Shown piece by piece: positions 1 to 64,000 of a DNA stretch of 64,000 bases (position 1 is its first letter; each line of letters starts with the position of its first letter). The position numbers and the translations under genes were made by a program. A model generated the notes under the pieces. It saw nothing but the letters and a program-made list of their open reading frames with translations, was not told the origin of the DNA and searched no databases. The DNA is taken from the NCBI GenBank assembly GCA_020161615.1, contig JAIUPD010000003.1:1-64000 (forward strand), given 5' to 3'. This DNA comes from Pseudomonadota bacterium. GTDB lineage: Bacteria; Pseudomonadota; Alphaproteobacteria; Rhodobacterales; Rhodobacteraceae.

Positions 1-168
1 TTCACCGCCGAGGGTTTCGACTATGACCGGGCGCTCGCCGCGATCGAGGCTTCGGACATGAGCGCCCTGCGCAAGGCCACCGCCCGCACCGCGCTGCAAG
101 GCGCGCGCGACAATCCCGCCCTGCTGCCCGCGGCGCTGGACCAGGTGCGCGGTCTTCTCGGCCTCTGA
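1..168 (+). CDS. C-terminal end of an unidentified protein (truncated by window edge)
   Basis: The frame is open from base 1 and stops with TGA at 166-168, giving the last 55 residues of a protein that begins outside the window. The tail is rich in Ala and Leu and ends VRGLLGL. It looks like two amphipathic helices and has no Cys or recognisable motif. A strong intrinsic terminator follows 19 bp after the stop, which supports this as a true gene end. I do not recognise the family. Confidence 0.6.
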   Translation, partial: FTAEGFDYDRALAAIEASDMSALRKATARTALQGARDNPALLPAALDQVRGLLGL

Positions 169-187
169 GGCGACAGACCCACAGCAA

Positions 188-220
188 ACGGGCGGCGAGA
201 TCCCTCGCCGCCCGTTTTTT
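188..220 (+). terminator. Rho-independent terminator, probably bidirectional
   Basis: A perfect 12-bp stem (188-199 paired with 204-215, loop ATCC) is followed on the plus strand by a run of T to 220. It lies between the convergent upstream gene and fpr, so it can close the plus-strand gene and probably the minus-strand fpr transcript too. Confidence 0.85.
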
Positions 221-243
221 CTTGCCGCTGTCGCCGGCTCGGC

Positions 244-1065
244 TCAGATCCCCTCGCCGACGAAGGCCTTTTCCACCACATATTCCCGGGGCTCGCTGTT
301 CGCGCCCTCGCTGAGGCCGAAACCCTCCAGCACCGCCTTGACGTCATGGTTGAAGGCGAGCGAGCCGCAGACCATGGCCCGGTCATGCTGCGGGTCCATC
401 GGCGCGATGCCCAGATCGGCGAAGACCTTGCCCGAGGTCAGGTTGTCGGTGATCCGGCCCTGATGGTGGAAATCCTCACGCGTGGTGGTCGGGTAGTAGA
501 GCAGCTTGCCCTCGACCATCTCGCCGATCAGCGGGTCCTCGCGCAGACTCTCGATCAGTTCCCGGCCATAGGCAAGCTCGTCCACCGTGCGGCAGGTGTG
601 CATCATCACCACCTGCTCGTATTTCTCATAGGTCTCGGAGTCGCGCATCAACGAGGCGAAGGGCGCAATCCCCGTCCCCGTCGCCAGGAACCACACCCGC
701 TTGCCGGGCAGCAACGCGTCATGCACCAGCGTGCCCACCGGCTTCGGGCGCAGGATGATCTGGTCGCCCGGCTCGATATGCTGGAGCCGCGAGGTGAGCG
801 GCCCGTCCGGCACCTTGATGGAATAGAATTCCAGCTCGTCGTCCCAACTGGGCGAGGCGATGGAATAGGCCCGCAGAAGCGGTTTGCCACGTTCGTCCAG
901 AAGCCCGATCATCACGAATTCGCCCGACCGGAACCGCAGGCTCTGCGGCCGGGTGCAGCGGAACGAGAACAGCCGGTCGGTCCAGTGCCGGACCGAGGTC
1001 ACCGTCTGCGCGTCGGGCAGGGTCTTGACCGGGGGCACCGGCGTGGCGGGGGCGGCATCGGACAT
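244..1065 (-). CDS. fpr: Ferredoxin--NADP(+) reductase
   Basis: Cytoplasmic FAD enzyme of 273 aa that moves electrons between NADPH and ferredoxin or flavodoxin. The FAD-binding RAYS motif is at about residues 65-68 and the NADP-binding GTGIAPF loop at about 130-136. The C-terminus ends in the Fpr-type EYVVEKAFVGEGI. Length and sequence fit the bacterial Fpr subclass of Rhodobacter. The AAGG before the ATG is a modest ribosome binding site. The upstream gene in the same direction is the DUF934 gene, an association known from assimilatory sulfate-reduction clusters. Confidence 0.93.
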   Translation of the reverse strand: MSDAAPATPVPPVKTLPDAQTVTSVRHWTDRLFSFRCTRPQSLRFRSGEFVMIGLLDERGKPLLRAYSIASPSWDDELEFYSIKVPDGPLTSRLQHIEPGDQIILRPKPVGTLVHDALLPGKRVWFLATGTGIAPFASLMRDSETYEKYEQVVMMHTCRTVDELAYGRELIESLREDPLIGEMVEGKLLYYPTTTREDFHHQGRITDNLTSGKVFADLGIAPMDPQHDRAMVCGSLAFNHDVKAVLEGFGLSEGANSEPREYVVEKAFVGEGI

Positions 1066-1164
1066 GAAACGGCCTTTCGATCAGGAATGCCCCGGACATA
1101 GGGCGGAATGGGGCGCAGGGGAACCCCGGCAGCCGGGTCTGCCGCTGCGTCCCGGGGACGCATC

Positions 1165-1608
1165 TCAGCCGAAACGCGCGCCCTGGGGCCGCATTCCGCC
1201 GCGCCGCCCCGCGGGGCTCCAGCCCGGCTCGAAGCGCCAATGTTCGGCCGGTTGCAAGCGGGCCTGCTCGGGGTCCAGCTCGATCTCGTCGAAACCCGCG
1301 CGCCGGGTCAGCGTATAGAGCCCGGCCAGCACGGCGCCATGCGCCCTGAGCCGCCCGGCATAGCCCCGCGCCCGGATCGCCCGCGCCAGGTCCAACGCCG
1401 CGACATCGGCGAAATGGCGCAACGCGATGCGCACCAGCCCCAGCTCGGGCAAGAGCCGGCAGAGCCGCGCCCAGTCGCGCGGACCCAGCTCAGGCGTCCG
1501 CAGATCGACCCCCGCCCCGCCCGGATGATCGCAAAGCGCCGGCAAGGGCACATAGCCCTGGGTCCAATCCTCGGGCACGAAGCCCCCATCCCTGACCAGC
1601 ACGCTCAT
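1165..1608 (-). CDS. DUF934 family protein (sulfite-reduction associated)
   Basis: This 147-aa protein starts at the ATG at 1608 (MSVLVRDGGF), which has GGAG 8-11 bases upstream. A longer frame to 1674 lacks such support. The RARGYAGRLRAHG segment and the C-terminal PAEHWRFEPGW are typical of DUF934 (COG3749). In alphaproteobacteria this family usually lies between cysH/cysI and fpr and is thought to help sulfite reductase. Here only fpr remains beside it, and the expected cysI and cysH are replaced by a GMC oxidoreductase. The biochemical role is unproven. Confidence 0.8.
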   Translation of the reverse strand: MSVLVRDGGFVPEDWTQGYVPLPALCDHPGGAGVDLRTPELGPRDWARLCRLLPELGLVRIALRHFADVAALDLARAIRARGYAGRLRAHGAVLAGLYTLTRRAGFDEIELDPEQARLQPAEHWRFEPGWSPAGRRGGMRPQGARFG

Positions 1609-1677
1609 CGCCCTTCTCCACCGGTCCTGACCTGGTGCCAGTCTCGCGCGAGGCGCCGGGCGCTGCCATGACACGGA

Positions 1678-3291
1678 TCAAACCCGGGCGAGGATCCTCT
1701 CGGCCCCCAGCCAGCCCAGCAGGATCGCGGGCGCGTTGGTATTGCCGCCGATGAGCGTGGGAAAGGCCGAGGCATCGCAGACCCTCAGCCCCTCGATCCC
1801 CCGCACCCGCAGATCGGCATCCAGCACCGAGCTCGCCGGATCCGCGCCCATCCGCGCCGTGCAGGACGGGTGAAACACCGTCCCCGACCGGCTGCGGAAA
1901 TCGTCGATGAGCTGGGCGTCGGTCTGCACCTGCGGCCCCGGGCGCAATTCCTCGGCGATCAGCGCCTTCATCGGTGCCTGATCGGCGATCCTGCGCAGGA
2001 ATTTCACCGCCGCCAGCATCTCGGCCACGTCGTGGTCGGTGGAAAAGACATTGGCGTGGATCTTCACCGCCGCGAAAGGATCGGGCGAGGCCAGTTCCAG
2101 ATGCCCCCGGCTGGTCGGCCGACAATTCGAAAGCCCGATCGACAGGCCCGGGAACGGGTCGGGGCTGAGGATCGGCCGCTCGCCTTCGCGCGGCATCAGG
2201 GTCGAGAAGGCCTGGAAATAGAGCTGCATGTTGGGCCTGTCGAGCCCGGGATCGGTGCGGAAGAACCCGCCGCCGTGGTTGATCGAGACCGACAGCGGCC
2301 CGCCGCCGGTCAGCAGATACCGCATGCCGACCAGCGCCTTACCCCACCAGGGGCGAAGGATGTCGTTCATCGTCGGCACGGTCATCCGGTAGGTGTAATT
2401 GATGCCCTGATGGTCGTTCAGATGCGCACCGATTTGGGGCTGGTCCAGCACCACGCCGATCCCCTGCCCCGCCAGCATGGCCCCCGGCCCCATGCCGGAC
2501 AGCATCAGGATCTGCGGCGTGTTGAGGGCGCCGCCCGCCAGGATCACCTCGCCCGCCCGCGCCCGATGCAGGGCGCCTTGCCAACGGTATTCGACGCCGG
2601 TGGCCCGCCGCCCCTCCAGCAGCACGCGGGTCACCTGCGCCTTGGTGCGCAGCGCGATGCGGCCGGTCTTCATCGCCGGCCTGAGGAAGGCCCGCGCCGC
2701 CGAATTGCGCCGACCGCCCTTGATGGTCAGCTGGTAGATCCCGGCACCCTCCTGCGTGGCGCCGTTGAAATCGGCGTTGACGGGCAGGCCCGCGGCGGCG
2801 CAGGCCTCGAGATAGGGGCGGACCAGCGGATGCGCGGGCTCGCGGCCCGAGCGGATGTGCAGCGGCCCGCCCTGCCCCCGGAAAGCATCGGCGCCGTCGG
2901 CGTTGTCCTCGATGGCGCGATAGGCGGCGGTGGTGTTCTCGCGGCCCCAGAAGGAGGTCCCGGTCGCCGCCTGCCAATCGTCGTAATCGCTGGCGTGGCC
3001 GCGGATCCAGACCATGGCGTTGATCGAGGACGAACCGCCGACCAGCTTGCCCCGCGGCCAGTAATCGCGCTGCCCGTTGAGGCCGGGATCGGGCTCGGTC
3101 CGGTAGGCCCAGTTGACGGCGGGGTCATAGAAGAGCTTGCCGTAGCCCAGCGGCATCTCGACATAGAAGCGCCGCTCGCTGCCGCCCGCTTCCAGCACCA
3201 GCACCCGCTTGCCCGCCGCCGCCAGCCGTGACGCCAGCACCGAGCCCGAACTGCCCGCGCCGACGATCAGAAAGTCGAAATCCCCGTCCAT
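1678..3291 (-). CDS. GMC family oxidoreductase (choline/alcohol dehydrogenase-like)
   Basis: 537 aa. The N-terminal dinucleotide-binding motif VGAGSSGSVLASRL (about residues 10-23) binds FAD. The GMC signature GGSSSINAMVWIRGH is near residue 85. The C-terminal catalytic region has HPSCTARMG and a GGNTNAPA segment. The family oxidises alcohols, often choline-like or polyethylene-glycol-like, to aldehydes. The substrate cannot be read from sequence. No betB or choline transporter is adjacent, so I do not call it betA. It is divergent from the Lrp-type regulator at 3408, a plausible controller. Confidence 0.9.
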   Translation of the reverse strand: MDGDFDFLIVGAGSSGSVLASRLAAAGKRVLVLEAGGSERRFYVEMPLGYGKLFYDPAVNWAYRTEPDPGLNGQRDYWPRGKLVGGSSSINAMVWIRGHASDYDDWQAATGTSFWGRENTTAAYRAIEDNADGADAFRGQGGPLHIRSGREPAHPLVRPYLEACAAAGLPVNADFNGATQEGAGIYQLTIKGGRRNSAARAFLRPAMKTGRIALRTKAQVTRVLLEGRRATGVEYRWQGALHRARAGEVILAGGALNTPQILMLSGMGPGAMLAGQGIGVVLDQPQIGAHLNDHQGINYTYRMTVPTMNDILRPWWGKALVGMRYLLTGGGPLSVSINHGGGFFRTDPGLDRPNMQLYFQAFSTLMPREGERPILSPDPFPGLSIGLSNCRPTSRGHLELASPDPFAAVKIHANVFSTDHDVAEMLAAVKFLRRIADQAPMKALIAEELRPGPQVQTDAQLIDDFRSRSGTVFHPSCTARMGADPASSVLDADLRVRGIEGLRVCDASAFPTLIGGNTNAPAILLGWLGAERILARV

Positions 3292-3407
3292 TCCCGCCCC
3301 CTTGATCCGGCCTCACTCAACCGCTCGCCGCGCCGCTTCGCAAGGGGGCGCCTGCTGGACGGGGGCGTGACGCGGGGGTAGGCTCGCGCAGTTGCCGGAG
3401 GCTTTGC

Positions 3408-3872
3408 ATGACCAGACCCGACCTCGACCCGCTCGACCGCAAGATCCTGAAGGAGTTGCAGGAGGATGCGGGCCAATCCCTCGACGACATCGCCCGCAAG
3501 GTCGGCTCCTCGAAGACCCCGGTCTGGAACCGCATCCGCAAGATGAAGGATCAGGGCGTGATCGGCCGACAGACGGTGCTGCTGGATCCCGAGGCCTTGG
3601 GGCTGGAGGCCTGTTTCTTCGTTCTGGTCCGCACGGCCGAGCATGACCCGGACTGGCAGGAGCGGTTCCTGGCCTCGGTCCGGTCGCGGCCCGAATGCCT
3701 TGAGGCGCACCGGCTGGCGGGGGATATCGATTATATCCTGAAGGTCCGGGTGACCAACGCCCGGGCCTATGACGCCTTCTATCAGGCGCTGATCCGGGAC
3801 GTGAAGATCCACAACGTGACGGCCCTGTTGTCGATGGAAGAGATCAAGTCGACGACGATATTGGCGGTGTGA
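3408..3872 (+). CDS. Lrp/AsnC family transcriptional regulator
   Basis: 154 aa. The N-terminal winged helix-turn-helix spans about residues 8-60 (LDRKILKELQEDAGQSLDDIA, then KTPVWNRIRKM as recognition helix). The C-terminal RAM ligand-sensing domain is at about 68-145. It lacks a partner in its own direction. It reads away from the GMC oxidoreductase gene 116 bp away, and Lrp-type proteins commonly control the divergent neighbour in response to an amino acid. The effector is unknown. Confidence 0.92.
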   Translation: MTRPDLDPLDRKILKELQEDAGQSLDDIARKVGSSKTPVWNRIRKMKDQGVIGRQTVLLDPEALGLEACFFVLVRTAEHDPDWQERFLASVRSRPECLEAHRLAGDIDYILKVRVTNARAYDAFYQALIRDVKIHNVTALLSMEEIKSTTILAV

Positions 3873-3879
3873 GAGGGAG

Positions 3880-3900
3880 TGTCCCACACGTGGGACATTT
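3880..3900 (+). terminator. Inverted repeat just after the Lrp gene, weak terminator candidate
   Basis: Seven-base arms TGTCCCA and TGGGACA flank CACG (3880-3897), eight bases after the lrp stop, and are followed by TTT. The T-tract is too short for a confident call, and it could instead be a protein-binding palindrome. Confidence 0.4.
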
Positions 3901-3965
3901 CCAGGGACGTTGCGAATCAACGGGTTGCGCGGCCGCGTTAAGGATTTGGCAGGGATGTTCCGCCC

Positions 3966-4299
3966 GTAGGGTGTGCTCGCACGCACCGCCGTTTCCGTGC
4001 CCCCTTTCCCCTGAGGGTCCTTGTAGGGTGGGGTTTCACCCCACCTTGCGGGACGAACGCCACGATATGGGGCGGGTGGTGGGTTGAAAACCCACCCTAC
4101 GGGCGGGGTGAGGGATGGCGGGGTGTGCCCCGTCCTACGCCGTGGCTGGTGCGCAATGAATGCGCACCCTACGGGTGGGGCGTAGGGTGCGCATTCATTG
4201 CGCACCGTCAGCGGGCGGTGGCATGGTGCGCTGTAGCGCACCCCACGCGGCATGGGCGAGGCGGGGGGGGGGGCGCGTAGGGTGGGTTTCAAACCCACC
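3966..4299. repeat. Cluster of eight GTAG-headed REP palindromes
   Basis: The gene-free stretch 3873-4310 is filled by short palindromes preceded by the tetranucleotide GTAG, or CTAC when inverted. Units: 3966-3987 (+), 4023-4045 (+, stem GGTGGGG/CCCCACC), 4078-4100 (-), 4117-4138 (-), 4148-4172 (-), 4182-4206 (+), 4225-4246 (-, degenerate head) and 4277-4299 (+). The units at 4148 and 4182 are identical 25-mers in opposite orientation, heads facing 9 bp apart, like a BIME. The GTAG head plus stem-loop is the known architecture of REP elements mobilised by IS200-like REP-associated tyrosine transposases. No such transposase gene is in the window. Confidence 0.8.
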
Positions 4300-4310
4300 G
4301 CGCCGGCCCC

Positions 4311-5855
4311 TCAGCCGAACGCGTCCGGCTCGCTGGCCTTCCGTTGCGCCACATAGCTCTCCAGCGCCTCGGCAATCGCCGGGTCGAGTGCCGGGGCCTG
4401 GAAGTCGCGCAGGAGTTTCTTCACCCGCTGGTTGGCCAGCGTCGCCGAATCCCGGGCGCCTTCTTCCTCCCAGGTCTCGTAGGGTTTGTAATCCAGAACA
4501 TCCGTCCGCCAGAAGGCCGTCTTGAAGTTCGACTGGGTGTGCTGGCAGCCGAGGTAATGCCCGCCCGGACCCACCTCGCGGATCGCGTCCATGGCCTGGC
4601 CGTTGTCGTCCATTGAGACGCCCTTGGCCAGATGGTGCAGCGTGCCCAGCTGGTCGGCGTCGAGCACGAATTTCTCGTACGAGGACACCAGCCCCCCCTC
4701 CAGCCAGCCGCAGGCGTGGAGCATGAAGTTGACCCCCGCCAGGAGCGCCATGTTCAGCGAGTTCGACGTCTCGTAAGCCGCCTGCGCGTCGGGCAGTTTC
4801 GAGCCGCAGAAGGCCCCGCCCGAGCGATAGGGCAGCCCCATGCGCCGCGCGAGTTGCCCCGCGCCATAGGTGATATGCGCGGCTTCCGGCGTGCCGAAGG
4901 TCGGCGCACCCGAGTTCATGTCGATCGAGGTCACGAAAGCCCCGAAGATCACCGGTGCGCCCTTGCGAATGAGCTGGCTATAGGCAACGCCCGCCAGAAC
5001 CTCGGCCAGAACCTGGGTCAGGGTGCCCGCGACCGTCACCGGCGCCATGGCACCGCCAACGATGAAGGGCGAGATGATCGCGGCCTGGTTATGCTTGGCA
5101 TAGACCTCGAGCGCGCCCATCATCGTGCTGTCGAAGGTCAGCGGCGAGTTGATGTTGATGAGCGAGGTCATCACCGTGTTCTGCTCGACGAAATCCTCGC
5201 CGAACAGGATCTTCGACATGGTGACCGAATCCTCGGCCCGAACCGGCTCCGTCACCGACCCCATATAGGGCTTGTCCGAGAGGGTCATGTGCGCGAGCAG
5301 CATGTCGAGATGGCGCTTGTTCACCGCCACGTCGGTCGGCTCGCAGACCGTGCCGCCCGAATGGTGCAGCCACTTGGACATATAGCCGAGCTTCACGAAA
5401 TTGCGGAAATCCTCCATCGTGGCGTAGCGGCGCCCGCCCTCGTTGTCGCGCACGAAGGGGGGACCATAAACCGGCGCCAGCACCAGCCCCTTGCCGCCGA
5501 TCACCACATTGCGTTCAGGGTTGCGGGCGTGCTGGGTGAAGGTCGAGGGCGCGGTCTTGCACAGTTCGCGCGCGAGGCCGCGCGGGATATGCACGCGCTC
5601 GCCCCGCACATCGGCGCCCGCCTCACGCCAGAGTTGCAGCGCGGCCGGATTCTCGACGAAATTGACGCCGATCTCTTCCAGGACGGTATCGGCGTTCCAT
5701 TCGATGATCTCGAGCGCCTCGGCGTTCAGGATCTCGAAATTGGGGATGTTGCGGGTGATGAATTTCGCGGTGTCCATCGACACCGCGGTCCGTTCGGCCC
5801 GACGCGCGGCACCGCCGCCACCCCGCACCCGACGCTCGGCCCTGACATCGTTCAT
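4311..5855 (-). CDS. Trimethylamine methyltransferase (MttB) family protein, non-pyrrolysine type
   Basis: 514 aa, full-length MttB/COG5598 fold with conserved YGPPFVRDNEGG, SGGTVCEP and GGAMAPVTVAGTL segments. Archaeal MttB reads an in-frame amber codon as pyrrolysine. This frame is uninterrupted and therefore belongs to the non-Pyl branch, where characterised members demethylate glycine betaine or related quaternary amines and transfer the methyl to a corrinoid protein. No corrinoid protein or corrinoid-activating gene lies beside it, so the substrate stays open. A second ATG (residue 27) gives a plausible shorter form. Confidence 0.85.
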   Translation of the reverse strand: MNDVRAERRVRGGGGAARRAERTAVSMDTAKFITRNIPNFEILNAEALEIIEWNADTVLEEIGVNFVENPAALQLWREAGADVRGERVHIPRGLARELCKTAPSTFTQHARNPERNVVIGGKGLVLAPVYGPPFVRDNEGGRRYATMEDFRNFVKLGYMSKWLHHSGGTVCEPTDVAVNKRHLDMLLAHMTLSDKPYMGSVTEPVRAEDSVTMSKILFGEDFVEQNTVMTSLININSPLTFDSTMMGALEVYAKHNQAAIISPFIVGGAMAPVTVAGTLTQVLAEVLAGVAYSQLIRKGAPVIFGAFVTSIDMNSGAPTFGTPEAAHITYGAGQLARRMGLPYRSGGAFCGSKLPDAQAAYETSNSLNMALLAGVNFMLHACGWLEGGLVSSYEKFVLDADQLGTLHHLAKGVSMDDNGQAMDAIREVGPGGHYLGCQHTQSNFKTAFWRTDVLDYKPYETWEEEGARDSATLANQRVKKLLRDFQAPALDPAIAEALESYVAQRKASEPDAFG

Positions 5856-5951
5856 CGCAATCGCTCCCCGCAGATGGTCTGAGGCGAGGAATAGGCCGTG
5901 GACCTGTCACCGGCTGGGCCGGAAGCGCCCTCTGGCGGCGAAAGGCGACAT

Positions 5952-6221
5952 TCAGCGGCGGCGGTTGGCGCGCAGGAGCCGCTGCCAGGGGGTGCCGCCC
6001 AGAAGCTTGATGCCGAGGATGAAGTAGAGCGCGATGAGCCCGAACAGGAGGAAGGCGGGGCCGCCGCTCAGCGAGAACCCCGTGTCGGTCAGGTTGCCGG
6101 TGAGGCGGGCGACGAGATAGCCCAGAGCGACAAACGCGGTGAAGAAATCGAGGATGGCGGCAAGGATGATGCGCCAGGTGGCGGGCCAGGGACTTGGCTC
6201 GGGTGTTGGATTGTCGCTCAT
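5952..6221 (-). CDS. Small RDD-type membrane protein
   Basis: 89 aa starting at the ATG at 6221 (MSDNPTPEPS). Two hydrophobic segments (about residues 18-40 and 52-72) predict two membrane spans. The first carries the ILDFF element typical of RDD-family membrane proteins, and the C-terminus is a basic RLLRANRRR. Function unknown. The start was chosen over longer frames because upstream sequence overlaps the M20 peptidase gene on the other strand. Confidence 0.7.
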   Translation of the reverse strand: MSDNPTPEPSPWPATWRIILAAILDFFTAFVALGYLVARLTGNLTDTGFSLSGGPAFLLFGLIALYFILGIKLLGGTPWQRLLRANRRR

Positions 6222-6302
6222 GCGGACCTCCGTGCTGCGGGGCGAGTATAGCCATCGGGCGCCGGGGCGGCTAGCCTCGCGGTGGCAGCGGAAAGGAACG
6301 TC

Positions 6303-7706
6303 ATGAGCAGAGAAACGGCCATCGCGGCGGCGCAGGATCAGGCCGACGGCGGGGTTTTCGCGGCAGCCTTGGCCGCGCTGGTGGCGATTCCGTCGGAAAG
6401 CCAGGTGCCGGGGGCGGAGGCGGCGCTGGCCTCCTATCTGGCAGTGATGGAAGAGCGGCTGGACGCGCTGGGGTTCGATTGCCGGAGGCTGGCCAATCCC
6501 CGGCCGGGCGCGCCGCCCCTGTTGCTGGCCCGCCGGATCGAGGATCCCTCCCTGCCGACCGTGCTGAGCTATGGGCACGGTGACGTGACGCATGGGCAGG
6601 CGGGCCATTGGGCCGCCGGGCGCGATCCCTTCGTGCTGAGCGCCGAGGGCCCGCGGCTCTATGGCCGGGGGGCCGCCGACAACAAGGCACAGCATCTGAT
6701 CAACCTGATGGCACTGGACGCGGTGCTGGCCGTGCGGGGGCGGCTGGGGTTCAACATGCTGCTGTTGCTCGAAATGGCCGAGGAAATCGGCTCGCCCGGC
6801 CTCGCCGCGCTGGCCGAGGCCGAGCGCGAGGCACTCAGGGCCGATGTCTTCATCGCCTCGGACGGGCCGCGGCTGCAACCCGGCGTGCCGACGATGTTCA
6901 TGGGCGCGCGGGGGGTTCTCAATTTCGACCTCTCGGTGCGGCTGCGGGAGGGGGCGCATCATTCGGGCAATTGGGGCGGGCTCTTGGCCGATCCGGCGAT
7001 GATCCTGGCGCAGGCGCTATCGGTGATCACCGATGCAAGGGGGCAGATCCTGGTGCCGGAATGGCGGCCCGGGTCGCTGACCGCCAGCATGCGCGCGGCG
7101 CTGGCGGAACTGCCGGTCGAGGAACCTGACGGGCCGGCGATCGACACCGGCTGGGGCGAGGCGGCGCTGAGCCCCGCCGAGCGGGTCTTCGGCTGGAATT
7201 CCTTTGCGGTGCTGGCGATGAAGGCGGGCGTGCCCGAGGCGCCGCAGAACGCCATTTCCGGCGAGGCGCGGGCCAGTTGCCAGCTGCGTTTCGTCGTCGG
7301 CACCGAGCCCGAGGAAGTGCTGCCCGCGCTGCGCCGCCACCTCGACGCGCGGGGGTTCGGGCAGGTGCGGATCGAGGGCGGCGAGGCCGCTTTCGCCGCC
7401 ACCCGCCTCGACCCCGAGGCGCCCTGGGCGCGGTTCGTCCGCGACTCGCTGACCCGCAGCGCCGGACGGCCGCCGCATGTGCTGCCCAATCTCGGCGGTT
7501 CGCTGCCCAATGACATCTTCGCGGGGATCCTCGGCCTGCCGACGATCTGGATCCCGCATTCCTACCGCGCGTGTAACCAGCATGCGCCCGATGAACACGT
7601 GCTGCTGCCGCTCTGCCGCGAGGCTTTGGGGCTGATGGCGGGGCTCTGGTGGGATATCGGCGACGCGGCCGGATTGCCGGAGGGGCGGTCGGGTACGGTG
7701 CGATGA
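6303..7706 (+). CDS. M20 family metallopeptidase (dipeptidase/deacylase-like)
   Basis: 467 aa from the ATG at 6303, preceded by AAGGAACGTC as ribosome binding site. The metal-ligand pattern of the M20 family is visible: H92 in GHGDV, D126 in GAADNK, and the catalytic/ligand pair E160-E161 in EMAEEIG. A dimerisation insert follows at about 190-300, including HHSGNWGG, and a late conserved IPHSYRACNQHAPDEH. Related proteins hydrolyse dipeptides or N-acyl amino acids with one or two zinc ions. Substrate unknown; it appears monocistronic. Confidence 0.9.
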   Translation: MSRETAIAAAQDQADGGVFAAALAALVAIPSESQVPGAEAALASYLAVMEERLDALGFDCRRLANPRPGAPPLLLARRIEDPSLPTVLSYGHGDVTHGQAGHWAAGRDPFVLSAEGPRLYGRGAADNKAQHLINLMALDAVLAVRGRLGFNMLLLLEMAEEIGSPGLAALAEAEREALRADVFIASDGPRLQPGVPTMFMGARGVLNFDLSVRLREGAHHSGNWGGLLADPAMILAQALSVITDARGQILVPEWRPGSLTASMRAALAELPVEEPDGPAIDTGWGEAALSPAERVFGWNSFAVLAMKAGVPEAPQNAISGEARASCQLRFVVGTEPEEVLPALRRHLDARGFGQVRIEGGEAAFAATRLDPEAPWARFVRDSLTRSAGRPPHVLPNLGGSLPNDIFAGILGLPTIWIPHSYRACNQHAPDEHVLLPLCREALGLMAGLWWDIGDAAGLPEGRSGTVR

Positions 7707-7790
7707 AATCCCGCCCTACGGGGCGTCGGTGTCGGTGCCTGTGGGCAGGCAGCCTGCGGGGGCGCAAGGTGGGATGAAATCCCACCCTAC
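7697..7790 (-). repeat. Two more GTAG-headed REP units after the M20 peptidase gene
   Basis: Units at 7697-7719 (imperfect) and 7768-7790 (perfect stem GGTGGGAT/ATCCCACC with loop GAA) both end in CTAC, so both point to the minus strand. They belong to the same family as the cluster at 3966-4299. The first overlaps the last bases of the upstream CDS. Confidence 0.75.
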
Positions 7791-7956
7791 GGGGGTCTCG
7801 TCGGGGGAATCGCCGGGCCGGGGAATGGCCTGGCCCGGCAGGATGCGGGCTCGTCCGCGCCGCCCGGCGCGGCGAAAACTCCTCTTCCCACGCCGGACCG
7901 GCGGCTTCCCGCATTGTTCTCTTGCGAAGCCTTCGGCGCGCGCCTAAAGGCTGGCC

Positions 7957-9540
7957 ATGACCCAGCCAAGCCCCCTTTCCGGCCACCAGCGCCTTCTCAT
8001 CATCGACTTCGGGTCCCAGGTGACGCAGCTGATCGCGCGGCGCCTCAGGGAGCTGAATGTCTATTGCGAAATCCACCCCTACCAGAAGGTCACCGACGCC
8101 TTCCTGAAGGACTTCGCCCCGAAGGCGATCATCTTCTCGGGCGGGCCGGACAGCGTGACGCGCGAGGGCTCGCCGCGCCCGCCGAAGGCCGCCTATGAGC
8201 TGGGCGTGCCGATCCTGGGCATCTGCTATGGCCAGCAGGTGATGATGCAGGATCTGGGGGGCCGCGTCGAAGCGGGGCAAAGCCATACCGCCGAATTCGG
8301 CCGCGCCTATGTGAAGCCCACCGAGCTGAAGACAGACCTCTTCAACGGCTGGTTCATGGATCCTTCGGGGCGTGAGCAGGTCTGGATGAGCCACGGCGAC
8401 CATGTGGCCGAACTGGCCCCGGGCTTTGCGGTCTACGGCACCTCGCCCGGCGCGCCCTTCGCCATGACGGCGGACCTGTCGCGCCGCTTCTATGCGGTGC
8501 AGTTCCACCCGGAGGTGCATCACACGCCGAACGGCGCGACGCTCTACGAGAATTTCGTGAAGCTGGCCGGGTTCACCGGCGACTGGACCATGGGCGCCTA
8601 TCGCGAGGAGATGATCGCCAAGATCCGCGCGCAGGTCGGCGACAAGAAGGTGATCTGCGCGCTGTCGGGCGGCGTCGACAGCTCCGTCACCGGGATCCTG
8701 CTGCACGAGGCGATCGGCGACCAGTTGACCTGCGTCTTCGTGGACCACGGGCTCTTGCGTCTCAATGAGGCCGAGCAAGTCGTGCGGATGTTCCGCGACA
8801 ATTACAACCTCAACCTGATCCACGCCGATGAGAGCGACCTGTTCCTCGGCGCGCTGGAGGGGGTTTCGGACCCCGAGGTCAAGCGCAAGACCATCGGCAA
8901 GCTGTTCATCGACGTGTTCCAGAAATACGCCGATCAGATCGAGGGGGCCGAGTTCCTGGCCCAGGGCACACTCTACCCGGATGTGATTGAATCCGTGTCG
9001 TTCTCGGGCGGTCCCTCGGTCACCATCAAGTCCCACCACAATGTCGGCGGCCTGCCCGAGAAGATGGGCCTGAAGCTGGTCGAACCGCTGCGGGAACTCT
9101 TCAAGGACGAGGTTCGCGCGCTGGGGCATGAGTTGGGCCTGCCCGCGTCCTTCATCGGCCGCCACCCCTTCCCCGGGCCGGGTCTGGCGATCCGCTGCCC
9201 CGGCGAGATTACCCGCGAGAAGCTGGACATCCTGCGCAAGGCCGATGCGATCTATATCGACCAGATCCGCAAGCACGGGCTCTATGACGAGATCTGGCAA
9301 GCCTTCGCCGCGATCCTGCCGATGCGCACGGTGGGCGTGATGGGCGACGGGCGGACCTACGATTACGCGCTGGCCTTGCGCGCCGTGACCTCGGTCGACG
9401 GGATGACCGCGGATTACTATCCCTTCACCCATGAGTTCCTGGGCGAGACCTCGACCCGGATCATCAACGAAGTGCAGGGTGTGAACCGTGTCTTCTACGA
9501 TTGCACCTCGAAGCCGCCGGGCACGATCGAACTGGAATGA
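7957..9540 (+). CDS. guaA: GMP synthase (glutamine-hydrolysing)
   Basis: 527 aa. It converts XMP to GMP with ATP and glutamine in purine synthesis. The class I glutamine amidotransferase domain comes first (nucleophile C90 in GICYGQQ, His/Glu in FHPEVHHT near 190). The ATP-pyrophosphatase domain has the P-loop LSGGVDSS near 235, and the dimerisation domain ends in the canonical KPPGTIELE. Full length for the family. A strong terminator follows directly, so it ends its own transcript. Confidence 0.98.
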
Positions 9541-9541
9541 C

Positions 9542-9571
9542 AAAAAGCCCCGCCATCGCGCGGGGCTTTTT
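9542..9571 (+). terminator. Rho-independent terminator of guaA
   Basis: The stem AAAAAGCCCCGC (9542-9553) pairs with 9560-9571, which ends in five T, with loop CATCGC. The A-tract/T-tract symmetry makes it potentially bidirectional. Confidence 0.9.
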
Positions 9572-9591
9572 CTTTGGCATCGGGGGCCGGT

Positions 9592-9619
9592 GCAGGATGG
9601 GCAATATTGCCCATCCTGC
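9592..9619. repeat. Perfect 28-bp palindrome between convergent genes
   Basis: Fourteen-base arms starting GCAGGATGGGCAAT meet without a spacer. The palindrome lies between the guaA terminator and the stop of the minus-strand esterase-like gene. Its GGATGGG core resembles the REP units at 3966-4299, but both outer ends read GCAG/CTGC rather than GTAG. It may act as a cruciform or transcription-end element. Confidence 0.75.
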
Positions 9620-9628
9620 GAAAGCACC

Positions 9629-11773
9629 TCACATCGGCGGCAGGCTGAAGAACATCGTCTCGCCCGAATGATCGTCCACGCCGTCGTTGTCGGTGGCGAT
9701 CCACATCGTGCCATCGGCGGTGATGGCGAGGCTTTCCACCTTGTCCAGCACATAGCCGCCGGTCGCGGTGAGGTAGGGCATCAGATCCACCACGACTTCC
9801 GGCGTCACCACTGGCAGGTCGCCGCCCAGCGGCGCCGGCTGCAGGTCGGCCAGGGCGACGCGGGTGATCTGCTTGATCGCCGCCAGATCGCCCAGCTGGT
9901 TGTCGCGCTCGACGAGGTAGAGATAGCCGTCGTGGGCCACGATCTCGGACAGCCCGACCCAGCCGCGCTCATGCGCCGCGAGCGGGTAATGCACCGCCCC
10001 CCAGGCGCCGGTCGCGGGCGTGTAGGAGACAAGCTTCACCATCCCCGCCGGATCATCGCCCCATTCGCGCTGCACCGCCATCCAGAGCGTGCCGTCGACC
10101 AAGGTCACCCCCTCGAAGCCGAAGCGGGTCTCGTGGGCCAGAAGGGCCTCGGGCAGCAGCACTTCCTCGGTGATCGCGCCCTCGGCGTCGACATGATAGA
10201 GCGCATGCGGGATCTCGCGGTCGGTGCGGCCCTCGTTCGCCACCCAGAAACCGCCCTGCCCGTCCAGCGTGATGCCTTCCATGTCCATGTGCCGGGCCGG
10301 GGCGCCGTCACGGGTCACGCGGATTGCCTGCACGATGCGGGCGGGCTGCTGGGCGGGGTCGATGACAAAGATCGTCGGCTGCGCGCCATAGACCGAGTCG
10401 CTGATCGCGTAGAGCATCCCGTCCTCACCCGCGACCATGCCCGAGAGCGCGCCCCAGCCGGTCAAGGCGCCCATGCCGGCCGAGGTCAGCTGCGGATAGG
10501 CGGCCGGTGCCTCCTGCCAGGCGTAGACCATCACATGCGAGCGCGCCGCGCCATCGGCGCCAAGGTCGGTCTCGTTGGCGGTGACGAACAGGCCGCGCGC
10601 GGGGATCGGCAGCAGACCCTCCGGTCCGATGCCCGAGGGCAGGAGCTGGCGCAGCACCGGGTGCGCCGGATCGGTCGCGTCATAGACACCGATCACCGAG
10701 CCACGCTCGGAGCCGACGAAGATCATCGGCGTCTCGCCGAAGGTCCCGGCGACGATGGCTTCGGGCTCCACCCCCTTGTTCTCGGAGCGCCCCTCGGGAT
10801 AGTGGCCGATCTCGACGATCGCGTGTTCGAAGCTCGCGCCGCTTTCGAAGACCTCGGTGCCGTCCTGGGCGAGAATGGTCCAGCTCCGGCTACCGCCGTT
10901 CCAGTCGCCCTCGTTGGCGATGGCGACATGATTGGCGTCGATCCAGGTGATCGCATCGGGCTCGCGCAGGCGGGTGACGCTTTCGGTGAAGCTCAGCGCG
11001 CCTTCCTCGGCGGCGTCCACGCCCTCGGCCACGGCTTCGCCAGCCGAGAAATGGCTCAGGACAGCGCCGCTGCGGTCGAGAATGACGATGTGGTTGTTTT
11101 CCTGCAGCGTCACGGCGATCTCGCCATCCGCGTTGATGGAGACGAATTCGGGCTCGGGATCCTCGGGCGCGATCTCGGCCAGGCCCGTGACATCGGCACG
11201 GATCATCCCGGCGCAATCGACGGCGCCGTCGACCAGCGGCAGGATCGCCACGAAGCCCGCGGGCATCTGCGGCAGGGCGCCCTCGTTCAGGTCCTCGTCG
11301 CGCTCATTCTCGATGGCGACGGCGAGGAAACTCGCGTCGGGGGCGACGGCCACGGAATCGGGCTGCCCGCCCAGATCGCAGGTCTCGGCGATCTGCCGGG
11401 TCCCCACGTCCAGCGTGAGCAGCGCGCCGCCGGTCTGCACGTAATCGGCCGAGGTATTGACCGCGACATAGCCGGTTGTGCCGACGATGGCGATGGAGGT
11501 CGGCTCGCCCTCGAGCGACAGGGCACCCAGGGGCGCGGGGGCGGCCGGATCGGTGATGTCGATGAAGCCGAGGCTGCCCGAGGGGCTGTCGGTATAGACC
11601 AGCGTCATCCCGTCTTCGGTGGCGGCGATGATCTCGGCCGAGGTTTCCTCGGCCGCGGGCAGGTTCCGCGCCACGGGGAACGAAGCGACGCGGTTGAAAT
11701 TCATCTCTTGCGCGAAGCCGGGGGTGGCGAGGATCAGCGCCAGCGCGCTGCTGGCCAGAAGGCGGGTGGGCAT
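9629..11773 (-). CDS. Exported esterase-like/phytase-type beta-propeller protein
   Basis: 714 aa with a cleavable signal peptide (about residues 1-21, ending LATPGFA-Q). The first 370 residues or so form a beta-propeller of the choice-of-anchor-I/LVIVD kind, with repeats such as GSLGFIDITDPAAPAPLGAL. The C-terminal about 310 residues match the esterase-like activity of phytase domain (DMEGITLDGQGGFWVANEGR, KVESLAITADGTMWIATDNDG). Such proteins are periplasmic or secreted and often belong to phosphate or calcium-dependent esterase systems. Exact substrate unknown. No Pho neighbours are present. Confidence 0.8.
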   Translation of the reverse strand: MPTRLLASSALALILATPGFAQEMNFNRVASFPVARNLPAAEETSAEIIAATEDGMTLVYTDSPSGSLGFIDITDPAAPAPLGALSLEGEPTSIAIVGTTGYVAVNTSADYVQTGGALLTLDVGTRQIAETCDLGGQPDSVAVAPDASFLAVAIENERDEDLNEGALPQMPAGFVAILPLVDGAVDCAGMIRADVTGLAEIAPEDPEPEFVSINADGEIAVTLQENNHIVILDRSGAVLSHFSAGEAVAEGVDAAEEGALSFTESVTRLREPDAITWIDANHVAIANEGDWNGGSRSWTILAQDGTEVFESGASFEHAIVEIGHYPEGRSENKGVEPEAIVAGTFGETPMIFVGSERGSVIGVYDATDPAHPVLRQLLPSGIGPEGLLPIPARGLFVTANETDLGADGAARSHVMVYAWQEAPAAYPQLTSAGMGALTGWGALSGMVAGEDGMLYAISDSVYGAQPTIFVIDPAQQPARIVQAIRVTRDGAPARHMDMEGITLDGQGGFWVANEGRTDREIPHALYHVDAEGAITEEVLLPEALLAHETRFGFEGVTLVDGTLWMAVQREWGDDPAGMVKLVSYTPATGAWGAVHYPLAAHERGWVGLSEIVAHDGYLYLVERDNQLGDLAAIKQITRVALADLQPAPLGGDLPVVTPEVVVDLMPYLTATGGYVLDKVESLAITADGTMWIATDNDGVDDHSGETMFFSLPPM

Positions 11774-11877
11774 GGGGCTCTCCGAGGGGACTTGAACTTG
11801 GGTTCGGCGGCATTACCTCGCCACTGTCACAACCGCGTCTCGGTTCGATGACAGGACCATGACGGGAGGGGGCGAGC

Positions 11878-12165
11878 ATGGCCATCCAACTGATCGGCAA
11901 GCTGATCTGTGCCAGCGAAGAGCAGGCGGCCATCGTGCGGGAATACCTGCCCGAGCATATCCGGCTGACCCGGGGCGAACCCGGCTGCCTGCAGTTCGAG
12001 GTGGTTCATGCCGGCGCGATGACCTGGACCGTGGATGAGCTGTTCGCCGACCGCGCCGCCTTCGAGGCGCATCAGGCGCGGACCCGGGCCTCGGTCTGGG
12101 GGGAAAGGACCCTCGGCATCGCCCGCGAATACGAGATCCGCGACACGCTGGCCGGCGCGGCCTGA
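11878..12165 (+). CDS. Antibiotic biosynthesis monooxygenase (ABM) domain protein
   Basis: 95 aa, a single dimeric alpha/beta ferredoxin-like ABM domain. The GCLQFEVVHAG strand and DELFADRAAFEAHQ helix are characteristic. Family members act as cofactor-free quinol monooxygenases (YgiN type) or as heme/stress proteins. It stands alone between the esterase-like gene (divergent) and hypE (convergent). Its stop lies 5 bp from the hypE stop. Confidence 0.85.
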   Translation: MAIQLIGKLICASEEQAAIVREYLPEHIRLTRGEPGCLQFEVVHAGAMTWTVDELFADRAAFEAHQARTRASVWGERTLGIAREYEIRDTLAGAA

Positions 12166-12169
12166 CCCC

Positions 12170-13207
12170 TCAGCAGATCCGGGGCAGTTGCTCGCCCACC
12201 AGCATGTCGACGATCCGCGTGCCGCCGAAGGCGGTGCGCAGGGTGACGGGGACGTTGCCCTTGGGGACGGCCCGGCCGACGATGCAGGCGCCCTGCCCTT
12301 CGGGCATCGCCCGCAGGGCGGCCAGCGCCGCCTCGGCCTCGGCCTCGGGGACGAAGGCCACCAGCGTGCCCTCGTTCGCCAGATAGAGCGGATCGAGGCC
12401 GAGGATCTCGCAGACGCCCTTCACCTCGGGCCTGAGCGGCAGCGCGGTTTCGTCCAGTTCCACCGAGCAGCCGGCGGCCTCGGCCATCTCGTTCAGCGTC
12501 GAGGCGAGGCCGCCGCGGGTCGCGTCCCGTGCAGCCTTGGTGCCGGGGGCGGCGGCGATCAGCGCCTCCATCAAATGACCCAGCGACTGGCAATCGGACT
12601 CGAGGTCGGTCGAGAGCATCAGGTCGCCCCGCGCCGCGAGGATCGCCGCGCCGTGGTCGCCCAGCACGTGGTTGACGAGGGCCACATCCCCGGGCCGGAT
12701 GGACCGCGCGTCCAGGTCGCGGCCGGATGGGATCACGCCCACCCCGGCGGTGGTGATATAGACCGTGTCGCAGGCGCCCCGGTTCACCACCTTGGTGTCA
12801 CCGGTGACGATGCGGACGCCCGCCTTTTCAGCCTCGCGCGCCATCGAGGCGACGAGACGGCGCAGGAGCGCCACTTCGCAACCCTCCTCGATGATGAAGC
12901 TGACCGACAGCCAGAGGGGTTTCGCGCCGCCGACGGCAAGGTCATTGACCGTGCCGCAGACGGCGATCTTGCCGATATCGCCGCCGGGAAACTCCACCGG
13001 CGTCACGACGAAACTGTCGGTGGTGAAGGCCAGCCGCGCGCCGGGTTCCTGGAGGGAGGCGTGCATCAGCCGGGCCTGATCCTCCATCCCCGGGGGATTG
13101 AAAACGCTGGTGAAAACGCTCTCGATCAGGTCGCGCATCGCCTTGCCGCCGCCGCCATGGGCCAGCGTCACGCGTTCATCGCGCAGGGTCATGGTCGTGT
13201 CCTTCAT
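12170..13207 (-). CDS. hypE: Hydrogenase maturation protein HypE
   Basis: 345 aa, PurM/AIR-synthase-like ATPase. It dehydrates the carbamoyl group received from HypF on its C-terminal Cys to a thiocyanate and passes cyanide to the iron held by HypC-HypD. The C-terminal PRIC with terminal Cys345 is present, as is the N-terminal LAHGGGGKAM nucleotide loop. The ATG at 13207 overlaps the hypD TGA as ATGA, which fixes the start for translational coupling. Last gene of the hup/hyp region. Confidence 0.97.
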   Translation of the reverse strand: MKDTTMTLRDERVTLAHGGGGKAMRDLIESVFTSVFNPPGMEDQARLMHASLQEPGARLAFTTDSFVVTPVEFPGGDIGKIAVCGTVNDLAVGGAKPLWLSVSFIIEEGCEVALLRRLVASMAREAEKAGVRIVTGDTKVVNRGACDTVYITTAGVGVIPSGRDLDARSIRPGDVALVNHVLGDHGAAILAARGDLMLSTDLESDCQSLGHLMEALIAAAPGTKAARDATRGGLASTLNEMAEAAGCSVELDETALPLRPEVKGVCEILGLDPLYLANEGTLVAFVPEAEAEAALAALRAMPEGQGACIVGRAVPKGNVPVTLRTAFGGTRIVDMLVGEQLPRIC

Positions 13208-14334
13208 TCGGCCGCCACCCTGGCGCCGCCATACGTCCAATAGGCCGCGCAGGCCCCTTCGGAGGAAACCATGAGCGCGCCCAAGGGCGTCTCGGGCTTG
13301 CAACCCCGGCCGAATTGCGGGCAGGCGGTGGGCTTCAGCCGCCCGGTCATGACGGCGGCGCATTCGCAGCCCTCGGGCTCGTCATCAGGCGAGGCGGCAT
13401 AGCCGATGCCGAACTTGGTCTCCGCGTCCCAGGCGAGGTATTTTTCGCGAATGCGAAGGCCCGAGGCGTCGATTTCCCCCAGCCCCCGCCAGGCGAAACG
13501 GGGCCGGCGTTCGTAGACATCGGCGATGGCAGCCAGGCTGATCGGGTTGCCGTGTTCGGGCACGACGCGGGCGTATTGGTTCTGCACCTCGGCCTTGCCG
13601 TCGCGGATCTGCTCCAGCACCATCAGCACCGATTGCAGCAGGTCGATGGGCTCGAACCCGGCGACGACGATGGGCTTGCGGTAGTCCCGGGCAATGAAAT
13701 CATAGGGATGCACGCCGATCACCATCGACACATGGCCGGGGCCGACGAAGCCGTCCAGCACCATGTGGGGATCGTCGAGCAGCGCCTTGATCGGCTCGGG
13801 CACGGTGATGTGGTTGCAGAAGACGGAGAAATTCGTCAGCCCCTCGCGCGCCGCCTGCTGGATGCTGAGCGCGGTCGAGGGCGTCGTCGTCTCGAAGCCG
13901 AGGCCGAAGAACACGACCTCCTTGCCCGGATTGCGGCGGGCCAGTTCCAGCGCGTCGAGCGGCGAATAGACCATGCGGATGTCGGCGCCGTCGGCCTTGG
14001 CCTGAAGGAGCGACTTGCGCGTCCCGGGAACCCGCATCGCGTCGCCGAAAGTGGTGAAGATGACGCCAGCGCGCTCGGCAATCGTCACGCAATCGTCGAC
14101 GCGGGACATGGGCAGCACGCAGACCGGGCAGCCGGGGCCGTGGATGAATTCGATCCCCTCATGCACCAGCTTGTCGAGGCCATAGCGGAAGATCGCATGG
14201 GTATGGCCGCCGCAGATCTCCATGATATGCACGGGCTTCTCGCGGGTGGCGCCGATCTGGTCGGCGACACGGCCGATGGCAGCAATCAGGGCCTTCGCCG
14301 CCTTGGGGTCGCGGAATTCCTCGACGTATCTCAT
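13204..14334 (-). CDS. hypD: Hydrogenase maturation protein HypD
   Basis: 376 aa iron-sulfur scaffold on which, with HypC, the Fe(CN)2CO unit is made. The conserved MEICGGHTHAIF motif is near residue 38, and GPGCPVCVLP follows. The C-terminal Cys cluster (GCECAAVMTG, CPQFGRGCKP, SSEGACAAYW) binds 4Fe-4S. The start overlaps the hypC stop as ATGA, so the longer frame to 14616 is not used. Confidence 0.97.
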   Translation of the reverse strand: MRYVEEFRDPKAAKALIAAIGRVADQIGATREKPVHIMEICGGHTHAIFRYGLDKLVHEGIEFIHGPGCPVCVLPMSRVDDCVTIAERAGVIFTTFGDAMRVPGTRKSLLQAKADGADIRMVYSPLDALELARRNPGKEVVFFGLGFETTTPSTALSIQQAAREGLTNFSVFCNHITVPEPIKALLDDPHMVLDGFVGPGHVSMVIGVHPYDFIARDYRKPIVVAGFEPIDLLQSVLMVLEQIRDGKAEVQNQYARVVPEHGNPISLAAIADVYERRPRFAWRGLGEIDASGLRIREKYLAWDAETKFGIGYAASPDDEPEGCECAAVMTGRLKPTACPQFGRGCKPETPLGALMVSSEGACAAYWTYGGARVAAE

Positions 14335-14618
14335 TGATCCTCCAACGCTTTCGCGCCCTCCGCCATCTGCTCCAGCGTCTCCTGCGCCTCGCCCAGGCCG
14401 CGCAGGGCCTCCAGCGTTGCGGCGGCCTCCTCGGCGTCGATCACCGCCATGGCGAAGCCCACATGGATCAGCACCCATGCGCCGACCAGATCCGCCAGCG
14501 GCCCCAGGGCGACGGGGGCCAGCGACACCTCGCGCCGGACGCCTGAGACATCGGCCATGGCCATCTGCCTTGCCTCGTCGGTGATGGCCACGATCTGGCC
14601 GGGGATGCCTAGGCACAT
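14331..14618 (-). CDS. hypC: Hydrogenase maturation chaperone HypC
   Basis: 95 aa. It begins MCLGIPGQI, where Cys2 binds the iron centre shared with HypD. It is the first of two HypC-type chaperones in the region, the other being HupF at 20169. The C-terminal half is a helical, Glu/Ala-rich tail. The stop overlaps hypD and the start lies two bases after the hupR stop. Confidence 0.96.
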   Translation of the reverse strand: MCLGIPGQIVAITDEARQMAMADVSGVRREVSLAPVALGPLADLVGAWVLIHVGFAMAVIDAEEAAATLEALRGLGEAQETLEQMAEGAKALEDQ

Positions 14619-14620
14619 GG

Positions 14621-16090
14621 TCAATCCTCCTCGGTGACGGCGTGCGGCTCGATGCCGTAGCGGTCCAGTTTGGCCCGCAGCCCGACGCGGGAGAGCCCCA
14701 GTTCGGCGGCGGCGCGGCTCTTGTTCCATTTGAGCCGCGTCAGCGTCTCGCGCAGGATGCGCATCTCCATGACCTCGACCCGGTCCTTGAGCGTGCCCTC
14801 CAGCGCGCCGATCAGCGTGGCAGTGCGGTCGGCGCCCTCGTCCCCCGGGGCGGCCATCAGGATGTGGCGCGAGATGATCTCGGGGCCCAAGGTCACCTGC
14901 TGGGCGAGGATCAGCATCCGCGTCACCTCGTTCTTCAGCTCCGGCAGGTTGCCGGGCCAGTCGTAGCTTTCCAGAAATTCTAGCGCCGCCGGGCTGAAAC
15001 CGCGCGCGGGCTTGCCATGGGCGGATGCCAGTTCGTGCAGGAAACGCTCGGCGATCAGCGCGATGTCGCCCTGACGGGCGCGCAAAGGAGGCACCTGCAA
15101 GGCGGTCACGGCCAAGGCATAGTAAAGATCGGCCCGGAACGTCCCTTCGGCCATCAGGTCCAGAGGATCGCGATGGGCGCCGGTGATGAGCCGCGCGCTG
15201 GTGGTCAGCGTCTCGCGCCCGCCGACCGGCTGATAGGCGCCCTCGGTCACCACGCGCAGGAGGGCGATCTGCATGGCGGGGCTCAGCGCATCGACGCCGT
15301 TCAGGAACACCGTGCCCCGATCGGCCTTTTGCAGCAGGCCCACCTTGGTCTGCGCCAGCCCCTGTACCGCGCCGCGCTTGATGCCGAAGAGTTCGACCTC
15401 CAGCACCTCGTCGGGCAGGCCCACGCAGTTCAGTTCATAGAACGGCCGGTCCGCGCGGAGCGAGCCGTAGTGCATGGCGCGCGCCAGTTCCGTCTTGCCG
15501 GTCCCGGCCTCGCCCTGGATCAGGACGGGCACGTCGAAACTGGCGAATTGGCGGGCCAGCTGGATCGTGGCGTTGAGGCTGGAATGGGGACCCCGCAGCA
15601 CCTTGTCGAACCCCAGCCCCGATTGCAGCATCCGCCGCCGTTCGTCCAGCTTGGCCGAGGCGGAACTGCCGAGATAGCGCATCTCCAGCGTCATGCGCTC
15701 GTGGTCGCGGTTCAGCTCAAAAAGGCGCGCGGCATTGCGGACCGCCATCAGCAGGTGATCCGGGTGCCAGGGCTTGGTGATGAACTGATAGATCCCGGCC
15801 TCGTTGATGGCCTGGATCATGTCGTTGGTTTCGGTATAGCCGGTGACAATGATGCGCACGGTCTCGGGCCAGCGGTCGCGGATCTCGGTCAGGAGTTCGA
15901 TGCCGGTCTTGCCGGGCATCCGCTGGTCTGAGACGACGACCTGGACCCAATGCTCCTCCATCAGCGCCCAGGCCTCGGCCGCGTCGCCCGCTTCCAGAAC
16001 GGTGAAATCGTCCTCCAGCGCCATCCGCATCGCGGCGACCGAATGCGGCTCGTCATCGACGACGAGGATGGTGGGCAGGGTCTTGGCCAT
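14621..16090 (-). CDS. hupR: Hydrogenase response regulator HupR (NtrC family, degenerate ATPase)
   Basis: 489 aa transcription activator of hupSL. The receiver domain (residues 1-125) has phospho-acceptor D55 in VVSDQRMPG and K in ITKPWHP. The AAA+ domain has Walker [11 protein letters not shown], but the GAFTGA loop reads GAVQGL and the Walker B position reads VFLNGV instead of hydrophobic-DE. The C-terminal Fis-type helix-turn-helix is [21 protein letters not shown]. capsulatus HupR works with the housekeeping sigma factor, and the missing sigma-54 contact loop fits that. Partner kinase is HupT. The ATG at 16090 overlaps the hypB stop by one base; a GTG just upstream is an alternative. Confidence 0.95.
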
Positions 16091-16941
16091 CACGCGGCCT
16101 TGTCGGCGAGGCGGGCTTTCAGCCAGGCGAGCCAGGTGTCAATCCCCTCGCCCGTGCGGGCCGAGAGGCCGATGATCTCGATCCCCGGGTTCACCCGGCG
16201 CAGGTTCGCTTCATAGAGGTCGAGGTCCACGTCGCAATGCGGCGCGAGGTCGATCTTGTTGAGGATCGCAAGCCGGGCGGCGGTGAACATATCGGGGTAT
16301 TTCAGCGGCTTGTCCTCGCCTTCGGTGACCGAGAGGATCGCCACCTTGCAATCCTCGCCCAGGTCGAAGGCGGCGGGGCAGACGAGGTTGCCGACATTCT
16401 CGATGAAGAGGAAGGCGCCCTGCCGAAGCCGCAGGTCATCCAGCGCGTGGCCGACCATATGCGCGTCCAGATGGCAGCCCTTGCCGGTGTTGATCTGCAC
16501 CGCCCGGGCACCGGTGGCGCGGATGCGATCGGCGTCGTTCTGGGTCTGCTGGTCGCCCTCGATCACCGCCAGCGGCGCGTCGCCCAGCCGCTTGATCGTC
16601 TCGCACAGAAGCGTGGTCTTGCCGGAACCGGGGGAGGAGACGAGGTTCAGCGCGAAAACGTCGAGCGCCTTCAGGATGCGGCGATTCTGGGCGGCGTAGG
16701 CGTCGTTCTTGGAGAGAATCGCGGTTTCCACCTCGATCAAGCGGGATTGCGACATGCCGGGGACGGACACACCCGCCTCGCCCTGACCGTAGTGGTGGTG
16801 GTCGTGGTGGCCATGGTCATGGTCGTGGTGGCCATGGTCATGGTGGTGGTGATGGCCGTGATCGTGGGAATGGCCATGGGAATGCCCCACCGCTTTACCG
16901 TCCGCCGTCACAATGTCGCTGCAGCCGCATACCGTGCACAT
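16090..16941 (-). CDS. hypB: Hydrogenase nickel incorporation GTPase HypB
   Basis: 283 aa. The N-terminal CTVCGC motif is a high-affinity nickel site. A stretch of 20 His within 32 residues (about 20-51) follows, which in relatives stores nickel. The SIMIBI GTPase domain has P-loop GSGKTTLL and base-recognition NKID. It works with HypA to load nickel into the large subunit precursor after Fe(CN)2CO insertion. TGATG overlap with hypA upstream. Confidence 0.97.
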
Positions 16942-17282
16942 CAGATCACCTCCAAATCCTTGATCCGCATTTCATCGCCCGCTTCGGGCATCAGCCGGCC
17001 GCCCCCGCACAAGGGGCATGGGTCCAGCCTGTCGTGGATCTCGACCGTCTTGCCGCAGTCGTAACACAGCGCAAGCCCCGGAAGATCCAGCATTTCCAGC
17101 GCCGCGCCCTCGGCCTTGGAGCCGCGCATCACGACCTCCCAGGCGAAGGCCAGCGCCCGTTTCTCGACCCCGGCGAAACGGCCGATTTCCAGCCTTACCC
17201 GGGTCACGCGGGTCACGTCCGGCCGGTCGGAGGCCTGATCGACGATGCGGCGGATGCCTTCGGCGAGGGACATTTCATGCAT
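16941..17282 (-). CDS. hypA: Hydrogenase nickel incorporation protein HypA
   Basis: 113 aa. MHEMS gives the nickel-binding His2, and the zinc site is CYDCG with CPLCGG. The ATG at 17282 is used rather than a TTG two codons upstream because the Met-His N-terminus is invariant in the family. It overlaps the end of hupK by eight bases, so the two are probably translated together. It delivers nickel with HypB. Confidence 0.96.
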
Positions 17283-18147
17283 GCTCAACCTCCCGGGTCA
17301 GCGTGACCGGCGAACAGGGGTCCAGAATGTCCAGAAGCAGCGCCGCCTGTCCAGCGCGGGCGGGATCGAGCGTGGCCAGCGATTGCGCCAGCACGCCGCC
17401 CGGGGCGAGAAGGCTGTCGGTGGGCGTCACGCGGGCGAAGCGGGTGACGATCCCGCCCTCGGCCCGCAGGCGCAGGCCATAGAGGCCGCGGGTGGCGGGG
17501 ACCAGCGCCTCGCCCGGGGCCGGGCTTTGGGGGGGAGGCAAGGCGCCGTCCAGCAGCGCCGCGATGTCAAAGAGCCGGGCGGCAACGCGCCAGAAGGGGC
17601 CGCGGCCGCGGGTCGCCTCCAAGGCCCGCAGCGCGGGGCGATGGGCCTGTCGGGCTGCGGGCGAGTTTTCGATCGGGGCGCCGGTCCAGAGGTTGTTTGC
17701 ATCGGCGAAGGGCAGCGCCCCGGTGACCGCCTCGCGGCCCGGAAAGGCGCGGTCAATGGCCCGCAGGATCGGCGCGGCGCCCTGACCCGATGTGAGGAAA
17801 TCCATCATCTCGCCGGATCGGGCGGGGACGCCAGCCGGGCCGAAGACGGCGAGGCGGACGACGGCGGGATCGGTCGCCCAACCGGCGGGCAGCGGGCGGG
17901 CGCCCTGCCCCAAATGCGCGGGCCAGGAGACGAAGAACTTCAGCAGATGGTCGCGCAGGATCTCGTCGCCCCCGGGCGGCAGGGGCTGGCCCAGTGCCAT
18001 GGCCACCGCCTGCGCCTGCGCCTGACGGCAGAGGTTGAACACCCGGGGCAGCAGCGCGGCCGCCACCTCGACCCGCGCGCCGAGGACCATGGCCGCGACG
18101 GGCATGGCCTGGCCCGGACGGGCGTGGAGGCGGGGTGCGGGCTGCAT
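17275..18147 (-). CDS. hupK: Hydrogenase accessory protein HupK
   Basis: 290 aa, distantly related to the NiFe large subunit. [10 protein letters not shown], a counterpart of the large-subunit CxxC region with one Cys retained, is near residue 38. In rhizobia and Rhodobacter HupK is thought to act as a scaffold during cofactor assembly of the uptake hydrogenase. Overlaps hupJ by one base and hypA by eight. Confidence 0.9.
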
Positions 18148-18926
18148 CAGGGCTGACCGGCGAGGCCCGCCGTGATCACGGCGCGGCGCGAGGGGATGGC
18201 GGGTTCGGCCTCCTCGGCCGCGTCGGGCTGCGGCGCCAGCGCCGCCTCGCGCGCGGCGCGGATATCGGCGCGGCGGTCGGTCTCGGCCATGTTCACCGGA
18301 TCGAACAGCGCCGCCATCACCGCCTGCGCCACATCCACCGCATCCTGCTGGCGGGTGAACTGCGCCATGGGCGAGAACAGCGAGCAGGCCTTGTAGCCCC
18401 CGGTCATCTCGCGCGAATTATGGATGAATTCATAGGCACCGGAGGGGAAATCCACCACCTCTTTCTGCCCCGCGACCAGATCCGACCAATCCTGGCCATC
18501 GGGCAGCAGGATCAGGTTCATGAACCATGGCGAAATCAGCACGCCCAGCATCATGCCGTCGTAGAGGCGAAAGCCCACGGCCTCGACCCGCAGCGCCTTG
18601 TTGACCAGCGGCACGTCGCGCATCTTGCCGTGCCAGACCTCGGTGAAATCGGTGACCAGCCGTTCGGTCGCGGCCTTGATGCGCAGCGCCTCCAGATGCC
18701 GCTCGGCGCCTGGATCGCGCAGCACCATGAACTGATGCGGCTCGGCCGAGCAGGTCGGGCAGGACCAATCGTCGGGCAGGTCGGTGAAGGGCGTGCCGGG
18801 GTCGATCTGGCGGGTCGCATCGCCCAGCGCCGGGTCATAGACCGACCAGCAGATCTTGCATTCCATCACCGCCTGCGGGCTGATGCGCCCGGCGTGGCCG
18901 CCATACGAGCCCTCGAACCCGCTCAT
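18147..18926 (-). CDS. hupJ: Rubredoxin-HybE fusion chaperone HupJ
   Basis: 259 aa with two parts. The N-terminal rubredoxin domain (CKICWSVYDP near residue 23, then DWSCPTCSAEP near 55) binds one iron through four Cys. A HybE/HupJ assembly-chaperone domain follows (about 80-210), with a low-complexity Ala/Glu tail. In rhizobia the rubredoxin (HupI) and HupJ are separate; here they are one polypeptide, as in Rhodobacter. Likely protects or matures the small subunit. ATGA overlap with hupH fixes the start. Confidence 0.92.
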   Translation of the reverse strand: MSGFEGSYGGHAGRISPQAVMECKICWSVYDPALGDATRQIDPGTPFTDLPDDWSCPTCSAEPHQFMVLRDPGAERHLEALRIKAATERLVTDFTEVWHGKMRDVPLVNKALRVEAVGFRLYDGMMLGVLISPWFMNLILLPDGQDWSDLVAGQKEVVDFPSGAYEFIHNSREMTGGYKACSLFSPMAQFTRQQDAVDVAQAVMAALFDPVNMAETDRRADIRAAREAALAPQPDAAEEAEPAIPSRRAVITAGLAGQP

Positions 18927-19750
18927 CGCACCGCCCCCAGCACATCCTTCAGCCGCTTGGCGCTGTCGGCCAGATCCTCGGGCGCGGCGAGGACGACTTC
19001 GGGCATGGCGGTCACTTCGAAGGTGTCGAGGATCAGCTGGTCCTGCGAATTGTAGAACTGCACCCGCCAGACCCGGGGCAAGGCGGTGGCGCGGATGCGG
19101 CAATTGCCATAGCCGCGCGACAGGATGTCGGAGGACCCCTCGCCCAGCCGCGCGTCCAGCCAGTCCAGATCCTCGGGCGTGTGCGGCAGCAAGGTCAGGT
19201 TGATGACATGCAGCTCGCCCTCGGGATCGGCGCTCTTGTCGGTCAGTTCGGACCACAGCGCCGGCGCGTTGACCACGCCCGGGCCGGGCGGGATGTCCTG
19301 CCCGCGGCGCAACGGCTCGAAGGCGCGGGAAACGGCGAGGGCGGGCACCGGCGCGACCTCGATCCAGTCCTCGCCCGCGCCCTGCACCCGCCAGATCCCG
19401 GCAAAGACACTTTCCTGAACCCGGATCGGCGGCAGGCCGCGCACCTTGACCGACACCTCGCCCTCGCGCAGCACCTCGGCCACCAGCCGGCGGTTGGCGG
19501 GGTTAAGGCCGGTCAGGTCGAACCGCTCGGCGACCAGGCTGGCGGAGACGCGCGTCGCCGCGGCGACCACGGCGTCGAGGATGGCGATGGCGGGGGCCAA
19601 ATCCTCGGTCAGCTCGATGTCGGGGAGCTGCGGGGAATAGGTGTGCATCTTGGCCGGCATGTCGAGGTAATGCAGATCCTCGCCATCCTCGGGCACTGGC
19701 TGCGAGCCGGGGCCGAAGCCGCTGGGCGGCAGGTGGAAATTCGAGACCAT
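18923..19750 (-). CDS. hupH: Hydrogenase expression/assembly protein HupH
   Basis: 275 aa, HupH/HyaF family. Required in rhizobia for processing of the small subunit HupS, together with HupG/F. Conserved N-terminal LPPSGFGPGSQP and C-terminal VWRVQFYNSQDQLILDTFEV are present. Lies 7 bp after hupG and overlaps hupJ by four bases. Confidence 0.93.
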   Translation of the reverse strand: MVSNFHLPPSGFGPGSQPVPEDGEDLHYLDMPAKMHTYSPQLPDIELTEDLAPAIAILDAVVAAATRVSASLVAERFDLTGLNPANRRLVAEVLREGEVSVKVRGLPPIRVQESVFAGIWRVQGAGEDWIEVAPVPALAVSRAFEPLRRGQDIPPGPGVVNAPALWSELTDKSADPEGELHVINLTLLPHTPEDLDWLDARLGEGSSDILSRGYGNCRIRATALPRVWRVQFYNSQDQLILDTFEVTAMPEVVLAAPEDLADSAKRLKDVLGAVR

Positions 19751-19757
19751 GGAACCC

Positions 19758-20135
19758 TCAGGCGCTTTCGGTGGACAGGTAATGCGACAGGCGGGCGACG
19801 TAATCGGACCAGTCGCGGACCTTGGGAATGCCGCCCAGGAACCGACCCTCGCGGTAGAGGATCAGCGAGGGGGTCTTGAAGACACCCGTCGCCTCGCGGA
19901 CGTGTTTTTCCAGGCTGTCGGCGACCACGGCGCAGTCGAAAGCGTGCTGGAAGGCGGCCTTCAGTTCGGGCAGGATGACGGCCACGTCCGGGGTTTCGAG
20001 GTTGCGCGCCACATCGCCGGGCACGAAGAGGACATGCGCGCCGGGCCTTGCGACGAAGGCGTCGAGTGCGGCCTGGTCGGCCAGCAGCGGGTAGCGGAAC
20101 TCGGTGGTCAGGCGGTCGATCAGCGAGTGGGACAA
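19758..20135 (-). CDS. hupG: Hydrogenase accessory protein HupG (HyaE family)
   Basis: 125 aa with a thioredoxin-like fold that lacks the CxxC redox pair, as in HyaE. HVLFVPGDVARN and KTPSLILYREGRFLGGIPKVRDW are family features. It is believed to chaperone the Tat signal peptide of the small subunit so that export waits for maturation. Preceded by a 33-bp gap after hupF. Confidence 0.93.
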   Translation of the reverse strand: MSHSLIDRLTTEFRYPLLADQAALDAFVARPGAHVLFVPGDVARNLETPDVAVILPELKAAFQHAFDCAVVADSLEKHVREATGVFKTPSLILYREGRFLGGIPKVRDWSDYVARLSHYLSTESA

Positions 20136-20168
20136 GGCGGCCTCCTTGGGCGTGGCTCAGGCTGGCGT

Positions 20169-20480
20169 TCAGGCTTGGGTCTGGCCCGCGTCGAACGCGG
20201 CTTGCAGATGGGGCGGCAATTGCGGGGTGCGGGCCTCAAGATCGGCGAAGGCGTCGCCCAGCTCGCCCCCGGCCATGACGCGGCGCATCCCGTCCAGCGC
20301 CCGGGAGATCAGTGCCGCTTCGTCCGCCGAGATCACCTCACGCGCGGCGCCGAGGAAGCCCAGCACCCAGGTGCCGACAGGCTGGGTGCCGGTCAGCGAC
20401 AGGTCGATGGGGCTGCCGTCATGGCCGGTGGCGTTGGTGCCGTCGACGGCGGTAATCTGCAGGGGGATGCCGACGCACAT
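20169..20480 (-). CDS. hupF: HypC-type chaperone HupF dedicated to the uptake hydrogenase
   Basis: 103 aa, begins MCVGIPLQI with the iron-binding Cys2. In rhizobia HupF takes over from HypC to hold the large subunit and protects it under oxygen. The extended acidic/amphipathic C-terminus distinguishes it from the hypC gene at 14331. Lies 3 bp after hupD. Confidence 0.94.
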
Positions 20481-20483
20481 GGC

Positions 20484-21089
20484 TCAGGCCCCCGGCAGGA
20501 AACGAGCGTCGCCGATGCGGCAGGCTTCCTCGGCCGAGGGGCGGCCCTCTTCATAGGCGGATTGGCGCAGCGAAGGATCGGCGAGGTCGCCGGTGGGGGT
20601 GCGGCCGGGGCGCGAGACGATGCCACGGGCGGCCAGCCAGCGGGCGGCGATGGCCACGGCCTCGGGCACCCGCGCCGCCACGGGCGCGCGTAGGCCCCCG
20701 CCGTAATCCTCCAACTCCTCGGGCTGGCAGCCGATGAGGACGATTTCCGCCGGGTGGCAGTCCATCAGCCGCGCGGTGGCGAGGACATCCTGAAAGCCGG
20801 TCTGGTGCAGGGACATCTTCTTGGCGCCCATGAAGGTGGGGACTTCCTCACCTTCGACCACCTTCATCGTGCCGGGTTCCAGCCCGTAATCCACCGCGTC
20901 GAAGACCACCATCAGGTCGTGGTCTTCGAGGAAGGGCAACAGGTAGAGACCCTGCGTGCCGCCGTCGAGGACCGTCACGGGGGCGTCGAATTCCAGCGTC
21001 TCGGCCAGATGTTCGACGCAGCGGACGCCGAACCCCTCATCGGCCCACAACAGGTTGCCGATGCCCAGAATGAGCGCGCGTTGTGCCAT
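20484..21089 (-). CDS. hupD: Hydrogenase maturation endopeptidase HupD
   Basis: 201 aa nickel-dependent protease that removes the C-terminal peptide of HupL after nickel insertion. The family N-terminus LILGIGNLLWADEGFG includes the nickel ligand E18. VFDAVDYG (second acidic ligand) and SLHQTGFQDVL with the His ligand follow. It is the first gene after a 634-bp break in the hup region, so it probably has its own promoter in the AT-rich stretch upstream. The start ATG at 21089 is preceded by GGGAGG. Confidence 0.95.
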   Translation of the reverse strand: MAQRALILGIGNLLWADEGFGVRCVEHLAETLEFDAPVTVLDGGTQGLYLLPFLEDHDLMVVFDAVDYGLEPGTMKVVEGEEVPTFMGAKKMSLHQTGFQDVLATARLMDCHPAEIVLIGCQPEELEDYGGGLRAPVAARVPEAVAIAARWLAARGIVSRPGRTPTGDLADPSLRQSAYEEGRPSAEEACRIGDARFLPGA

Positions 21090-21479
21090 GGAGCCTCCCT
21101 CTCTGGCGGGCGGAACCGGAGTTTCCGCTGCTGGATGGAAATGAACCTATCCTTTTCGGTCGTGGCTTGGCGGTTTTTTCAGCATTCAGGAAACAGGGAT
21201 TCAGCATTTTGATTTTAATGGATTTTCCAGGAGATTCAGGCGTAGTTCCGCAAATTGATGTGGATGCTATTCTCTCACTATTCATCCATAACGGTCACTA
21301 TCTTTCCATACACCCTTCCGCACCGGAAACCCCATTCGTCGCATCGCTTACACATTCCCGGCATTCACGGGCTCGGGATTGGCCGGGACACCGCGCGGAA
21401 CCTTATGATTCCACAGGCGTTGTCACCCCAACTGCTGCCATTAACCCTGCCTGAGAGACTGCCTGCCAGGAGACCCGCC
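21090..21479. other. AT-rich spacer inside the hydrogenase region
   Basis: Roughly 21130-21350 is clearly richer in A/T than the rest of the window. It contains T-runs and three ATTCAG motifs (near 21184, 21200 and 21234). Frames through it on the plus strand have no ribosome binding site or family resemblance. It must carry the promoter(s) for hupD leftwards and probably for the small gene at 21480 rightwards. I could not assign -35/-10 boxes with confidence. Confidence 0.6.
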
Positions 21480-21671
21480 ATGCGAAACCGAGCCGCCCCG
21501 CCTGTCGTTGCCGATCTGCCCTTCACCGCCCCCTATCCCGTCGCCATCTGTGACGTTGAACGCGGGCGATTCACCGCCGGGCCGCGCAGCCTGCCTTCGG
21601 GCAGCCGGGGTCTGGTCGGCTGGTTCGCCGGCCGGATGGTCGAGGGCCGGCGCAACCTGCTGTCCCATTGA
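21480..21671 (+). CDS. Small orphan protein encoded opposite to the hup genes
   Basis: 63 aa (MRNRAAPPVVADLPFTAP at the start, RMVEGRRNLLSH at the end). It is basic, with no membrane segment and a single Cys. Support comes from a good ribosome binding site (CAGGAGACCCGCC before the ATG), an ordinary high-GC coding composition, and a terminator hairpin right after the stop. I do not recognise it. It lies in the hupC-hupD gap on the opposite strand, so it either splits the hup genes into two transcripts or is transcribed against them. Confidence 0.6.
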   Translation: MRNRAAPPVVADLPFTAPYPVAICDVERGRFTAGPRSLPSGSRGLVGWFAGRMVEGRRNLLSH

Positions 21672-21675
21672 TGCG

Positions 21676-21707
21676 GAACGGGCCCCGGCGGGGGCCCGTT
21701 TCGTTTC
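21676..21707 (+). terminator. Terminator of the small orphan gene
   Basis: The stem ACGGGCCCC (21678-21686) pairs with 21691-21699 around loop GGCG and is followed by TTTCGTTT. On the opposite strand the hairpin lacks a T-run, so hupC read-through is possible. Confidence 0.7.
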
Positions 21708-21723
21708 GTGCCGTGAGGATCCG

Positions 21724-22488
21724 TTAATCGGCCCGGTCGTCCTTGAAGGTCCGGTGCCCCGAAATCATGGTCGAGACCATGGATTGCCGGGACAGGATAT
21801 CCTCGCGGATCGCGGCATAGATATGGATCAGCATGAAGACGACGATGGCCCACATGCCCAGCCGATGAATCTGGTGCAGCACCATCGAATTGCCGATCCA
21901 GTCGCGCAGCGGCCCGAAGATGGCATCCAGCCAGCCGCCCTGCATCGCCCCCTCGGCATACATGGCGAAGCCCGTCACGATCATGAAGGTCAGCCCCAGG
22001 GTCATGAAGAAGAACATGGCGATCTGCGCCAGCGGGTTGTGGCCCACGTATTTCTTGGGCGTGCGTTCGAGGAAGGCGTACCAGCGGATCTCGTGCCAGA
22101 CTTCCTTCCACCAGACCTTGCGATGGATCGGCAGGTAGAACATCTGCCGGGCGTGGTGATTGCCGACAAAGGCCCAGTAGATGCGGCCGAAAAAGCCCGC
22201 CGTCAGGATCATCCCGGCGGCGAAATGCGCGAAGCGGATGTAGCCGAAGACGAATTGATGCGTGGCCTCGGCGATCTGCATGGTGGGCAGCGGGCGGCCG
22301 ATCAGATAGCCGGTGACGATCAGCACCAGAATGCAGGCCGCGTTGATCCAGTGCCAGAGCCGCACCGGAACCTCGTAGACATAGACCGACGTGCGTTTTC
22401 TGACCGAGGCGAGGTCGCTTTCGGTGGCGTCGCCGGTGAGGCGCGAGGCCTCGAGCCCGGCGGCCGGGTCATGCGAGAGGTCGGTCAT
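21724..22488 (-). CDS. hupC: Hydrogenase b-type cytochrome subunit HupC
   Basis: 254 aa integral membrane diheme cytochrome b that anchors HupSL to the periplasmic face and passes electrons to quinone. Four hydrophobic spans are visible, with His residues in VRLWHWINA, FAHFAAGM, HQIHRLGMW and LIHIYAAIRED positioned as heme ligands. Full length for the family. Starts 4 bp after hupE. Confidence 0.96.
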   Translation of the reverse strand: MTDLSHDPAAGLEASRLTGDATESDLASVRKRTSVYVYEVPVRLWHWINAACILVLIVTGYLIGRPLPTMQIAEATHQFVFGYIRFAHFAAGMILTAGFFGRIYWAFVGNHHARQMFYLPIHRKVWWKEVWHEIRWYAFLERTPKKYVGHNPLAQIAMFFFMTLGLTFMIVTGFAMYAEGAMQGGWLDAIFGPLRDWIGNSMVLHQIHRLGMWAIVVFMLIHIYAAIREDILSRQSMVSTMISGHRTFKDDRAD

Positions 22489-22492
22489 GGCC

Positions 22493-23074
22493 CTACCCCG
22501 CGATCAGCAGCAGGCCGCCGGCGGTGATCCCGGCACCCATCAGCGTCTGCGTCACCCGCGCGAAGCGGCCGCTGGCAACGGCGCGCGCCAAGGCGATGCC
22601 GACGACATGCAGTCCGGCTGTCGCGATCAGGAAACCGGCCAGATAGCCCAAGGCATCGCCCGCCGCCTCGGTGGCATGGGCATGGCCATGGCAGGCGGCA
22701 AAGAGCGCGATGGCGGCCAGCGACAGGCCGGTGACGACCGGCGGCTGGCCACGGCGGGCAAAGACGGTCAGCAGGCCGAAGACGGCGACCGAGAGCGTGA
22801 TCCAGGTCTCGACATTCGGGATCGGCACGCCGGACCACGACAGCGCGGCGCCGAGGGCCATCGCCGAGAGGAAGGCGGCGGCACCGGCCCAGGCGCGATG
22901 CGGCAGCACGAAGCCCGACCAGAGCCCCACCGCCAGCATGGCCAGCAGGTGATCGGGCCCGGTCAGCGGGTGCAGGAAGCCGTGTTCGAAGCCCGAGGCG
23001 TCGCCCAGGCCGGTGTGGGCCAGAGCGGGGGCGGCGGTCAGCGCAAGCGCGGCGGCGAGTGCGAGTTTCTTCAT
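22493..23074 (-). CDS. hupE: HupE/UreJ family nickel transporter
   Basis: 193 aa. A Sec signal peptide (about residues 1-19, ending APALA-H) is followed by about five or six transmembrane segments. The family motif HPLTGPDHLLAM is near residue 35, and His-rich CHGHAHATE lies in a loop. Members import nickel for hydrogenase or urease. Its site between hupL and hupC, with 11-bp and 4-bp gaps and its own AGGAAACC ribosome site, ties it to the structural operon. The classical R. capsulatus cluster lacks it at this position. Confidence 0.93.
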   Translation of the reverse strand: MKKLALAAALALTAAPALAHTGLGDASGFEHGFLHPLTGPDHLLAMLAVGLWSGFVLPHRAWAGAAAFLSAMALGAALSWSGVPIPNVETWITLSVAVFGLLTVFARRGQPPVVTGLSLAAIALFAACHGHAHATEAAGDALGYLAGFLIATAGLHVVGIALARAVASGRFARVTQTLMGAGITAGGLLLIAG

Positions 23075-23085
23075 GGTTTCCTCCC

Positions 23086-24879
23086 TCAGCGAACCTTGAC
23101 CGTGGTCAGTTCCTGACCGTCGGGCGACATGACATGCGTCGAACAGGCGAGGCACGGATCGAAGCTGTGCAGCGTGCGCAGGATCTCGACCGGCTCGTCG
23201 GGACGTTCCATCGGCGTGTTCATCAGGCTGGCCTCGAAGGCGCCGATATTGCCCTGCGCATCGCGCGGCGAGCCGTTCCAGGTGGTCGGCACGACGCATT
23301 GATAATTCTCGATCTTGGTGTCCTTGATCGAGATCCAGTGACCCAGCGCGCCGCGCGGGGCCTCGGTCATGCCGACGCCGCGGGCCTCGCGCGGCCAGGT
23401 CGAGGGGTCCCATTTCGCGACATTGGCGGTGCTTTCGTCACCGTTGCGGATGTTGGTGACCAGCTTGTCGAAGAAATAGCGTTGCAGGCGGGCGCAATAC
23501 TCCGCCTCCAGCGCCCGGGCGGCGGTGCGGCCCAGCGTCGAGAACAGCGCCTCGACCGGCAGGTCCATGGTGCGCAGAAGGCCGGTCACCTGGTTGGTGA
23601 TATCCTCGTGCCCCGAGGCATAGCCGACGATGTAGCGCGCCAGCGGCCCCACCTCCATCGCATGGCCCCGCCAGCGCGGTGCCTTGATCCAGGAGTATTT
23701 TGCCGCCTCGTCCAGTTCCTCGATATTGGTCCGGGTGCCCCGGGCGTTGGGGCCGAGTTCGTAGCGCGGGCTCGTCTCGCCGTCCCAGGGGTGCTTGCCC
23801 TGCCCCGGCTGGCCGTATTCGTACCAAGAATGATCGACGAATTCCTGGATCTGCTCGGGGTCGCGGACATCGACCTCGTGCACTTCCTCCAGGTTGCCGT
23901 TGATGATCGCGCCGCGCGGCAGATAGAGCTGCGCAGGGTCGAAATTGTTCGGATGCTCGGGGATATCGCCATAGGCGAGGCAGGCCTGGGACGAGAGCCC
24001 GCCGCCGTAAAGCCAGGTCTTGTAGAAGCCGCCGATCGCCACCACGTCAGGAATATAGACGTTGTTCACGAAATCCGTGCATTTCTGGATGATCGAGGAG
24101 ACGAGGTTCAGCCGCTCCATGTTGATCGCGCCGACCGCGCCCGTCGAATGCATGTTGATCGGGCAGGGAACGCCGCCCACCAGCCAGTTCGGATGCGGGT
24201 TCTTGCCGCCAAAGATGGTGTGGACCTTGACGATCTCCTTCTGCAGGTCCAGCGCCTCCAGATAATGCACCGTCGCCATCAGGTCGGCCTCGGGCGGCAG
24301 TTTGTAGGCAGGGTTGTCCCAATAGCCGTTCTTGAAGAGGCCGAGCTGCCCGGATTCGACGAAGGCCCTGAGCCGCGCCTGCACGTCGCGGAAATACCCG
24401 GGCGAGGACATCGGATGCGAGGGCGAGACGGTCTGCTGAAGCTCCGAGGTCGCGCGAGGATCGGCGCGCAAGGCGTTGATCGGGTTGACCCAATCCAGCG
24501 CGTGCAGATGGTAGAAATGCACCACATGGTCATGGATCTGCAGGTTCAGCTGCATCATGTTGCGGATCGAATTGGCGTTGTCGGGGATGGTGATCCCCAG
24601 CGCATCCTCGACCGCGCGCACGCTGGTCAGCGCATGCGTGCCGGTGCAGACGCCGCAGATGCGCTCGGTAAAGGCCCAGGCGTCGCGCGGGTCGCGACCG
24701 CGCAGGATGACCTCAAGCCCGCGCCACATGGTGCCGGTGGAGACGGCGTTGCGGATGACGCCGTTCTCGTCGACGTTCACCTCGCAGCGCATGTGGCCCT
24801 CGATGCGGGTCACGGGATCGACGACGATGCGGCGGCCGGAATTGTCCAGCGAGAAGCCGTTGGGGGTCTGGATGACCAT
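23086..24879 (-). CDS. hupL: Uptake [NiFe]-hydrogenase large subunit HupL (precursor)
   Basis: 597 aa catalytic subunit oxidising H2 in the periplasm. The four NiFe ligands are in [10 protein letters not shown] (C75, C78) and DPCLACSTH (C576, C579). Fifteen residues beginning VMSPDGQ follow His582 and are the peptide removed by HupD. Group 1 membrane-bound type. Lies 3 bp after hupS. It has no signal peptide of its own and is exported with HupS. Confidence 0.98.
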
Positions 24880-24882
24880 GGG

Positions 24883-25983
24883 TTACGCCTCTTCCTTGGC
24901 CGTGCTGGGACGGTCCTGAACCTTCTTCTGCGCCGAGCGCAGGGCGGAGATGGCGGTGTGCAGCGCGATGCCGCCCGCCACGGCCCCGGCGGCAGCCATG
25001 CCCACCTGATCGGCATTCGCCTCGACCCCGAATTGCGTGAGGTCGGTCACCCGGTCGTAGAAGCTGCCCTGATCCCAGAACCCGTCTTCCGAGCAGCCGA
25101 TGCAGCCGTGACCCGACTGGATCGGGAAGCTGACGCCCTCGTTCCAGCGGATGGTCGAGCAGGCGTTGTAGGTGGTCGGCCCCTTGCACCCCATCTTGTA
25201 GAGGCAATAGCCGCGCCGCGCGTTGTCATCGTCCCAGCTTTCGACGAATTGGCCTGCGTCGAAATGCGGGCGGCGATAGCATTTGTCGTGGATCCGCTGG
25301 CCGTAGAACATCGCCGGACGGCCCTGACGGTCCAGTTCCGGCAGCCGGTCGAAGGTCAGCATATAGGTGATGACGCCGGTCATCACCTCGGCGATGGGCG
25401 GGCAGCCCGGGACGCGGATGATCGGCTTGTCGGTGATGACCTGATGCACCGGCACGGCGCGGGTCGGGTTCGGGTGCGCGGCCTGCACGCAGCCGTAGGA
25501 GGCGCAGGCGCCCCAGCTGATGATCGCCTTGGCGTGTTCGGCCGCCTCGCGCAATTGGTCGACGAAGGGCTTGCCGCCGACGATGCAATACATCCCGTCC
25601 TCGTTCAGCGGCGGGTTGCCCTCGACCGCGAGGATGTAGTTGCCGCGGTAGCGTTCGATGGTGTCCCTGAGCGCCGCCTCGGCCTGATGCCCGGCCGCCG
25701 CCATCAGCGTGTCGTCGTAATCGAGCGAGATCATCGACAGCACCACATCGCCCGCCAGCGGATGGGCCGAGCGGATGAAGCTTTCCGAGCAACAGGTGCA
25801 TTCAAGGCCATGGACCCAGATCACCGGCGTGCGCGGCAGCGTTTCCATGGCATGGGCGATCTTCGGCACGAAGGCCGGGCCTAGGCCCAGCGCCGCCGCC
25901 GTCAGCGAGCAGTATTTCATGAAGCTCCGCCGGGTGATCCCCTGCTTGCGCATCACGTCGTAGAAGGTCTCGATCTGGCTCAA
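24883..25983 (-). CDS. hupS: Uptake [NiFe]-hydrogenase small subunit HupS (Tat precursor, TTG start)
   Basis: 366 aa. Carries three Fe-S clusters that conduct electrons from the NiFe site to HupC. A Tat signal (TRRSFMKY at about residues 17-24, then hydrophobic LTAAALGLG) is followed by the mature [16 protein letters not shown]-terminal hydrophobic helix sits near the end ([14 protein letters not shown]). No ATG exists at the family's N-terminus. TTG at 25983 reading (M)[14 protein letters not shown], preceded by GGGGGAGGAG, matches the usual start. The 216 bp upstream to hypF should hold the regulated hup promoter. Confidence 0.96.
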
Positions 25984-26167
25984 GGCCGCTCCTCCCCCAT
26001 CGCGGTTGATGTCCGGTGCGACCCCGTGGCGCACCCTCCCGAGGCTCAGGATGACGGCATGCGACGGTATTCGCATGGAAAAGCGGCAGGTTCTGCCTGC
26101 GCCGGGAAAGTGCTGCGCGGCCCGTGGGTTACGGGGGTGTTTGCGCTGACGGCAGGGGGTGGTGGCG

Positions 26168-26181
26168 GACAGGCGCCTGTC
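26168..26181. other. 14-bp perfect palindrome after hypF
   Basis: GACAGGCGCCTGTC lies 19 bp past the hypF stop in the hypF-hupS gap. A second small inverted repeat GGCAG-N3-CTGCC is at 26085-26097. Neither is followed by a T-run. They may be operator or weak hairpin elements before hupS. I see no TTG-N5-CAA HupR box between 25984 and 26200. Confidence 0.4.
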
Positions 26182-26199
26182 AGGCTGGAAGGCCTGTGG

Positions 26200-28398
26200 T
26201 CAGGCGCTTTCCAGCCGCGCCAGCGCGACCAGCGCCTGACCGAAGGCCAGCCCGCCGTCATTGGCGGGCACCTCGCGCGGCAGGCAGAGGGTGTAGCCGT
26301 CGAGCCCGGCACAGGTCCGCTCCAACAGCCCCGCGTTCTGGAAGCACCCGCCCGAGAGGGCGATGGTGCGCGTCCCGGCCGCGTCGGCCGCCTGCCGCGC
26401 GGCCCGGGCCATGGTCTCGGCAAGGCCGTTCTGGAAACGCGCGGCGATGCGGTCCGGCGGCGTGTCGGGCAGGTCGCGGGCGATCTGCGCGAAGAGGGCC
26501 GCGAGGTCGAGCGCGAAGCGGTAGCCGGGTTCGTCCGGGTACCGGGCGGCGAGCGCCTCCAGCCTCATCGCCGCCTCGCCCTCGAAACTAAGCCGCGCGG
26601 GCGCGATCCCCAGCACCGCCGCCACCGCATCGAACAGCCGCCCGGCCGATGAGCTTTGCGGCGCATTGAGCCCGGCAGCGGCGGCGCGGCGGATCATCGC
26701 CCGCGGCTGGTCGGGGAACAACCGGTCGGCCAGATCGGACAGGCCCGCCTGGTCCAACCGCATCAGCGCATTCCGCCAGGGCTCCCTCTGCGCCAGATCC
26801 CCACCCGGCAGCGGGGCCGGCGCCAGATGCGCGACCCGGGCAACCCCGGCGTAATCGCCCAGCAGGATCTCGCCGCCCCAGAGCGTCCCGTCCTCGCCCA
26901 GCCCCAGCCCGTCGAGGATCACGCCGACCGCCTGCCCGCCCCGCCACCCGGCCTCGCCCAGCGCGGCGGCCATATGAGCGTGGTGGTGCTGGACCCGGAT
27001 CAGCGGAAGGCCCAGTGCCTCCGCCCGCTCGGCCCCATGGCGCGAGGCGCGGAAATCGGGGTGCAGGTCGATGGCGATGGCCCGGGGGCGGTGGTCGAAG
27101 AGCGCGGCGTAATCGGCATCGGCTTTCAGGAATTCGCCAAGCGTCAGCGCGTCGTCCAGATCGCCCAGATGGTGAGACAGCAGCGCGCGGCCGTTCTTGG
27201 TCAGGCAGAGCGCGGCCTTCATCTGCCCGCCATAGGCGGTGACCGGCGTGTCGGGCAGGCCCTTCGGCAGGGCCAGCGTGCCGGGCGTCCGCCCCCGGGC
27301 GCGGCGCAGGACCATGCGGCCCCCTGCGGCGAGCCGTTCGACGCCATCGTCGAGGCGGCGGGCGATGTCACGGTCATGCATCAGGAAAGCGTCGGCGAAG
27401 GCGGCGAGTTTCTCCCGCGCCTCCGCGTTGCCAATCACCTGCGGCTCGCCCGAGAGGTTGCCGGAGGTCATGACCAGCGGGCGCCGGGTAGCGTCCAGCA
27501 GCAGATGGTGAAGCGGCGTATAGGGCAGCATCCAGCCCAGCGTGGACTGGCCGGGGGCGAGCGCCTCGGGCAGCGTGCCATGGTGCGGCAGCAGGACGAT
27601 GGGCGCAGCGGGATCGGTGAGCAGCGCCTCGGCCTCCGCCGTCAGCGCCGCATGGGCGCGGATCAGGGCCAGCGGCGCCATCAGGGCGAGGGGCTTGGTC
27701 GGGCGGCACTTGCGGGCGCGCAGCGTGGCGATGGCCCGCGGGTTCGTCGCGTCGCAGGCGAGGTGAAAGCCGCCGAGGCCCTTGATGGCAAGGATCTGAC
27801 CGGCGTTCAGGCGCCGGGCGGCCTCGGCAATCGGGTCCTCGGCAGGCGGCTCCAGCCAGAGGCGCGGCCCGCAATCGGGGCAGGCCACCGGCTGGGCGTG
27901 GAACCGGCGGTCGGCCGGGTCCTCGTATTCCGCGCGGCAAGCGGGGCAGAGGGTGAAGGGCGCCATGATGGTCTGCGCCCGGTCATAGGGCAGGCCCTTC
28001 AGGATGGTGAAGCGCGGCCCGCAATGCGTGCAATTGGTGAAAGCATAGCCCTGGCGGCGCCCCGGCACGCGGATTTCCCGCGCGCAGGCTTCGCAGGTAG
28101 CGGCATCGGGCGTGACGGCGGTCTCGGCGCCCTTGTGGCCGGAGGCCTCGATGGTGAAATCCCGGGCGATGACCTCGAAGGGGGTGCTTTCGACGGCATC
28201 GACGCGGGCGAGGGGCGGGGCCTCCGCCCGCAGCGCCGCCTCGAAAGCCTCGAGGTCGGGACCCTCGGCGAGGATCAAGACCCCCTCGGCATCATTGCGC
28301 ACGCTGCCGGTGATGCCCAACCGTTCCGCCAATTGCCAGACGAAGGGCCTGAACCCCACGCCCTGCACCTGCCCCCGGACCCGGATGCGGCGGCCCAT
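26200..28398 (-). CDS. hypF: Carbamoyltransferase HypF
   Basis: 732 aa. It makes the cyanide precursor by transferring carbamoyl from carbamoyl phosphate via carbamoyl-AMP to HypE. Acylphosphatase domain (VQGVGFRPFVWQLA near residue 10), two zinc-finger pairs (CEACAREI/CTHCGPRF and CPACRAEY/CPDCGPRL), YrdC-like domain, then the Kae1/HypF carbamoyltransferase domain with HHHAHMAA. The ATG at 28398 starts just ahead of the acylphosphatase fold. A TTG 13 codons upstream is an alternative, and neither has a strong ribosome site. It lies between the sensor and structural genes, as in R. capsulatus. Confidence 0.96.
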   Translation of the reverse strand: MGRRIRVRGQVQGVGFRPFVWQLAERLGITGSVRNDAEGVLILAEGPDLEAFEAALRAEAPPLARVDAVESTPFEVIARDFTIEASGHKGAETAVTPDAATCEACAREIRVPGRRQGYAFTNCTHCGPRFTILKGLPYDRAQTIMAPFTLCPACRAEYEDPADRRFHAQPVACPDCGPRLWLEPPAEDPIAEAARRLNAGQILAIKGLGGFHLACDATNPRAIATLRARKCRPTKPLALMAPLALIRAHAALTAEAEALLTDPAAPIVLLPHHGTLPEALAPGQSTLGWMLPYTPLHHLLLDATRRPLVMTSGNLSGEPQVIGNAEAREKLAAFADAFLMHDRDIARRLDDGVERLAAGGRMVLRRARGRTPGTLALPKGLPDTPVTAYGGQMKAALCLTKNGRALLSHHLGDLDDALTLGEFLKADADYAALFDHRPRAIAIDLHPDFRASRHGAERAEALGLPLIRVQHHHAHMAAALGEAGWRGGQAVGVILDGLGLGEDGTLWGGEILLGDYAGVARVAHLAPAPLPGGDLAQREPWRNALMRLDQAGLSDLADRLFPDQPRAMIRRAAAAGLNAPQSSSAGRLFDAVAAVLGIAPARLSFEGEAAMRLEALAARYPDEPGYRFALDLAALFAQIARDLPDTPPDRIAARFQNGLAETMARAARQAADAAGTRTIALSGGCFQNAGLLERTCAGLDGYTLCLPREVPANDGGLAFGQALVALARLESA

Positions 28399-28507
28399 CA
28401 GGGGCGTGACCCCGGGGTGGAAGGATGGCGCGTACAAGCCCGCACCCTACCGGGCGGGACGCAGCCCACCGGGGCTTCGATCAGGGCGTCGGCGCCCGGG
28501 GCAGGCC

Positions 28508-28660
28508 CCGGGGGATTTTCCATCCCCCGGCCCCCCTGGAGGATATTTGAGGAACGAAGATACTCACGCGCATGCAGCCCCGTCAGTGCGCCCCCTGCCC
28601 CATCACTTTGCCAAAAATACGCCCGGGGGGTCCGGGGGGCGGAGCGCCCCCGGGGCCTGC
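28508..28660. repeat. Composite intergenic hairpin element (copy 1)
   Basis: The 346-bp hupV-hypF gap holds a 9-bp hairpin (28508-28516 with 28522-28530, loop TTTCC). The conserved string GAGGATATTTGAGGAACGAA follows at about 28540, and a second GC-rich hairpin lies around 28634-28652. The hairpin plus AGGATATTTGA...GAAGA module recurs inverted at 62196-62278. I see no gene here. Confidence 0.6.
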
Positions 28661-28744
28661 CTAGAGCGCCAAGGCCGGGGCGGCCCGGGCGCGCGGGGCG
28701 GGTGGGCGGGAGCGTGCCCGGGCCGCTTTGCACCCGCCCCGCCA

Positions 28745-30172
28745 TCAATGCACCGTGCAGACCATGCAGGGGTCGAAGCTGCGGACGATATGCTGGACCG
28801 AGAGCGGCGTTTCCTCCCCCTCGCCCACCCGCGCACCGACCAGCGCGGCCTCCAGCGCCCCCGGCACCCCCGCGCCGTCACGGGGCGAGAAGTTCCAGGT
28901 GGTCGGCGCCACGATCTGATAGCCGGCGATGCGGTGGTTCTCGATCCTCAGCCAATGGCCGAGCGAGCCGCGCGCGGCCTCGACCAGCCCCACGCCCTCG
29001 CCGTGGCGGGGCAACTCGAACGGGTCGAGGAAGCGGGCGCCGGGGTCGAGGGCCTGCGCCCAGTCTTCGAGCCAGAGCTGGGTGCGGGCGATCTCCAGCA
29101 GCCGGGCGGCGACGCGGGCGCGGACCCCGCCCTCGGCCGCCAGAACCAGCGCCAGCGGGTGGCCATCGACCGCCTGACGGGCCAAGGCGCCGACCTCGAC
29201 CACCCGGCCGCCCAGCCGCGGGGCCTTGCACCAGGAATAGGCGGCCTCGCGCATGTCCTCGTCCGGTACGGTACGGCCCCGCGCGGGATGCGCGGTTTCG
29301 CCCAGCATCCAGGCATGGCTCAGATCCTCGGTCACCTGGGCGGGGTCGAAGGGGCCAGGCACCCCGCCGGTCAGCACGCCCTGCCGCGAGGCGCGGCCGC
29401 CTTCGAGCGGATAGGCGCCGTAGGACAGATACCGGCCCGGCCCCGGCCCCATCCCGGCCAGCCCCAGGTCGCGGGCGATGCGCAGGAAGAGGCCCGCATC
29501 GCCCGAAGACCACGCCTCCAGATCCGAAAGCGTCGCGAGCGCCGCGAAATCCTCGACGGGCGCGGCGAAGATCGTCTCCTCCAGCGCCCGGCGGAAACTG
29601 CGCAGCGTGGCGATGATCCGCACCCGGTCGCGGGCATCGGGGGCCTTGGTCACGCCGCCGGGCTGGATGGCCAGCGTATGCGGCCACTTGCCGCCCAGAA
29701 TCCCGGCGATGTGCAGGAGGCGCGCCCGGGCCTCGACCAGCCGCCGCGCGGCGGAGCCCTGCATGGCGGTGAAGCGGTTCACGGCCTCCGCATGCCAGTC
29801 GCGGCCCTGATAGGCGGGGCGGGCGAAGTCCGGCATGAAGAACAGGGCGAAATGGGTGACGTGATCGGCGAGGTTCTCGACCCCGTGCAGGATCGCCGCC
29901 GCCAACGCCCCCTGCGGCGTGGGCGTCGCCCCCGCGGCATCGGCCAAAGCCAGCGCCGCGGCGGCCGATTGGCTGACCGAGCAGATGCCGCAGATACGCG
30001 GCGTGATGGTCAGCGCGTCGCGCGGATCCTTGCCCAGAAGCATCATCTCGAAGCCGCGGAACAGGGGCGAATTGACCCGCGCTTCGGCCACCTGCCCGTC
30101 GCGGACTGTCAGCGAGACCTCCAGATCCCCCTCGACCCGGTTGAAGGGTCCGACCAGCAATTGCCGCGTCAC
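28745..30172 (-). CDS. hupV: H2-sensor hydrogenase large subunit HupV
   Basis: 475 aa. Ligand motifs RICGICSVS near the N-terminus and DPCMVCTVH at the extreme C-terminus. The protein stops right at the last His, so there is no peptide to be cleaved, the hallmark of regulatory (group 2b) hydrogenases. Starts with GTG at 30172, overlapping the hupU TGA as GTGA. With HupU it senses H2 and controls HupT kinase activity in the cytoplasm. Confidence 0.96.
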   Translation of the reverse strand: MTRQLLVGPFNRVEGDLEVSLTVRDGQVAEARVNSPLFRGFEMMLLGKDPRDALTITPRICGICSVSQSAAAALALADAAGATPTPQGALAAAILHGVENLADHVTHFALFFMPDFARPAYQGRDWHAEAVNRFTAMQGSAARRLVEARARLLHIAGILGGKWPHTLAIQPGGVTKAPDARDRVRIIATLRSFRRALEETIFAAPVEDFAALATLSDLEAWSSGDAGLFLRIARDLGLAGMGPGPGRYLSYGAYPLEGGRASRQGVLTGGVPGPFDPAQVTEDLSHAWMLGETAHPARGRTVPDEDMREAAYSWCKAPRLGGRVVEVGALARQAVDGHPLALVLAAEGGVRARVAARLLEIARTQLWLEDWAQALDPGARFLDPFELPRHGEGVGLVEAARGSLGHWLRIENHRIAGYQIVAPTTWNFSPRDGAGVPGALEAALVGARVGEGEETPLSVQHIVRSFDPCMVCTVH

Positions 30173-31161
30173 GGGCGCGGCGCCTTCTGACCCGGCGGGA
30201 CGCGGATGCGGTCCGAGACGGCGTTGAGGCCGATGCGCTTGGGCGTGGCCGCCTTGGACAGGGACGCAAGCGCCATGAACCACGCTTTTGGCATGTCGGA
30301 AGGCAGGCCCACGGGGATGCCGGCGATCGTCGGCGTCTCGGTGAAGGGGTGGCGCGGTTCCTCGAATTCGGGGCTGGTGCAGGCGATGCAGGGATAGCCC
30401 GCGCGGGTGCAGGAGCCCTCGCCATTCCAGGCGCGGATGTTGCAATCGCCCACCGCCTGTGTGCCGACGCAGCCCAGATGCTCCATCATGCAGCCCAGTT
30501 GCGAGAGTTCCCGGGCGCTGGCCTTGTATTCGTAGAATTCGTTCTTGGTGCAGGCGTGATGCACCAGATGGTCGGCGTAAAGCCTCGGCCGCCCGTAATC
30601 GTCGAGATCGGCCTCGCCAAGCCGCCCCTCGGCCAGCAGCAGCAGGGTCTCCGAGACCCAGCCGGGATGCGTCGGGCAACCGGCAATATTGATCACCGCC
30701 CGGCCCGAGCGCGCGCGGAAGCTGGGGTCGAGGGCGCCGCCCGCGAGTTGCCCCTCGTATTGCAGGCCCACGGCGCCCGTCGGGTTGCCGCCCGCCGAGG
30801 TCATGCCGCCATAGGCGGCGCAGGTGCCGACCGCCACCACGTCGCGGGCCATCGGCGCGAGGCTGCGCACCCAATCCAGCATGGAGCGCCCGGTGCCGGA
30901 CAGCATGTGGAACCGCCCGGTGCCCTTGGGGCCGGTGGCGATGGAGCCTTCGACGGCCAGCACGTCGAGGGGCTGTTCGCCCCGCTCGATGGCCTCCAGC
31001 AGGCGGCGGACCTCGGCCCCCGTCGCCTCGGAAAAGGACGGGTGCCACAGGAACTCGATCCCGCCATCGGCCAGCAGGTCGAAGACATTGGGATCCTCGG
31101 CGCAGAGGAGCGACATGGTGCAGCCCCCGCAGCCCGCCGATTGCAGCCAGAGCACGTTCAT
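30169..31161 (-). CDS. hupU: H2-sensor hydrogenase small subunit HupU
   Basis: 330 aa, begins MNVLWLQSAGCGGCTMS and therefore lacks a Tat signal, so it stays in the cytoplasm, unlike HupS. Cys residues for Fe-S clusters are in CGGC, GTCAAYGG, AGCPTHPG, HHACTKNEF and GYPCIACTSP. ATGA overlap with hupT fixes the start at 31161. Partner of HupV. Confidence 0.96.
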   Translation of the reverse strand: MNVLWLQSAGCGGCTMSLLCAEDPNVFDLLADGGIEFLWHPSFSEATGAEVRRLLEAIERGEQPLDVLAVEGSIATGPKGTGRFHMLSGTGRSMLDWVRSLAPMARDVVAVGTCAAYGGMTSAGGNPTGAVGLQYEGQLAGGALDPSFRARSGRAVINIAGCPTHPGWVSETLLLLAEGRLGEADLDDYGRPRLYADHLVHHACTKNEFYEYKASARELSQLGCMMEHLGCVGTQAVGDCNIRAWNGEGSCTRAGYPCIACTSPEFEEPRHPFTETPTIAGIPVGLPSDMPKAWFMALASLSKAATPKRIGLNAVSDRIRVPPGQKAPRP

Positions 31162-32483
31162 GGATCTTCCTCCAGCGGCAATTCGAGCCGGAAACAGGCG
31201 CCCGAGCCGTCGGGCACGGCGCAAAGCGCCAGCCGCCCGCCGTGTTCCTCGGCGATCTTGTGGCTGATGGACAGGCCCAGTCCGGTGCCCTGCCCCACGG
31301 GTTTGGTGGTGAAGAACGGATCGAAGATCGAGGCCGCCTGCGCCTCGGGCACGCCGGGGCCGTTGTCGCTGACGGCGAGGATGGCGCTTTGGCCCTGACG
31401 TTCGACATGGATGGTCAGGCGCGCGTCCGGCTGGCCCTTCATCGCGTCCATGGCGTTCTGCACCAGATTCATGACGATCTGCTGGATATGCCCGGGGACG
31501 CCCTGCACCATCAGGCTGGGAAGGCCCGTGAACTGCGCCTCGATCCCGCTTTTCGAGCCGCGTTCGACCCATTTGGCCGCGATCCGCGCGATATCGACCA
31601 GATCGAAGGCGACCCGTTCCCCGGTGCCCGAGGCCGAGAGGCGGCGCAGGTCGGCCACGATGTCGCGCACCCGCTCGGCGCCGTCGCGGGCGCCATGGAT
31701 CGCGTCGCGCAGGTTCTTCAGGTCGCGTTCCAGCTTCAACTCGCCGCGCAGCGCCACCAGCTCCTCACGCGGGGCCCCGGCCTGCACGCGTTCGAAATAG
31801 GTCTCGAACCGGCTGACGTAGCGGTCCAGCGCATGGGTCGAGGCATAGACGAAGCTGATCGGGTTGTTCAGTTCATGCGCGACCCCGGCAAGCAGGCGAC
31901 CGAGCGAGGCGAGTTTCTCGTTCCTGACCAGCTGGATCTGGGCCTCTTTCAACTGACGGTGGCTGGCCTCAAGTTCGGAATAGGCCCGGCGCAGTTCGGC
32001 CAGCGGGCGGCCGATCAGCACCGCGCCGATCAGGCGGCCCCGGTCGTTCACCCGCGCCGACAGCGCGATGTCGAAGGGAGCAGGCCCCTCGGGCGTCAGC
32101 ACATTCGCCTCGAACCTTGCGGCGCTGCGTTGCAGTTTCAGCTCGGCCAAGGCGGCATCGAGGCGCCCGGCCCCCTCGGCATCGAACACATCGCTCAGAA
32201 GCAGGCCCGCCAGATCGGCGGGGTCGCGGCGGGTGGCTGCGGCGAAGGAGGCGCTGGCCTCCTCGATCCGCGCGTCGCGGCCCAGTACCACCATGATGTC
32301 GTTCACCGCTTCCAGAATCGAGGCGATGAACTGCCGCTGGGTCTGCAGCTCCTGGTTCTGGCGTTCGAGCAGAGCGTGGTGGCTGGCGAGTTCGGCATAG
32401 GTCTTGTCATAGGCGGCCAAGACGCTCAGCCACGCATCGTCCGAGAACTCGCCGTCCCTGTGCCGATCTGTCGAGGTGCTCAT
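31158..32483 (-). CDS. hupT: Soluble sensor histidine kinase HupT
   Basis: 441 aa, no membrane segment. Early coiled helix (HHALLERQNQELQTQRQF), PAS domain at about residues 50-165, then HisKA with GVAHELNNP (phospho-His) and HATPase_c with NLVQNAMDAM, DNGPGVP, GTGLGLSIS. In R. capsulatus HupT phosphorylates HupR without H2 and thereby shuts off hupSL; HupUV relieves this with H2. Two in-frame ATGs (32492, 32483) are possible starts. First gene of the hupTUV unit, divergent from the molybdenum hydroxylase operon. Confidence 0.95.
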   Translation of the reverse strand: MSTSTDRHRDGEFSDDAWLSVLAAYDKTYAELASHHALLERQNQELQTQRQFIASILEAVNDIMVVLGRDARIEEASASFAAATRRDPADLAGLLLSDVFDAEGAGRLDAALAELKLQRSAARFEANVLTPEGPAPFDIALSARVNDRGRLIGAVLIGRPLAELRRAYSELEASHRQLKEAQIQLVRNEKLASLGRLLAGVAHELNNPISFVYASTHALDRYVSRFETYFERVQAGAPREELVALRGELKLERDLKNLRDAIHGARDGAERVRDIVADLRRLSASGTGERVAFDLVDIARIAAKWVERGSKSGIEAQFTGLPSLMVQGVPGHIQQIVMNLVQNAMDAMKGQPDARLTIHVERQGQSAILAVSDNGPGVPEAQAASIFDPFFTTKPVGQGTGLGLSISHKIAEEHGGRLALCAVPDGSGACFRLELPLEEDP

Positions 32484-32708
32484 CCGACCCATCCCATGGC
32501 GGGCAGGATAGACCTTTGCCCGCGCGGGTGAAAGCCGTTTGGTGACGGGGGTTTGGCCCGTCCGGCGAACAGGAGCCTGCCGGTTCGGAAGCCCGGGTGG
32601 TCGCCTTCTGACCACCCCCGGAGGCGGCGGAAGGCGATGATGGGGTATCGACAGCGCCGCTCAACGGAGTACGTTCTGGCGCAACCCAGTTGGCGAACAG
32701 GAGGCCCG

Positions 32709-33566
32709 ATGCGCTACCACGCCCCGGCAACATTCGAGGAAGCGGTGAGCATTGCCGCGGGTGCGTCCGGTGTGACGCGCTTTCTGGCGGGGGGGACTGA
32801 TGTGCTGGTCCAGCTCCGCTCGGGCCTTGTCACCCCCGACGATCTGATCGACCTGAAGAAGATCCCCGGCACCGGGCAGATTACCCGGCTTGAGGATGGC
32901 GGCTGGCGGATCGGCGTGGCTGTGTCCGGCGCCGAACTCGGCGCGCATGCGGCGCTGGTGGCCGACTGGCCCGGCGTGGTCGAGGGGATGGAACTGGTGG
33001 GCTCGACCCAGGTGCAGGGCCGGGCGACGCTGACCGGGAACCTGTGCAACGGCTCGCCGGCGGCGGATTCGGTGCCGGGGCTGGTCGCGGCGGGGGCCAG
33101 GGTCACGGTGCAGGGGCCGACGGGCACGCGCGAAATCGCGGTCGAGGATGTGCCGGCCGGGCCGGGCAAGACGACGCTGGCACCCGGCGAGATCATCACC
33201 GCCATCACCCTGCCACCGCGGGGCAATCACGCGGGCGACGCCTATCTGCGCTTCATCCCGCGCACGGAAATGGACATCGCCGTGGTCGGCTGCGCCGTCT
33301 CGCTGGTGCGCGACGGCGACCGGGTGGTCAGCGCCCGGGTGGCGCTGGGGGCCGTGGCGCCGACCGTGCTGCTGGTGGACGCCTGCGCCAAGGCCATCGA
33401 GGGCACCACACTGGATGAGGCCGCTCTGGCCGCGCTGACCAAGGCGGCCGAAGCAGCGGCCAAGCCGATCAGCGACAAGCGCGGAACCAGGGAGTTCCGC
33501 ATCGAAGTGGCGGGCGTGCTGGCCCGCCGCGCTGCCGTCATCGCCTATGAGAGGGCCGGGAAATGA
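32709..33566 (+). CDS. Molybdenum hydroxylase FAD-binding (medium) subunit
   Basis: 285 aa, CoxM/CutM/XdhB-like. FAD contacts are in FLAGGTDVLVQLRSG (about 25-40) and ATLTGNLCNGSPAADSVP (about 110-127). It forms a heterotrimer with the next two products and accepts electrons from the 2Fe-2S clusters. AGGAGG lies seven bases before the ATG at 32709, so longer upstream frames are rejected. Overlaps the next gene by four bases. Confidence 0.93.
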   Translation: MRYHAPATFEEAVSIAAGASGVTRFLAGGTDVLVQLRSGLVTPDDLIDLKKIPGTGQITRLEDGGWRIGVAVSGAELGAHAALVADWPGVVEGMELVGSTQVQGRATLTGNLCNGSPAADSVPGLVAAGARVTVQGPTGTREIAVEDVPAGPGKTTLAPGEIITAITLPPRGNHAGDAYLRFIPRTEMDIAVVGCAVSLVRDGDRVVSARVALGAVAPTVLLVDACAKAIEGTTLDEAALAALTKAAEAAAKPISDKRGTREFRIEVAGVLARRAAVIAYERAGK

Positions 33567-34042
33567 GCCGTATCCATGTCACCGCGAAAGTGAACGGCGA
33601 CGAGGTCGAATTCCTCGCCGATCCGCGCGAAACGCTGCTCGATTGCCTGCGGGATCATCTGGGCCTCACCGGCTCGAAGGAGGGCTGCGGCACCGGGGAT
33701 TGCGGCGCCTGTTCGGTCACGCTGAACGGGCGGCTGGTGTCGTCCTGTCTGGTGCTGGGGGTCGAGGCGCAGGGCGCCGAGATCGCCACCATCGAGGGGA
33801 TGGCGCAGGGGGGCGAGCTGCACCCGTTGCAGCGCAAGTTTGTGGAACACGCGGCCCTGCAATGCGGCTTCTGCACCCCGGGTTTCCTGGTGGCGGCGAA
33901 GGCGCTGCTGGAAAAGAACCCCGACCCGACCGAGACCGAAATCCGGTTCTGGCTGGCGGGGAACCTCTGCCGCTGCACCGGCTATGACAAGATCATCCGC
34001 GCCGTTCAGGACGCGGCGGCGGAAATGCGGGGGGCTGCGTGA
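33563..34042 (+). CDS. Molybdenum hydroxylase 2Fe-2S (small) subunit
   Basis: 159 aa, CoxS/CutS-like. The N-terminal plant-ferredoxin cluster is in EGCGTGDCGACSV plus SCLVLGVEA, and the C-terminal cluster in QCGFCTPGF and NLCRCTGYDKI. Eight cluster Cys are all present. Conducts electrons from the Mo site to FAD. Start ATG overlaps the upstream stop as ATGA. Confidence 0.96.
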   Translation: MSRIHVTAKVNGDEVEFLADPRETLLDCLRDHLGLTGSKEGCGTGDCGACSVTLNGRLVSSCLVLGVEAQGAEIATIEGMAQGGELHPLQRKFVEHAALQCGFCTPGFLVAAKALLEKNPDPTETEIRFWLAGNLCRCTGYDKIIRAVQDAAAEMRGAA

Positions 34043-36288
34043 TGGCGAAGGACGAGATCAGCAAGGGATACACCTGGATCGGCACCACGCCGGACCGCCC
34101 GGACGGTCTGGACAAGGTGACGGGCCGCGCGCGCTATGGCGCGGATTTCAGCCTGCCCAACATGCTGCACGGCGCGGTGGTCCGCTCGCCCCATGCCCAC
34201 GCCCGGATCGTGAAGATCGACGCGACCAAGGCGCTGGCGCTGAAGGGCGTGAAGGCGGTGGTGACCCGCGCCGACCTGCCCACGGGCCTGACGGGCGAGG
34301 ATTTCTACCTTCAGGAAAACACGCTGGCCGGCGAGAAGGCGCTCTATGACGGCCATGCCGTCGCAGCGGTGGCGGCGACCACGGCGCTGATCGCCCAGGA
34401 TGCCGCGAAGCTGATCGAGGTGGAATACGAGGTCCTGCCGCATGTGACCGACGTGGACGAGGCGATGAAGCCCGACGCGCCGGTCATCATGCCGGGCTGC
34501 GCCGACCATTCGGTGCCCGAAGGCTCGGCCCCGAACGTCGCCCGCTATATCGACTTCGGCCGCGGCGATCTGGAGGCGGGCTTTGCCGAGGCGGATGTGG
34601 TGCGTTCCGCGCATTACACGACCGAGGCCACGCATCAGGGCTATATCGAGCCCCATGCGGCGGTGGGCCAGATGGGCGCCGACGGCAAGGGCGAGATGTG
34701 GGTCTGCACCCAGGGCCAATGGTACATCCGCAAGATGTGCTCGGCCGTCCTCGGCACCGACCCCGCGCAATTGCGCGTCACGCCCTCGGAAATCGGCGGC
34801 GGCTTCGGCGGCAAGACCACGATCTTCATGGAGCCCCTGCCGCTGGCGCTGTCGAAGAAAGCGGGCGGCCGGCCGGTCAAGATGGTCATGACAAGGGCCG
34901 AGGTGCTGCGGGCGACCGGCCCCACCGCGTCCGCGTCCATGGACGTGAAGATGGGGATGAAGAAGGACGGCACGATCACCGCCGCCCGCGTCGATTTCCG
35001 CATGCAGGGCGGGCCCTTCCCCGGCGCGTCGCCCGTGGGTGAGGCGCTGTCCTGCGCCTTCGCCTGCTACGACATCCCCAACCTCGCCCATCACGGGTGG
35101 GAGGTTCTGGCCAACCGTCCGAAATGCGCCGCCTACCGCGCCCCGGGCTCGCCCATGGCGGCCTATGCCGTGGAAAGCATGGTGGATGAACTCTGCCGCG
35201 AACTCGGCCTCGACCCGATCGAGGTACGGCTGAAGAACGGCGTGAAGGAGGGCACGCGCGCCTCCTACGGGCCGAAATACAAGCGCATCGGTCTGGTGGA
35301 GACGCTGGAAGCGGCCAAGGCACACCCGAACTACGCCGTCGCGCTTGGTCCCAATCAGGGCCGGGGCGTGGCCTCGGGTTTCTGGTTCAACCACGGCGGC
35401 GAGACTTCGGTGTCGATGGCGATCACCGAGGACGGCACCGCGCAGGTGTCCGTGGGCACCCCGGACATTGGCGGCAGCCGCGCCTCCATCGCGCTGATGG
35501 CGGCGGAGACGCTGGGCATCCCTTACGAAAACGTCCGGGTGAACATCGTCGAGACGGGCGCCCTGGGCGTGAACGAGCCGACCCATGGCTCGCGCGCGAC
35601 CTTTGCCAGCGGCAAGGCGATGTGGGAAGCGGCGCAGGGCGCCATCAAGGAGATGTGCAAACGCGCGGCGGCCAAGTGGGACATCGACCCCGAGGCCGTG
35701 ACCTGGAAGGACGGCGCGGCGCATCCCGCCGGTGAGAACGCCGGCAAGTTCGAGCCGATGACCATCAAGGAAATCGCCGCCGAGATGGGCTCGACCGGCG
35801 GCCCGATCTCGGGCCACCATGAATCGACGCCCGCGGGCGCGGGCCCGTCCTTCGGCACGCATGTGGTGGATGTGGAGGTCGATCCCGAGACCGGCCACAC
35901 CAAGGTGCTGCGCTATCTGGTGGTGCAGGATGCGGGCACGGCGATCCATCCGGCCTATGTCGAGGGCCAGTATCAGGGCGGCGCCGCGCAGGGCATCGGC
36001 TGGGCGCTGAACGAGGCCTATATCTATGGTCAGGACGGGCGGTTGCAGAACCCGATCTTCCTGGATTACCGGATGCCGGTGGCCTCGGACCTGCCGATGA
36101 TCGACACGGTGATCGTCGAGGTGCCGAACCCGGGCCACCCCTTCGGCGTGCGCGGCGTGGGCGAAACGGGCATCACGCCCCCCCTGCCCGCGCTGGCCAA
36201 CGCCATCCACGCGGCAACCGGGGCGCGGCTGAGGAAGCTGCCGATGAACCCGCCCGCGGTGCTGGCGGCGATCCGGGCGAAAGGCTGA
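34042..36288 (+). CDS. Molybdenum hydroxylase molybdopterin-binding (large) subunit
   Basis: 748 aa, xanthine dehydrogenase/aldehyde oxidoreductase superfamily. The cofactor-binding GGGFGGKT is near residue 254 and the catalytic Glu lies in RGVGETGITPP near the C-terminus. The active-site loop reads AYRAPGSPMAAYAVES; it lacks the Cys loop of CO dehydrogenase, so this is not CoxL form I. Likely hydroxylates an aldehyde or N-heterocycle using a Mo-cytosine dinucleotide-type cofactor. Substrate unknown. Start ATG one base into the previous stop; a GTG one codon earlier is possible. Confidence 0.93.
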   Translation: MAKDEISKGYTWIGTTPDRPDGLDKVTGRARYGADFSLPNMLHGAVVRSPHAHARIVKIDATKALALKGVKAVVTRADLPTGLTGEDFYLQENTLAGEKALYDGHAVAAVAATTALIAQDAAKLIEVEYEVLPHVTDVDEAMKPDAPVIMPGCADHSVPEGSAPNVARYIDFGRGDLEAGFAEADVVRSAHYTTEATHQGYIEPHAAVGQMGADGKGEMWVCTQGQWYIRKMCSAVLGTDPAQLRVTPSEIGGGFGGKTTIFMEPLPLALSKKAGGRPVKMVMTRAEVLRATGPTASASMDVKMGMKKDGTITAARVDFRMQGGPFPGASPVGEALSCAFACYDIPNLAHHGWEVLANRPKCAAYRAPGSPMAAYAVESMVDELCRELGLDPIEVRLKNGVKEGTRASYGPKYKRIGLVETLEAAKAHPNYAVALGPNQGRGVASGFWFNHGGETSVSMAITEDGTAQVSVGTPDIGGSRASIALMAAETLGIPYENVRVNIVETGALGVNEPTHGSRATFASGKAMWEAAQGAIKEMCKRAAAKWDIDPEAVTWKDGAAHPAGENAGKFEPMTIKEIAAEMGSTGGPISGHHESTPAGAGPSFGTHVVDVEVDPETGHTKVLRYLVVQDAGTAIHPAYVEGQYQGGAAQGIGWALNEAYIYGQDGRLQNPIFLDYRMPVASDLPMIDTVIVEVPNPGHPFGVRGVGETGITPPLPALANAIHAATGARLRKLPMNPPAVLAAIRAKG

Positions 36289-36533
36289 TGGTCGAGGTCA
36301 ACCTCTGGTCCGGGCTGCGCAAGTTCACCGACGGCGCCGAGGTGGTCGAGGTCGAGGCGAAGACCGTGGGTCAGGTTCTGGATGCGCTGGTGGCAGCGCA
36401 TCCGGGGCTCGGCCCGGTGATCGAGGCGGGCGTCTCGGTCGCGGTGGACGGCGAAGTGGTGACCGGCGGCCGCCAGACGCCGGTCCAGCCCGACAGCGAG
36501 GTCTTCCTGATGCAGCAGATCAAGGGGGGGTGA
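36288..36533 (+). CDS. MoaD/ThiS-like ubiquitin-fold sulfur carrier
   Basis: 81 aa beta-grasp protein ending in QIKGG, the Gly-Gly tail that is adenylated and thiocarboxylated in MoaD and ThiS. TGATG coupling to the molybdenum hydroxylase large subunit places it in that operon. It could provide sulfur for a dedicated molybdopterin synthase or for the sulfido ligand of the Mo centre. No MoaE, MoeB or XdhC partner is adjacent. Confidence 0.85.
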   Translation: MVEVNLWSGLRKFTDGAEVVEVEAKTVGQVLDALVAAHPGLGPVIEAGVSVAVDGEVVTGGRQTPVQPDSEVFLMQQIKGG

Positions 36534-36650
36534 GGGCCGTCTGGACCTTCTGACCGGCCTCTTGCCCGGGAAGGCCAGAGGCTTCCAGGATGCGCCAGAG
36601 GATGGCCTGTGCCATGCCTGATAGCCGGAGGGGATCAGTTGCGCCGGGAC

Positions 36651-37217
36651 ATGAAGATTACGCTGATCGCCGGCGGGCTCGGTATTGTCGGAGGCGTGGT
36701 CGCGGCAGTGATCGGGCTGATCCCCTTCTTCTTCGCCAACGACACGATCGAGGTGGAACCGGATACGCCGGGACCGTCGCTGATCCTGACCATCGGCGAC
36801 CTGCCTCAGCCAAGCAGCGCGGTCGCTCAGACCCTGAACGCGCTGACCGATGAGGACACATTGCGCGTCGCGTCCCTTTCGCTGATCGGACATGACAACA
36901 TCGGCCTGAGCCAGCATTGTCTGAACGACGGCGAGGATGAGTCCGAGTTTGCCGCCTATCGGCGGCTCGCGGACCTTGGCCTCGGCTCGGCGGCCCTGCA
37001 CGAGACCCCCTCTCCGCCCCGGACCTTCCTGCAGGTCGCTTCGCCGCAGGCCGATGGCAGTTGTGTCCATGTCCTCGATGCGCAGCGGATCGATCAGATA
37101 TGTGCCGAGGCAAGAATGTGCGAACGGTCGTTCTCGTTCGTTCCCAGCGAGTTGGGGGTCGCGACTCGCAGCTATTTGCGGGCGCTTCTGGCCTCGCAGA
37201 TCGGCGGCCGTCCCTGA
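36651..37217 (+). CDS. Membrane-anchored hypothetical protein
   Basis: 188 aa from ATG 36651. One N-terminal transmembrane helix (about residues 3-27, ITLIAGGLGIVGGVVAAVIG) is followed by an exported domain with four Cys (in SQHCLNDG, DGSCVHV, DQICAEA and ARMCER). In-frame TTG at 36639 has a better placed GGAGGGG and may be the true start. I do not recognise the family. Transcribed after the MoaD-like gene but 117 bp apart. Confidence 0.65.
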   Translation: MKITLIAGGLGIVGGVVAAVIGLIPFFFANDTIEVEPDTPGPSLILTIGDLPQPSSAVAQTLNALTDEDTLRVASLSLIGHDNIGLSQHCLNDGEDESEFAAYRRLADLGLGSAALHETPSPPRTFLQVASPQADGSCVHVLDAQRIDQICAEARMCERSFSFVPSELGVATRSYLRALLASQIGGRP

Positions 37218-37295
37218 GCGGCGGCCCGCGGTGCCCCCCACTTTGCCCCTCGCGTCCTGACCCGTTACCCTCCGCGGGGAATCACGGAGGACACC

Positions 37296-38273
37296 ATGCG
37301 TTTCGCAACGACAGCCCTCGGGCGGCTCTACGCCCTGCCCCGACAGCTTCCTGCCACCCTCGCCGCCCTCCTGCTGCCGACGCTGGCGCTGGCCGATCCC
37401 GTGCAGATCCCCGGGCCCGCCGGGCCGTTGGAAGCCGAGCGCGTCGCCGTCCCCGGGGCCGCGCATGCGCTGGTGATCATCCCGGGGTCGGGTCCCACCG
37501 ACCGGGACGGCAATTCCCCGGGGCTGGGGATGGGCAGCGACACGCTGCGCCTGCTGGCCGAGGGGCTGGCGGCCGAGGGCGTCGCCTCCCTCCGCATCGA
37601 CAAGCGGGGCTTCTTCGGCAGCGAGGGCGCCATCGCCGACCCCAATGACGTGACCATCGCCGCCTATGCCGAGGACGCGCGCGCCTGGGTGCGGGAGGCC
37701 GCCGCCCTCGCGCCCTGCGTCTGGCTGGCCGGGCATTCCGAGGGCGGGCTGGTGGCGCTGGCGGCGGCCCAGGACCCGCCCGAGGCGCTGTGCGGGCTGA
37801 TCCTGATGGCCGCGCCGGGGCGACCGTTGGGGCGGATCATGCTGGAGCAAGTCGAGGCCAACCCGGCCAATGCGCCGATCCTGGAGGAAATGCGCGGGCT
37901 GATCGAGGGGCTGGAGGCGGGACAGACGCGCGATCCGGCGACCGTCTCGGCGCCCCTGCAGGCGCTTTTCACCGAAGGGCAGCAGCGCTACATGATCGAC
38001 CTTTTCGCCCAGGATCCGGCGGCACTGGCCCGGGGCTGGGACGGCCCGGCGCTGATCGTGCAGGGCGACGCGGATCTCCAGATCACGCCCCGCGACGCCG
38101 AGGTGCTGGCCGAAGCGATGCCGCAAGCCCGGCGCCTGCCGCTGCCGGGCGGCACGCATCTGCTGAAAGAGGACGTCGCGGGCCAGCCCTTCGCCACCTA
38201 CACGGACCCCAGCCTGCCCCTGCATCCGGCGCTGGTGCCGGGGATCGCGGATTTCCTGGCCGGGGTGGAGTGA
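37296..38273 (+). CDS. Exported alpha/beta hydrolase
   Basis: 325 aa. Probable signal peptide to about residue 33 (LLPTLALA-D). The hydrolase fold has an oxyanion-side IIPGSGPTDRDG, nucleophile elbow GHSEGG near residue 148, acid in VQGDADLQI and late His in GGTHLLK. Resembles the COG1073/FrsA-like esterases. Substrate unknown. Confidence 0.88.
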   Translation: MRFATTALGRLYALPRQLPATLAALLLPTLALADPVQIPGPAGPLEAERVAVPGAAHALVIIPGSGPTDRDGNSPGLGMGSDTLRLLAEGLAAEGVASLRIDKRGFFGSEGAIADPNDVTIAAYAEDARAWVREAAALAPCVWLAGHSEGGLVALAAAQDPPEALCGLILMAAPGRPLGRIMLEQVEANPANAPILEEMRGLIEGLEAGQTRDPATVSAPLQALFTEGQQRYMIDLFAQDPAALARGWDGPALIVQGDADLQITPRDAEVLAEAMPQARRLPLPGGTHLLKEDVAGQPFATYTDPSLPLHPALVPGIADFLAGVE

Positions 38274-38316
38274 GGGACCACGGGCCGCTGCGCGCCGCGG
38301 CTCGGCGGGCCGTCCG

Positions 38317-38583
38317 TCAGTAGTGATAGCGGCACTGGGCGATTTCGAGCGCCTGCTCCGGCCCGCTTCCTGTCACCCGGTAGACCAGCCTGTCCGCCCG
38401 CGTGATTCGACGGGACCACCAGCCGCTCAGATCGCCCTTCAGGGGCTCCGGCTTTCCCGTCCCCTTGAAGGGCGTGCGCGACGCCTCGCTTATCAACGCG
38501 TTCAGACGTTCAAAGACCTTGGCGTCGCTGTTGCGCCAGTGGTGATAGTCCTGCCAGGCGTCGTCAGAGAAGATCAACTTCAT
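38317..38583 (-). CDS. yoeB: Type II toxin YoeB (ribosome-dependent mRNA interferase)
   Basis: 88 aa RelE-fold toxin that cuts mRNA in the ribosomal A site. The E. coli catalytic residues are matched: E46, R65, and the C-terminal His-Tyr pair as H87-Y88 after a four-residue insertion. Overlaps the antitoxin gene by 20 bases, so translation is coupled to it. Intact by inspection. Confidence 0.95.
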   Translation of the reverse strand: MKLIFSDDAWQDYHHWRNSDAKVFERLNALISEASRTPFKGTGKPEPLKGDLSGWWSRRITRADRLVYRVTGSGPEQALEIAQCRYHY

Positions 38584-38830
38584 CGTTCAGAGTTCGCTCC
38601 ATCCCCCGCCCAGCGTCCAGCTGAGCGATGGCTTCCCGCAGGCGTCGGGCGTTGACAGGAGAGTTCAGAAGATAGAGCGTTTCCTGAATCGCATCCCATT
38701 CTTCCTTCCCGACGACAACCACCGCCTCTTTGCCCGCCCGGGTGATCACGGTTTCGGTTTTGTCATGGATCGCGTGATCCATGACGGATTTGAGATGCTT
38801 ACGCGCATCCGTGTAGCTGACTATGTTCAT
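38564..38830 (-). CDS. yefM: Type II antitoxin YefM (Phd/YefM family)
   Basis: 88 aa. N-terminal DNA-binding domain (MNIVSYTDARKHLKSVMDHA, TVITRAGKEAVVVV, EWDAIQETLYLL) and an unstructured C-terminal toxin-neutralising tail. It represses its own operon in complex with YoeB. The ATG is preceded only by CCT and the heptamer repeat, so no normal Shine-Dalgarno is present apart from repeat-derived GAAG. Confidence 0.95.
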   Translation of the reverse strand: MNIVSYTDARKHLKSVMDHAIHDKTETVITRAGKEAVVVVGKEEWDAIQETLYLLNSPVNARRLREAIAQLDAGRGMERTLNDEVDLL

Positions 38831-38833
38831 AGG

Positions 38834-38933
38834 GTGCTTCGTGCTTCGTGCTTCGTGCTTCGTGCTTCGTGCTTCGTGCTTCGTGCTTCGTGCTTCGTGC
38901 TTCGTGCTTCGTGCTTCGTGCTTCGTGCTTCGT
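38834..38933. repeat. Heptanucleotide tandem repeat, about 14 copies, directly upstream of yefM
   Basis: GTGCTTC (GAAGCAC on the yefM strand) is repeated without a visible interruption over 100 bp, i.e. 14.3 copies, ending four bases before the yefM start codon. No frame through the repeat contains a stop on either strand, so it can be read as a seven-residue peptide repeat (EARSTKH in the yefM direction). A 7-bp unit shifts frame with each copy gained or lost. Confidence 0.97.
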
Positions 38934-38942
38934 CCGAGATAT

Positions 38943-38960
38943 AGTACAGCTTCCTGTACA
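38943..38960 (-). promoter_or_regulatory. Putative YefM-YoeB operator with TACTAT promoter element
   Basis: On the minus strand TGTACA and TGTACT lie 12 bp centre to centre as an inverted repeat (arms CTGTAC/GTACAG). E. coli YefM-YoeB binds paired TGTACA cores of similar geometry. TACTAT overlapping the second core is a possible -10 box, though I cannot find a convincing -35. A transcript from here would have a leader made almost wholly of the heptamer repeat. Confidence 0.65.
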
Positions 38961-39378
38961 TTTCCACCCGCATCCGCTCGATTTCCCGCCCGGCGTCATG
39001 ACGCTTGCCACAGGCTCCTCCCCTCCGACCAACACAATGACACGGCGCACCAAGAGCTCCACCACTTCGCGCGCCCCCACCTGGTGCATCCCGACCCCCG
39101 ACCATCCCCACACGCCCCTCCCCCGACGCCACGCTTGACAGAACCCTCGTCCGCCGCCATGGCTGCGGGCATGTTCGGGAACCAGACCCTCTTCAACCGA
39201 CGCGGACCCCGCCCCCAGGCGGCGGCTCTTCGGGCTGCGCGTCGGTCAGGGACTTCTGGCGTGGATACCTGCCTCTCGTAGGCACCCCAAGCAAAGCCCC
39301 ACCGATCCGCGTTCCTGAACCTCCGCAGCCCTCGGCTCCGGGGGCTTTCTTTTACCCGAACCCAGGAAGATCCTCACC
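38961..39378. other. Gene-free stretch between yefM operator and argC
   Basis: No frame here has both a ribosome site and family resemblance. It ends with the argC leader. The only structure I see is the hairpin listed at 39327-39353. Confidence 0.5.
39327..39353 (+). terminator. Hairpin with T-run 25 bp before argC: attenuator or end of an upstream RNA
   Basis: AGCCC (39327-39331) pairs with GGGCT (39342-39346), followed by TTCTTTT. The stem is short and the loop may pair further (CGG/CCG). No protein gene ends just upstream on this strand, so it would either attenuate argC or terminate a small RNA. Confidence 0.35.
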
Positions 39379-40356
39379 ATGAGCATTCGCGTCGGCATCG
39401 TCGGCATCAGCGGTTTTGGCGGCGGGGAAGCGCTGCGCCTGATCGCAAACCACCCCTCGTTCGAGCTTGTCTACGCCGCCGGCGACGGCAGCGCGGGCGC
39501 GCGCCTGATCGACCGCTTCCCCGGCGTCCCGGGGGCGCTGGCCGACCGTGTGATCCAGAAATGGGATCCCGAGGCCCTGCCGGACCTCGACCTCCTCTTC
39601 GCCTCGCTGCCCACCGGCCGGTCGGCGGACGCGCTGGCGCGTGTCCCGGCCAGCGTGAAGATCGTGGATATCGGGGGCGATCACCGCCATGTCGCGGGCT
39701 GGACCTATGGCCTGGCCGATGTCTGGCCCGACAGGATCAGGGGCAGCACCCGCATCGCCAACCCGGGTTGTTTTCCGGTGGCAAGCCTGACCGCGCTGGC
39801 GCCGCTGCTGCAGGCGGGACTGATCGGCACGGACAACATCCTGATCGACGCCAAGACCGGGATCTCGGGCGCCGGACGGGGCGGCGGTGACAGCCGCTTC
39901 GGTTTCGCCGAGACCAACGAAAACCTGATCCCCTACGGCCTGCTCAACCACGTCCATATGCCGGAGATGGCGACGACCATCGCCCAACTGGGCGGGGCCA
40001 GCGCCGCGGGGCTGGTGTTCACGCCGCATCTGGTGCCGATGACCCGGGGCCTCTTGGTCACGATCTATGCCCGGGGGCAGGCGACGACCGCGGATTGCCT
40101 TGCGGCGGCGCGCGCCTTCTATGCCGACCGGCCCTTCGTGCGGGTGACCGACCAGCCGCCGCAGACCAAATGGGCCAGCGGCTCGAACCTCGCCTTCCTC
40201 AGCTACGCCGCCGATCCGGCGCGCAATCTGGTGATGGCGCTGGGGGCGGTGGACAATCTGGGCAAGGGCGCGGCAGGCACCGCGGTTCAGAACGCGAATC
40301 TGATCTGCGGCCTGCCCGAAACCCTGGGGCTGGAGGGCGCGCCGGTCTGGCCCTGA
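39379..40356 (+). CDS. argC: N-acetyl-gamma-glutamyl-phosphate reductase (short type)
   Basis: 325 aa. Reduces N-acetylglutamyl phosphate to the semialdehyde in arginine synthesis. NAD(P)-binding GISGFGGGEALRL is at the N-terminus, the catalytic Cys is C131 in NPGCFP, and late HVHMPEM carries the active-site His. The internal SADF signature of many ArgC proteins is replaced by DIGGDHR, suggesting the less common branch. No other arg gene is nearby. AGGAAG before the ATG. Confidence 0.85.
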   Translation: MSIRVGIVGISGFGGGEALRLIANHPSFELVYAAGDGSAGARLIDRFPGVPGALADRVIQKWDPEALPDLDLLFASLPTGRSADALARVPASVKIVDIGGDHRHVAGWTYGLADVWPDRIRGSTRIANPGCFPVASLTALAPLLQAGLIGTDNILIDAKTGISGAGRGGGDSRFGFAETNENLIPYGLLNHVHMPEMATTIAQLGGASAAGLVFTPHLVPMTRGLLVTIYARGQATTADCLAAARAFYADRPFVRVTDQPPQTKWASGSNLAFLSYAADPARNLVMALGAVDNLGKGAAGTAVQNANLICGLPETLGLEGAPVWP

Positions 40357-40455
40357 CACCGGTGCCTTTGGCAGCGGGGATCGAGGGCCGGGCCCGACAG
40401 CCCCGCTTGAGGCCCCGCGCCGAAGGGCGTAACGCTGTCGCCGAGGGAGAAGGAC

Positions 40456-40947
40456 ATGAGCTTCGCGGACAGTTACCTCGGTCAGTTGAGGGCGGCGGTG
40501 GGCAACCGGCCGCTGCTGGTGATCGGCGTGCGGGTGGTGATCGAGGATGCGGCAGGCCGCGTCCTGATCCTGCGGCGGCAGGATACCGGCGACTGGGGCC
40601 TGCCCGCCGGCGCCATGGAACTGGGGGAATCGGTCGAAGAGGCGATGCGGCGCGAGGTCAGGGAAGAGACCGATCTGCAGCTCGGCGATCTGGAGGTCTT
40701 CGGCCTCTCCTCGGCCCCGGACATCGAGCGGTTCACCTATCCCAACGGCGACCAGGTACAAACCGTCTCGATCCTGGCCCGGGCCCCGCCACTGGGCGGC
40801 ACGCCCGCCTCGAACGATGGCGAGGCCGCAGGCTTCCGCTTCGTCGACCCCGCCGCCATCCCGGCCGAGGGCTTCACCCGGCCCGAATACCCCTCGGTCC
40901 GGGCCTTCCTGCGCTGGCGCGAGACCGGCCGTTTCCAGTTCTTCTGA
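40456..40947 (+). CDS. NUDIX hydrolase
   Basis: 163 aa. The Nudix box is complete: GAMELGESVEEAMRREVREE, with Asp in place of the final Gly. Hydrolyses a nucleoside diphosphate linked to another moiety. The substrate cannot be told from sequence. Only 26 bp separate it from the TSUP permease gene, so the two are probably co-transcribed. Confidence 0.9.
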   Translation: MSFADSYLGQLRAAVGNRPLLVIGVRVVIEDAAGRVLILRRQDTGDWGLPAGAMELGESVEEAMRREVREETDLQLGDLEVFGLSSAPDIERFTYPNGDQVQTVSILARAPPLGGTPASNDGEAAGFRFVDPAAIPAEGFTRPEYPSVRAFLRWRETGRFQFF

Positions 40948-40973
40948 TCCCCGGCAGCGAAAGGCCCTTCCCC

Positions 40974-41720
40974 ATGGATCCAATCCTCGGATTGAGCCCG
41001 CCCGCGCTGGCCTTCATGGCCGCCGTGGTCTTCGTTTCAGCCTTCATGCGGGGCTATTCCGGCTTTGGCTATCCGGTGCTGGTGGTGGCGGCCGGGGCCT
41101 TTGTCACCAACCCGCTGGCGCTCATTCCGGTGGCGGTGCTGGGGGATCTGGTGCTCTGCCTGCAGCACGGCCGCGCGGCCTGGCCCGATATCCATTGGCC
41201 GACCGTCTGGCGGCTGACCCTGGGGGCGCTGATCGGGCTGCTGCCGGGCCTGTGGATCCTGCCCCATATCGACGAGGCGACGGCGCGGATCGCCATTTCG
41301 GGAATGGTACTGCTGGCGTCCCTGGTGATGCTCAGGGGCTGGGTGCTGCCGCCCGGCGCGGGACGGGGCGCAACGCTGGGCATGGGCGTGGTCTCGGGCC
41401 TGGCGGCGCCCGCCGGCGTGGCGGGGCCGCCCGCGGTGATGGTCGCCGCGGCGCTGGGGCTGGCGCCGCTGGTGTTCCGGGCGACGCTGCTGGCCTATTT
41501 CGTGCTGCTCGACAGCATGACCTTCGTGCAATTCGGCCTGGCCGGGAAGATCGACGCCCCGGTGCTGATCGCCACCGCCGCCTCGGTCCCCTTCGTGGTC
41601 CTGGGCAGCTGGTGGGGGGCGCGGCAGGCCATCGGTGCCGACCCCGCCCGCTTTCGCCGCATCACCATCGGCGTTCTGATAGCGATGGCGGCGATCGGCA
41701 TGGTCCGGGCGCTGATCTAG
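40974..41720 (+). CDS. TauE/SafE (TSUP) family membrane permease
   Basis: 248 aa with seven or eight hydrophobic spans. The family repeat elements are FMRGYSGFGYPV in the first half and GLAAPAGVAGPPAVM in the second. TSUP members export or import small anions such as sulfite, sulfoacetate or organosulfonates. The ATG at 40974 was taken; upstream sequence in this frame belongs to the NUDIX gene region. Confidence 0.88.
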   Translation: MDPILGLSPPALAFMAAVVFVSAFMRGYSGFGYPVLVVAAGAFVTNPLALIPVAVLGDLVLCLQHGRAAWPDIHWPTVWRLTLGALIGLLPGLWILPHIDEATARIAISGMVLLASLVMLRGWVLPPGAGRGATLGMGVVSGLAAPAGVAGPPAVMVAAALGLAPLVFRATLLAYFVLLDSMTFVQFGLAGKIDAPVLIATAASVPFVVLGSWWGARQAIGADPARFRRITIGVLIAMAAIGMVRALI

Positions 41721-41744
41721 GCGCGCCCGGACCATGCCCCTGGC

Positions 41745-43256
41745 TCAGGCCGCCGTCCGGGCGTCGGCCGGGTCGCGCGGCAGAACCTCCTCCCCGAAGG
41801 CCTGCATCTGGTCATCGGCCCAGAACCGGACATCGCGGCGGCGGACGCTGTCGCGGTTGGCCTTCATGCGGCCGCGGCGCTCCTCTTCCGGCATCGCGAG
41901 CGCGTATTGGATCGCCGTGTCCATCGACTTGTGCGAGAAGGGATTGGTGTGCACGGCCGAGGCCAGCTCGACCGCGGCCCCGGCAAATTCCGACAGGACC
42001 AGCACCCCGTCGCCATCGCCCCGCGCGGCGCAGAATTCCTTGCACACCAGGTTCATCCCGTCCGCCAGCGGCGTGATCCAGGCCACATCCGCCGCCTGGT
42101 AATAGGCGACCAGTTCGGTGAAGGGCACCGGGCGCGAGATCAGCGCCACCGGCTGCCAGTCGAAACTGCCGTAGCGGCCGTTGATCTTGCCCGCCAGCGC
42201 CTCCAGATCGTGCTGGATTTCCTCGTAGGCGGTCATGTTGGCATTGGCCGCGACCGAGACATGCATGAGCCGCACCTTGCCGCGAAGATCCGGGCGCGCT
42301 TCGAGCAGGCGCTCGAAACTCTGCAGCTGCTCGATGCCGCCCTTGGTGTAATCGGTCCGCCCGACCGAGAGGATCAGCCGCCGGTCGCGCATCTGCTGGC
42401 GGATCCGGGCGAGGCGTTCGGCCGTCTCGTCGCTGGCCGCGACCTTGCCGATATAGGCCGCATCGACGCCGACGGGGCTGGCCTGCAGCCGCACCGTGCG
42501 GCCCTGATAGCCGATCTCGGTCACCACGCTCTGTTCCGACAGCGCTGTGGTTTCAGACGAAAATTCGGCCGAGACCTTCTCGCGCTTCAGCGTCTCGACC
42601 TCCAGCAGCGAACGCGCGGCCGATACGAAATTGTTGGCGTAGCGCGGGATATGGAAGCCCACCACATCGCAGGTCAGCAGGCTTTCCAGGATCTCCTTGC
42701 GCCAGGGCAGGACGTTGAAGAGGTCGGCATTCGGGAAGGGCGTGTGGTGGAAAAAGCTGATCTTCACATCCGGGCGCAGCTTGCGCAGATAGCCCGGCAC
42801 CAGCCACAGGTTGTAGTCGTGGATCCAGACCACGGCGCCCTCGGCCGCCTCGGCGGCGGCGGCTTCGGCGAAGGCCCAGTTCACCTCGCGGAACGTTGGC
42901 CAGTCAACGGGGTCGTAATTGTAGCGCTCCTTGAAGCCGTGCAGGATCGGCCAGAAAGCCTCTTTCGACGAGACATGGTAGAAGCTCGTCACCTGTTCCG
43001 GCGTCAGCGGCAGGCGCGAGACGGTGTAACGGCCGTATTGGTCGTCAATCTCGACCACCCGCTCAAAATCGGGGTTGGCGGGATCGTCGGCGTGTTTCCA
43101 GGCGATCCAGGCGCCCTTTTCGACCCGGCCGAAGAAGCTTTTCAGCGTGGGCACGATGCCGTTGGGGCTGCGGTTCTCGCGGAACTCGACCTTTCCGTCG
43201 ATCTCGACTTCTTCATAGGGCTGGCGGTGGTAGACGATAACGAGGTTCGAGGGCAT
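41745..43256 (-). CDS. ggpS: Glucosylglycerol-phosphate synthase (GT20)
   Basis: 503 aa. Makes glucosylglycerol phosphate from ADP-glucose and glycerol-3-phosphate, the first step to the osmolyte glucosylglycerol. The start reads MPSNLVIVYHRQPYEEV and the protein follows cyanobacterial GgpS closely: SPNGIVPTLKSFF, HVSSKEAFWPILH, HDYNLWL, FFHHTPFP, GRTDYTKG, DGMNLVCKEF. That separates it from trehalose-phosphate synthase. The ATG at 43256 has GGAG nine bases upstream; it lies 5 bp after the stop of the companion phosphatase gene. Confidence 0.9.
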   Translation of the reverse strand: MPSNLVIVYHRQPYEEVEIDGKVEFRENRSPNGIVPTLKSFFGRVEKGAWIAWKHADDPANPDFERVVEIDDQYGRYTVSRLPLTPEQVTSFYHVSSKEAFWPILHGFKERYNYDPVDWPTFREVNWAFAEAAAAEAAEGAVVWIHDYNLWLVPGYLRKLRPDVKISFFHHTPFPNADLFNVLPWRKEILESLLTCDVVGFHIPRYANNFVSAARSLLEVETLKREKVSAEFSSETTALSEQSVVTEIGYQGRTVRLQASPVGVDAAYIGKVAASDETAERLARIRQQMRDRRLILSVGRTDYTKGGIEQLQSFERLLEARPDLRGKVRLMHVSVAANANMTAYEEIQHDLEALAGKINGRYGSFDWQPVALISRPVPFTELVAYYQAADVAWITPLADGMNLVCKEFCAARGDGDGVLVLSEFAGAAVELASAVHTNPFSHKSMDTAIQYALAMPEEERRGRMKANRDSVRRRDVRFWADDQMQAFGEEVLPRDPADARTAA

Positions 43257-43261
43257 GTCGG

Positions 43262-44047
43262 TCAATCTCCGGTCGGAAGGGCGTGAAGGTCAAAGGCGGC
43301 GACGGCTTCGAGGATGCCGGCGGCGCCGGGCGCGCGGGCATGGTGGACGGTCCTTACCCCGGCAAGGGCGCGGGTCAGGGCCGGTTCCGACTTGCCCACC
43401 GCCACGGCGGGCAGGCCCGAGGCCAGCATGCTGAGGTCGTTCAGCGTATCCCCGGCGCAGAGGACGCGATCCTCGGGAATGCCCAGATGCGCCACCAGAC
43501 GGCGGATCGACGGCCCCTTCGAGATGCCTTTCGGCAGCACGTCGAAGAAGCGGTCGTCCGAGATCAGCCAGTCAAGGCCCAGCGCCTCGACCTTGGCCTG
43601 GGCCGAGGGGTTGAAAGCCTCGGCGTCGAGGTCATAGCTCACCCGATAGCGAAAGGCCGTGGGTTGCAGGCTGAGGCCCGGATGCCCGTCCAGCGCCGCG
43701 CGGACCCGGGGGCCGCAGTCGGCCCAGGCGGCGGCAATCTCGGCCTCCAGTTCCGGCAGCGGCGCGATGCCGTTGACGGTCACCTCGGCAATGGTCGTGC
43801 CGACATCGCCCACCACGTATTCGGGCCAGGGCAGCCCCCGCTCGCGGCACATCGACAGGATGAAATCCGGGTCGCGGCCCGTGACGAAGATCAGGCCGAT
43901 GCTGGCGCGGTTGGCCTCGATCCAGCTATAGAGGCGGGCGCGGTCGGCATCGCTGCCGCCCAGGAAGGTTCCGTCGAGATCGGTCGCCAGCGTGAAACGG
44001 CGTGCGGCAAGAGGGGGGATTGAGCGCTGCAAATCGGGGGCAAGCAC
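43262..44047 (-). CDS. HAD-IIB phosphatase, likely glucosylglycerol-phosphate phosphatase
   Basis: 261 aa. HAD motif I DLDGT (D23, D25), motif II FVTGRD, motif III Lys in LPKGISKGPSIRRL, motif IV GDTLNDLSML, C2-type cap: the sucrose/mannosylglycerate phosphatase group. Being first in a two-gene operon with ggpS, it most likely removes the phosphate from glucosylglycerol phosphate. It is not of the cyanobacterial StpA family. GTG at 44047 with AGGAGG upstream is the preferred start; longer frames begin in poorly coding sequence. Confidence 0.78.
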   Translation of the reverse strand: MLAPDLQRSIPPLAARRFTLATDLDGTFLGGSDADRARLYSWIEANRASIGLIFVTGRDPDFILSMCRERGLPWPEYVVGDVGTTIAEVTVNGIAPLPELEAEIAAAWADCGPRVRAALDGHPGLSLQPTAFRYRVSYDLDAEAFNPSAQAKVEALGLDWLISDDRFFDVLPKGISKGPSIRRLVAHLGIPEDRVLCAGDTLNDLSMLASGLPAVAVGKSEPALTRALAGVRTVHHARAPGAAGILEAVAAFDLHALPTGD

Positions 44048-44338
44048 GGGTGATGGGGCCTCCTGTTGGGGGAGCCTGTGAAGGTCGATCCGGTTGTCAG
44101 ATGCGCGCCCCGTTTGCCCCGGGTCGGGGCGATGCGGCAGGGCAGAACACGCAGGAAGCGCGTCGCGCGGGGGATACGCAGGCAAAAGGCCCGCTCGGGT
44201 CCGCCGCCGGACCCTTTCCCTAGACTAGGGCAAACGACCCTCAGTGCAACCCGCAATTGCTGCAATGCGGCGCGTACCGTTGAAAAGTAAGCGAAAAAAG
44301 TGCCGCAAGGGGCGATTTCCAGCGTCACGCCAGGTGGG
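44048..44338. other. Divergent intergenic region ggp operon / acuR
   Basis: No gene seen. It holds several TGCAA motifs (around 44245-44266), including palindromic GCAATTGC at 44253-44260 within an imperfect inverted repeat 44251-44270. This is a possible regulatory site for the leftward ggp operon. The acuR promoter starts at 44339. Confidence 0.45.
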
Positions 44339-44367
44339 TTGATTTTCCATACTATGCAGTCTATTAA
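44339..44367 (+). promoter_or_regulatory. acuR promoter overlapping an AcuR-like operator; leaderless start
   Basis: TTGATT (44339-44344), a 17-bp spacer and TATTAA (44362-44367) form a good sigma-70-type promoter. Transcription would start at about the acuR ATG (44374), and there is no Shine-Dalgarno, so a leaderless mRNA is expected. A partly symmetric 16-bp site ATACTATGCAGTCTAT (44349-44364, centre TGCA) covers the spacer and -10 and is the likely autoregulatory operator. Confidence 0.65.
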
Positions 44368-44373
44368 ATCGAC

Positions 44374-45015
44374 ATGACCCTTTCATCCGCCCCCCGCCGC
44401 CGTGGCAGGCCGCCCCAGGACCCCGCCGATCAGGCGGCGCGGCAGGCCTTGATCCGGGCCGGGCTGCGGCATCTGACCGAGTTCGGCTATGGTGCGGCGG
44501 CGCTGGATCAAATCCTGACGGCGGCCGGGGTGACGAAGGGCTCGTTCTACCATCATTTCCCGTCGAAAGCCGCCTTCGGCGCCGCCCTGATCGAGGCTTA
44601 CGGCGCGTATTTCCGTGGCCTGCTGGCCCGCTCGCTGACGCGCGAGGACCTGCCGCCCCTCGACCGCCTCGCCGCCTTCGCGGCCGAGGTCGAGGCCGGG
44701 ATGGCGGCGCATGACTACCGGCGCGGCTGTCTGGTCGGGAACCTTGGTCAGGAAGTGACCGCCCTGCCCGAAGACTACCGCGAACGGCTGCAAGCGGTGC
44801 TGGCCCTCTGGCAGCAGGACACGGCGCACTGCCTGCGGCAAGCGCAGGCCGCGGGCCAGATCGACGCCAGCCAGGACCCCGACGCCTTGGCCGCGCTGTT
44901 CTGGATCGGCTGGGAGGGGGCGGTGATGCGCGCCCGGCTCGACCATGGCCCGGCGCCGCTGCGCCTTTTCATCGCCGCGTTCCTGCGGCTCGTCACCCGG
45001 AAGGAAGACCCATGA
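44374..45015 (+). CDS. acuR: TetR family acrylate-responsive repressor AcuR
   Basis: 213 aa. HTH domain with [15 protein letters not shown] as recognition helix region. The C-terminal part shares [12 protein letters not shown] and FWIGWEGA segments with Rhodobacter sphaeroides AcuR, which releases DNA on binding acrylate. Located immediately before acuI with a four-base overlap, as in R. sphaeroides acuR-acuI-dddL. The following gene is not dddL, so DMSP lyase is missing from this locus. Confidence 0.9.
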
Positions 45016-46004
45016 CCCGTGCCATCCTGATCGACAAGACCGACGACGGCCAGAGCGCCAGCCTGACCGACGTCACCCTGCCCGCGCTGGAGGAAGGCCA
45101 GGTCGCGGTCGAGGTCGCCTATTCAACCCTTAACTACAAGGACGCGCTGGCCCTGACCGGCGCCGCGCCCGTGGTGCGCAGCTTTCCGATGGTGCCGGGC
45201 ATCGACCTGAGCGGCATCGTCCGCGAAAGCCGCGCCCCCTCGCTGAAAGCCGGTGACCGGGTGGTGCTGAACGGCTGGGGCGTGGGCGAGAAGCATTGGG
45301 GCGGGCTGGCCGAGCGCGCGCATCTCAACGCCAACTGGCTGGTGAAACTGCCCGCGGGCATCAGCCTGAAACAGGCCATGGCGATCGGCACCGCAGGCTA
45401 TACCGCGATGCTCTGCGTCATGGCACTGGAAGCGCATGGCCTGACGCCTGCTTCGGGCGAGGTGGTGGTGACCGGCGCCTCGGGCGGGGTGGGCAGCGTG
45501 GCCGTCGCCCTGCTGGCGGCGCGGGGCTACCGGGTGGCGGCAGTCACCGGGCGGATGGATGAGGCCGGGTATCTGACCGGGCTCGGCGCCACGACGGTCC
45601 TGGACCGGGCGGAACTGACCGGCACCCCGCGCCCCCTGGGCAAGGAGCGCTGGGCCGGCGCCATTGATGTGGCGGGCGGCGTGGTTCTGGCCAATGTCCT
45701 GTCGATGATGGCCTATCGCGGCGTGGTGGCGGCCTGCGGTCTGGCGGCCGGGCGCGACCTGCCGACCACCGTCACCCCTTTCATCCTGCGCGGCGTGACG
45801 CTGGCGGGGGTGGACAGCGTCATGTGCCCCCTGGCCGACCGGCTGGTGGCCTGGCAGCGGCTGGCGGCGGAACTGGACATGAGCAAGCTGGACGCCATGG
45901 TGGCGGAAGTCCCGCTGGCCGAGGTTTCCGCCGTGGCGCCGCGCTTCCTGGAGGGTCAGGTCCGGGGCCGGATCGTGGTGCCGGTCAATCCCGCGCTGGG
46001 GTGA
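45012..46004 (+). CDS. acuI: Acrylyl-CoA reductase (NADPH) AcuI
   Basis: 330 aa medium-chain dehydrogenase of the YhdH/AcuI branch. Reduces toxic acryloyl-CoA to propionyl-CoA during DMSP or acrylate catabolism and 3-hydroxypropionate assimilation. [13 protein letters not shown], the nucleotide loop [13 protein letters not shown] and the conserved [12 protein letters not shown] are present. No zinc Cys, as expected. ATGA overlap with acuR. Confidence 0.94.
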
Positions 46005-46069
46005 GCGTCCGCACATCGCTCACGAACCGCTGGTCTGCGGGCCTGTGAGGGGTTATCTCGGCCTCTGAC

Positions 46070-46088
46070 GGGCGGCGCCGCGCCGCCC
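46070..46088 (+). terminator. GC hairpin downstream of acuI
   Basis: The stem GGGCGGCG (46070-46077) pairs with 46081-46088, loop CCG. No T-run follows, so it is a weak candidate terminator. Confidence 0.4.
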
Positions 46089-46176
46089 TGCCCCAGCCAC
46101 CCGGTCCGTCTGGATCGCGGGAGCCGACAGACCCTCGCGCAGCCCGGGATCCGCCCGGGCCTTCAAGGACGTGCCC

Positions 46177-46923
46177 ATGGAACCGATCATCACCCGCCAC
46201 CGCCACGAGATCCGGCGCCGTCAACTGACCGTGCACTCGGTCAGCGAACTCACCCCGCACATGATCCGCATCGTGCTGGAGGGCGAGGATCTGGCCGATT
46301 TCACCAGCCTTGCCCCCGACGACCACCTGAAACTGCTGCTCGACACCGGGGCCGAGACGCCCGAGATGCGCGACTACACGCCCCGCAGCTATGACAATGC
46401 CGCCCGCCGTCTGGTGGTCGATTTCGCCGTCCATGACGCGGGTCCGGCTACCGCCTGGGCGCTGGGCGCCACCAAGGGCGACACGATCACCGTGGCCGGG
46501 CCGCGCGGCTCGGCGGTGGTGGCGCCGGTCTTCGACTGGTATCTGCTGATCGCCGACGAGACGGGCCTCCCCGCCATGGGTCGCTGGGTCGAGGAATTGC
46601 CGGCAGGCGTCGAGGTGGTGACGCTGGGCGCCGTCCCCGGCGCCGAGGACGAGCAGCGTTTCGAGACCGCGGCCAGCCACCGCGCCCATTGGGTTCACCG
46701 CCCGGTGAGCGAGGCGGCCGAGCCCGCGCCGCTGCTGGAGGCCGCGCGGGCGCTGACCTTGCCCGAGGGCAAGGGCTTCGTCTGGATCGCCGCCGAAGCC
46801 AAGGTCGCCCGGGCGCTGCGCGACCATATCGAGGGCGAGCGGGGTCACCCCAAGGCCTGGATCAAGGCCGCGGGTTATTGGATCTTGGGACAGGCCGATG
46901 CCAGCGACAAGGCGATCGAGTGA
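46177..46923 (+). CDS. Siderophore-interacting protein (FAD/NAD(P)H ferric-siderophore reductase)
   Basis: 248 aa, ViuB/SIP family. FAD-binding RSYTP-like element appears as DYTPRSYDN near residue 70. C-terminal NAD(P)H region with FVWIAAEAKVARALRDHI and the final KAAGYWILGQ, a strong family signature. It releases iron from siderophores in the cytoplasm. No siderophore transporter lies next to it. The ATG at 46177 is spaced eight bases from AAGGA. Confidence 0.9.
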   Translation: MEPIITRHRHEIRRRQLTVHSVSELTPHMIRIVLEGEDLADFTSLAPDDHLKLLLDTGAETPEMRDYTPRSYDNAARRLVVDFAVHDAGPATAWALGATKGDTITVAGPRGSAVVAPVFDWYLLIADETGLPAMGRWVEELPAGVEVVTLGAVPGAEDEQRFETAASHRAHWVHRPVSEAAEPAPLLEAARALTLPEGKGFVWIAAEAKVARALRDHIEGERGHPKAWIKAAGYWILGQADASDKAIE

Positions 46924-46986
46924 CCGCAACCCCTTGACGCAGCGCGCTTTCGGGGTTTGGCTGGAGGCCAGATCGGGGGAAATGGG

Positions 46987-47742
46987 ATGAAGATCGACCT
47001 CAATTCCGACCTGGGCGAAAGCTTCGGCCCCTGGTCGATGGGCGACGACTCGGCGATGCTGGATCTCGTCACCTCGGCCAATATCGCCTGCGGCGGTCAT
47101 GCCAGCGACCCCGAGACGATGTTCACCACGCTCAGGACCGCCGCGGAGAAGGGCGTCGTGATCGGCGCCCATCCGGGCTATGCCGACCGCGAGGGCTTTG
47201 GCCGCCGGGTCATCCCCATGGCTCCGGCCGAACTGGGCCGGATGGTGGCGGCGCAGGTGGGCGCGCTGGCGGGCGTCGCGGCGCTGGCAGGCGCGCGGGT
47301 CCGCTATGTCAAGCCGCATGGCGCGCTGTCCAATCACGCCTCGGACGACCGGGCGGCGGCGGATGCCATCGTCGCGGCGGTCAAGGCGCTGCCCGGCGAT
47401 CTGGCCTTCCTCGCCATTTCCGGCACCGAGCTGGAACTGGCGGCGCGCGCGGCGGGCCTGCCGGTCTTTGCCGAAATCTTCGCCGACAGGGGCTATCTGC
47501 CGAACGGACGCCTCGTGCCCCGTTCGCAGCCGGGTGCGATGATCCATGACCCGGCCGAAGCGGCGGAGCGGTTGCTGCGCTTCCTCGACACCGGGCTGAT
47601 GCCGGTGGTCGGCGGCGATCCGATCCCGCTGGACGCGGCCTCGATCTGCGTGCATGGCGACAGCCCCGGCGCCGTGGCCATGGCGCGCGAGGTCCGGGCG
47701 CGGCTGGGCGCGGCGGGCGTGAGCGTCGCGAGTTTCCTGTGA
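46987..47742 (+). CDS. pxpA: 5-oxoprolinase subunit PxpA (LamB/YcsF family)
   Basis: 251 aa. MKIDLNSDLGESFGPW is the invariant N-terminus; CGGHASDP and KPHGAL follow. With PxpB and PxpC it hydrolyses the spontaneous damage product 5-oxoproline to glutamate using ATP. GGGGGA lies before the ATG at 46987. First gene of a tightly overlapped pxpABC operon. Confidence 0.95.
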   Translation: MKIDLNSDLGESFGPWSMGDDSAMLDLVTSANIACGGHASDPETMFTTLRTAAEKGVVIGAHPGYADREGFGRRVIPMAPAELGRMVAAQVGALAGVAALAGARVRYVKPHGALSNHASDDRAAADAIVAAVKALPGDLAFLAISGTELELAARAAGLPVFAEIFADRGYLPNGRLVPRSQPGAMIHDPAEAAERLLRFLDTGLMPVVGGDPIPLDAASICVHGDSPGAVAMAREVRARLGAAGVSVASFL

Positions 47743-48428
47743 TCCCGCCCCGTTTCACCGCCGTGGCCGACCACGCGCTGCTGGTCGAATTCGCCCGGGC
47801 GCTGGACGATGCCGCCCATGAAGCCGTCCTGCGGCTGGATGCGGCGCTGGCCACGGTGCCCTGCCCCGGGCTGCGCGAATGGGTGCCCGCCTTCGTCAAT
47901 CTGCTGGTGGACTTCGACCCCGCGGTGACCGACCACGCCCAAGTCGAGGCGCATGTCACCGGCCTGCTGGATCAGGCCGGCGCGCCGGGCGCCAGCCCCG
48001 TCACGCATGAGGTTGGCGTCTGCTATGAAGAGCCTTTCGGCCGCGATCTGGCGGCGGTGGCCGACAAGACGGGCCTGTCGGAGGAAGCGGTGATCGCCGC
48101 CCATCTGGCGGGCGATTACCGGGTTTACCTCTACGGCTTCGCGCCGGGCTACGCCTATATGGCCGGGGTGCCCCCGGAGCTGCGCCTCGACCGCAAGACA
48201 GCGCCGGTCCGGGGCATCGCCGCGGGCTCGGTCATCGTCGCCGGGCCGCAATGCCTGATCACCACGCTGACCATGCCGACCGGCTGGTGGATCCTCGGCC
48301 GCTCGCCGGTCAAGGTGCTGACCGGCGACGAGGACAGGCCCTTCCTCTTCGGCGTTGGCGACCGGGTACGGTTCCGCCGCCTGTCGCTGGCCGAGTTCGA
48401 GGCCGAGAACGGGGCATCCCATGGCTGA
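47739..48428 (+). CDS. pxpB: 5-oxoprolinase subunit PxpB (KipI family)
   Basis: 229 aa. GTG start at 47739 overlaps the pxpA stop as GTGA. Conserved YGFAPGYAYMAGVPPEL and GSVIVAGPQ with PTGWWILGRSP near the C-terminus are hallmarks of the KipI/PxpB cyclophilin-like fold. Functions with PxpC as the ATP-dependent part of 5-oxoprolinase. Confidence 0.95.
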   Translation: MIPPRFTAVADHALLVEFARALDDAAHEAVLRLDAALATVPCPGLREWVPAFVNLLVDFDPAVTDHAQVEAHVTGLLDQAGAPGASPVTHEVGVCYEEPFGRDLAAVADKTGLSEEAVIAAHLAGDYRVYLYGFAPGYAYMAGVPPELRLDRKTAPVRGIAAGSVIVAGPQCLITTLTMPTGWWILGRSPVKVLTGDEDRPFLFGVGDRVRFRRLSLAEFEAENGASHG

Positions 48429-49377
48429 GGCGGTATTCCGGGTGGTGCAGGCCGGACCGCTGGTCAGCGTGCAGGATGGCGGGCGGCCGGGGATGATGCG
48501 CTTCGGCGTCCCGGCCTCGGGCGGGATGGACCGCAAGGCGCTGGCGCTGGCCAATCTGGCGGTTGGCCAGCCCGAAGGGGCGCCGGTGATCGAGGTCTCG
48601 CTGGGCGGGCTGACGCTGGAATGCCTCTCGGGCCGGGTCAGCATCGCCGTGACCGGCGGTGCGTTCGTGGTCGAGGCCGGCGGGCGCAGGGCGGCATCGT
48701 GGCAGGTCGTGACGATCAAGGCGGGCGAGACGTTCACGATCCGTCGGGGACATTGGGGCGCCTGGGCCTATCTGGCCTTTGCCGGTGCGTTGCAGGCGCC
48801 GCGCTGGCTGGGCAGCGCCGCGACGCTGGCCTCGTCGAATCTGGGCGGCGGGGTACTGAAGGCCGGACAGGAATGGGTCGTGGCCGAGGCGAACCTCCTG
48901 CCGCCGCGCGATCTGCCCCGGCCGGTCAGTGCCCGCCCCCGCCGCAGATTGCACGTTGTCATGGGACCGCAGGCCCATTGCTTCGCGCCCGAGGCGCTGG
49001 AGGCTTTCGCCGCGGGGCCGTGGTTCCTGACGCCGCAGGGTGACCGCATGGGCGTGCGGCTGAAGGGGCCGGTGCTGGCGCTGGGGGATGCGCTGTCGAT
49101 CCCGTCCGAGCCGATTGTCCGGGGCTCGGTGCAGGTGGCGGGCGACGGGGTGCCGGTGGTGCTGCTGGCCGATCACCAGACGACGGGCGGCTACCCGAAA
49201 ATCGCGACCGTGCTGGACGACGACCTCGATTCCTTCACCCAGCTGCGACCCGGGGATGGGGTGAGCTTCGCCCCGATCGGCGCCGCCGAGGCCGCCGCTC
49301 TCGGCCGGTTCCGCGCCGAACGCTGGGCTGATTACAAGGCACGGATGCGCGACCGGATGCGCGGATCCCCGGGCTGA
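48421..49377 (+). CDS. pxpC: 5-oxoprolinase subunit PxpC (KipA family)
   Basis: 318 aa. VVQAGPLVSVQDGGRPGMMRFGVPASG is the family N-terminus; VMGPQAHCF, DRMGVRLKGP and DHQTTGGYPKIATV follow. Starts eight bases before the pxpB stop. Completes the 5-oxoprolinase operon. No regulator is linked. Confidence 0.95.
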   Translation: MAEAVFRVVQAGPLVSVQDGGRPGMMRFGVPASGGMDRKALALANLAVGQPEGAPVIEVSLGGLTLECLSGRVSIAVTGGAFVVEAGGRRAASWQVVTIKAGETFTIRRGHWGAWAYLAFAGALQAPRWLGSAATLASSNLGGGVLKAGQEWVVAEANLLPPRDLPRPVSARPRRRLHVVMGPQAHCFAPEALEAFAAGPWFLTPQGDRMGVRLKGPVLALGDALSIPSEPIVRGSVQVAGDGVPVVLLADHQTTGGYPKIATVLDDDLDSFTQLRPGDGVSFAPIGAAEAAALGRFRAERWADYKARMRDRMRGSPG

Positions 49378-49512
49378 CGTTTTGGGCTGAGGGGGCAAGG
49401 GCGGCGTCGCCGCTCCGGTCGCCCGCAGTCTTTCATGGCCCCGATGTTGGCCCCCGTCGCGGCGTCGGCACGGAGCCGGACGCGGCGGGGATCGCCTTGG
49501 CCGCGAGGCGGA

Positions 49513-50202
49513 TCAGCCCTCGTCGTCCCCGGCCATCGCCGGCACCCGGGAATTGGTGCCCAGAAGCGCGCCCAGATCCTCGATCGCCTGCGACGCGCGT
49601 CGGCCGGCTTCTTCCAGCGCGCGGGCCAGATGTTCGGCCCCGTCACCCTCCAGCCTGCCATGGCGCAATTGCGCCGCCCCGCTGGTCGACAGATCCGCCA
49701 CCGCCGACAGCACGCGAAACGCCTCGGTCAACTGACGCTGGGCAACCACGCCCGGATGCGGCGCGGCGAGGGGGGCGCCGTCGCGCGCGGGACCGAGACG
49801 GCTGTAGAGCACGAGCAGCCGCTGCACCACGCCGTCGCGCCATTCGATCGGCAGAATCTCGACCTCCCAGGCGCTGAGGGTGCCCTCGGCCCGGAAGGTG
49901 CCGACGAATTCGCAGGCCTTGCCGGCAAAGCCCACCTCGAGCGCGGCCTTGGCGGCGGCGCGATCCTCGCCTTCCCAGAACGCAGCCCAGACCTGACCGC
50001 AGACATCCTCGCGCGGGGTGTCGAGCAGATCGAGGCCCCGGCGGTTGAACGTGGCCACCTGACCGTCGCGACCGATCACCTTGGCGCAGACATCCGAGCG
50101 CTGCATCAGCAGGCCCACCACGGTGGACAGCGCCTCGGCACCGATGGCATTCTGGACCGGCGTCACCTCCGCCCCCAAACAGAGTTCAAGATTGACAAAC
50201 AT
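49513..50202 (-). CDS. PAS-domain protein of unknown output
   Basis: 229 aa. A single PAS fold at about residues 30-135 (VIGRDGQVATFNRRGLDLLD, then WEVEILPIEWRDG), followed by an acidic, helical C-terminal third. No kinase, HTH or cyclase output domain. The Cys residues at LCLGAE and DVCAKV could hold a ligand. It is divergent from the tandem FAD monooxygenases, 189 bp apart. Start ATG 50202 chosen because no better site lies upstream. Confidence 0.7.
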   Translation of the reverse strand: MFVNLELCLGAEVTPVQNAIGAEALSTVVGLLMQRSDVCAKVIGRDGQVATFNRRGLDLLDTPREDVCGQVWAAFWEGEDRAAAKAALEVGFAGKACEFVGTFRAEGTLSAWEVEILPIEWRDGVVQRLLVLYSRLGPARDGAPLAAPHPGVVAQRQLTEAFRVLSAVADLSTSGAAQLRHGRLEGDGAEHLARALEEAGRRASQAIEDLGALLGTNSRVPAMAGDDEG

Positions 50203-50391
50203 ACCACCCGGGGGTTGCAAATCAAAGCCGCAATTCGCCTGAACAGGCGGCCAATCGCCCATCGGGGCGGAGGCTTTCCGGGAGCGAGACGCGTCCGGCC
50301 CGGCCAGGGATCGCCGGGCGGCGCCGCGCAGGGATTTACGTTGCGTTGACGCACCGCTGGTATCCTTGCGGTCTGACCGACCGGAGGACCC

Positions 50392-51687
50392 ATGCCGAAA
50401 GTACTGATTGCCGGCGGTGGCATCGGCGGTTTGGTGACCGCGTTGACGATGCACCAGATCGGCGTTTCCTGCACCGTCTTCGAAACCGTCCGCGAGCTTC
50501 GGCCCATGGGTGTGGGCCTGAACCTGCAACCCAATGCGGTGCGCGAACTCTACGATCTGGGCATCGCCGGGGCCACGCTCAACTCGGTTGGCGTGCCCTT
50601 GCAGGAATGGTCGCTGGTGGCGCGCAGCGGTCAGGTCCTCGTCTCGGAGCCGCGCGGCCTGACGGCGGGCTATCGCTGGCCACAATTCTCGGTCGACCGA
50701 GGGCTTTTGCACATGCTGCTCTATCACCTCGTGCTGCGCCGCATGGGGGCCGGGACCGTGGTGCTGGGCGCCCGGGTCACGGGCTACCGCCAATCGGCTC
50801 GGCAGGTCACAGTGATTCTGGCAGACGGGCGCGAGGAGACGGGCGATGTGCTGATCGGCGCCGATGGCATCCATTCGGTGATCCGGGCCCAGATGTATCC
50901 CGACCAGCCTCCGCCGAACCGGGGCAATGCCGTGCTCTGGCGCGGCGTCACCCGGGCCAGGCCGATCCGCGGCCCCTACAGCTTTGTCGGCATGGGCGAG
51001 GGCGACAAGCGCATCGTCCTGTTCCCGATCTCGCATCCGGGCAGCGACGGGCTGGCGCGGATCAACTGGATCGGCGTTCGCACCGTCGCCGATCAGGCCG
51101 CGCCGCAGAGTGACAGCTGGATCCGCCCCGCCCCACCGGAGAGCTTCGCCCCGCTCTTCAAGGATTGGGCACTGGACTGGATCGACGTGCCCGGGATGAT
51201 GCGCGCGGCGGACGCGGCCTTCGAAACCCCGCTCCTGGACCGCGATCCGGTCCCGACCTGGCGCGACGGCCGGGTGGCACTTCTGGGCGACGCGGCGCAT
51301 CCGATGTTTCCCGCCGGCTCGAACGTGATCAGCCAGGCGATCATCGACGCGCGCGTCCTGGGGGCGGCCATGGTCGAACATGGCGTCACCACCCGGGCGC
51401 TGCACCAATATGACGACCAGCTCTGCGGTCCTGTCGCCGCCCTGGTCAGGCGCAACCGCGGCGAAGGCCCGTTCGAATTGCTGCGCCTCGTCGAGGCGCG
51501 CTGTGGCGGCGATATGGACTCGATCGACACGCTGTTTCCCAAAGCCGAGCGTGAGGAATTCATGGCCCGCTACAAGATCGCCTCGGGCTTCGCGCGGGAG
51601 GTGCTGAACGCCTCCCCCTCGCTGATCGCCCCCGGCGCCCAGGTCGCCCCCCGCCGCCGTCCCCCCTCGCCGCTTGTGGCGCAGTGA
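50392..51687 (+). CDS. FAD-dependent monooxygenase, PhzS-like (paralog 1)
   Basis: 431 aa. FAD-binding GGGIGGLVTALTMHQIGV at the N-terminus, second FAD motif GADGIHSVIRAQ, third motif LLGDAAHPMFPAGSN. Group A flavin monooxygenase (PF01494) close to 5-methylphenazine-1-carboxylate monooxygenase. Uses NAD(P)H and O2 to hydroxylate an aromatic substrate. Ends in a Pro/Arg tail absent from its neighbour. Confidence 0.9.
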   Translation: MPKVLIAGGGIGGLVTALTMHQIGVSCTVFETVRELRPMGVGLNLQPNAVRELYDLGIAGATLNSVGVPLQEWSLVARSGQVLVSEPRGLTAGYRWPQFSVDRGLLHMLLYHLVLRRMGAGTVVLGARVTGYRQSARQVTVILADGREETGDVLIGADGIHSVIRAQMYPDQPPPNRGNAVLWRGVTRARPIRGPYSFVGMGEGDKRIVLFPISHPGSDGLARINWIGVRTVADQAAPQSDSWIRPAPPESFAPLFKDWALDWIDVPGMMRAADAAFETPLLDRDPVPTWRDGRVALLGDAAHPMFPAGSNVISQAIIDARVLGAAMVEHGVTTRALHQYDDQLCGPVAALVRRNRGEGPFELLRLVEARCGGDMDSIDTLFPKAEREEFMARYKIASGFAREVLNASPSLIAPGAQVAPRRRPPSPLVAQ

Positions 51688-51881
51688 CATCGGCCGGGCC
51701 GGGTGGGGCTGCAGCGTGCCCGTGATCACCACCGCGCCGAACCGCCCCGCCGGTGGTCACCCTGGGCTGCTACGCGGCCACCCGCCCTGAGCCCATGCAG
51801 GGATGGCCGTCCCGCTGCGCGCGCGCCCCGTTGATCCCGGGCCGGTTTCTTGCCAGAAGCGCGGAAACGGACGGGGGACGC

Positions 51882-53138
51882 ATGGACAAGGTATTGATCG
51901 CCGGCGGCGGGATTGCGGGGCTCGCCACGGCATTGACGCTGCATCAGATCGGCGTGCCCTGCGTGGTCCTCGAATCGGTGCGGGCGCTGAAGCCCCTGGG
52001 CGTGGGCATCAACCTGCAGCCCAATGCGGTGCGCGAACTCTACGACCTTGGGCTGGGAGCCGAGGCGCTGGACGAGGTGGGCCTGCCCGCCCGGGAATGG
52101 GCCCTGGTCGGGCTGAACGGCAACGACATCTACAGCGAGCCACGCGGCACGCTGGCCGGCTATCACTGGCCACAATACGCCGTGCACCGCGGCCGCTTTC
52201 ACATGATGCTGTATCAGGCGGTTCTGGACCGGCTGGGCGCGGAATCGGTGAAACTCGGCGCGCGCGTCACGGGCTACCGGCAGGATGACGGAGGGGTCAC
52301 CGCGATCCTCGAGGATGGGCGCGAGGAGCGGGGAAGCCTGCTGATCGGCGCCGACGGCATCCATTCGGCGATCCGCGCCCAGATGCACCCCGACCAGCCG
52401 CCGATCCATTGGGGCGGCGCGGTGATGTGGCGGGGCGTGACGCGCGCCAAACCGATCCGTACCGGCTCCAGCTTCGTGGGCCTCGGCACCCACCGCCACC
52501 GGATGGTGATCTATCCGATCTCGCATCCCGGCCCCGACGGTCTGGCCGATATCAACTGGATCGCCGAGGTGACCTGGGACGATCCCGGCGCCCATGCCGC
52601 GACCGGCTGGTTCCGCCAGGTCGAGATCGAGGATTTCGCCCATCATTTCGACGGCTGGACCTGGGATTGGCTGGATGTGCCGGCGCTGATCCGGGGCGGC
52701 TCGGTCGCGTATGAGAATCCGATGATCGACCGCGACCCAATCGGGACCTGGCGCGATGGCCGGGTCCTGCTGGTGGGCGATGCGGCGCATGCGATGTATC
52801 CGACCGGCTCGAACGGGGCGAGCCAGGCGATCATCGACGCCCGCATTCTGGGCGCCGCGATGGTGGCCCAGGGCCCGACCGAAGCGGCGCTCGCGGCCTT
52901 CGACGCGCAGCTTTGCGGACCGGTCTCGGCCTTGATCCTCAGGAACCGGGGCGCGGGGCCTTTCGACCTGCTTAATCTGGTGGATGAACGCTGCGGCGGA
53001 GAGTTCGACGACATCGACGCGGTGATCCCGGCCGAGGAACGCGCGGCCTTCATGGCGGGCTACAAGAAGGCCGCCGGCTTCGCCATCGAGACGCTGAACG
53101 CGGCGCCCCCGACCATCGCGCCCGGCGCCCGGGCCTGA
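51882..53138 (+). CDS. FAD-dependent monooxygenase, PhzS-like (paralog 2)
   Basis: 418 aa, colinear with the gene 194 bp upstream. They share LNLQPNAVRELYDLG-like, LGARVTGYRQ and QAIIDARILGAAMV segments, so the pair arose by tandem duplication. Motifs GGGIAGLATALTLHQIGV, GADGIHSAIRAQM and GDAAHAMYPTGSN are intact. ATG 51882 with GGGGGA upstream. The substrate-binding middle differs more, which suggests diverged specificity. Confidence 0.9.
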   Translation: MDKVLIAGGGIAGLATALTLHQIGVPCVVLESVRALKPLGVGINLQPNAVRELYDLGLGAEALDEVGLPAREWALVGLNGNDIYSEPRGTLAGYHWPQYAVHRGRFHMMLYQAVLDRLGAESVKLGARVTGYRQDDGGVTAILEDGREERGSLLIGADGIHSAIRAQMHPDQPPIHWGGAVMWRGVTRAKPIRTGSSFVGLGTHRHRMVIYPISHPGPDGLADINWIAEVTWDDPGAHAATGWFRQVEIEDFAHHFDGWTWDWLDVPALIRGGSVAYENPMIDRDPIGTWRDGRVLLVGDAAHAMYPTGSNGASQAIIDARILGAAMVAQGPTEAALAAFDAQLCGPVSALILRNRGAGPFDLLNLVDERCGGEFDDIDAVIPAEERAAFMAGYKKAAGFAIETLNAAPPTIAPGARA

Positions 53139-53213
53139 GGGCGCATTCCCCCCTCGCCTTTTGCCACGCATCTTGGCATGGAGGTGTTAGCGCAACCGGC
53201 GGGAGGGCGAGCG

Positions 53214-54170
53214 ATGAAATGGGGCATTCTGGGCGCGGCCAAGATCGCGCGGGAATACGTGGCACCGGCGATCCACCGGGCCTTCGGTCATGAACTGGCG
53301 GCGCTGGCCACCGCCTCGGCTGAAAAGGCCGCGCCCTTCCTGGGGCTGGTGCCGGGACTCAGGGTGCATGACAGTTACGACGCGCTGCTCGCCGATCCGG
53401 GGGTCGAGGCGGTCTATATCCCCCTGCCGAACCATCTGCACATCGACTGGACGCTGCGGGCGCTGGCCGCGGGCAAGCATGTGCTCTGCGAAAAGCCGAT
53501 TGCCTTGGCCGCGCCCCAGATCGACGCGCTGATCGCGGCGCGCGATGCCTCGGGTCTGGTCTGCGCCGAGGCCTTCATGGTCTGCCACCACCCGCAATGG
53601 CAGCGCGCGCGGCAGCTGCTGCAGGACGGTGCCATCGGGCAGCTCGCGCATATCGAGGCGGATTTTTCCTTCAACAACCCCGACCTGAGCAATATCCGCA
53701 ACCGGCCCGAAACCGGCGGCGGCGCGCTTTACGACATCGGCGTCTATCCCTGCGTCACCACCCGTTTCGCCACCGGGGCCGAGCCCGGGCGGATCGAGGC
53801 GCGGCTGCGGCTGGAGAACGGCGTCGATACCCATGCCCGAGTCTGGGCCGAGTTCCCGGATTTCACCCTGGCCTTCCACGTCTCGACCCGGATGGCACCG
53901 CATCAGCGCATCGCCTTTCACGGAACCGACGGGGTGCTGACCCTGACCGCACCGTTCAACGCCGGGGTGGCGGGGGCGGCGCAGCTGGTGGTCACCCGCG
54001 GCTATGACGAAACGCGGATCGAACGGTTCGAGCCCGTCGACCAATACCGGCTGATGGTCGAGGCTTTCGGACGCAGCGCGCGGGAAGGGGCGGCTTTCGC
54101 CTGCCCTCTGGAGTTCTCGCAGGGCAATGCGCGGATGATCGACGCGATCCTCGCCGCTGGCCGCGGCTGA
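53214..54170 (+). CDS. Gfo/Idh/MocA family NAD(P)-dependent oxidoreductase
   Basis: 318 aa. Begins MKWGILGAAKIAREYV (Rossmann motif). The catalytic EKP is in HVLCEKPIAL near residue 92 and the C-terminal half is the Idh dimerisation domain with GGGALYDIGVYP. Oxidises a sugar, inositol or similar polyol. A GTG/ATG at 53178 would add 12 residues without family support. Confidence 0.9.
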   Translation: MKWGILGAAKIAREYVAPAIHRAFGHELAALATASAEKAAPFLGLVPGLRVHDSYDALLADPGVEAVYIPLPNHLHIDWTLRALAAGKHVLCEKPIALAAPQIDALIAARDASGLVCAEAFMVCHHPQWQRARQLLQDGAIGQLAHIEADFSFNNPDLSNIRNRPETGGGALYDIGVYPCVTTRFATGAEPGRIEARLRLENGVDTHARVWAEFPDFTLAFHVSTRMAPHQRIAFHGTDGVLTLTAPFNAGVAGAAQLVVTRGYDETRIERFEPVDQYRLMVEAFGRSAREGAAFACPLEFSQGNARMIDAILAAGRG

Positions 54171-54243
54171 GCGGTCGCTTTTGCCATTGGGAAAGGCGGG
54201 GGGCGGGGCTAGGCTGGGGTTCCCTCAGGAAAGGATCCCGCCG

Positions 54244-54663
54244 ATGCGTTCCCCGCTGCTGCCCTGCCTGCTCGTCGCCCTGCTGCCCCTGCCCGCCCTC
54301 GCCCAGGACGGGCCGCGCGGCATCGCCTTCGTGCAGGCGCCCGAACAGAGTTCGGGCGTGGCCCTCGGCCGCACGCCCGACGAGGCCTTTGCCGCCGCCA
54401 CCGCCCAATGCGTCGAAGGGGGCGCGCTGGCCGAGGATTGCCTGCGTACCAATTGGTGTTACCCGGCCGGTTTCTCGATCGACATCTTCGCCCAGCATCG
54501 CGAAGGGCCGCATTGGCACGAGGTGATCTGCGGCCTGCCCTCGCGCGAAGCGGGCGAACAGGTCGCCCATGCCCTTTGCGACACGGCGGCACGGCCGTAT
54601 CTCATCGAATGCGCGCTGGTGCAGGTCTATGACCCGGACGGGACAGCCCTGCTGTCCTATTGA
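54244..54663 (+). CDS. Small exported Cys-containing hypothetical protein
   Basis: 139 aa. Signal peptide about 1-20 (LVALLPLPALA-Q). The mature part has Cys in AQCVEGG, EDCLRTNWCYPAG, EVICGLP, ALCDTAA and IECALVQV, likely paired in the periplasm. AGGAAAGGATC precedes the ATG at 54244. The DUF4189-like spacing of GRTPDEAFAAATAQCV is suggestive only. Confidence 0.7.
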   Translation: MRSPLLPCLLVALLPLPALAQDGPRGIAFVQAPEQSSGVALGRTPDEAFAAATAQCVEGGALAEDCLRTNWCYPAGFSIDIFAQHREGPHWHEVICGLPSREAGEQVAHALCDTAARPYLIECALVQVYDPDGTALLSY

Positions 54664-54678
54664 GCACAAAAAGGCAGC

Positions 54679-54724
54679 AGGATTGTAACAAATCCTTGCA
54701 TTTCTTGCGCCGCACTGCAGAAAT
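54679..54724. promoter_or_regulatory. Inverted repeats upstream of pyc
   Basis: AGGATT-N6-AATCCT (54679-54696) and a near-palindrome with ends ATTTC and GAAAT around TTGC...TGCAG (54700-54724) lie 40-80 bp before the pyc start. They may include an operator for carbon-source control or an end element for the upstream gene. No regulator can be named from sequence. Confidence 0.4.
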
Positions 54725-54762
54725 CGGCCAAAGTTTCTGACCAAAGCCCGGGGGAATCGGAG

Positions 54763-57700
54763 ATGGCAGCCTTCAACAAGATCCTCGTCGCGAACCGCGG
54801 CGAGATCGCCATCCGCATCATGCGTGCCGCCAACGAGCTCGGCAAGAAGACGGTCGCCGTCTATGCCGAGGAGGACAAGCTGGGCCTGCACCGGTTCAAG
54901 GCCGACGAGGCCTATCGCATCGGCGAGGGGCTGGGGCCGGTGGCGGCTTATCTCTCGATCCCGGAAATCATCCGGGTGGCGAAGAAGGCCGGCGCCGATG
55001 CGATCCACCCGGGCTATGGCCTCTTGTCGGAGAACCCGGCGCTGGTCGATGCCTGCGTCGAGGCCGGGATCACCTTCATCGGCCCCAAGGCCGACACGAT
55101 GCGCGCCCTGGGCGACAAGGCTTCGGCCCGGCGCGTCGCGATCAAGGCGGGCGTGCCGGTCATCCCCGCGACCGAGGTGCTGGGCGACGACATGGACGCG
55201 GTCAGGCGCATGGCCGATGAGGTTGGCTATCCGCTGATGCTGAAAGCCAGCCACGGCGGCGGCGGCCGGGGCATGCGCCCGATCCTGGGGCCCGAGGAAC
55301 TGGAGGCCAAGGTCCGCGAGGGCCGTCGCGAGGCCGAGGCCGCCTTCGGCAATGGCGAGGGCTATCTGGAAAAGATGATCCTGCGCGCCCGCCATGTCGA
55401 GGTGCAGTTGCTGGGCGATGGCTACGGCAATCTTTACCACCTCTACGAGCGGGACTGCACCGTGCAGCGCCGCAACCAGAAGGTCGTCGAACGCGCCCCC
55501 GCCCCCTATCTGACCGAGGCCCAGCGCGCCGAGGTCTGCGAACTGGCGCTGAAGATCGGCCAATCGGTCGGCTATCAATGCGCGGGCACGGTCGAGTTCC
55601 TGATGGATATGGACTCGCAGAAGTTCTACTTCATCGAGGTGAACCCCCGGGTCCAGGTGGAACACACCGTCACCGAGGAAGTGACCGGCATCGACATCGT
55701 GAAGGCGCAGATCCGCGTGTCCGAGGGCGAGACGCTGGCCGAGGCGACCGGCACCCCCACGCAGGCCGATGTGCGTCTTTCCGGTCACGCCCTGCAATGC
55801 CGCATCACCACCGAGGACCCGCTCAACAATTTCATCCCCGATTACGGGCGGTTGACGGCCTATCGCTCGGCCACCGGGATGGGGATCCGCCTCGACGGCG
55901 GCACGGCCTATGCCGGGGGCGTCATCACCCGCTATTACGATTCGCTGCTGGTCAAGGTCACCGCCTGGGCGCCGACGCCGACCGAGGCCATCGCCCGCAT
56001 GGACCGCGCGCTGCGCGAGTTCCGCATCCGGGGCGTTTCGACCAACATCGCCTTTGTCGAGAACCTGCTCAAGCATCCGACCTTCCTGGCCGATCAGGCG
56101 ACGACCAAGTTCATCGACACCACGCCCGAGCTCTTCCAGTTCGAGACGCGGCGTGACCGGGGCACCAAGGTCCTGACCTATCTGGCCGACATCACGGTCA
56201 ACGGCCATCCTGAGACCGCGGGCCGCGCCAAACCCGCCGCCCAGCCCCGCGCGCCCGTCGCGCCGCCGATGGTGGTGGCGAACCCGCCCGCGGGGACCAA
56301 GACGCTGCTGGAGCAAAAGGGCGCCAAGGCCGTCGCCGACTGGATGAAGGATCAGACGAAGCTCCTGATCACCGACACGACGATGCGCGACGCGCATCAG
56401 TCGCTGCTGGCCACCCGCATGCGCTCGATCGACATGATCCGCGTGGCGCCGGCCTATGCCGCGAACCTGCCCGAGCTCTTCTCGGTCGAATGCTGGGGCG
56501 GCGCGACCTTCGACGTGGCTTACCGCTTTTTGCAGGAATGTCCCTGGCAGCGGCTCAGGGACCTGCGCAAGGCGATGCCGAACCTGCTGACGCAGATGCT
56601 GCTGCGCGCCTCGAACGGCGTCGGCTACACCAATTACCCCGACAATGTGGTGCAAAGCTTCGTGCGTCAGGCAGCCGAAACCGGCGTCGATGTGTTCCGC
56701 GTCTTCGACAGCCTCAACTGGGTCGAGAACATGCGCGTCGCCATGGATGCGGTGATCGAGACGGGGCGCATCTGCGAGGGGACGATCTGCTATACCTCGG
56801 ACCTGCTGGACCCAGGCCAGCGCAAGTATACCGTTGATTACTATGTGAAGATGGCCAAGGCGCTGGAGGAAGCAGGTGCGCATGTGCTGGGCGTGAAGGA
56901 CATGGCGGGCGTGTTGAAGGCGCCGGCCGCGAAAGTCCTGTTCAGCGCGCTGAAGGATGCCGTGGACCTGCCGATCCATTTCCACACCCACGACACCTCG
57001 GGCGCCGCCATCGCCACGATCATCGCCGCCGCCGATGCCGGCGTCGATTGCGTCGACGCGGCGATGGATGCGTTCAGCGGCAACACCTCGCAGCCGACGC
57101 TGGGCTCGGTGGTCGAGGCCTTCCGCCATACCGGGCGCGACACCGGCCTCTCCATGGCCCGGGTGCGCGAGATTTCCGATTACTGGGAGCAGGTGCGCGC
57201 CCATTACGGCGCCTTCGAGACCGGCCAGCAGGCGCCATCCTCCGAGGTCTATCTGCACGAAATGCCGGGCGGGCAGTTCACCAACCTCAAGGCGCAGGCG
57301 CGCAGCCTGGGGCTGGAAGAGCGCTGGCCCGAGGTGGCGCGTGCCTATGCCGATGCCAACCAGATCTTCGGCGATATCGTCAAGGTCACCCCCTCGTCCA
57401 AGGTCGTCGGCGACATGGCGCTGATGATGGTCAGCCAGGGCCTGAGCCGCAAGGATGTCGAGGATCCGGCCCGCGACATGTCCTTCCCCGACTCGGTGAT
57501 CGACATGCTGAAAGGCAACCTCGGCCAGCCCGAGGGCGGCTGGCCCGAGGGCATCACCAAGAAGGCGCTGAAGGGCGAGAAACCTTCGACCGAGCGGCCC
57601 GGCAAGCATCTGAAGCCTGTGGATCTGGAAGAAGTCCGCGCCAAGCTCTCGGCCCAGTTCGACGGGATGGCGATCGACGACGAGGACCTGAACGGCTACC

Positions 57701-58206
57701 TCATGTATCCCAAGGTCTTTACCGACTATCTGGAGCGCCACAACACCTATGGCCCCGTTCGGACCCTGCCGACCTGGAACTTCTTCTACGGGATGGAGCC
57801 GGGTGAGGAAATCTCGGCCGAGATCGACCCGGGCAAGACGCTGGAAATCCGCCTGATCGCCCAGGGCGAGACGCAGGACGACGGCGAAGTGCGGGTGTTC
57901 TTCGAGTTGAACGGCCAGCCCCGCACGATCCGCGTGCCGAACCGCAAGGCCAAGGCCAGCCTCGCCGTGCGGCCCAAGGCACAGGACGGCAACGACGCCC
58001 ATGTCGGCGCGCCGATGCCGGGCTCGGTGGCCTCGGTCGCGGTGTCGGTGGGCCAGAAGGTGAAGCCGGGCGATCTGCTGCTGACCATCGAGGCGATGAA
58101 AATGGAGACCGGCCTCCACGCCGACCGCGAGGCGGTGGTGAAGGCGGTCCATGTCCAGCCCGGCGCCCAGATCGAGGCGCATGACCTGCTGATCGAGCTG
58201 GAATAG
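54763..58206 (+). CDS. pyc: Pyruvate carboxylase
   Basis: 1147 aa biotin enzyme that turns pyruvate, bicarbonate and ATP into oxaloacetate. Biotin carboxylase domain (residues 1 to about 455, HGGGGRGMRPI, FIEVNPRVQVEHTVTEE), carboxyltransferase domain (about 535-810, TTMRDAHQSLLATRMR), and biotin carrier domain with EAMKMETG near the C-terminus, whose Lys is biotinylated. All parts are in one chain, full length for the alphaproteobacterial type. Confidence 0.98.
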   Translation: MAAFNKILVANRGEIAIRIMRAANELGKKTVAVYAEEDKLGLHRFKADEAYRIGEGLGPVAAYLSIPEIIRVAKKAGADAIHPGYGLLSENPALVDACVEAGITFIGPKADTMRALGDKASARRVAIKAGVPVIPATEVLGDDMDAVRRMADEVGYPLMLKASHGGGGRGMRPILGPEELEAKVREGRREAEAAFGNGEGYLEKMILRARHVEVQLLGDGYGNLYHLYERDCTVQRRNQKVVERAPAPYLTEAQRAEVCELALKIGQSVGYQCAGTVEFLMDMDSQKFYFIEVNPRVQVEHTVTEEVTGIDIVKAQIRVSEGETLAEATGTPTQADVRLSGHALQCRITTEDPLNNFIPDYGRLTAYRSATGMGIRLDGGTAYAGGVITRYYDSLLVKVTAWAPTPTEAIARMDRALREFRIRGVSTNIAFVENLLKHPTFLADQATTKFIDTTPELFQFETRRDRGTKVLTYLADITVNGHPETAGRAKPAAQPRAPVAPPMVVANPPAGTKTLLEQKGAKAVADWMKDQTKLLITDTTMRDAHQSLLATRMRSIDMIRVAPAYAANLPELFSVECWGGATFDVAYRFLQECPWQRLRDLRKAMPNLLTQMLLRASNGVGYTNYPDNVVQSFVRQAAETGVDVFRVFDSLNWVENMRVAMDAVIETGRICEGTICYTSDLLDPGQRKYTVDYYVKMAKALEEAGAHVLGVKDMAGVLKAPAAKVLFSALKDAVDLPIHFHTHDTSGAAIATIIAAADAGVDCVDAAMDAFSGNTSQPTLGSVVEAFRHTGRDTGLSMARVREISDYWEQVRAHYGAFETGQQAPSSEVYLHEMPGGQFTNLKAQARSLGLEERWPEVARAYADANQIFGDIVKVTPSSKVVGDMALMMVSQGLSRKDVEDPARDMSFPDSVIDMLKGNLGQPEGGWPEGITKKALKGEKPSTERPGKHLKPVDLEEVRAKLSAQFDGMAIDDEDLNGYLMYPKVFTDYLERHNTYGPVRTLPTWNFFYGMEPGEEISAEIDPGKTLEIRLIAQGETQDDGEVRVFFELNGQPRTIRVPNRKAKASLAVRPKAQDGNDAHVGAPMPGSVASVAVSVGQKVKPGDLLLTIEAMKMETGLHADREAVVKAVHVQPGAQIEAHDLLIELE

Positions 58207-58227
58207 GGCGGCGCCAGCGCGCCGCCC
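58206..58227. terminator. GC hairpin between convergent pyc and EF-hand genes
   Basis: The 9-bp stem GGGCGGCGC (58206-58214) pairs with 58219-58227, loop CAGC. No T-run. Likely a bidirectional end element for the two convergent genes. Confidence 0.5.
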
Positions 58228-58235
58228 GGCCTTGG

Positions 58236-58457
58236 TCAGATCAGGCCGCCGGCGCGCGCCGCTTCCAGCTCGGCCTCGCTGACCAACCCATCGCCGTCGC
58301 TGTCGATGCGCGGCAGCATATCCTTGGGCAGATCCTGAACCGCGCTGGGCAGCAGCGGGGTCGCCGAAGGTTCGGACTTGGGCTTGGTGGTTTCGGCGAG
58401 GGCCGGCGCGGCGAGAAGGGCGCCCAGAGCGCCCGCAATGACCAGTTTCCTGTGCAT
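58236..58457 (-). CDS. Small exported EF-hand protein
   Basis: 73 aa from ATG 58457 (MHRKLVIAGAL). Signal peptide ends ALA-E near residue 21. A single EF-hand loop DSDGDGLVSEAE near the C-terminus has the Asp/Glu pattern for calcium. The rest is Pro/Lys-rich. Probably binds calcium in the periplasm; role unknown. Confidence 0.8.
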   Translation of the reverse strand: MHRKLVIAGALGALLAAPALAETTKPKSEPSATPLLPSAVQDLPKDMLPRIDSDGDGLVSEAELEAARAGGLI

Positions 58458-58585
58458 GGCTCCATTTCCCTTTGGGGGTGACGCTGTGAGCGGGGTCATA
58501 TCGTCCCCGCGCCGGCCATGTCGGAAAGCCCTGGGCGGTTTTCAAGATCCGGGCCTCTGCCGCTCACGCGTCTGTGACGGCACGA

Positions 58586-58612
58586 AAAAGGGGGCGCCCG
58601 GCGCCCCCTTTT
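58586..58612 (-). terminator. Terminator after csbD (bidirectional form)
   Basis: AAAAGGGGGCG (58586-58596) pairs with 58602-58612 (CGCCCCCTTTT) around a short CCCGG loop. Being A/T-flanked on both sides it can act in both directions. It lies 22 bp beyond the csbD stop. Confidence 0.8.
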
Positions 58613-58633
58613 CCGTTCGGAAACCGGTTCGGG

Positions 58634-58831
58634 TCAGTACTTCGACCAGAAGCGGTTGACCTCGGCCTCGGCCTCGTCCTTGGACTTGCCATAGCGTTCC
58701 TGGATCTTGCCGACCAGCTTGTCCTTGTGGCCCTCGACGACATCGAGGTCGTCGTTGGTCAGCTTGCCCCATTGGATCTTGGCCTCGCCCTTGATCTGCT
58801 TCCACTTGCCTTCGACGGTGTCGCTGTTCAT
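58634..58831 (-). CDS. CsbD family stress protein
   Basis: 65 aa, starts MNSDTVEGKWKQIKGEAK. The hydrophilic, Lys/Asp/Glu-rich sequence fits the CsbD domain (PF05532), a general-stress protein group in bacteria. The 227 bp between its start and the tRNA gene hold no gene I can see. Confidence 0.92.
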   Translation of the reverse strand: MNSDTVEGKWKQIKGEAKIQWGKLTNDDLDVVEGHKDKLVGKIQERYGKSKDEAEAEVNRFWSKY

Positions 58832-59058
58832 CGGTTTGCTCCGTGTTTGAGATCGTCGCGGTGTCATCCGCGGCTTGCAGGGAGAACGCGGCAGCCACCG
58901 ATCCGGTTCCCGATCCGCCGCCCTTCCCCAGCGGAAATTCCCGCCCGGTCGCAGCCGGAATTCCGGGCCATCCGGCGGCGCAGGAAAATGCGTCGCGCGG
59001 CGCATTTTCCGCTTGCGGGGCGCGCGGCCATGACCTAAATCACCGGCACCGAAAGGAA

Positions 59059-59133
59059 GCGGGCGTAGCTCAGGGGTAGAGCATAACCTTGCCAAGGTTA
59101 GGGTCGTGAGTTCGAATCTCATCGCCCGCTCCA
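59059..59133 (+). tRNA. tRNA-Gly (anticodon GCC), copy 1
   Basis: 75 nt including encoded CCA. Acceptor stem GCGGGCG/CGCCCGC, D-loop TAGCTCAGGGGTAGAGC, anticodon loop CTTGCCAAG giving GCC, T-arm with TTCGAAT. Identical to the copy at 62019-62093. Confidence 0.98.
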
Positions 59134-59192
59134 GTTCGGACCAGACACGGCGGCCCTCGGGCCGCCGTTCTGCATTCCGGCCCCTTCCCCGC

Positions 59193-59798
59193 TCAGGCCC
59201 GCCGCAGTGCGGCGCTGCGCCGCTGCTGCCAGACCTCCAGCACGGCCAGATTGATCAGCCAGCTGCCCCAGGCGGTGATCTCGTAGGTCTCGGTCACGCT
59301 CCAGCCTGCGGCCATCAGGGGGGCCATGATCAGCCGCAGGGTCACCGCCGCGAAGGTCAGCGCCACCGACCGTTGCATCCAGCGCCGATGCGCCGCCAGA
59401 TCCCCGGCCCGCGCCCGGCCGATGCCCCACAGCGTCGTGCCGATCCACAGCACCGCCAGCGCCACGAAGCCCGAGGCGGCAAAGGCGCTGCCCTGGAAAC
59501 CGGGCATCAGCGCCAGCGAGGCCAGCCCGCCCCCCAGGATCGCCAGCGCATAGAGCCGCCCCAGCCAGCGATGCAAACCCGGCCGGCGGCGGCGAAGCCC
59601 CTGCCAGAGTTGAAAGGGCGCGAGCAGCAGCGCCAGCGGCCCCAAGAAGACATGCGCGGCCAGGGACAGCGGGAAATCCGCCAGGTAATGCGCCATGGCG
59701 GGCATGACCCATTCGACCGGCGCCAGCAGGACGCGCCACGAGACGAGCGCGACGCCCAGCGCCGAAATCCAGAAGAACCAGGCGAAGGAACGGGGCAA
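59193..59798 (-). CDS. DUF2306 membrane protein
   Basis: 201 aa with about five or six hydrophobic spans. Typical elements: HVFLGPLALLLAPFQLWQGLRRRRPGLHRWLGRLYAL, and AAHRRWMQRSVALTFAAVTLRL with conserved His-Arg. Resembles cytochrome b561-like bundles, function unknown. Divergent from a TetR regulator with three shared operator copies in the 101-bp gap, so it is almost certainly that regulator's target. Confidence 0.88.
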   Translation of the reverse strand: MPRSFAWFFWISALGVALVSWRVLLAPVEWVMPAMAHYLADFPLSLAAHVFLGPLALLLAPFQLWQGLRRRRPGLHRWLGRLYALAILGGGLASLALMPGFQGSAFAASGFVALAVLWIGTTLWGIGRARAGDLAAHRRWMQRSVALTFAAVTLRLIMAPLMAAGWSVTETYEITAWGSWLINLAVLEVWQQRRSAALRRA

Positions 59799-59808
59799 GG
59801 CGGCCTCC

Positions 59809-59879
59809 TTGACAGTGTAAAGTTTCCGTCAGGATAGGGGTAATCTTTACACTGTCAAGTCTCGATTGACAGTGTAAAG
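59809..59879. promoter_or_regulatory. Three copies of a 14-bp operator between DUF2306 and tetR
   Basis: TTGACAGTGTAAAG occurs at 59809-59822 and 59866-59879 as direct copies and at 59845-59858 inverted, with no mismatch among the three. Copies 2 and 3 form an inverted repeat with a 7-bp centre; copies 1 and 2 one with a 22-bp centre. Each copy begins with a perfect -35 hexamer TTGACA, so repressor binding would cover the promoter(s). Confidence 0.88.
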
Positions 59880-59899
59880 GCCGCCTGCGATGTTGGGTC

Positions 59900-60448
59900 A
59901 TGAACGACAGTCTCTCCACCCGCGACGCTCTGATCGAGGCCGGCCTCTCGCTGTTGATCGAAGGCGGGGCCGAGGGGTTGACCCTGCGCCGCGCCGCCGC
60001 CCGCGCCGGGGTCTCGCATGCTGCGCCCGCCCATCATTTCAAGGGCTTGCCCGGGCTCCACACCGCCATCGCCAGCCGGGCCTTCGCGCTCTTCACCGAG
60101 GCGATGCTGCGCCGGCGGGCGGCGGCCGAAAACCGGCCTTTCGCCCGCCTGCTGGCGATCTGCGACGGCTATCTGGACTTCGCCCGCGACTCGGCGGGCC
60201 TCTTCCATGTGATGTTCGCCTGCCCCGACCTCGACCCGCGCGACCCCGATCTCGCGGCCCAGTCGGCCCGCGCCTACGACGTCCTGCGCGAGGGTTGCCT
60301 GCCCTTCTCGGGCGGGACGCCCGATCCGGTGCTCGAAGGGCTGGTCTGGAGCAGCGTGCATGGCTACGCGCTGTTGGGCCCCTCGGTCAATGCCGAGGCC
60401 CCCTTCGCCGCCGTTCTCGCCCGGATCGTGCCCCCCGACGCGCCTTAG
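59900..60448 (+). CDS. TetR family transcriptional regulator
   Basis: 182 aa. HTH (LTLRRAAARAGVSHAAPAHHFKGLPGLHTAIA) at about residues 25-57 with the AcrR-like signature. The C-terminal ligand domain includes a DSAGLFHVMFACPDLD segment found in the TetR C-terminal domain 13-like group. Probable autoregulator and repressor of the divergent DUF2306 gene. Stop overlaps the stop of the convergent VOC gene. Confidence 0.92.
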   Translation: MNDSLSTRDALIEAGLSLLIEGGAEGLTLRRAAARAGVSHAAPAHHFKGLPGLHTAIASRAFALFTEAMLRRRAAAENRPFARLLAICDGYLDFARDSAGLFHVMFACPDLDPRDPDLAAQSARAYDVLREGCLPFSGGTPDPVLEGLVWSSVHGYALLGPSVNAEAPFAAVLARIVPPDAP

Positions 60449-61212
60449 AGCGGTCCGGTCAGGGCGAACCAGGCCCCCTGTGGATCGGTGCCCTGCAGGA
60501 TATAGGCCCCGCCCGGCACCTCCATCGGCCCGTGCATGACCCGCCCGCCTTCGGCCTCGACCACCGCCTTGGCCCGGTCGATGCTGGTCACGCCGGTATA
60601 GGGCAGCCAGCAGGGCGGCATGCCCGGCTGCGGCAGGCCCATCATGCCGCCGATGTCCTGCCCCTCGCGGGCGAAGAGCTGATAGGTCCCCATCTCGCCC
60701 ATCGGCATCGCGGTCGAGGCGGTCCAGCCCAGATGCTTGGCGTAGAAGGCCAGCCCCGCCACCGGATCGCCGGACATCAGCTCGTGCCAGGCGCCATGGC
60801 CGGGCTTGGCGGGGTAATAGGCGCCCCCCTGCTCTGCCTGCATCGGCAGGGGCTGCAGCAGGCCGAAGACGGCGCCCTGCGGATCGCTGAGGATGGCGAA
60901 ACGCCCCGTGCCCGGAATGTCCGAGGGCGGCACGATCTGGCCCGCGCCATCGGCCAGCATCGCCGCCACGGTCGCATCGCAATCGGTCACCGCGAAATAG
61001 GTCAGCCAGTTGGGCGGGATCTCGGGCGTCATCGGCTTCGACATCCCGGCCACCATCGCCGTTCCCTGCCGGGCCAGGAAATATTCGAAGCCCTCCATCG
61101 GCGCCTTCTCGACCTCCCAGCCGATCACCGCATGGTAGAAGGCGCCGGCGGCCAGAGGGTCGGGCGTGGTCAGTTCGTACCAGCAGGGCATTCCATGATA
61201 ATCGTCGCTCAC
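60445..61212 (-). CDS. VOC (glyoxalase/bleomycin resistance) protein with two domains
   Basis: 255 aa. Two tandem VOC modules: CWYELTTPDPLAAGAFY...IGW near the start and WHELMSGDPVAGLAFYAKHLGW near residue 145, each with the paired beta-alpha-beta-beta-beta fold. GTG at 61212 is used because AGGAGG lies five bases before it and the protein begins (M)SDDYHGMPCWYELT as in relatives. Metal-dependent enzyme or binding protein of unknown substrate. Divergent from the HxlR regulator. Confidence 0.88.
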   Translation of the reverse strand: MSDDYHGMPCWYELTTPDPLAAGAFYHAVIGWEVEKAPMEGFEYFLARQGTAMVAGMSKPMTPEIPPNWLTYFAVTDCDATVAAMLADGAGQIVPPSDIPGTGRFAILSDPQGAVFGLLQPLPMQAEQGGAYYPAKPGHGAWHELMSGDPVAGLAFYAKHLGWTASTAMPMGEMGTYQLFAREGQDIGGMMGLPQPGMPPCWLPYTGVTSIDRAKAVVEAEGGRVMHGPMEVPGGAYILQGTDPQGAWFALTGPL

Positions 61213-61255
61213 CGGGGCCTCCTGTCCATGGCATGACGCTGCGCCATGCTGCCGG

Positions 61256-61278
61256 AGGCACTTGCAAAAAGCAACCGC
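61256..61278. promoter_or_regulatory. HxlR-type operator candidate between VOC and hxlR genes
   Basis: TTGC-AAAAA-GCAA (61262-61274) is an inverted repeat in the only A/T-rich part of the 99-bp divergent gap. The size and position suit a dimeric winged-helix HxlR protein. Arms are only four bases. Confidence 0.5.
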
Positions 61279-61311
61279 GCAATCCCTAATGGGCGATGGA
61301 CGGAGGGGACG

Positions 61312-61962
61312 ATGGCGCACAAGGGCTATAACGAGGGATGCCTGGCCGCGCATGCGCTGGACCTGATCGGCGACCGCTGGGCGCTTCTGGTGATCCGAGA
61401 GCTGATGCTGGGCCCGAAGCGCTTCGGCCTGATCAAGGCGGGTCTGCCCGGCATCGCCTCGAACATTCTGACGCAGCGCCTGGCCGACCTGGAAGCGAAC
61501 GGCCTTGTCGAACGCCGCCCTCTGACCCCACCCGCGCCGGCGCTGGCCTATGCGCTGACAGAAGCGGGACACGAGACACGCCCGGTGATCGAGGCGCTCT
61601 GCCGCTGGGGCGTGCGCCAGCCGGGCCACGATCCGCGGAAATTCATCTCGCCCACCGGGCTGATGCTGTCGATGGGGGTCATGGTCCGCCCCGTCGAAAC
61701 CGAGGCCGAGGCGGCCTTCACCATGGGCGCCGAGAGCTTCGAGACCCGGCTCGGCCCGCAGGGCTTCACCGCGCGCCCCAGCCCCGGCGCTGCCGCGCCC
61801 CTGCGATTCGAGGGGAGCGGCAATGCGCTTGCTGCGGCGGTCTATGGCAGCGTGCCGCTCGGCGCGCATCTGGCGGCGGGCCGGCTGCGTCTGACCGGCG
61901 ATCCCCAGGCCGCACAGCGCTTTCTGGATGCCTTTTCGCTGGGCCCGACACCCGCCGCCTGA
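61312..61962 (+). CDS. HxlR family winged-helix regulator with C-terminal extension
   Basis: 216 aa. HxlR domain in residues 1-105 (GCLAAHALDLIGDRWALLVIRELMLGPKRFG, SNILTQRLADLEANGLVERR). The extra about 110 residues resemble an SCP2-like sterol-carrier fold (RLRLTGDPQAAQRFLDAF), a known HxlR extension that may bind a lipophilic ligand. GGAGGGG before ATG 61312. Likely controls the VOC gene. Confidence 0.9.
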   Translation: MAHKGYNEGCLAAHALDLIGDRWALLVIRELMLGPKRFGLIKAGLPGIASNILTQRLADLEANGLVERRPLTPPAPALAYALTEAGHETRPVIEALCRWGVRQPGHDPRKFISPTGLMLSMGVMVRPVETEAEAAFTMGAESFETRLGPQGFTARPSPGAAAPLRFEGSGNALAAAVYGSVPLGAHLAAGRLRLTGDPQAAQRFLDAFSLGPTPAA

Positions 61963-62018
61963 GCCCACGAAACACCCCTTGCACCCCGCCGGAGGCGATG
62001 CTAGATCGCGGCCAGTGA

Positions 62019-62093
62019 GCGGGCGTAGCTCAGGGGTAGAGCATAACCTTGCCAAGGTTAGGGTCGTGAGTTCGAATCTCATCGCCCGCTCCA
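62019..62093 (+). tRNA. tRNA-Gly (anticodon GCC), copy 2
   Basis: Identical over all 75 nt to the copy at 59059-59133, including CCA. The flanking sequences differ beyond the gene ends. Followed after four bases by a strong terminator. Confidence 0.98.
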
Positions 62094-62097
62094 GGAC

Positions 62098-62131
62098 AAA
62101 AAGGCCGGATCCTTCGGGACCCGGCCTTTTT
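62098..62131 (+). terminator. Terminator of the second tRNA-Gly gene, UUCG loop
   Basis: AAAAAGGCCGG (62098-62108) pairs with 62121-62131, which ends in five T. An inner stem TCC-TTCG-GGA (62110-62119) carries a UUCG tetraloop, a very stable cap. Confidence 0.9.
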
Positions 62132-62195
62132 CGTTTCTCGCTTGAACAGACAAAAGAAACCGGGCCCCAAGGCCCGCTCTTCCTGTCTTCTTTGC

Positions 62196-62278
62196 GCGTC
62201 AAATATCCTCGGGAGGATTTTCAAGGAGGGTGGAAAACCCTCCTTGAAGCAGGGGGTGCGGGGGGCGGCAGCCCCCCG
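62196..62278. repeat. Composite intergenic hairpin element (copy 2)
   Basis: Contains TCAAATATCCTC near 62203, an 11-bp hairpin (62221-62231 with 62237-62247, loop GGAAA) and an 8-bp GC hairpin (62259-62266 with 62271-62278). Read on the minus strand the order and core strings match the element at 28508-28660. It follows the typA stop and may end typA transcription. Confidence 0.65.
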
Positions 62279-62289
62279 CCCTTTGCCCC

Positions 62290-63999
62290 TCAACCCTCGA
62301 CCTTCGCCATCCGCTTGCGCTCGTGCGGATCGAGGTAGCGCTTGCGCAGCCGGATCGACTTGGGCGTCACCTCGACGAGTTCGTCGTCGTCGATATAGGC
62401 GATGGATTGCTCCAGCGACATGATCACCGGCGGGGTCAGGCGCACCGCCTCGTCGGTGCCCGAGGCCCGCACGTTGGTCAGCTTCTTGCCCTTCAGGGGG
62501 TTCACTTCCAGATCGTTGTCGCGCGAATGCTCGCCGATGATCATCCCCTCGTAGATCTGTTCCTGCGCGCCGATGAACATGCGGCCGCGGTCCTCGAGGT
62601 TCCACAGCGCATAGGCGACCGAAACGCCCGCTTCCATCGAGATCAGCACCCCCTGGCGGCGGCCCTGGATCGGTCCCTTGTAGGGCGCCCAGTCGTGGAA
62701 GATGCGGTTCAGGACGCCCGTTCCGCGCGTGTCGGTCATGAACTCGCCCTGATAGCCGATCAGCCCGCGCGAGGGCACATGGGCCACGATCCGGGTCTTG
62801 CCGACGCCCGCAGGCTTCATCTCGACCAGATCGCCCTTGCGCGCGCCGGTCAGCTTCTCGATCACCGCGCCCGAGAATTCGTCATCGACGTCGATGATGA
62901 CTTCCTCAATCGGCTCCAGCCGCTCGCCCTTCTCCTCGCGGAAGATCACCCGGGGACGCGAGATCGACAGCTCGAACCCTTCGCGGCGCATGTTCTCGAT
63001 CAGCACGCCCATCTGCAATTCGCCGCGGCCCGAGACGACGAAGGCGTCGCCCCCCGGCGTATCCTCGACCTTGATGGCGACATTGGTCTCGGCTTCCTTC
63101 ATCAGCCGCTCGCGGATGACGCGCGACTGCACCTTGTTGCCGTCCCGGCCCGCCAGCGGCGAATCGTTGATCCCGAAAGTGACCGAGATGGTCGGCGGGT
63201 CGATGGGCTGGGCGGGAATCGCCGTGTCGACCGACAGATCGCAGAGCGTATCGGCCACGGTCGCCTTGGTCATGCCGGCGATGGTGACGATATCGCCCGC
63301 CACCGCCTCGTCAATGGGCTGCTGGCCGAGGCCGCGGAAGGCGAGGATCTTGGTGACCCGGAACTGTTCCACCCGCTCGCCCGTGCGGCTCAGCGCCTTG
63401 AGGGTGGCGCCGACTTTCAGCGTGCCTGCCTCGACCCTTCCGGTCAGGATGCGGCCGATGAACGGGTCCGCGCCCAGCGTGGTCGCCAGCATGCGGAAGG
63501 GCTCGGCCGCCTGGGCGATCTGCTTCGGCGGCTCGACATGCTTGATGACCAGTTCGAAAAGCGCCGACATATCCTTGCGCGGCCCGTCCAACTCATTGTC
63601 GGCCCAGCCGTTGATCCCCGAGGCGTAAAGCACGGGAAAATCGAGCTGTTCGTCATTGGCGCCGAGGTTGGCGAAAAGGTCGAACACCTCGTTCAGCGCC
63701 CGGTCGGGCTCGGCCGCGGGTTTGTCGACCTTGTTGAGCACCACGATCGGCTTCAGCCCCAGCGCCAGCGCCTTCGAGGTCACGAACTTGGTCTGCGGCA
63801 TCGGCCCTTCGGCCGCGTCGACCAACAGACACACGCCATCGACCATGCTTAGGATCCGCTCCACCTCGCCGCCGAAATCGGCGTGTCCGGGGGTGTCGAC
63901 GATGTTGATTCGCGTGCCGTGCCATTCGACCGAGGTGGCCTTGGCGAGGATGGTGATCCCGCGCTCGCGCTCCAGGTCGTTCGAATCCATCGCCCGCTC
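62290..63999 (-). CDS. typA: Translational GTPase TypA/BipA (N-terminus outside window)
   Basis: 570 residues are visible, beginning ...[18 protein letters not shown]. The G1 P-loop and about the first 40 residues lie beyond base 64000. G3 [15 protein letters not shown] and G4 NKVDKP are present, then EF-G-like domains II, III and V and the TypA C-terminal domain ending [10 protein letters not shown]. Ribosome-associated GTPase for assembly and stress or cold adaptation. Confidence 0.97.
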
Positions 64000-64000
64000 G

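Follow-up and report, generated by a model that had tools for sequence, protein, structure and literature searches.

A perfect heptanucleotide array ahead of yefM-yoeB, and an unrelated array at the same leader position in a relative from another genus

A perfect tandem array of the heptamer GAAGCAC lies directly ahead of the antitoxin gene of a yefM-yoeB toxin-antitoxin operon in a 64,000-nucleotide stretch of a Rhodobacteraceae genome (hereafter the window; the genome containing it is G000), between a conserved operator and the start codon, where it would form most of the mRNA leader. In a relative from another genus the corresponding leader is filled by an array of a different unit, and comparison of the two loci with their kin indicates that the two expansions struck one leader position independently. 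The sequences suggest that this leader is a site where length can vary, perhaps adjusting the output of the genes that follow.

Results

A YefM-YoeB operon with a repeat-filled leader

By sequence, the pair is a member of the YefM-YoeB family, with a YefM/Phd antitoxin gene followed by a YoeB toxin gene that overlaps it by 20 bp. Both proteins score above the gathering thresholds of their Pfam families (Table 1); the toxin also exceeds the cut-off of TIGR02116 (100.7 bits against 51.8), and the antitoxin falls below that of NF008499, the NCBIfam equivalog for E. coli-type YefM (73 bits against 121). The order on the minus strand is -35, operator cores, -10, GAAGCAC array, the three bases CCT, yefM ATG (38830) and yoeB. 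The tract, reported initially from the letters alone, is real: Tandem Repeats Finder (TRF) returned it with a period of 7, 14.3 copies, 100% matches and a score of 200, against 99 for the runner-up array in the 64 kb window.

Table 1. Features of the yefM-yoeB locus, in window coordinates.
Feature	Position	Strand	Details
yoeB toxin gene	38317..38583	-	88 aa; PF06769, E 1.7e-34; TIGR02116, E 3.9e-29
yefM antitoxin gene	38564..38830	-	88 aa; PF02604, E 2e-23
GAAGCAC tandem array	38834..38933	-	14.3 exact copies; nearly the whole predicted mRNA leader
Predicted -10, TATATC	38938..38943	-	4/6 consensus matches
YefM-type operator, TGTACA-GGAAGC-TGTACT	38943..38960	-	Cores TGTACA (38955-38960) and TGTACT (38943-38948), 12 bp centre to centre
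Predicted -35, TGGAAA	38961..38966	-	4/6 consensus matches; 17-bp spacer to -10

Comparison was made with a close YefM subgroup of 11 distinct loci, G010 included, in which YefM is at least 77% identical; these are represented by 13 records, three near-identical Cereibacter plasmids counting as one locus. The paired YefM-type cores named in the initial annotation are borne out, since (T/A)GTAC-N8-GTAC is present in all 13 records, and in the window the pair, of the TGTACA type and 12 bp apart, overlaps the predicted promoter. The same annotation had pointed to a TACTAT box overlapping the operator; TATATC, 17 bp from the -35, fits better as a -10 element. The -10 position has from 2 to 4 of 6 consensus matches over the 13 records (2/6 in G010), and the 17-bp operator is immediately preceded by TTGA in 12 of them and by TGGA in the window. 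A promoter consensus scan of 38200-39500, which demands T at the last -10 position, called none, and it is on comparative grounds that we place the predicted promoter around the operator. Transcription would then start approximately 7 nt past the -10, at the edge of the tract, and the modelled leader of about 105 nt would consist mostly of repeat, as had been proposed, provided that the predicted promoter is correct. The operator itself points to autorepression of the operon.

The locus has two protein families in common with yefM-yoeB of E. coli and axe-txe of Enterococcus, as well as TGTACA-type cores 12 bp apart, a spacing kept in many yefM-yoeB operons according to PMC7730913. The likeness to axe-txe, as described there, extends to one core lying in the promoter spacer and the second touching the -10 (PMC7730913). 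The window differs from both systems in having its leader filled by a 14-copy heptamer and in being without a good Shine-Dalgarno (SD) sequence; the main text of PMC7730913 uses neither the word leader nor Shine-Dalgarno.

Distribution of the repeat unit

Whether GAAGCAC is spread at random through the genome was checked with exact three-copy matches, of which there are 12, overlapping, in 4.87 Mb (26 contigs), every one inside the tract. Among 394 genomes of the family, own included, a four-copy match is confined to the window tract. When 544 kb of G000 (window included) and 297 kb of the related genome G403 were scanned for exact arrays no shorter than 28 bp and with 3.5 copies or more (period 2-40), three were found, namely the window tract, an array in the G403 yefM leader and one 28-bp array in G000; a lower cut-off (20 bp, 2.8 copies, period 5-40) added five short arrays in the G403 stretches and none in those of G000. 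Outside the two leaders, a sample of 861 kb from three genomes was free of exact arrays (period up to 40) that have two or more copies and span 60 bp or more, and relaxing the cut-off to 1.5 copies at 60 bp adds a single item, a 35-bp unit of 1.7 copies (61 bp) in G000. An origin of the tract in an RNA family was rejected, the gathering-score matches to Rfam in the window being two tRNAs only. These tRNA genes (59059-59130 and 62019-62090, plus strand) have equal Rfam scores and are about 3 kb apart.

In a collection of 84,980 genomes we found 101 stretches with four or more copies of GAAGCAC, in hosts that span many phyla (80 titled loci among the matches listed). It had been suggested that such tracts might recur next to toxin-antitoxin genes; the 101 loci do not place them adjoining YefM- or YoeB-like genes. 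In these loci, of at most 8 kb, profiles built from relatives detected no YoeB at E 0.01 and a single YefM-like match (L063), which lies approximately 5.7 kb away from the array; GAAGCAC was rejected as a motif linked to yefM-yoeB. Since the unit recurs in many bacteria, the recurrence of interest is that of the place and not of the unit. All frames through the repeat are free of stops, and a classification of these arrays by gene context was set aside, since a position inside an open reading frame (ORF) tells little.

One alphaproteobacterial metagenome-assembled genome (MAG), RIFCSPLOWO2_01_FULL_40_26 (MEMO01 contigs, within L025-L104), has 32 dispersed GAAGCAC arrays of 28-38 bp, which are spread over 26 of the 80 titled loci. 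Within 60 bp upstream of 11 of these 32 arrays lies an inverted GTGCTTCG-like partner, as is the case for 2 of 57 arrays from the other titled loci. The MAG arrays are reminiscent of a palindromic repeat family.

A short version of the array in a sister species

Searching 60 genomes with the DNA of the locus gave six with a match, own included, and the only full-length match besides the genome's own was in the sister species G010 (78%); among 18 genomes of the genus, five matched, own included. The G010 leader reads CGAAGCACGAAGCACG, that is 2.3 copies, between the conserved operator and the conserved start. The expectation that copy number would differ between relatives is thus upheld by 14.3 copies in the window against 2.3 in G010, a difference between species, each represented by one genome. 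Because the window array is perfect, gain from a short seed is simpler than loss, and copies were probably gained in the window lineage rather than lost in that of G010.

A second expansion in another genus

Relatives were collected by YefM searches of the family (19/394 genomes at E 1e-15, own included), the order (5/390 at 1e-33, own included), the genus of G612 (4/121, centre included) and plasmids (3 records at 1e-20). Matches in viruses, comprising three distant ones at 35% identity and one phage record at 58%, were set aside. The YefM of G403, which belongs to another genus, is 88% identical to that of the window, and its leader carries 7.1 exact copies of the 13-mer TCGTATCAGCATC, unrelated to GAAGCAC, between operator and start, so that an array of another unit occupies the same place. 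In G562, a relative of G403, the leader has 1.9 copies of a related 13-mer, with two positions different from the G403 unit, and the Cereibacter plasmid leaders have a single ACATCTCGCATCA stretch, similar to the 13-mer by eye. Arrays are absent from the leaders of G200, G612, G763, G778, G785 and G233. Genus searches around G403, G562, G233 and G200 recovered only the centre itself in each case (1/16, 1/6, 1/22 and 1/1), and the genus of G612 yielded three further subgroup members, all without arrays. On the three Cereibacter plasmid records (L145-L147), a further gene pair that looks like a toxin-antitoxin system stands after yefM-yoeB; one gene is annotated as MazE or hypothetical protein, the other as death-on-curing toxin.

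Long arrays are therefore present in 2 of the 11 distinct subgroup loci and lacking in the other nine, which indicates that a long leader is not required. In the tree, the window with G010 (98/94) and G403 with G562 (99/98) form separate supported pairs; with their differing units, this identifies the two expansions as independent. Only the window and G403 have a long exact array among the 29 yefM upstream regions examined. The 861 kb sample puts a rough upper bound (95%) of about 3.5 per million bases on array density outside the leaders. Chance would then place approximately 0.02 arrays in the 28 other yefM upstream regions (200 bp each), where one was observed. The estimate is for orientation and does not amount to a test planned in advance, because the G403 array was found by inspecting relatives.

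Translation start and leader folding

Pairing with the 16S tail was calculated on the Shine-Dalgarno principle. As the initial annotation had noticed, the window yefM leader lacks an ordinary ribosome site, its predicted pairing being a weak -0.7 kcal/mol, and values from -3.5 to +1.2 kcal/mol were obtained for 10 of 11 subgroup leaders, the exception being G233 (L129) with SD-like pairing of -7.0 kcal/mol. More distant relatives (L130-L141) pair at -6.5 to -11.2 kcal/mol in all 12 cases, and others more distant still (L142-L144) have almost no leader, with values from +0.6 to -5.0 kcal/mol. In the tree, SD-bearing L130 is placed next to the Cereibacter locus, on a long branch, so that loss of the SD follows the tree imperfectly. 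Of L010 and L131 only the SD values were used, their leader lengths having been measured from a second operator match.

Joined to the first 51 nt of yefM, the window leader has a weaker predicted fold than every one of 200 shuffles (z +2.4). Predicted accessibility of the start region is 0.41 with one heptamer copy and 0.57 with two, then stays within 0.49-0.51 at the nine copy numbers modelled between 3 and 20; the 13-mer gives 0.67 at one copy and 0.55-0.60 over six copy numbers between 2 and 12. Modelling of copy number thus gave no structural switch at the yefM start above three copies. From this flat response it follows that copy number would act, if at all, through length and not through a folding switch, and that the nearly constant predicted structure does not itself supply a mechanism for an effect.

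Genomic neighbourhood

Upstream of argC (39379), a 40-codon arginine-rich small ORF (MAAGMFGNQTLFNRRGPRPQAAALRAARRSG...) lies in 39159-39346 on the plus strand, and a terminator-like hairpin (39327-39346; shuffles average 1.0) stands after it and before argC. The ORF is conserved in G010, G009 and G006 and also beside argC of G202, from another genus, where it has five arginines in a row; with the peptide as query, 2 genomes among the 394 of the family gave a match at E 0.001, the window's own being one of them. Together, the ORF and hairpin look like an arginine leader-peptide attenuator. G009 and G006 (L011, L012) have argC and its leader in common with the window, at 80-81% identity. Within 39110-39378, similarity of G009 and G006 to the window stops at 39132 and 39110 respectively, where the toxin-antitoxin side begins, and from this break the yefM-yoeB segment looks gained or lost beside argC.

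Discussion

The reading that we prefer, to which we give an even chance, is that slipped-strand mispairing, a mechanism that changes tandem-repeat copy number, expanded the repeat of an SD-less leader from a seed of roughly two copies, and that changes in length have at most a graded effect on expression. Slippage would have acted inside a weakly folded 5' leader of a presumably autorepressed operon; were transcription to begin at the tract edge, copy number would set leader length in steps of 7 nt, from approximately 21 nt in the sister species to approximately 105 nt in the window, counted from 8 nt past the operator. Such a change would leave the promoter, the operator, the yefM frame and the predicted structure of the start site unaltered, and could cause at most a graded shift in mRNA stability or in translation of antitoxin and toxin, not an on/off response.

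The graded effect is proposed by analogy with hmw1A of Haemophilus influenzae, where more 7-bp repeats give a longer 5' UTR with less transcript and protein, and where the authors left open the route from repeats to lower expression (PMC8262952). Both cases would have a heptanucleotide array altering the length of a 5' UTR before one gene, as predicted for the window, but hmw1A is an adhesin gene of a pathogen with variation shown among isolates, whereas the window has a toxin-antitoxin operon, another unit and a difference between species only. Upstream repeat copy number also changes between strains at dop, lpdA and cysG of Mycobacterium tuberculosis (PMC12817950); the units there are promoter elements of 54-58 bp, in contrast to the short unit downstream of the predicted promoter in the window. 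In the open-licence literature, no title among the matches listed concerned a repeat array in the leader of yefM or another antitoxin gene, which is not proof of absence, and a search with the repeat letters returned no paper.

Nearly as likely as tuning is neutral expansion, whereby a leader that is SD-less, little structured and little constrained tolerates slippage, and copy number has no effect. The barely shifting accessibility of the start, the nine subgroup loci that manage without long arrays and the many unrelated genomes with GAAGCAC arrays away from YefM/YoeB-like genes all accord with neutrality; it sits less well with the growth of two different units in one leader when the 861 kb sample contains no other exact array that reaches 60 bp with two or more copies, although the other non-coding DNA in that sample is presumably under little constraint as well.

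The familiar examples of contingency loci are surface and restriction genes. As in loci of the hmw type, the 5' control region of one gene in the window contains a short tandem array without mismatches, and the locus may work like one of them. A bolder extension, which we think improbable though worth stating, is that the subgroup gave up its SD in favour of an expandable, weakly folded leader, that repeat number became a heritable and reversible dial on the output of antitoxin and toxin, with clonal populations holding cells at different settings, and that separate lineages built the dial from different seeds.

Considerably less probable is on/off phase variation, in which slippage would toggle yefM-yoeB through the context of ribosome entry or through a reading frame that overlaps the yefM start. 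The initial annotation had drawn attention to a 101-codon frame (38827-39132, minus strand) that is free of stops through the repeat and ends as ATGA on that start, and each step of 7 nt would shift its frame. The frame exists, but a role for it did not survive comparison: the matching frame in G010 has stops, on which ground translational coupling was rejected, and in the window the frame has its first codon upstream of the predicted promoter. The second codon of yefM, AAC, accounts for the ATGA overlap as a side effect. Nor does the suggested switch through ribosome entry agree with a predicted accessibility that hardly moves over the nine copy numbers modelled between 3 and 20.

That a mobile or genome-wide repeat element landed ahead of yefM is very unlikely; the 101 stretches in the large collection and the 32 arrays that a single MAG contributes to the titled loci lend it some colour, but the genome itself has no other three-copy match, the remaining 393 family genomes have no four-copy match, and the two-copy seed of G010 is exactly in place. 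In type III (ToxIN) systems a structured repeat RNA neutralises a ToxN-type toxin, and in the window tandem repeats do lie directly before a toxin-antitoxin pair, but a repeat RNA acting as antitoxin can hardly be entertained here, with a YoeB toxin paired with a protein antitoxin, a leader that folds worse than its shuffles, a weakly structured 7-nt unit unrelated to that of G403, and no array in 9 of 11 subgroup loci.

The expansion of two unrelated repeats at a single leader position amounts to a natural replicate. If repeats in the leader do tune a type II toxin-antitoxin operon, then growth arrest or tolerance would be heritably variable inside a clone.
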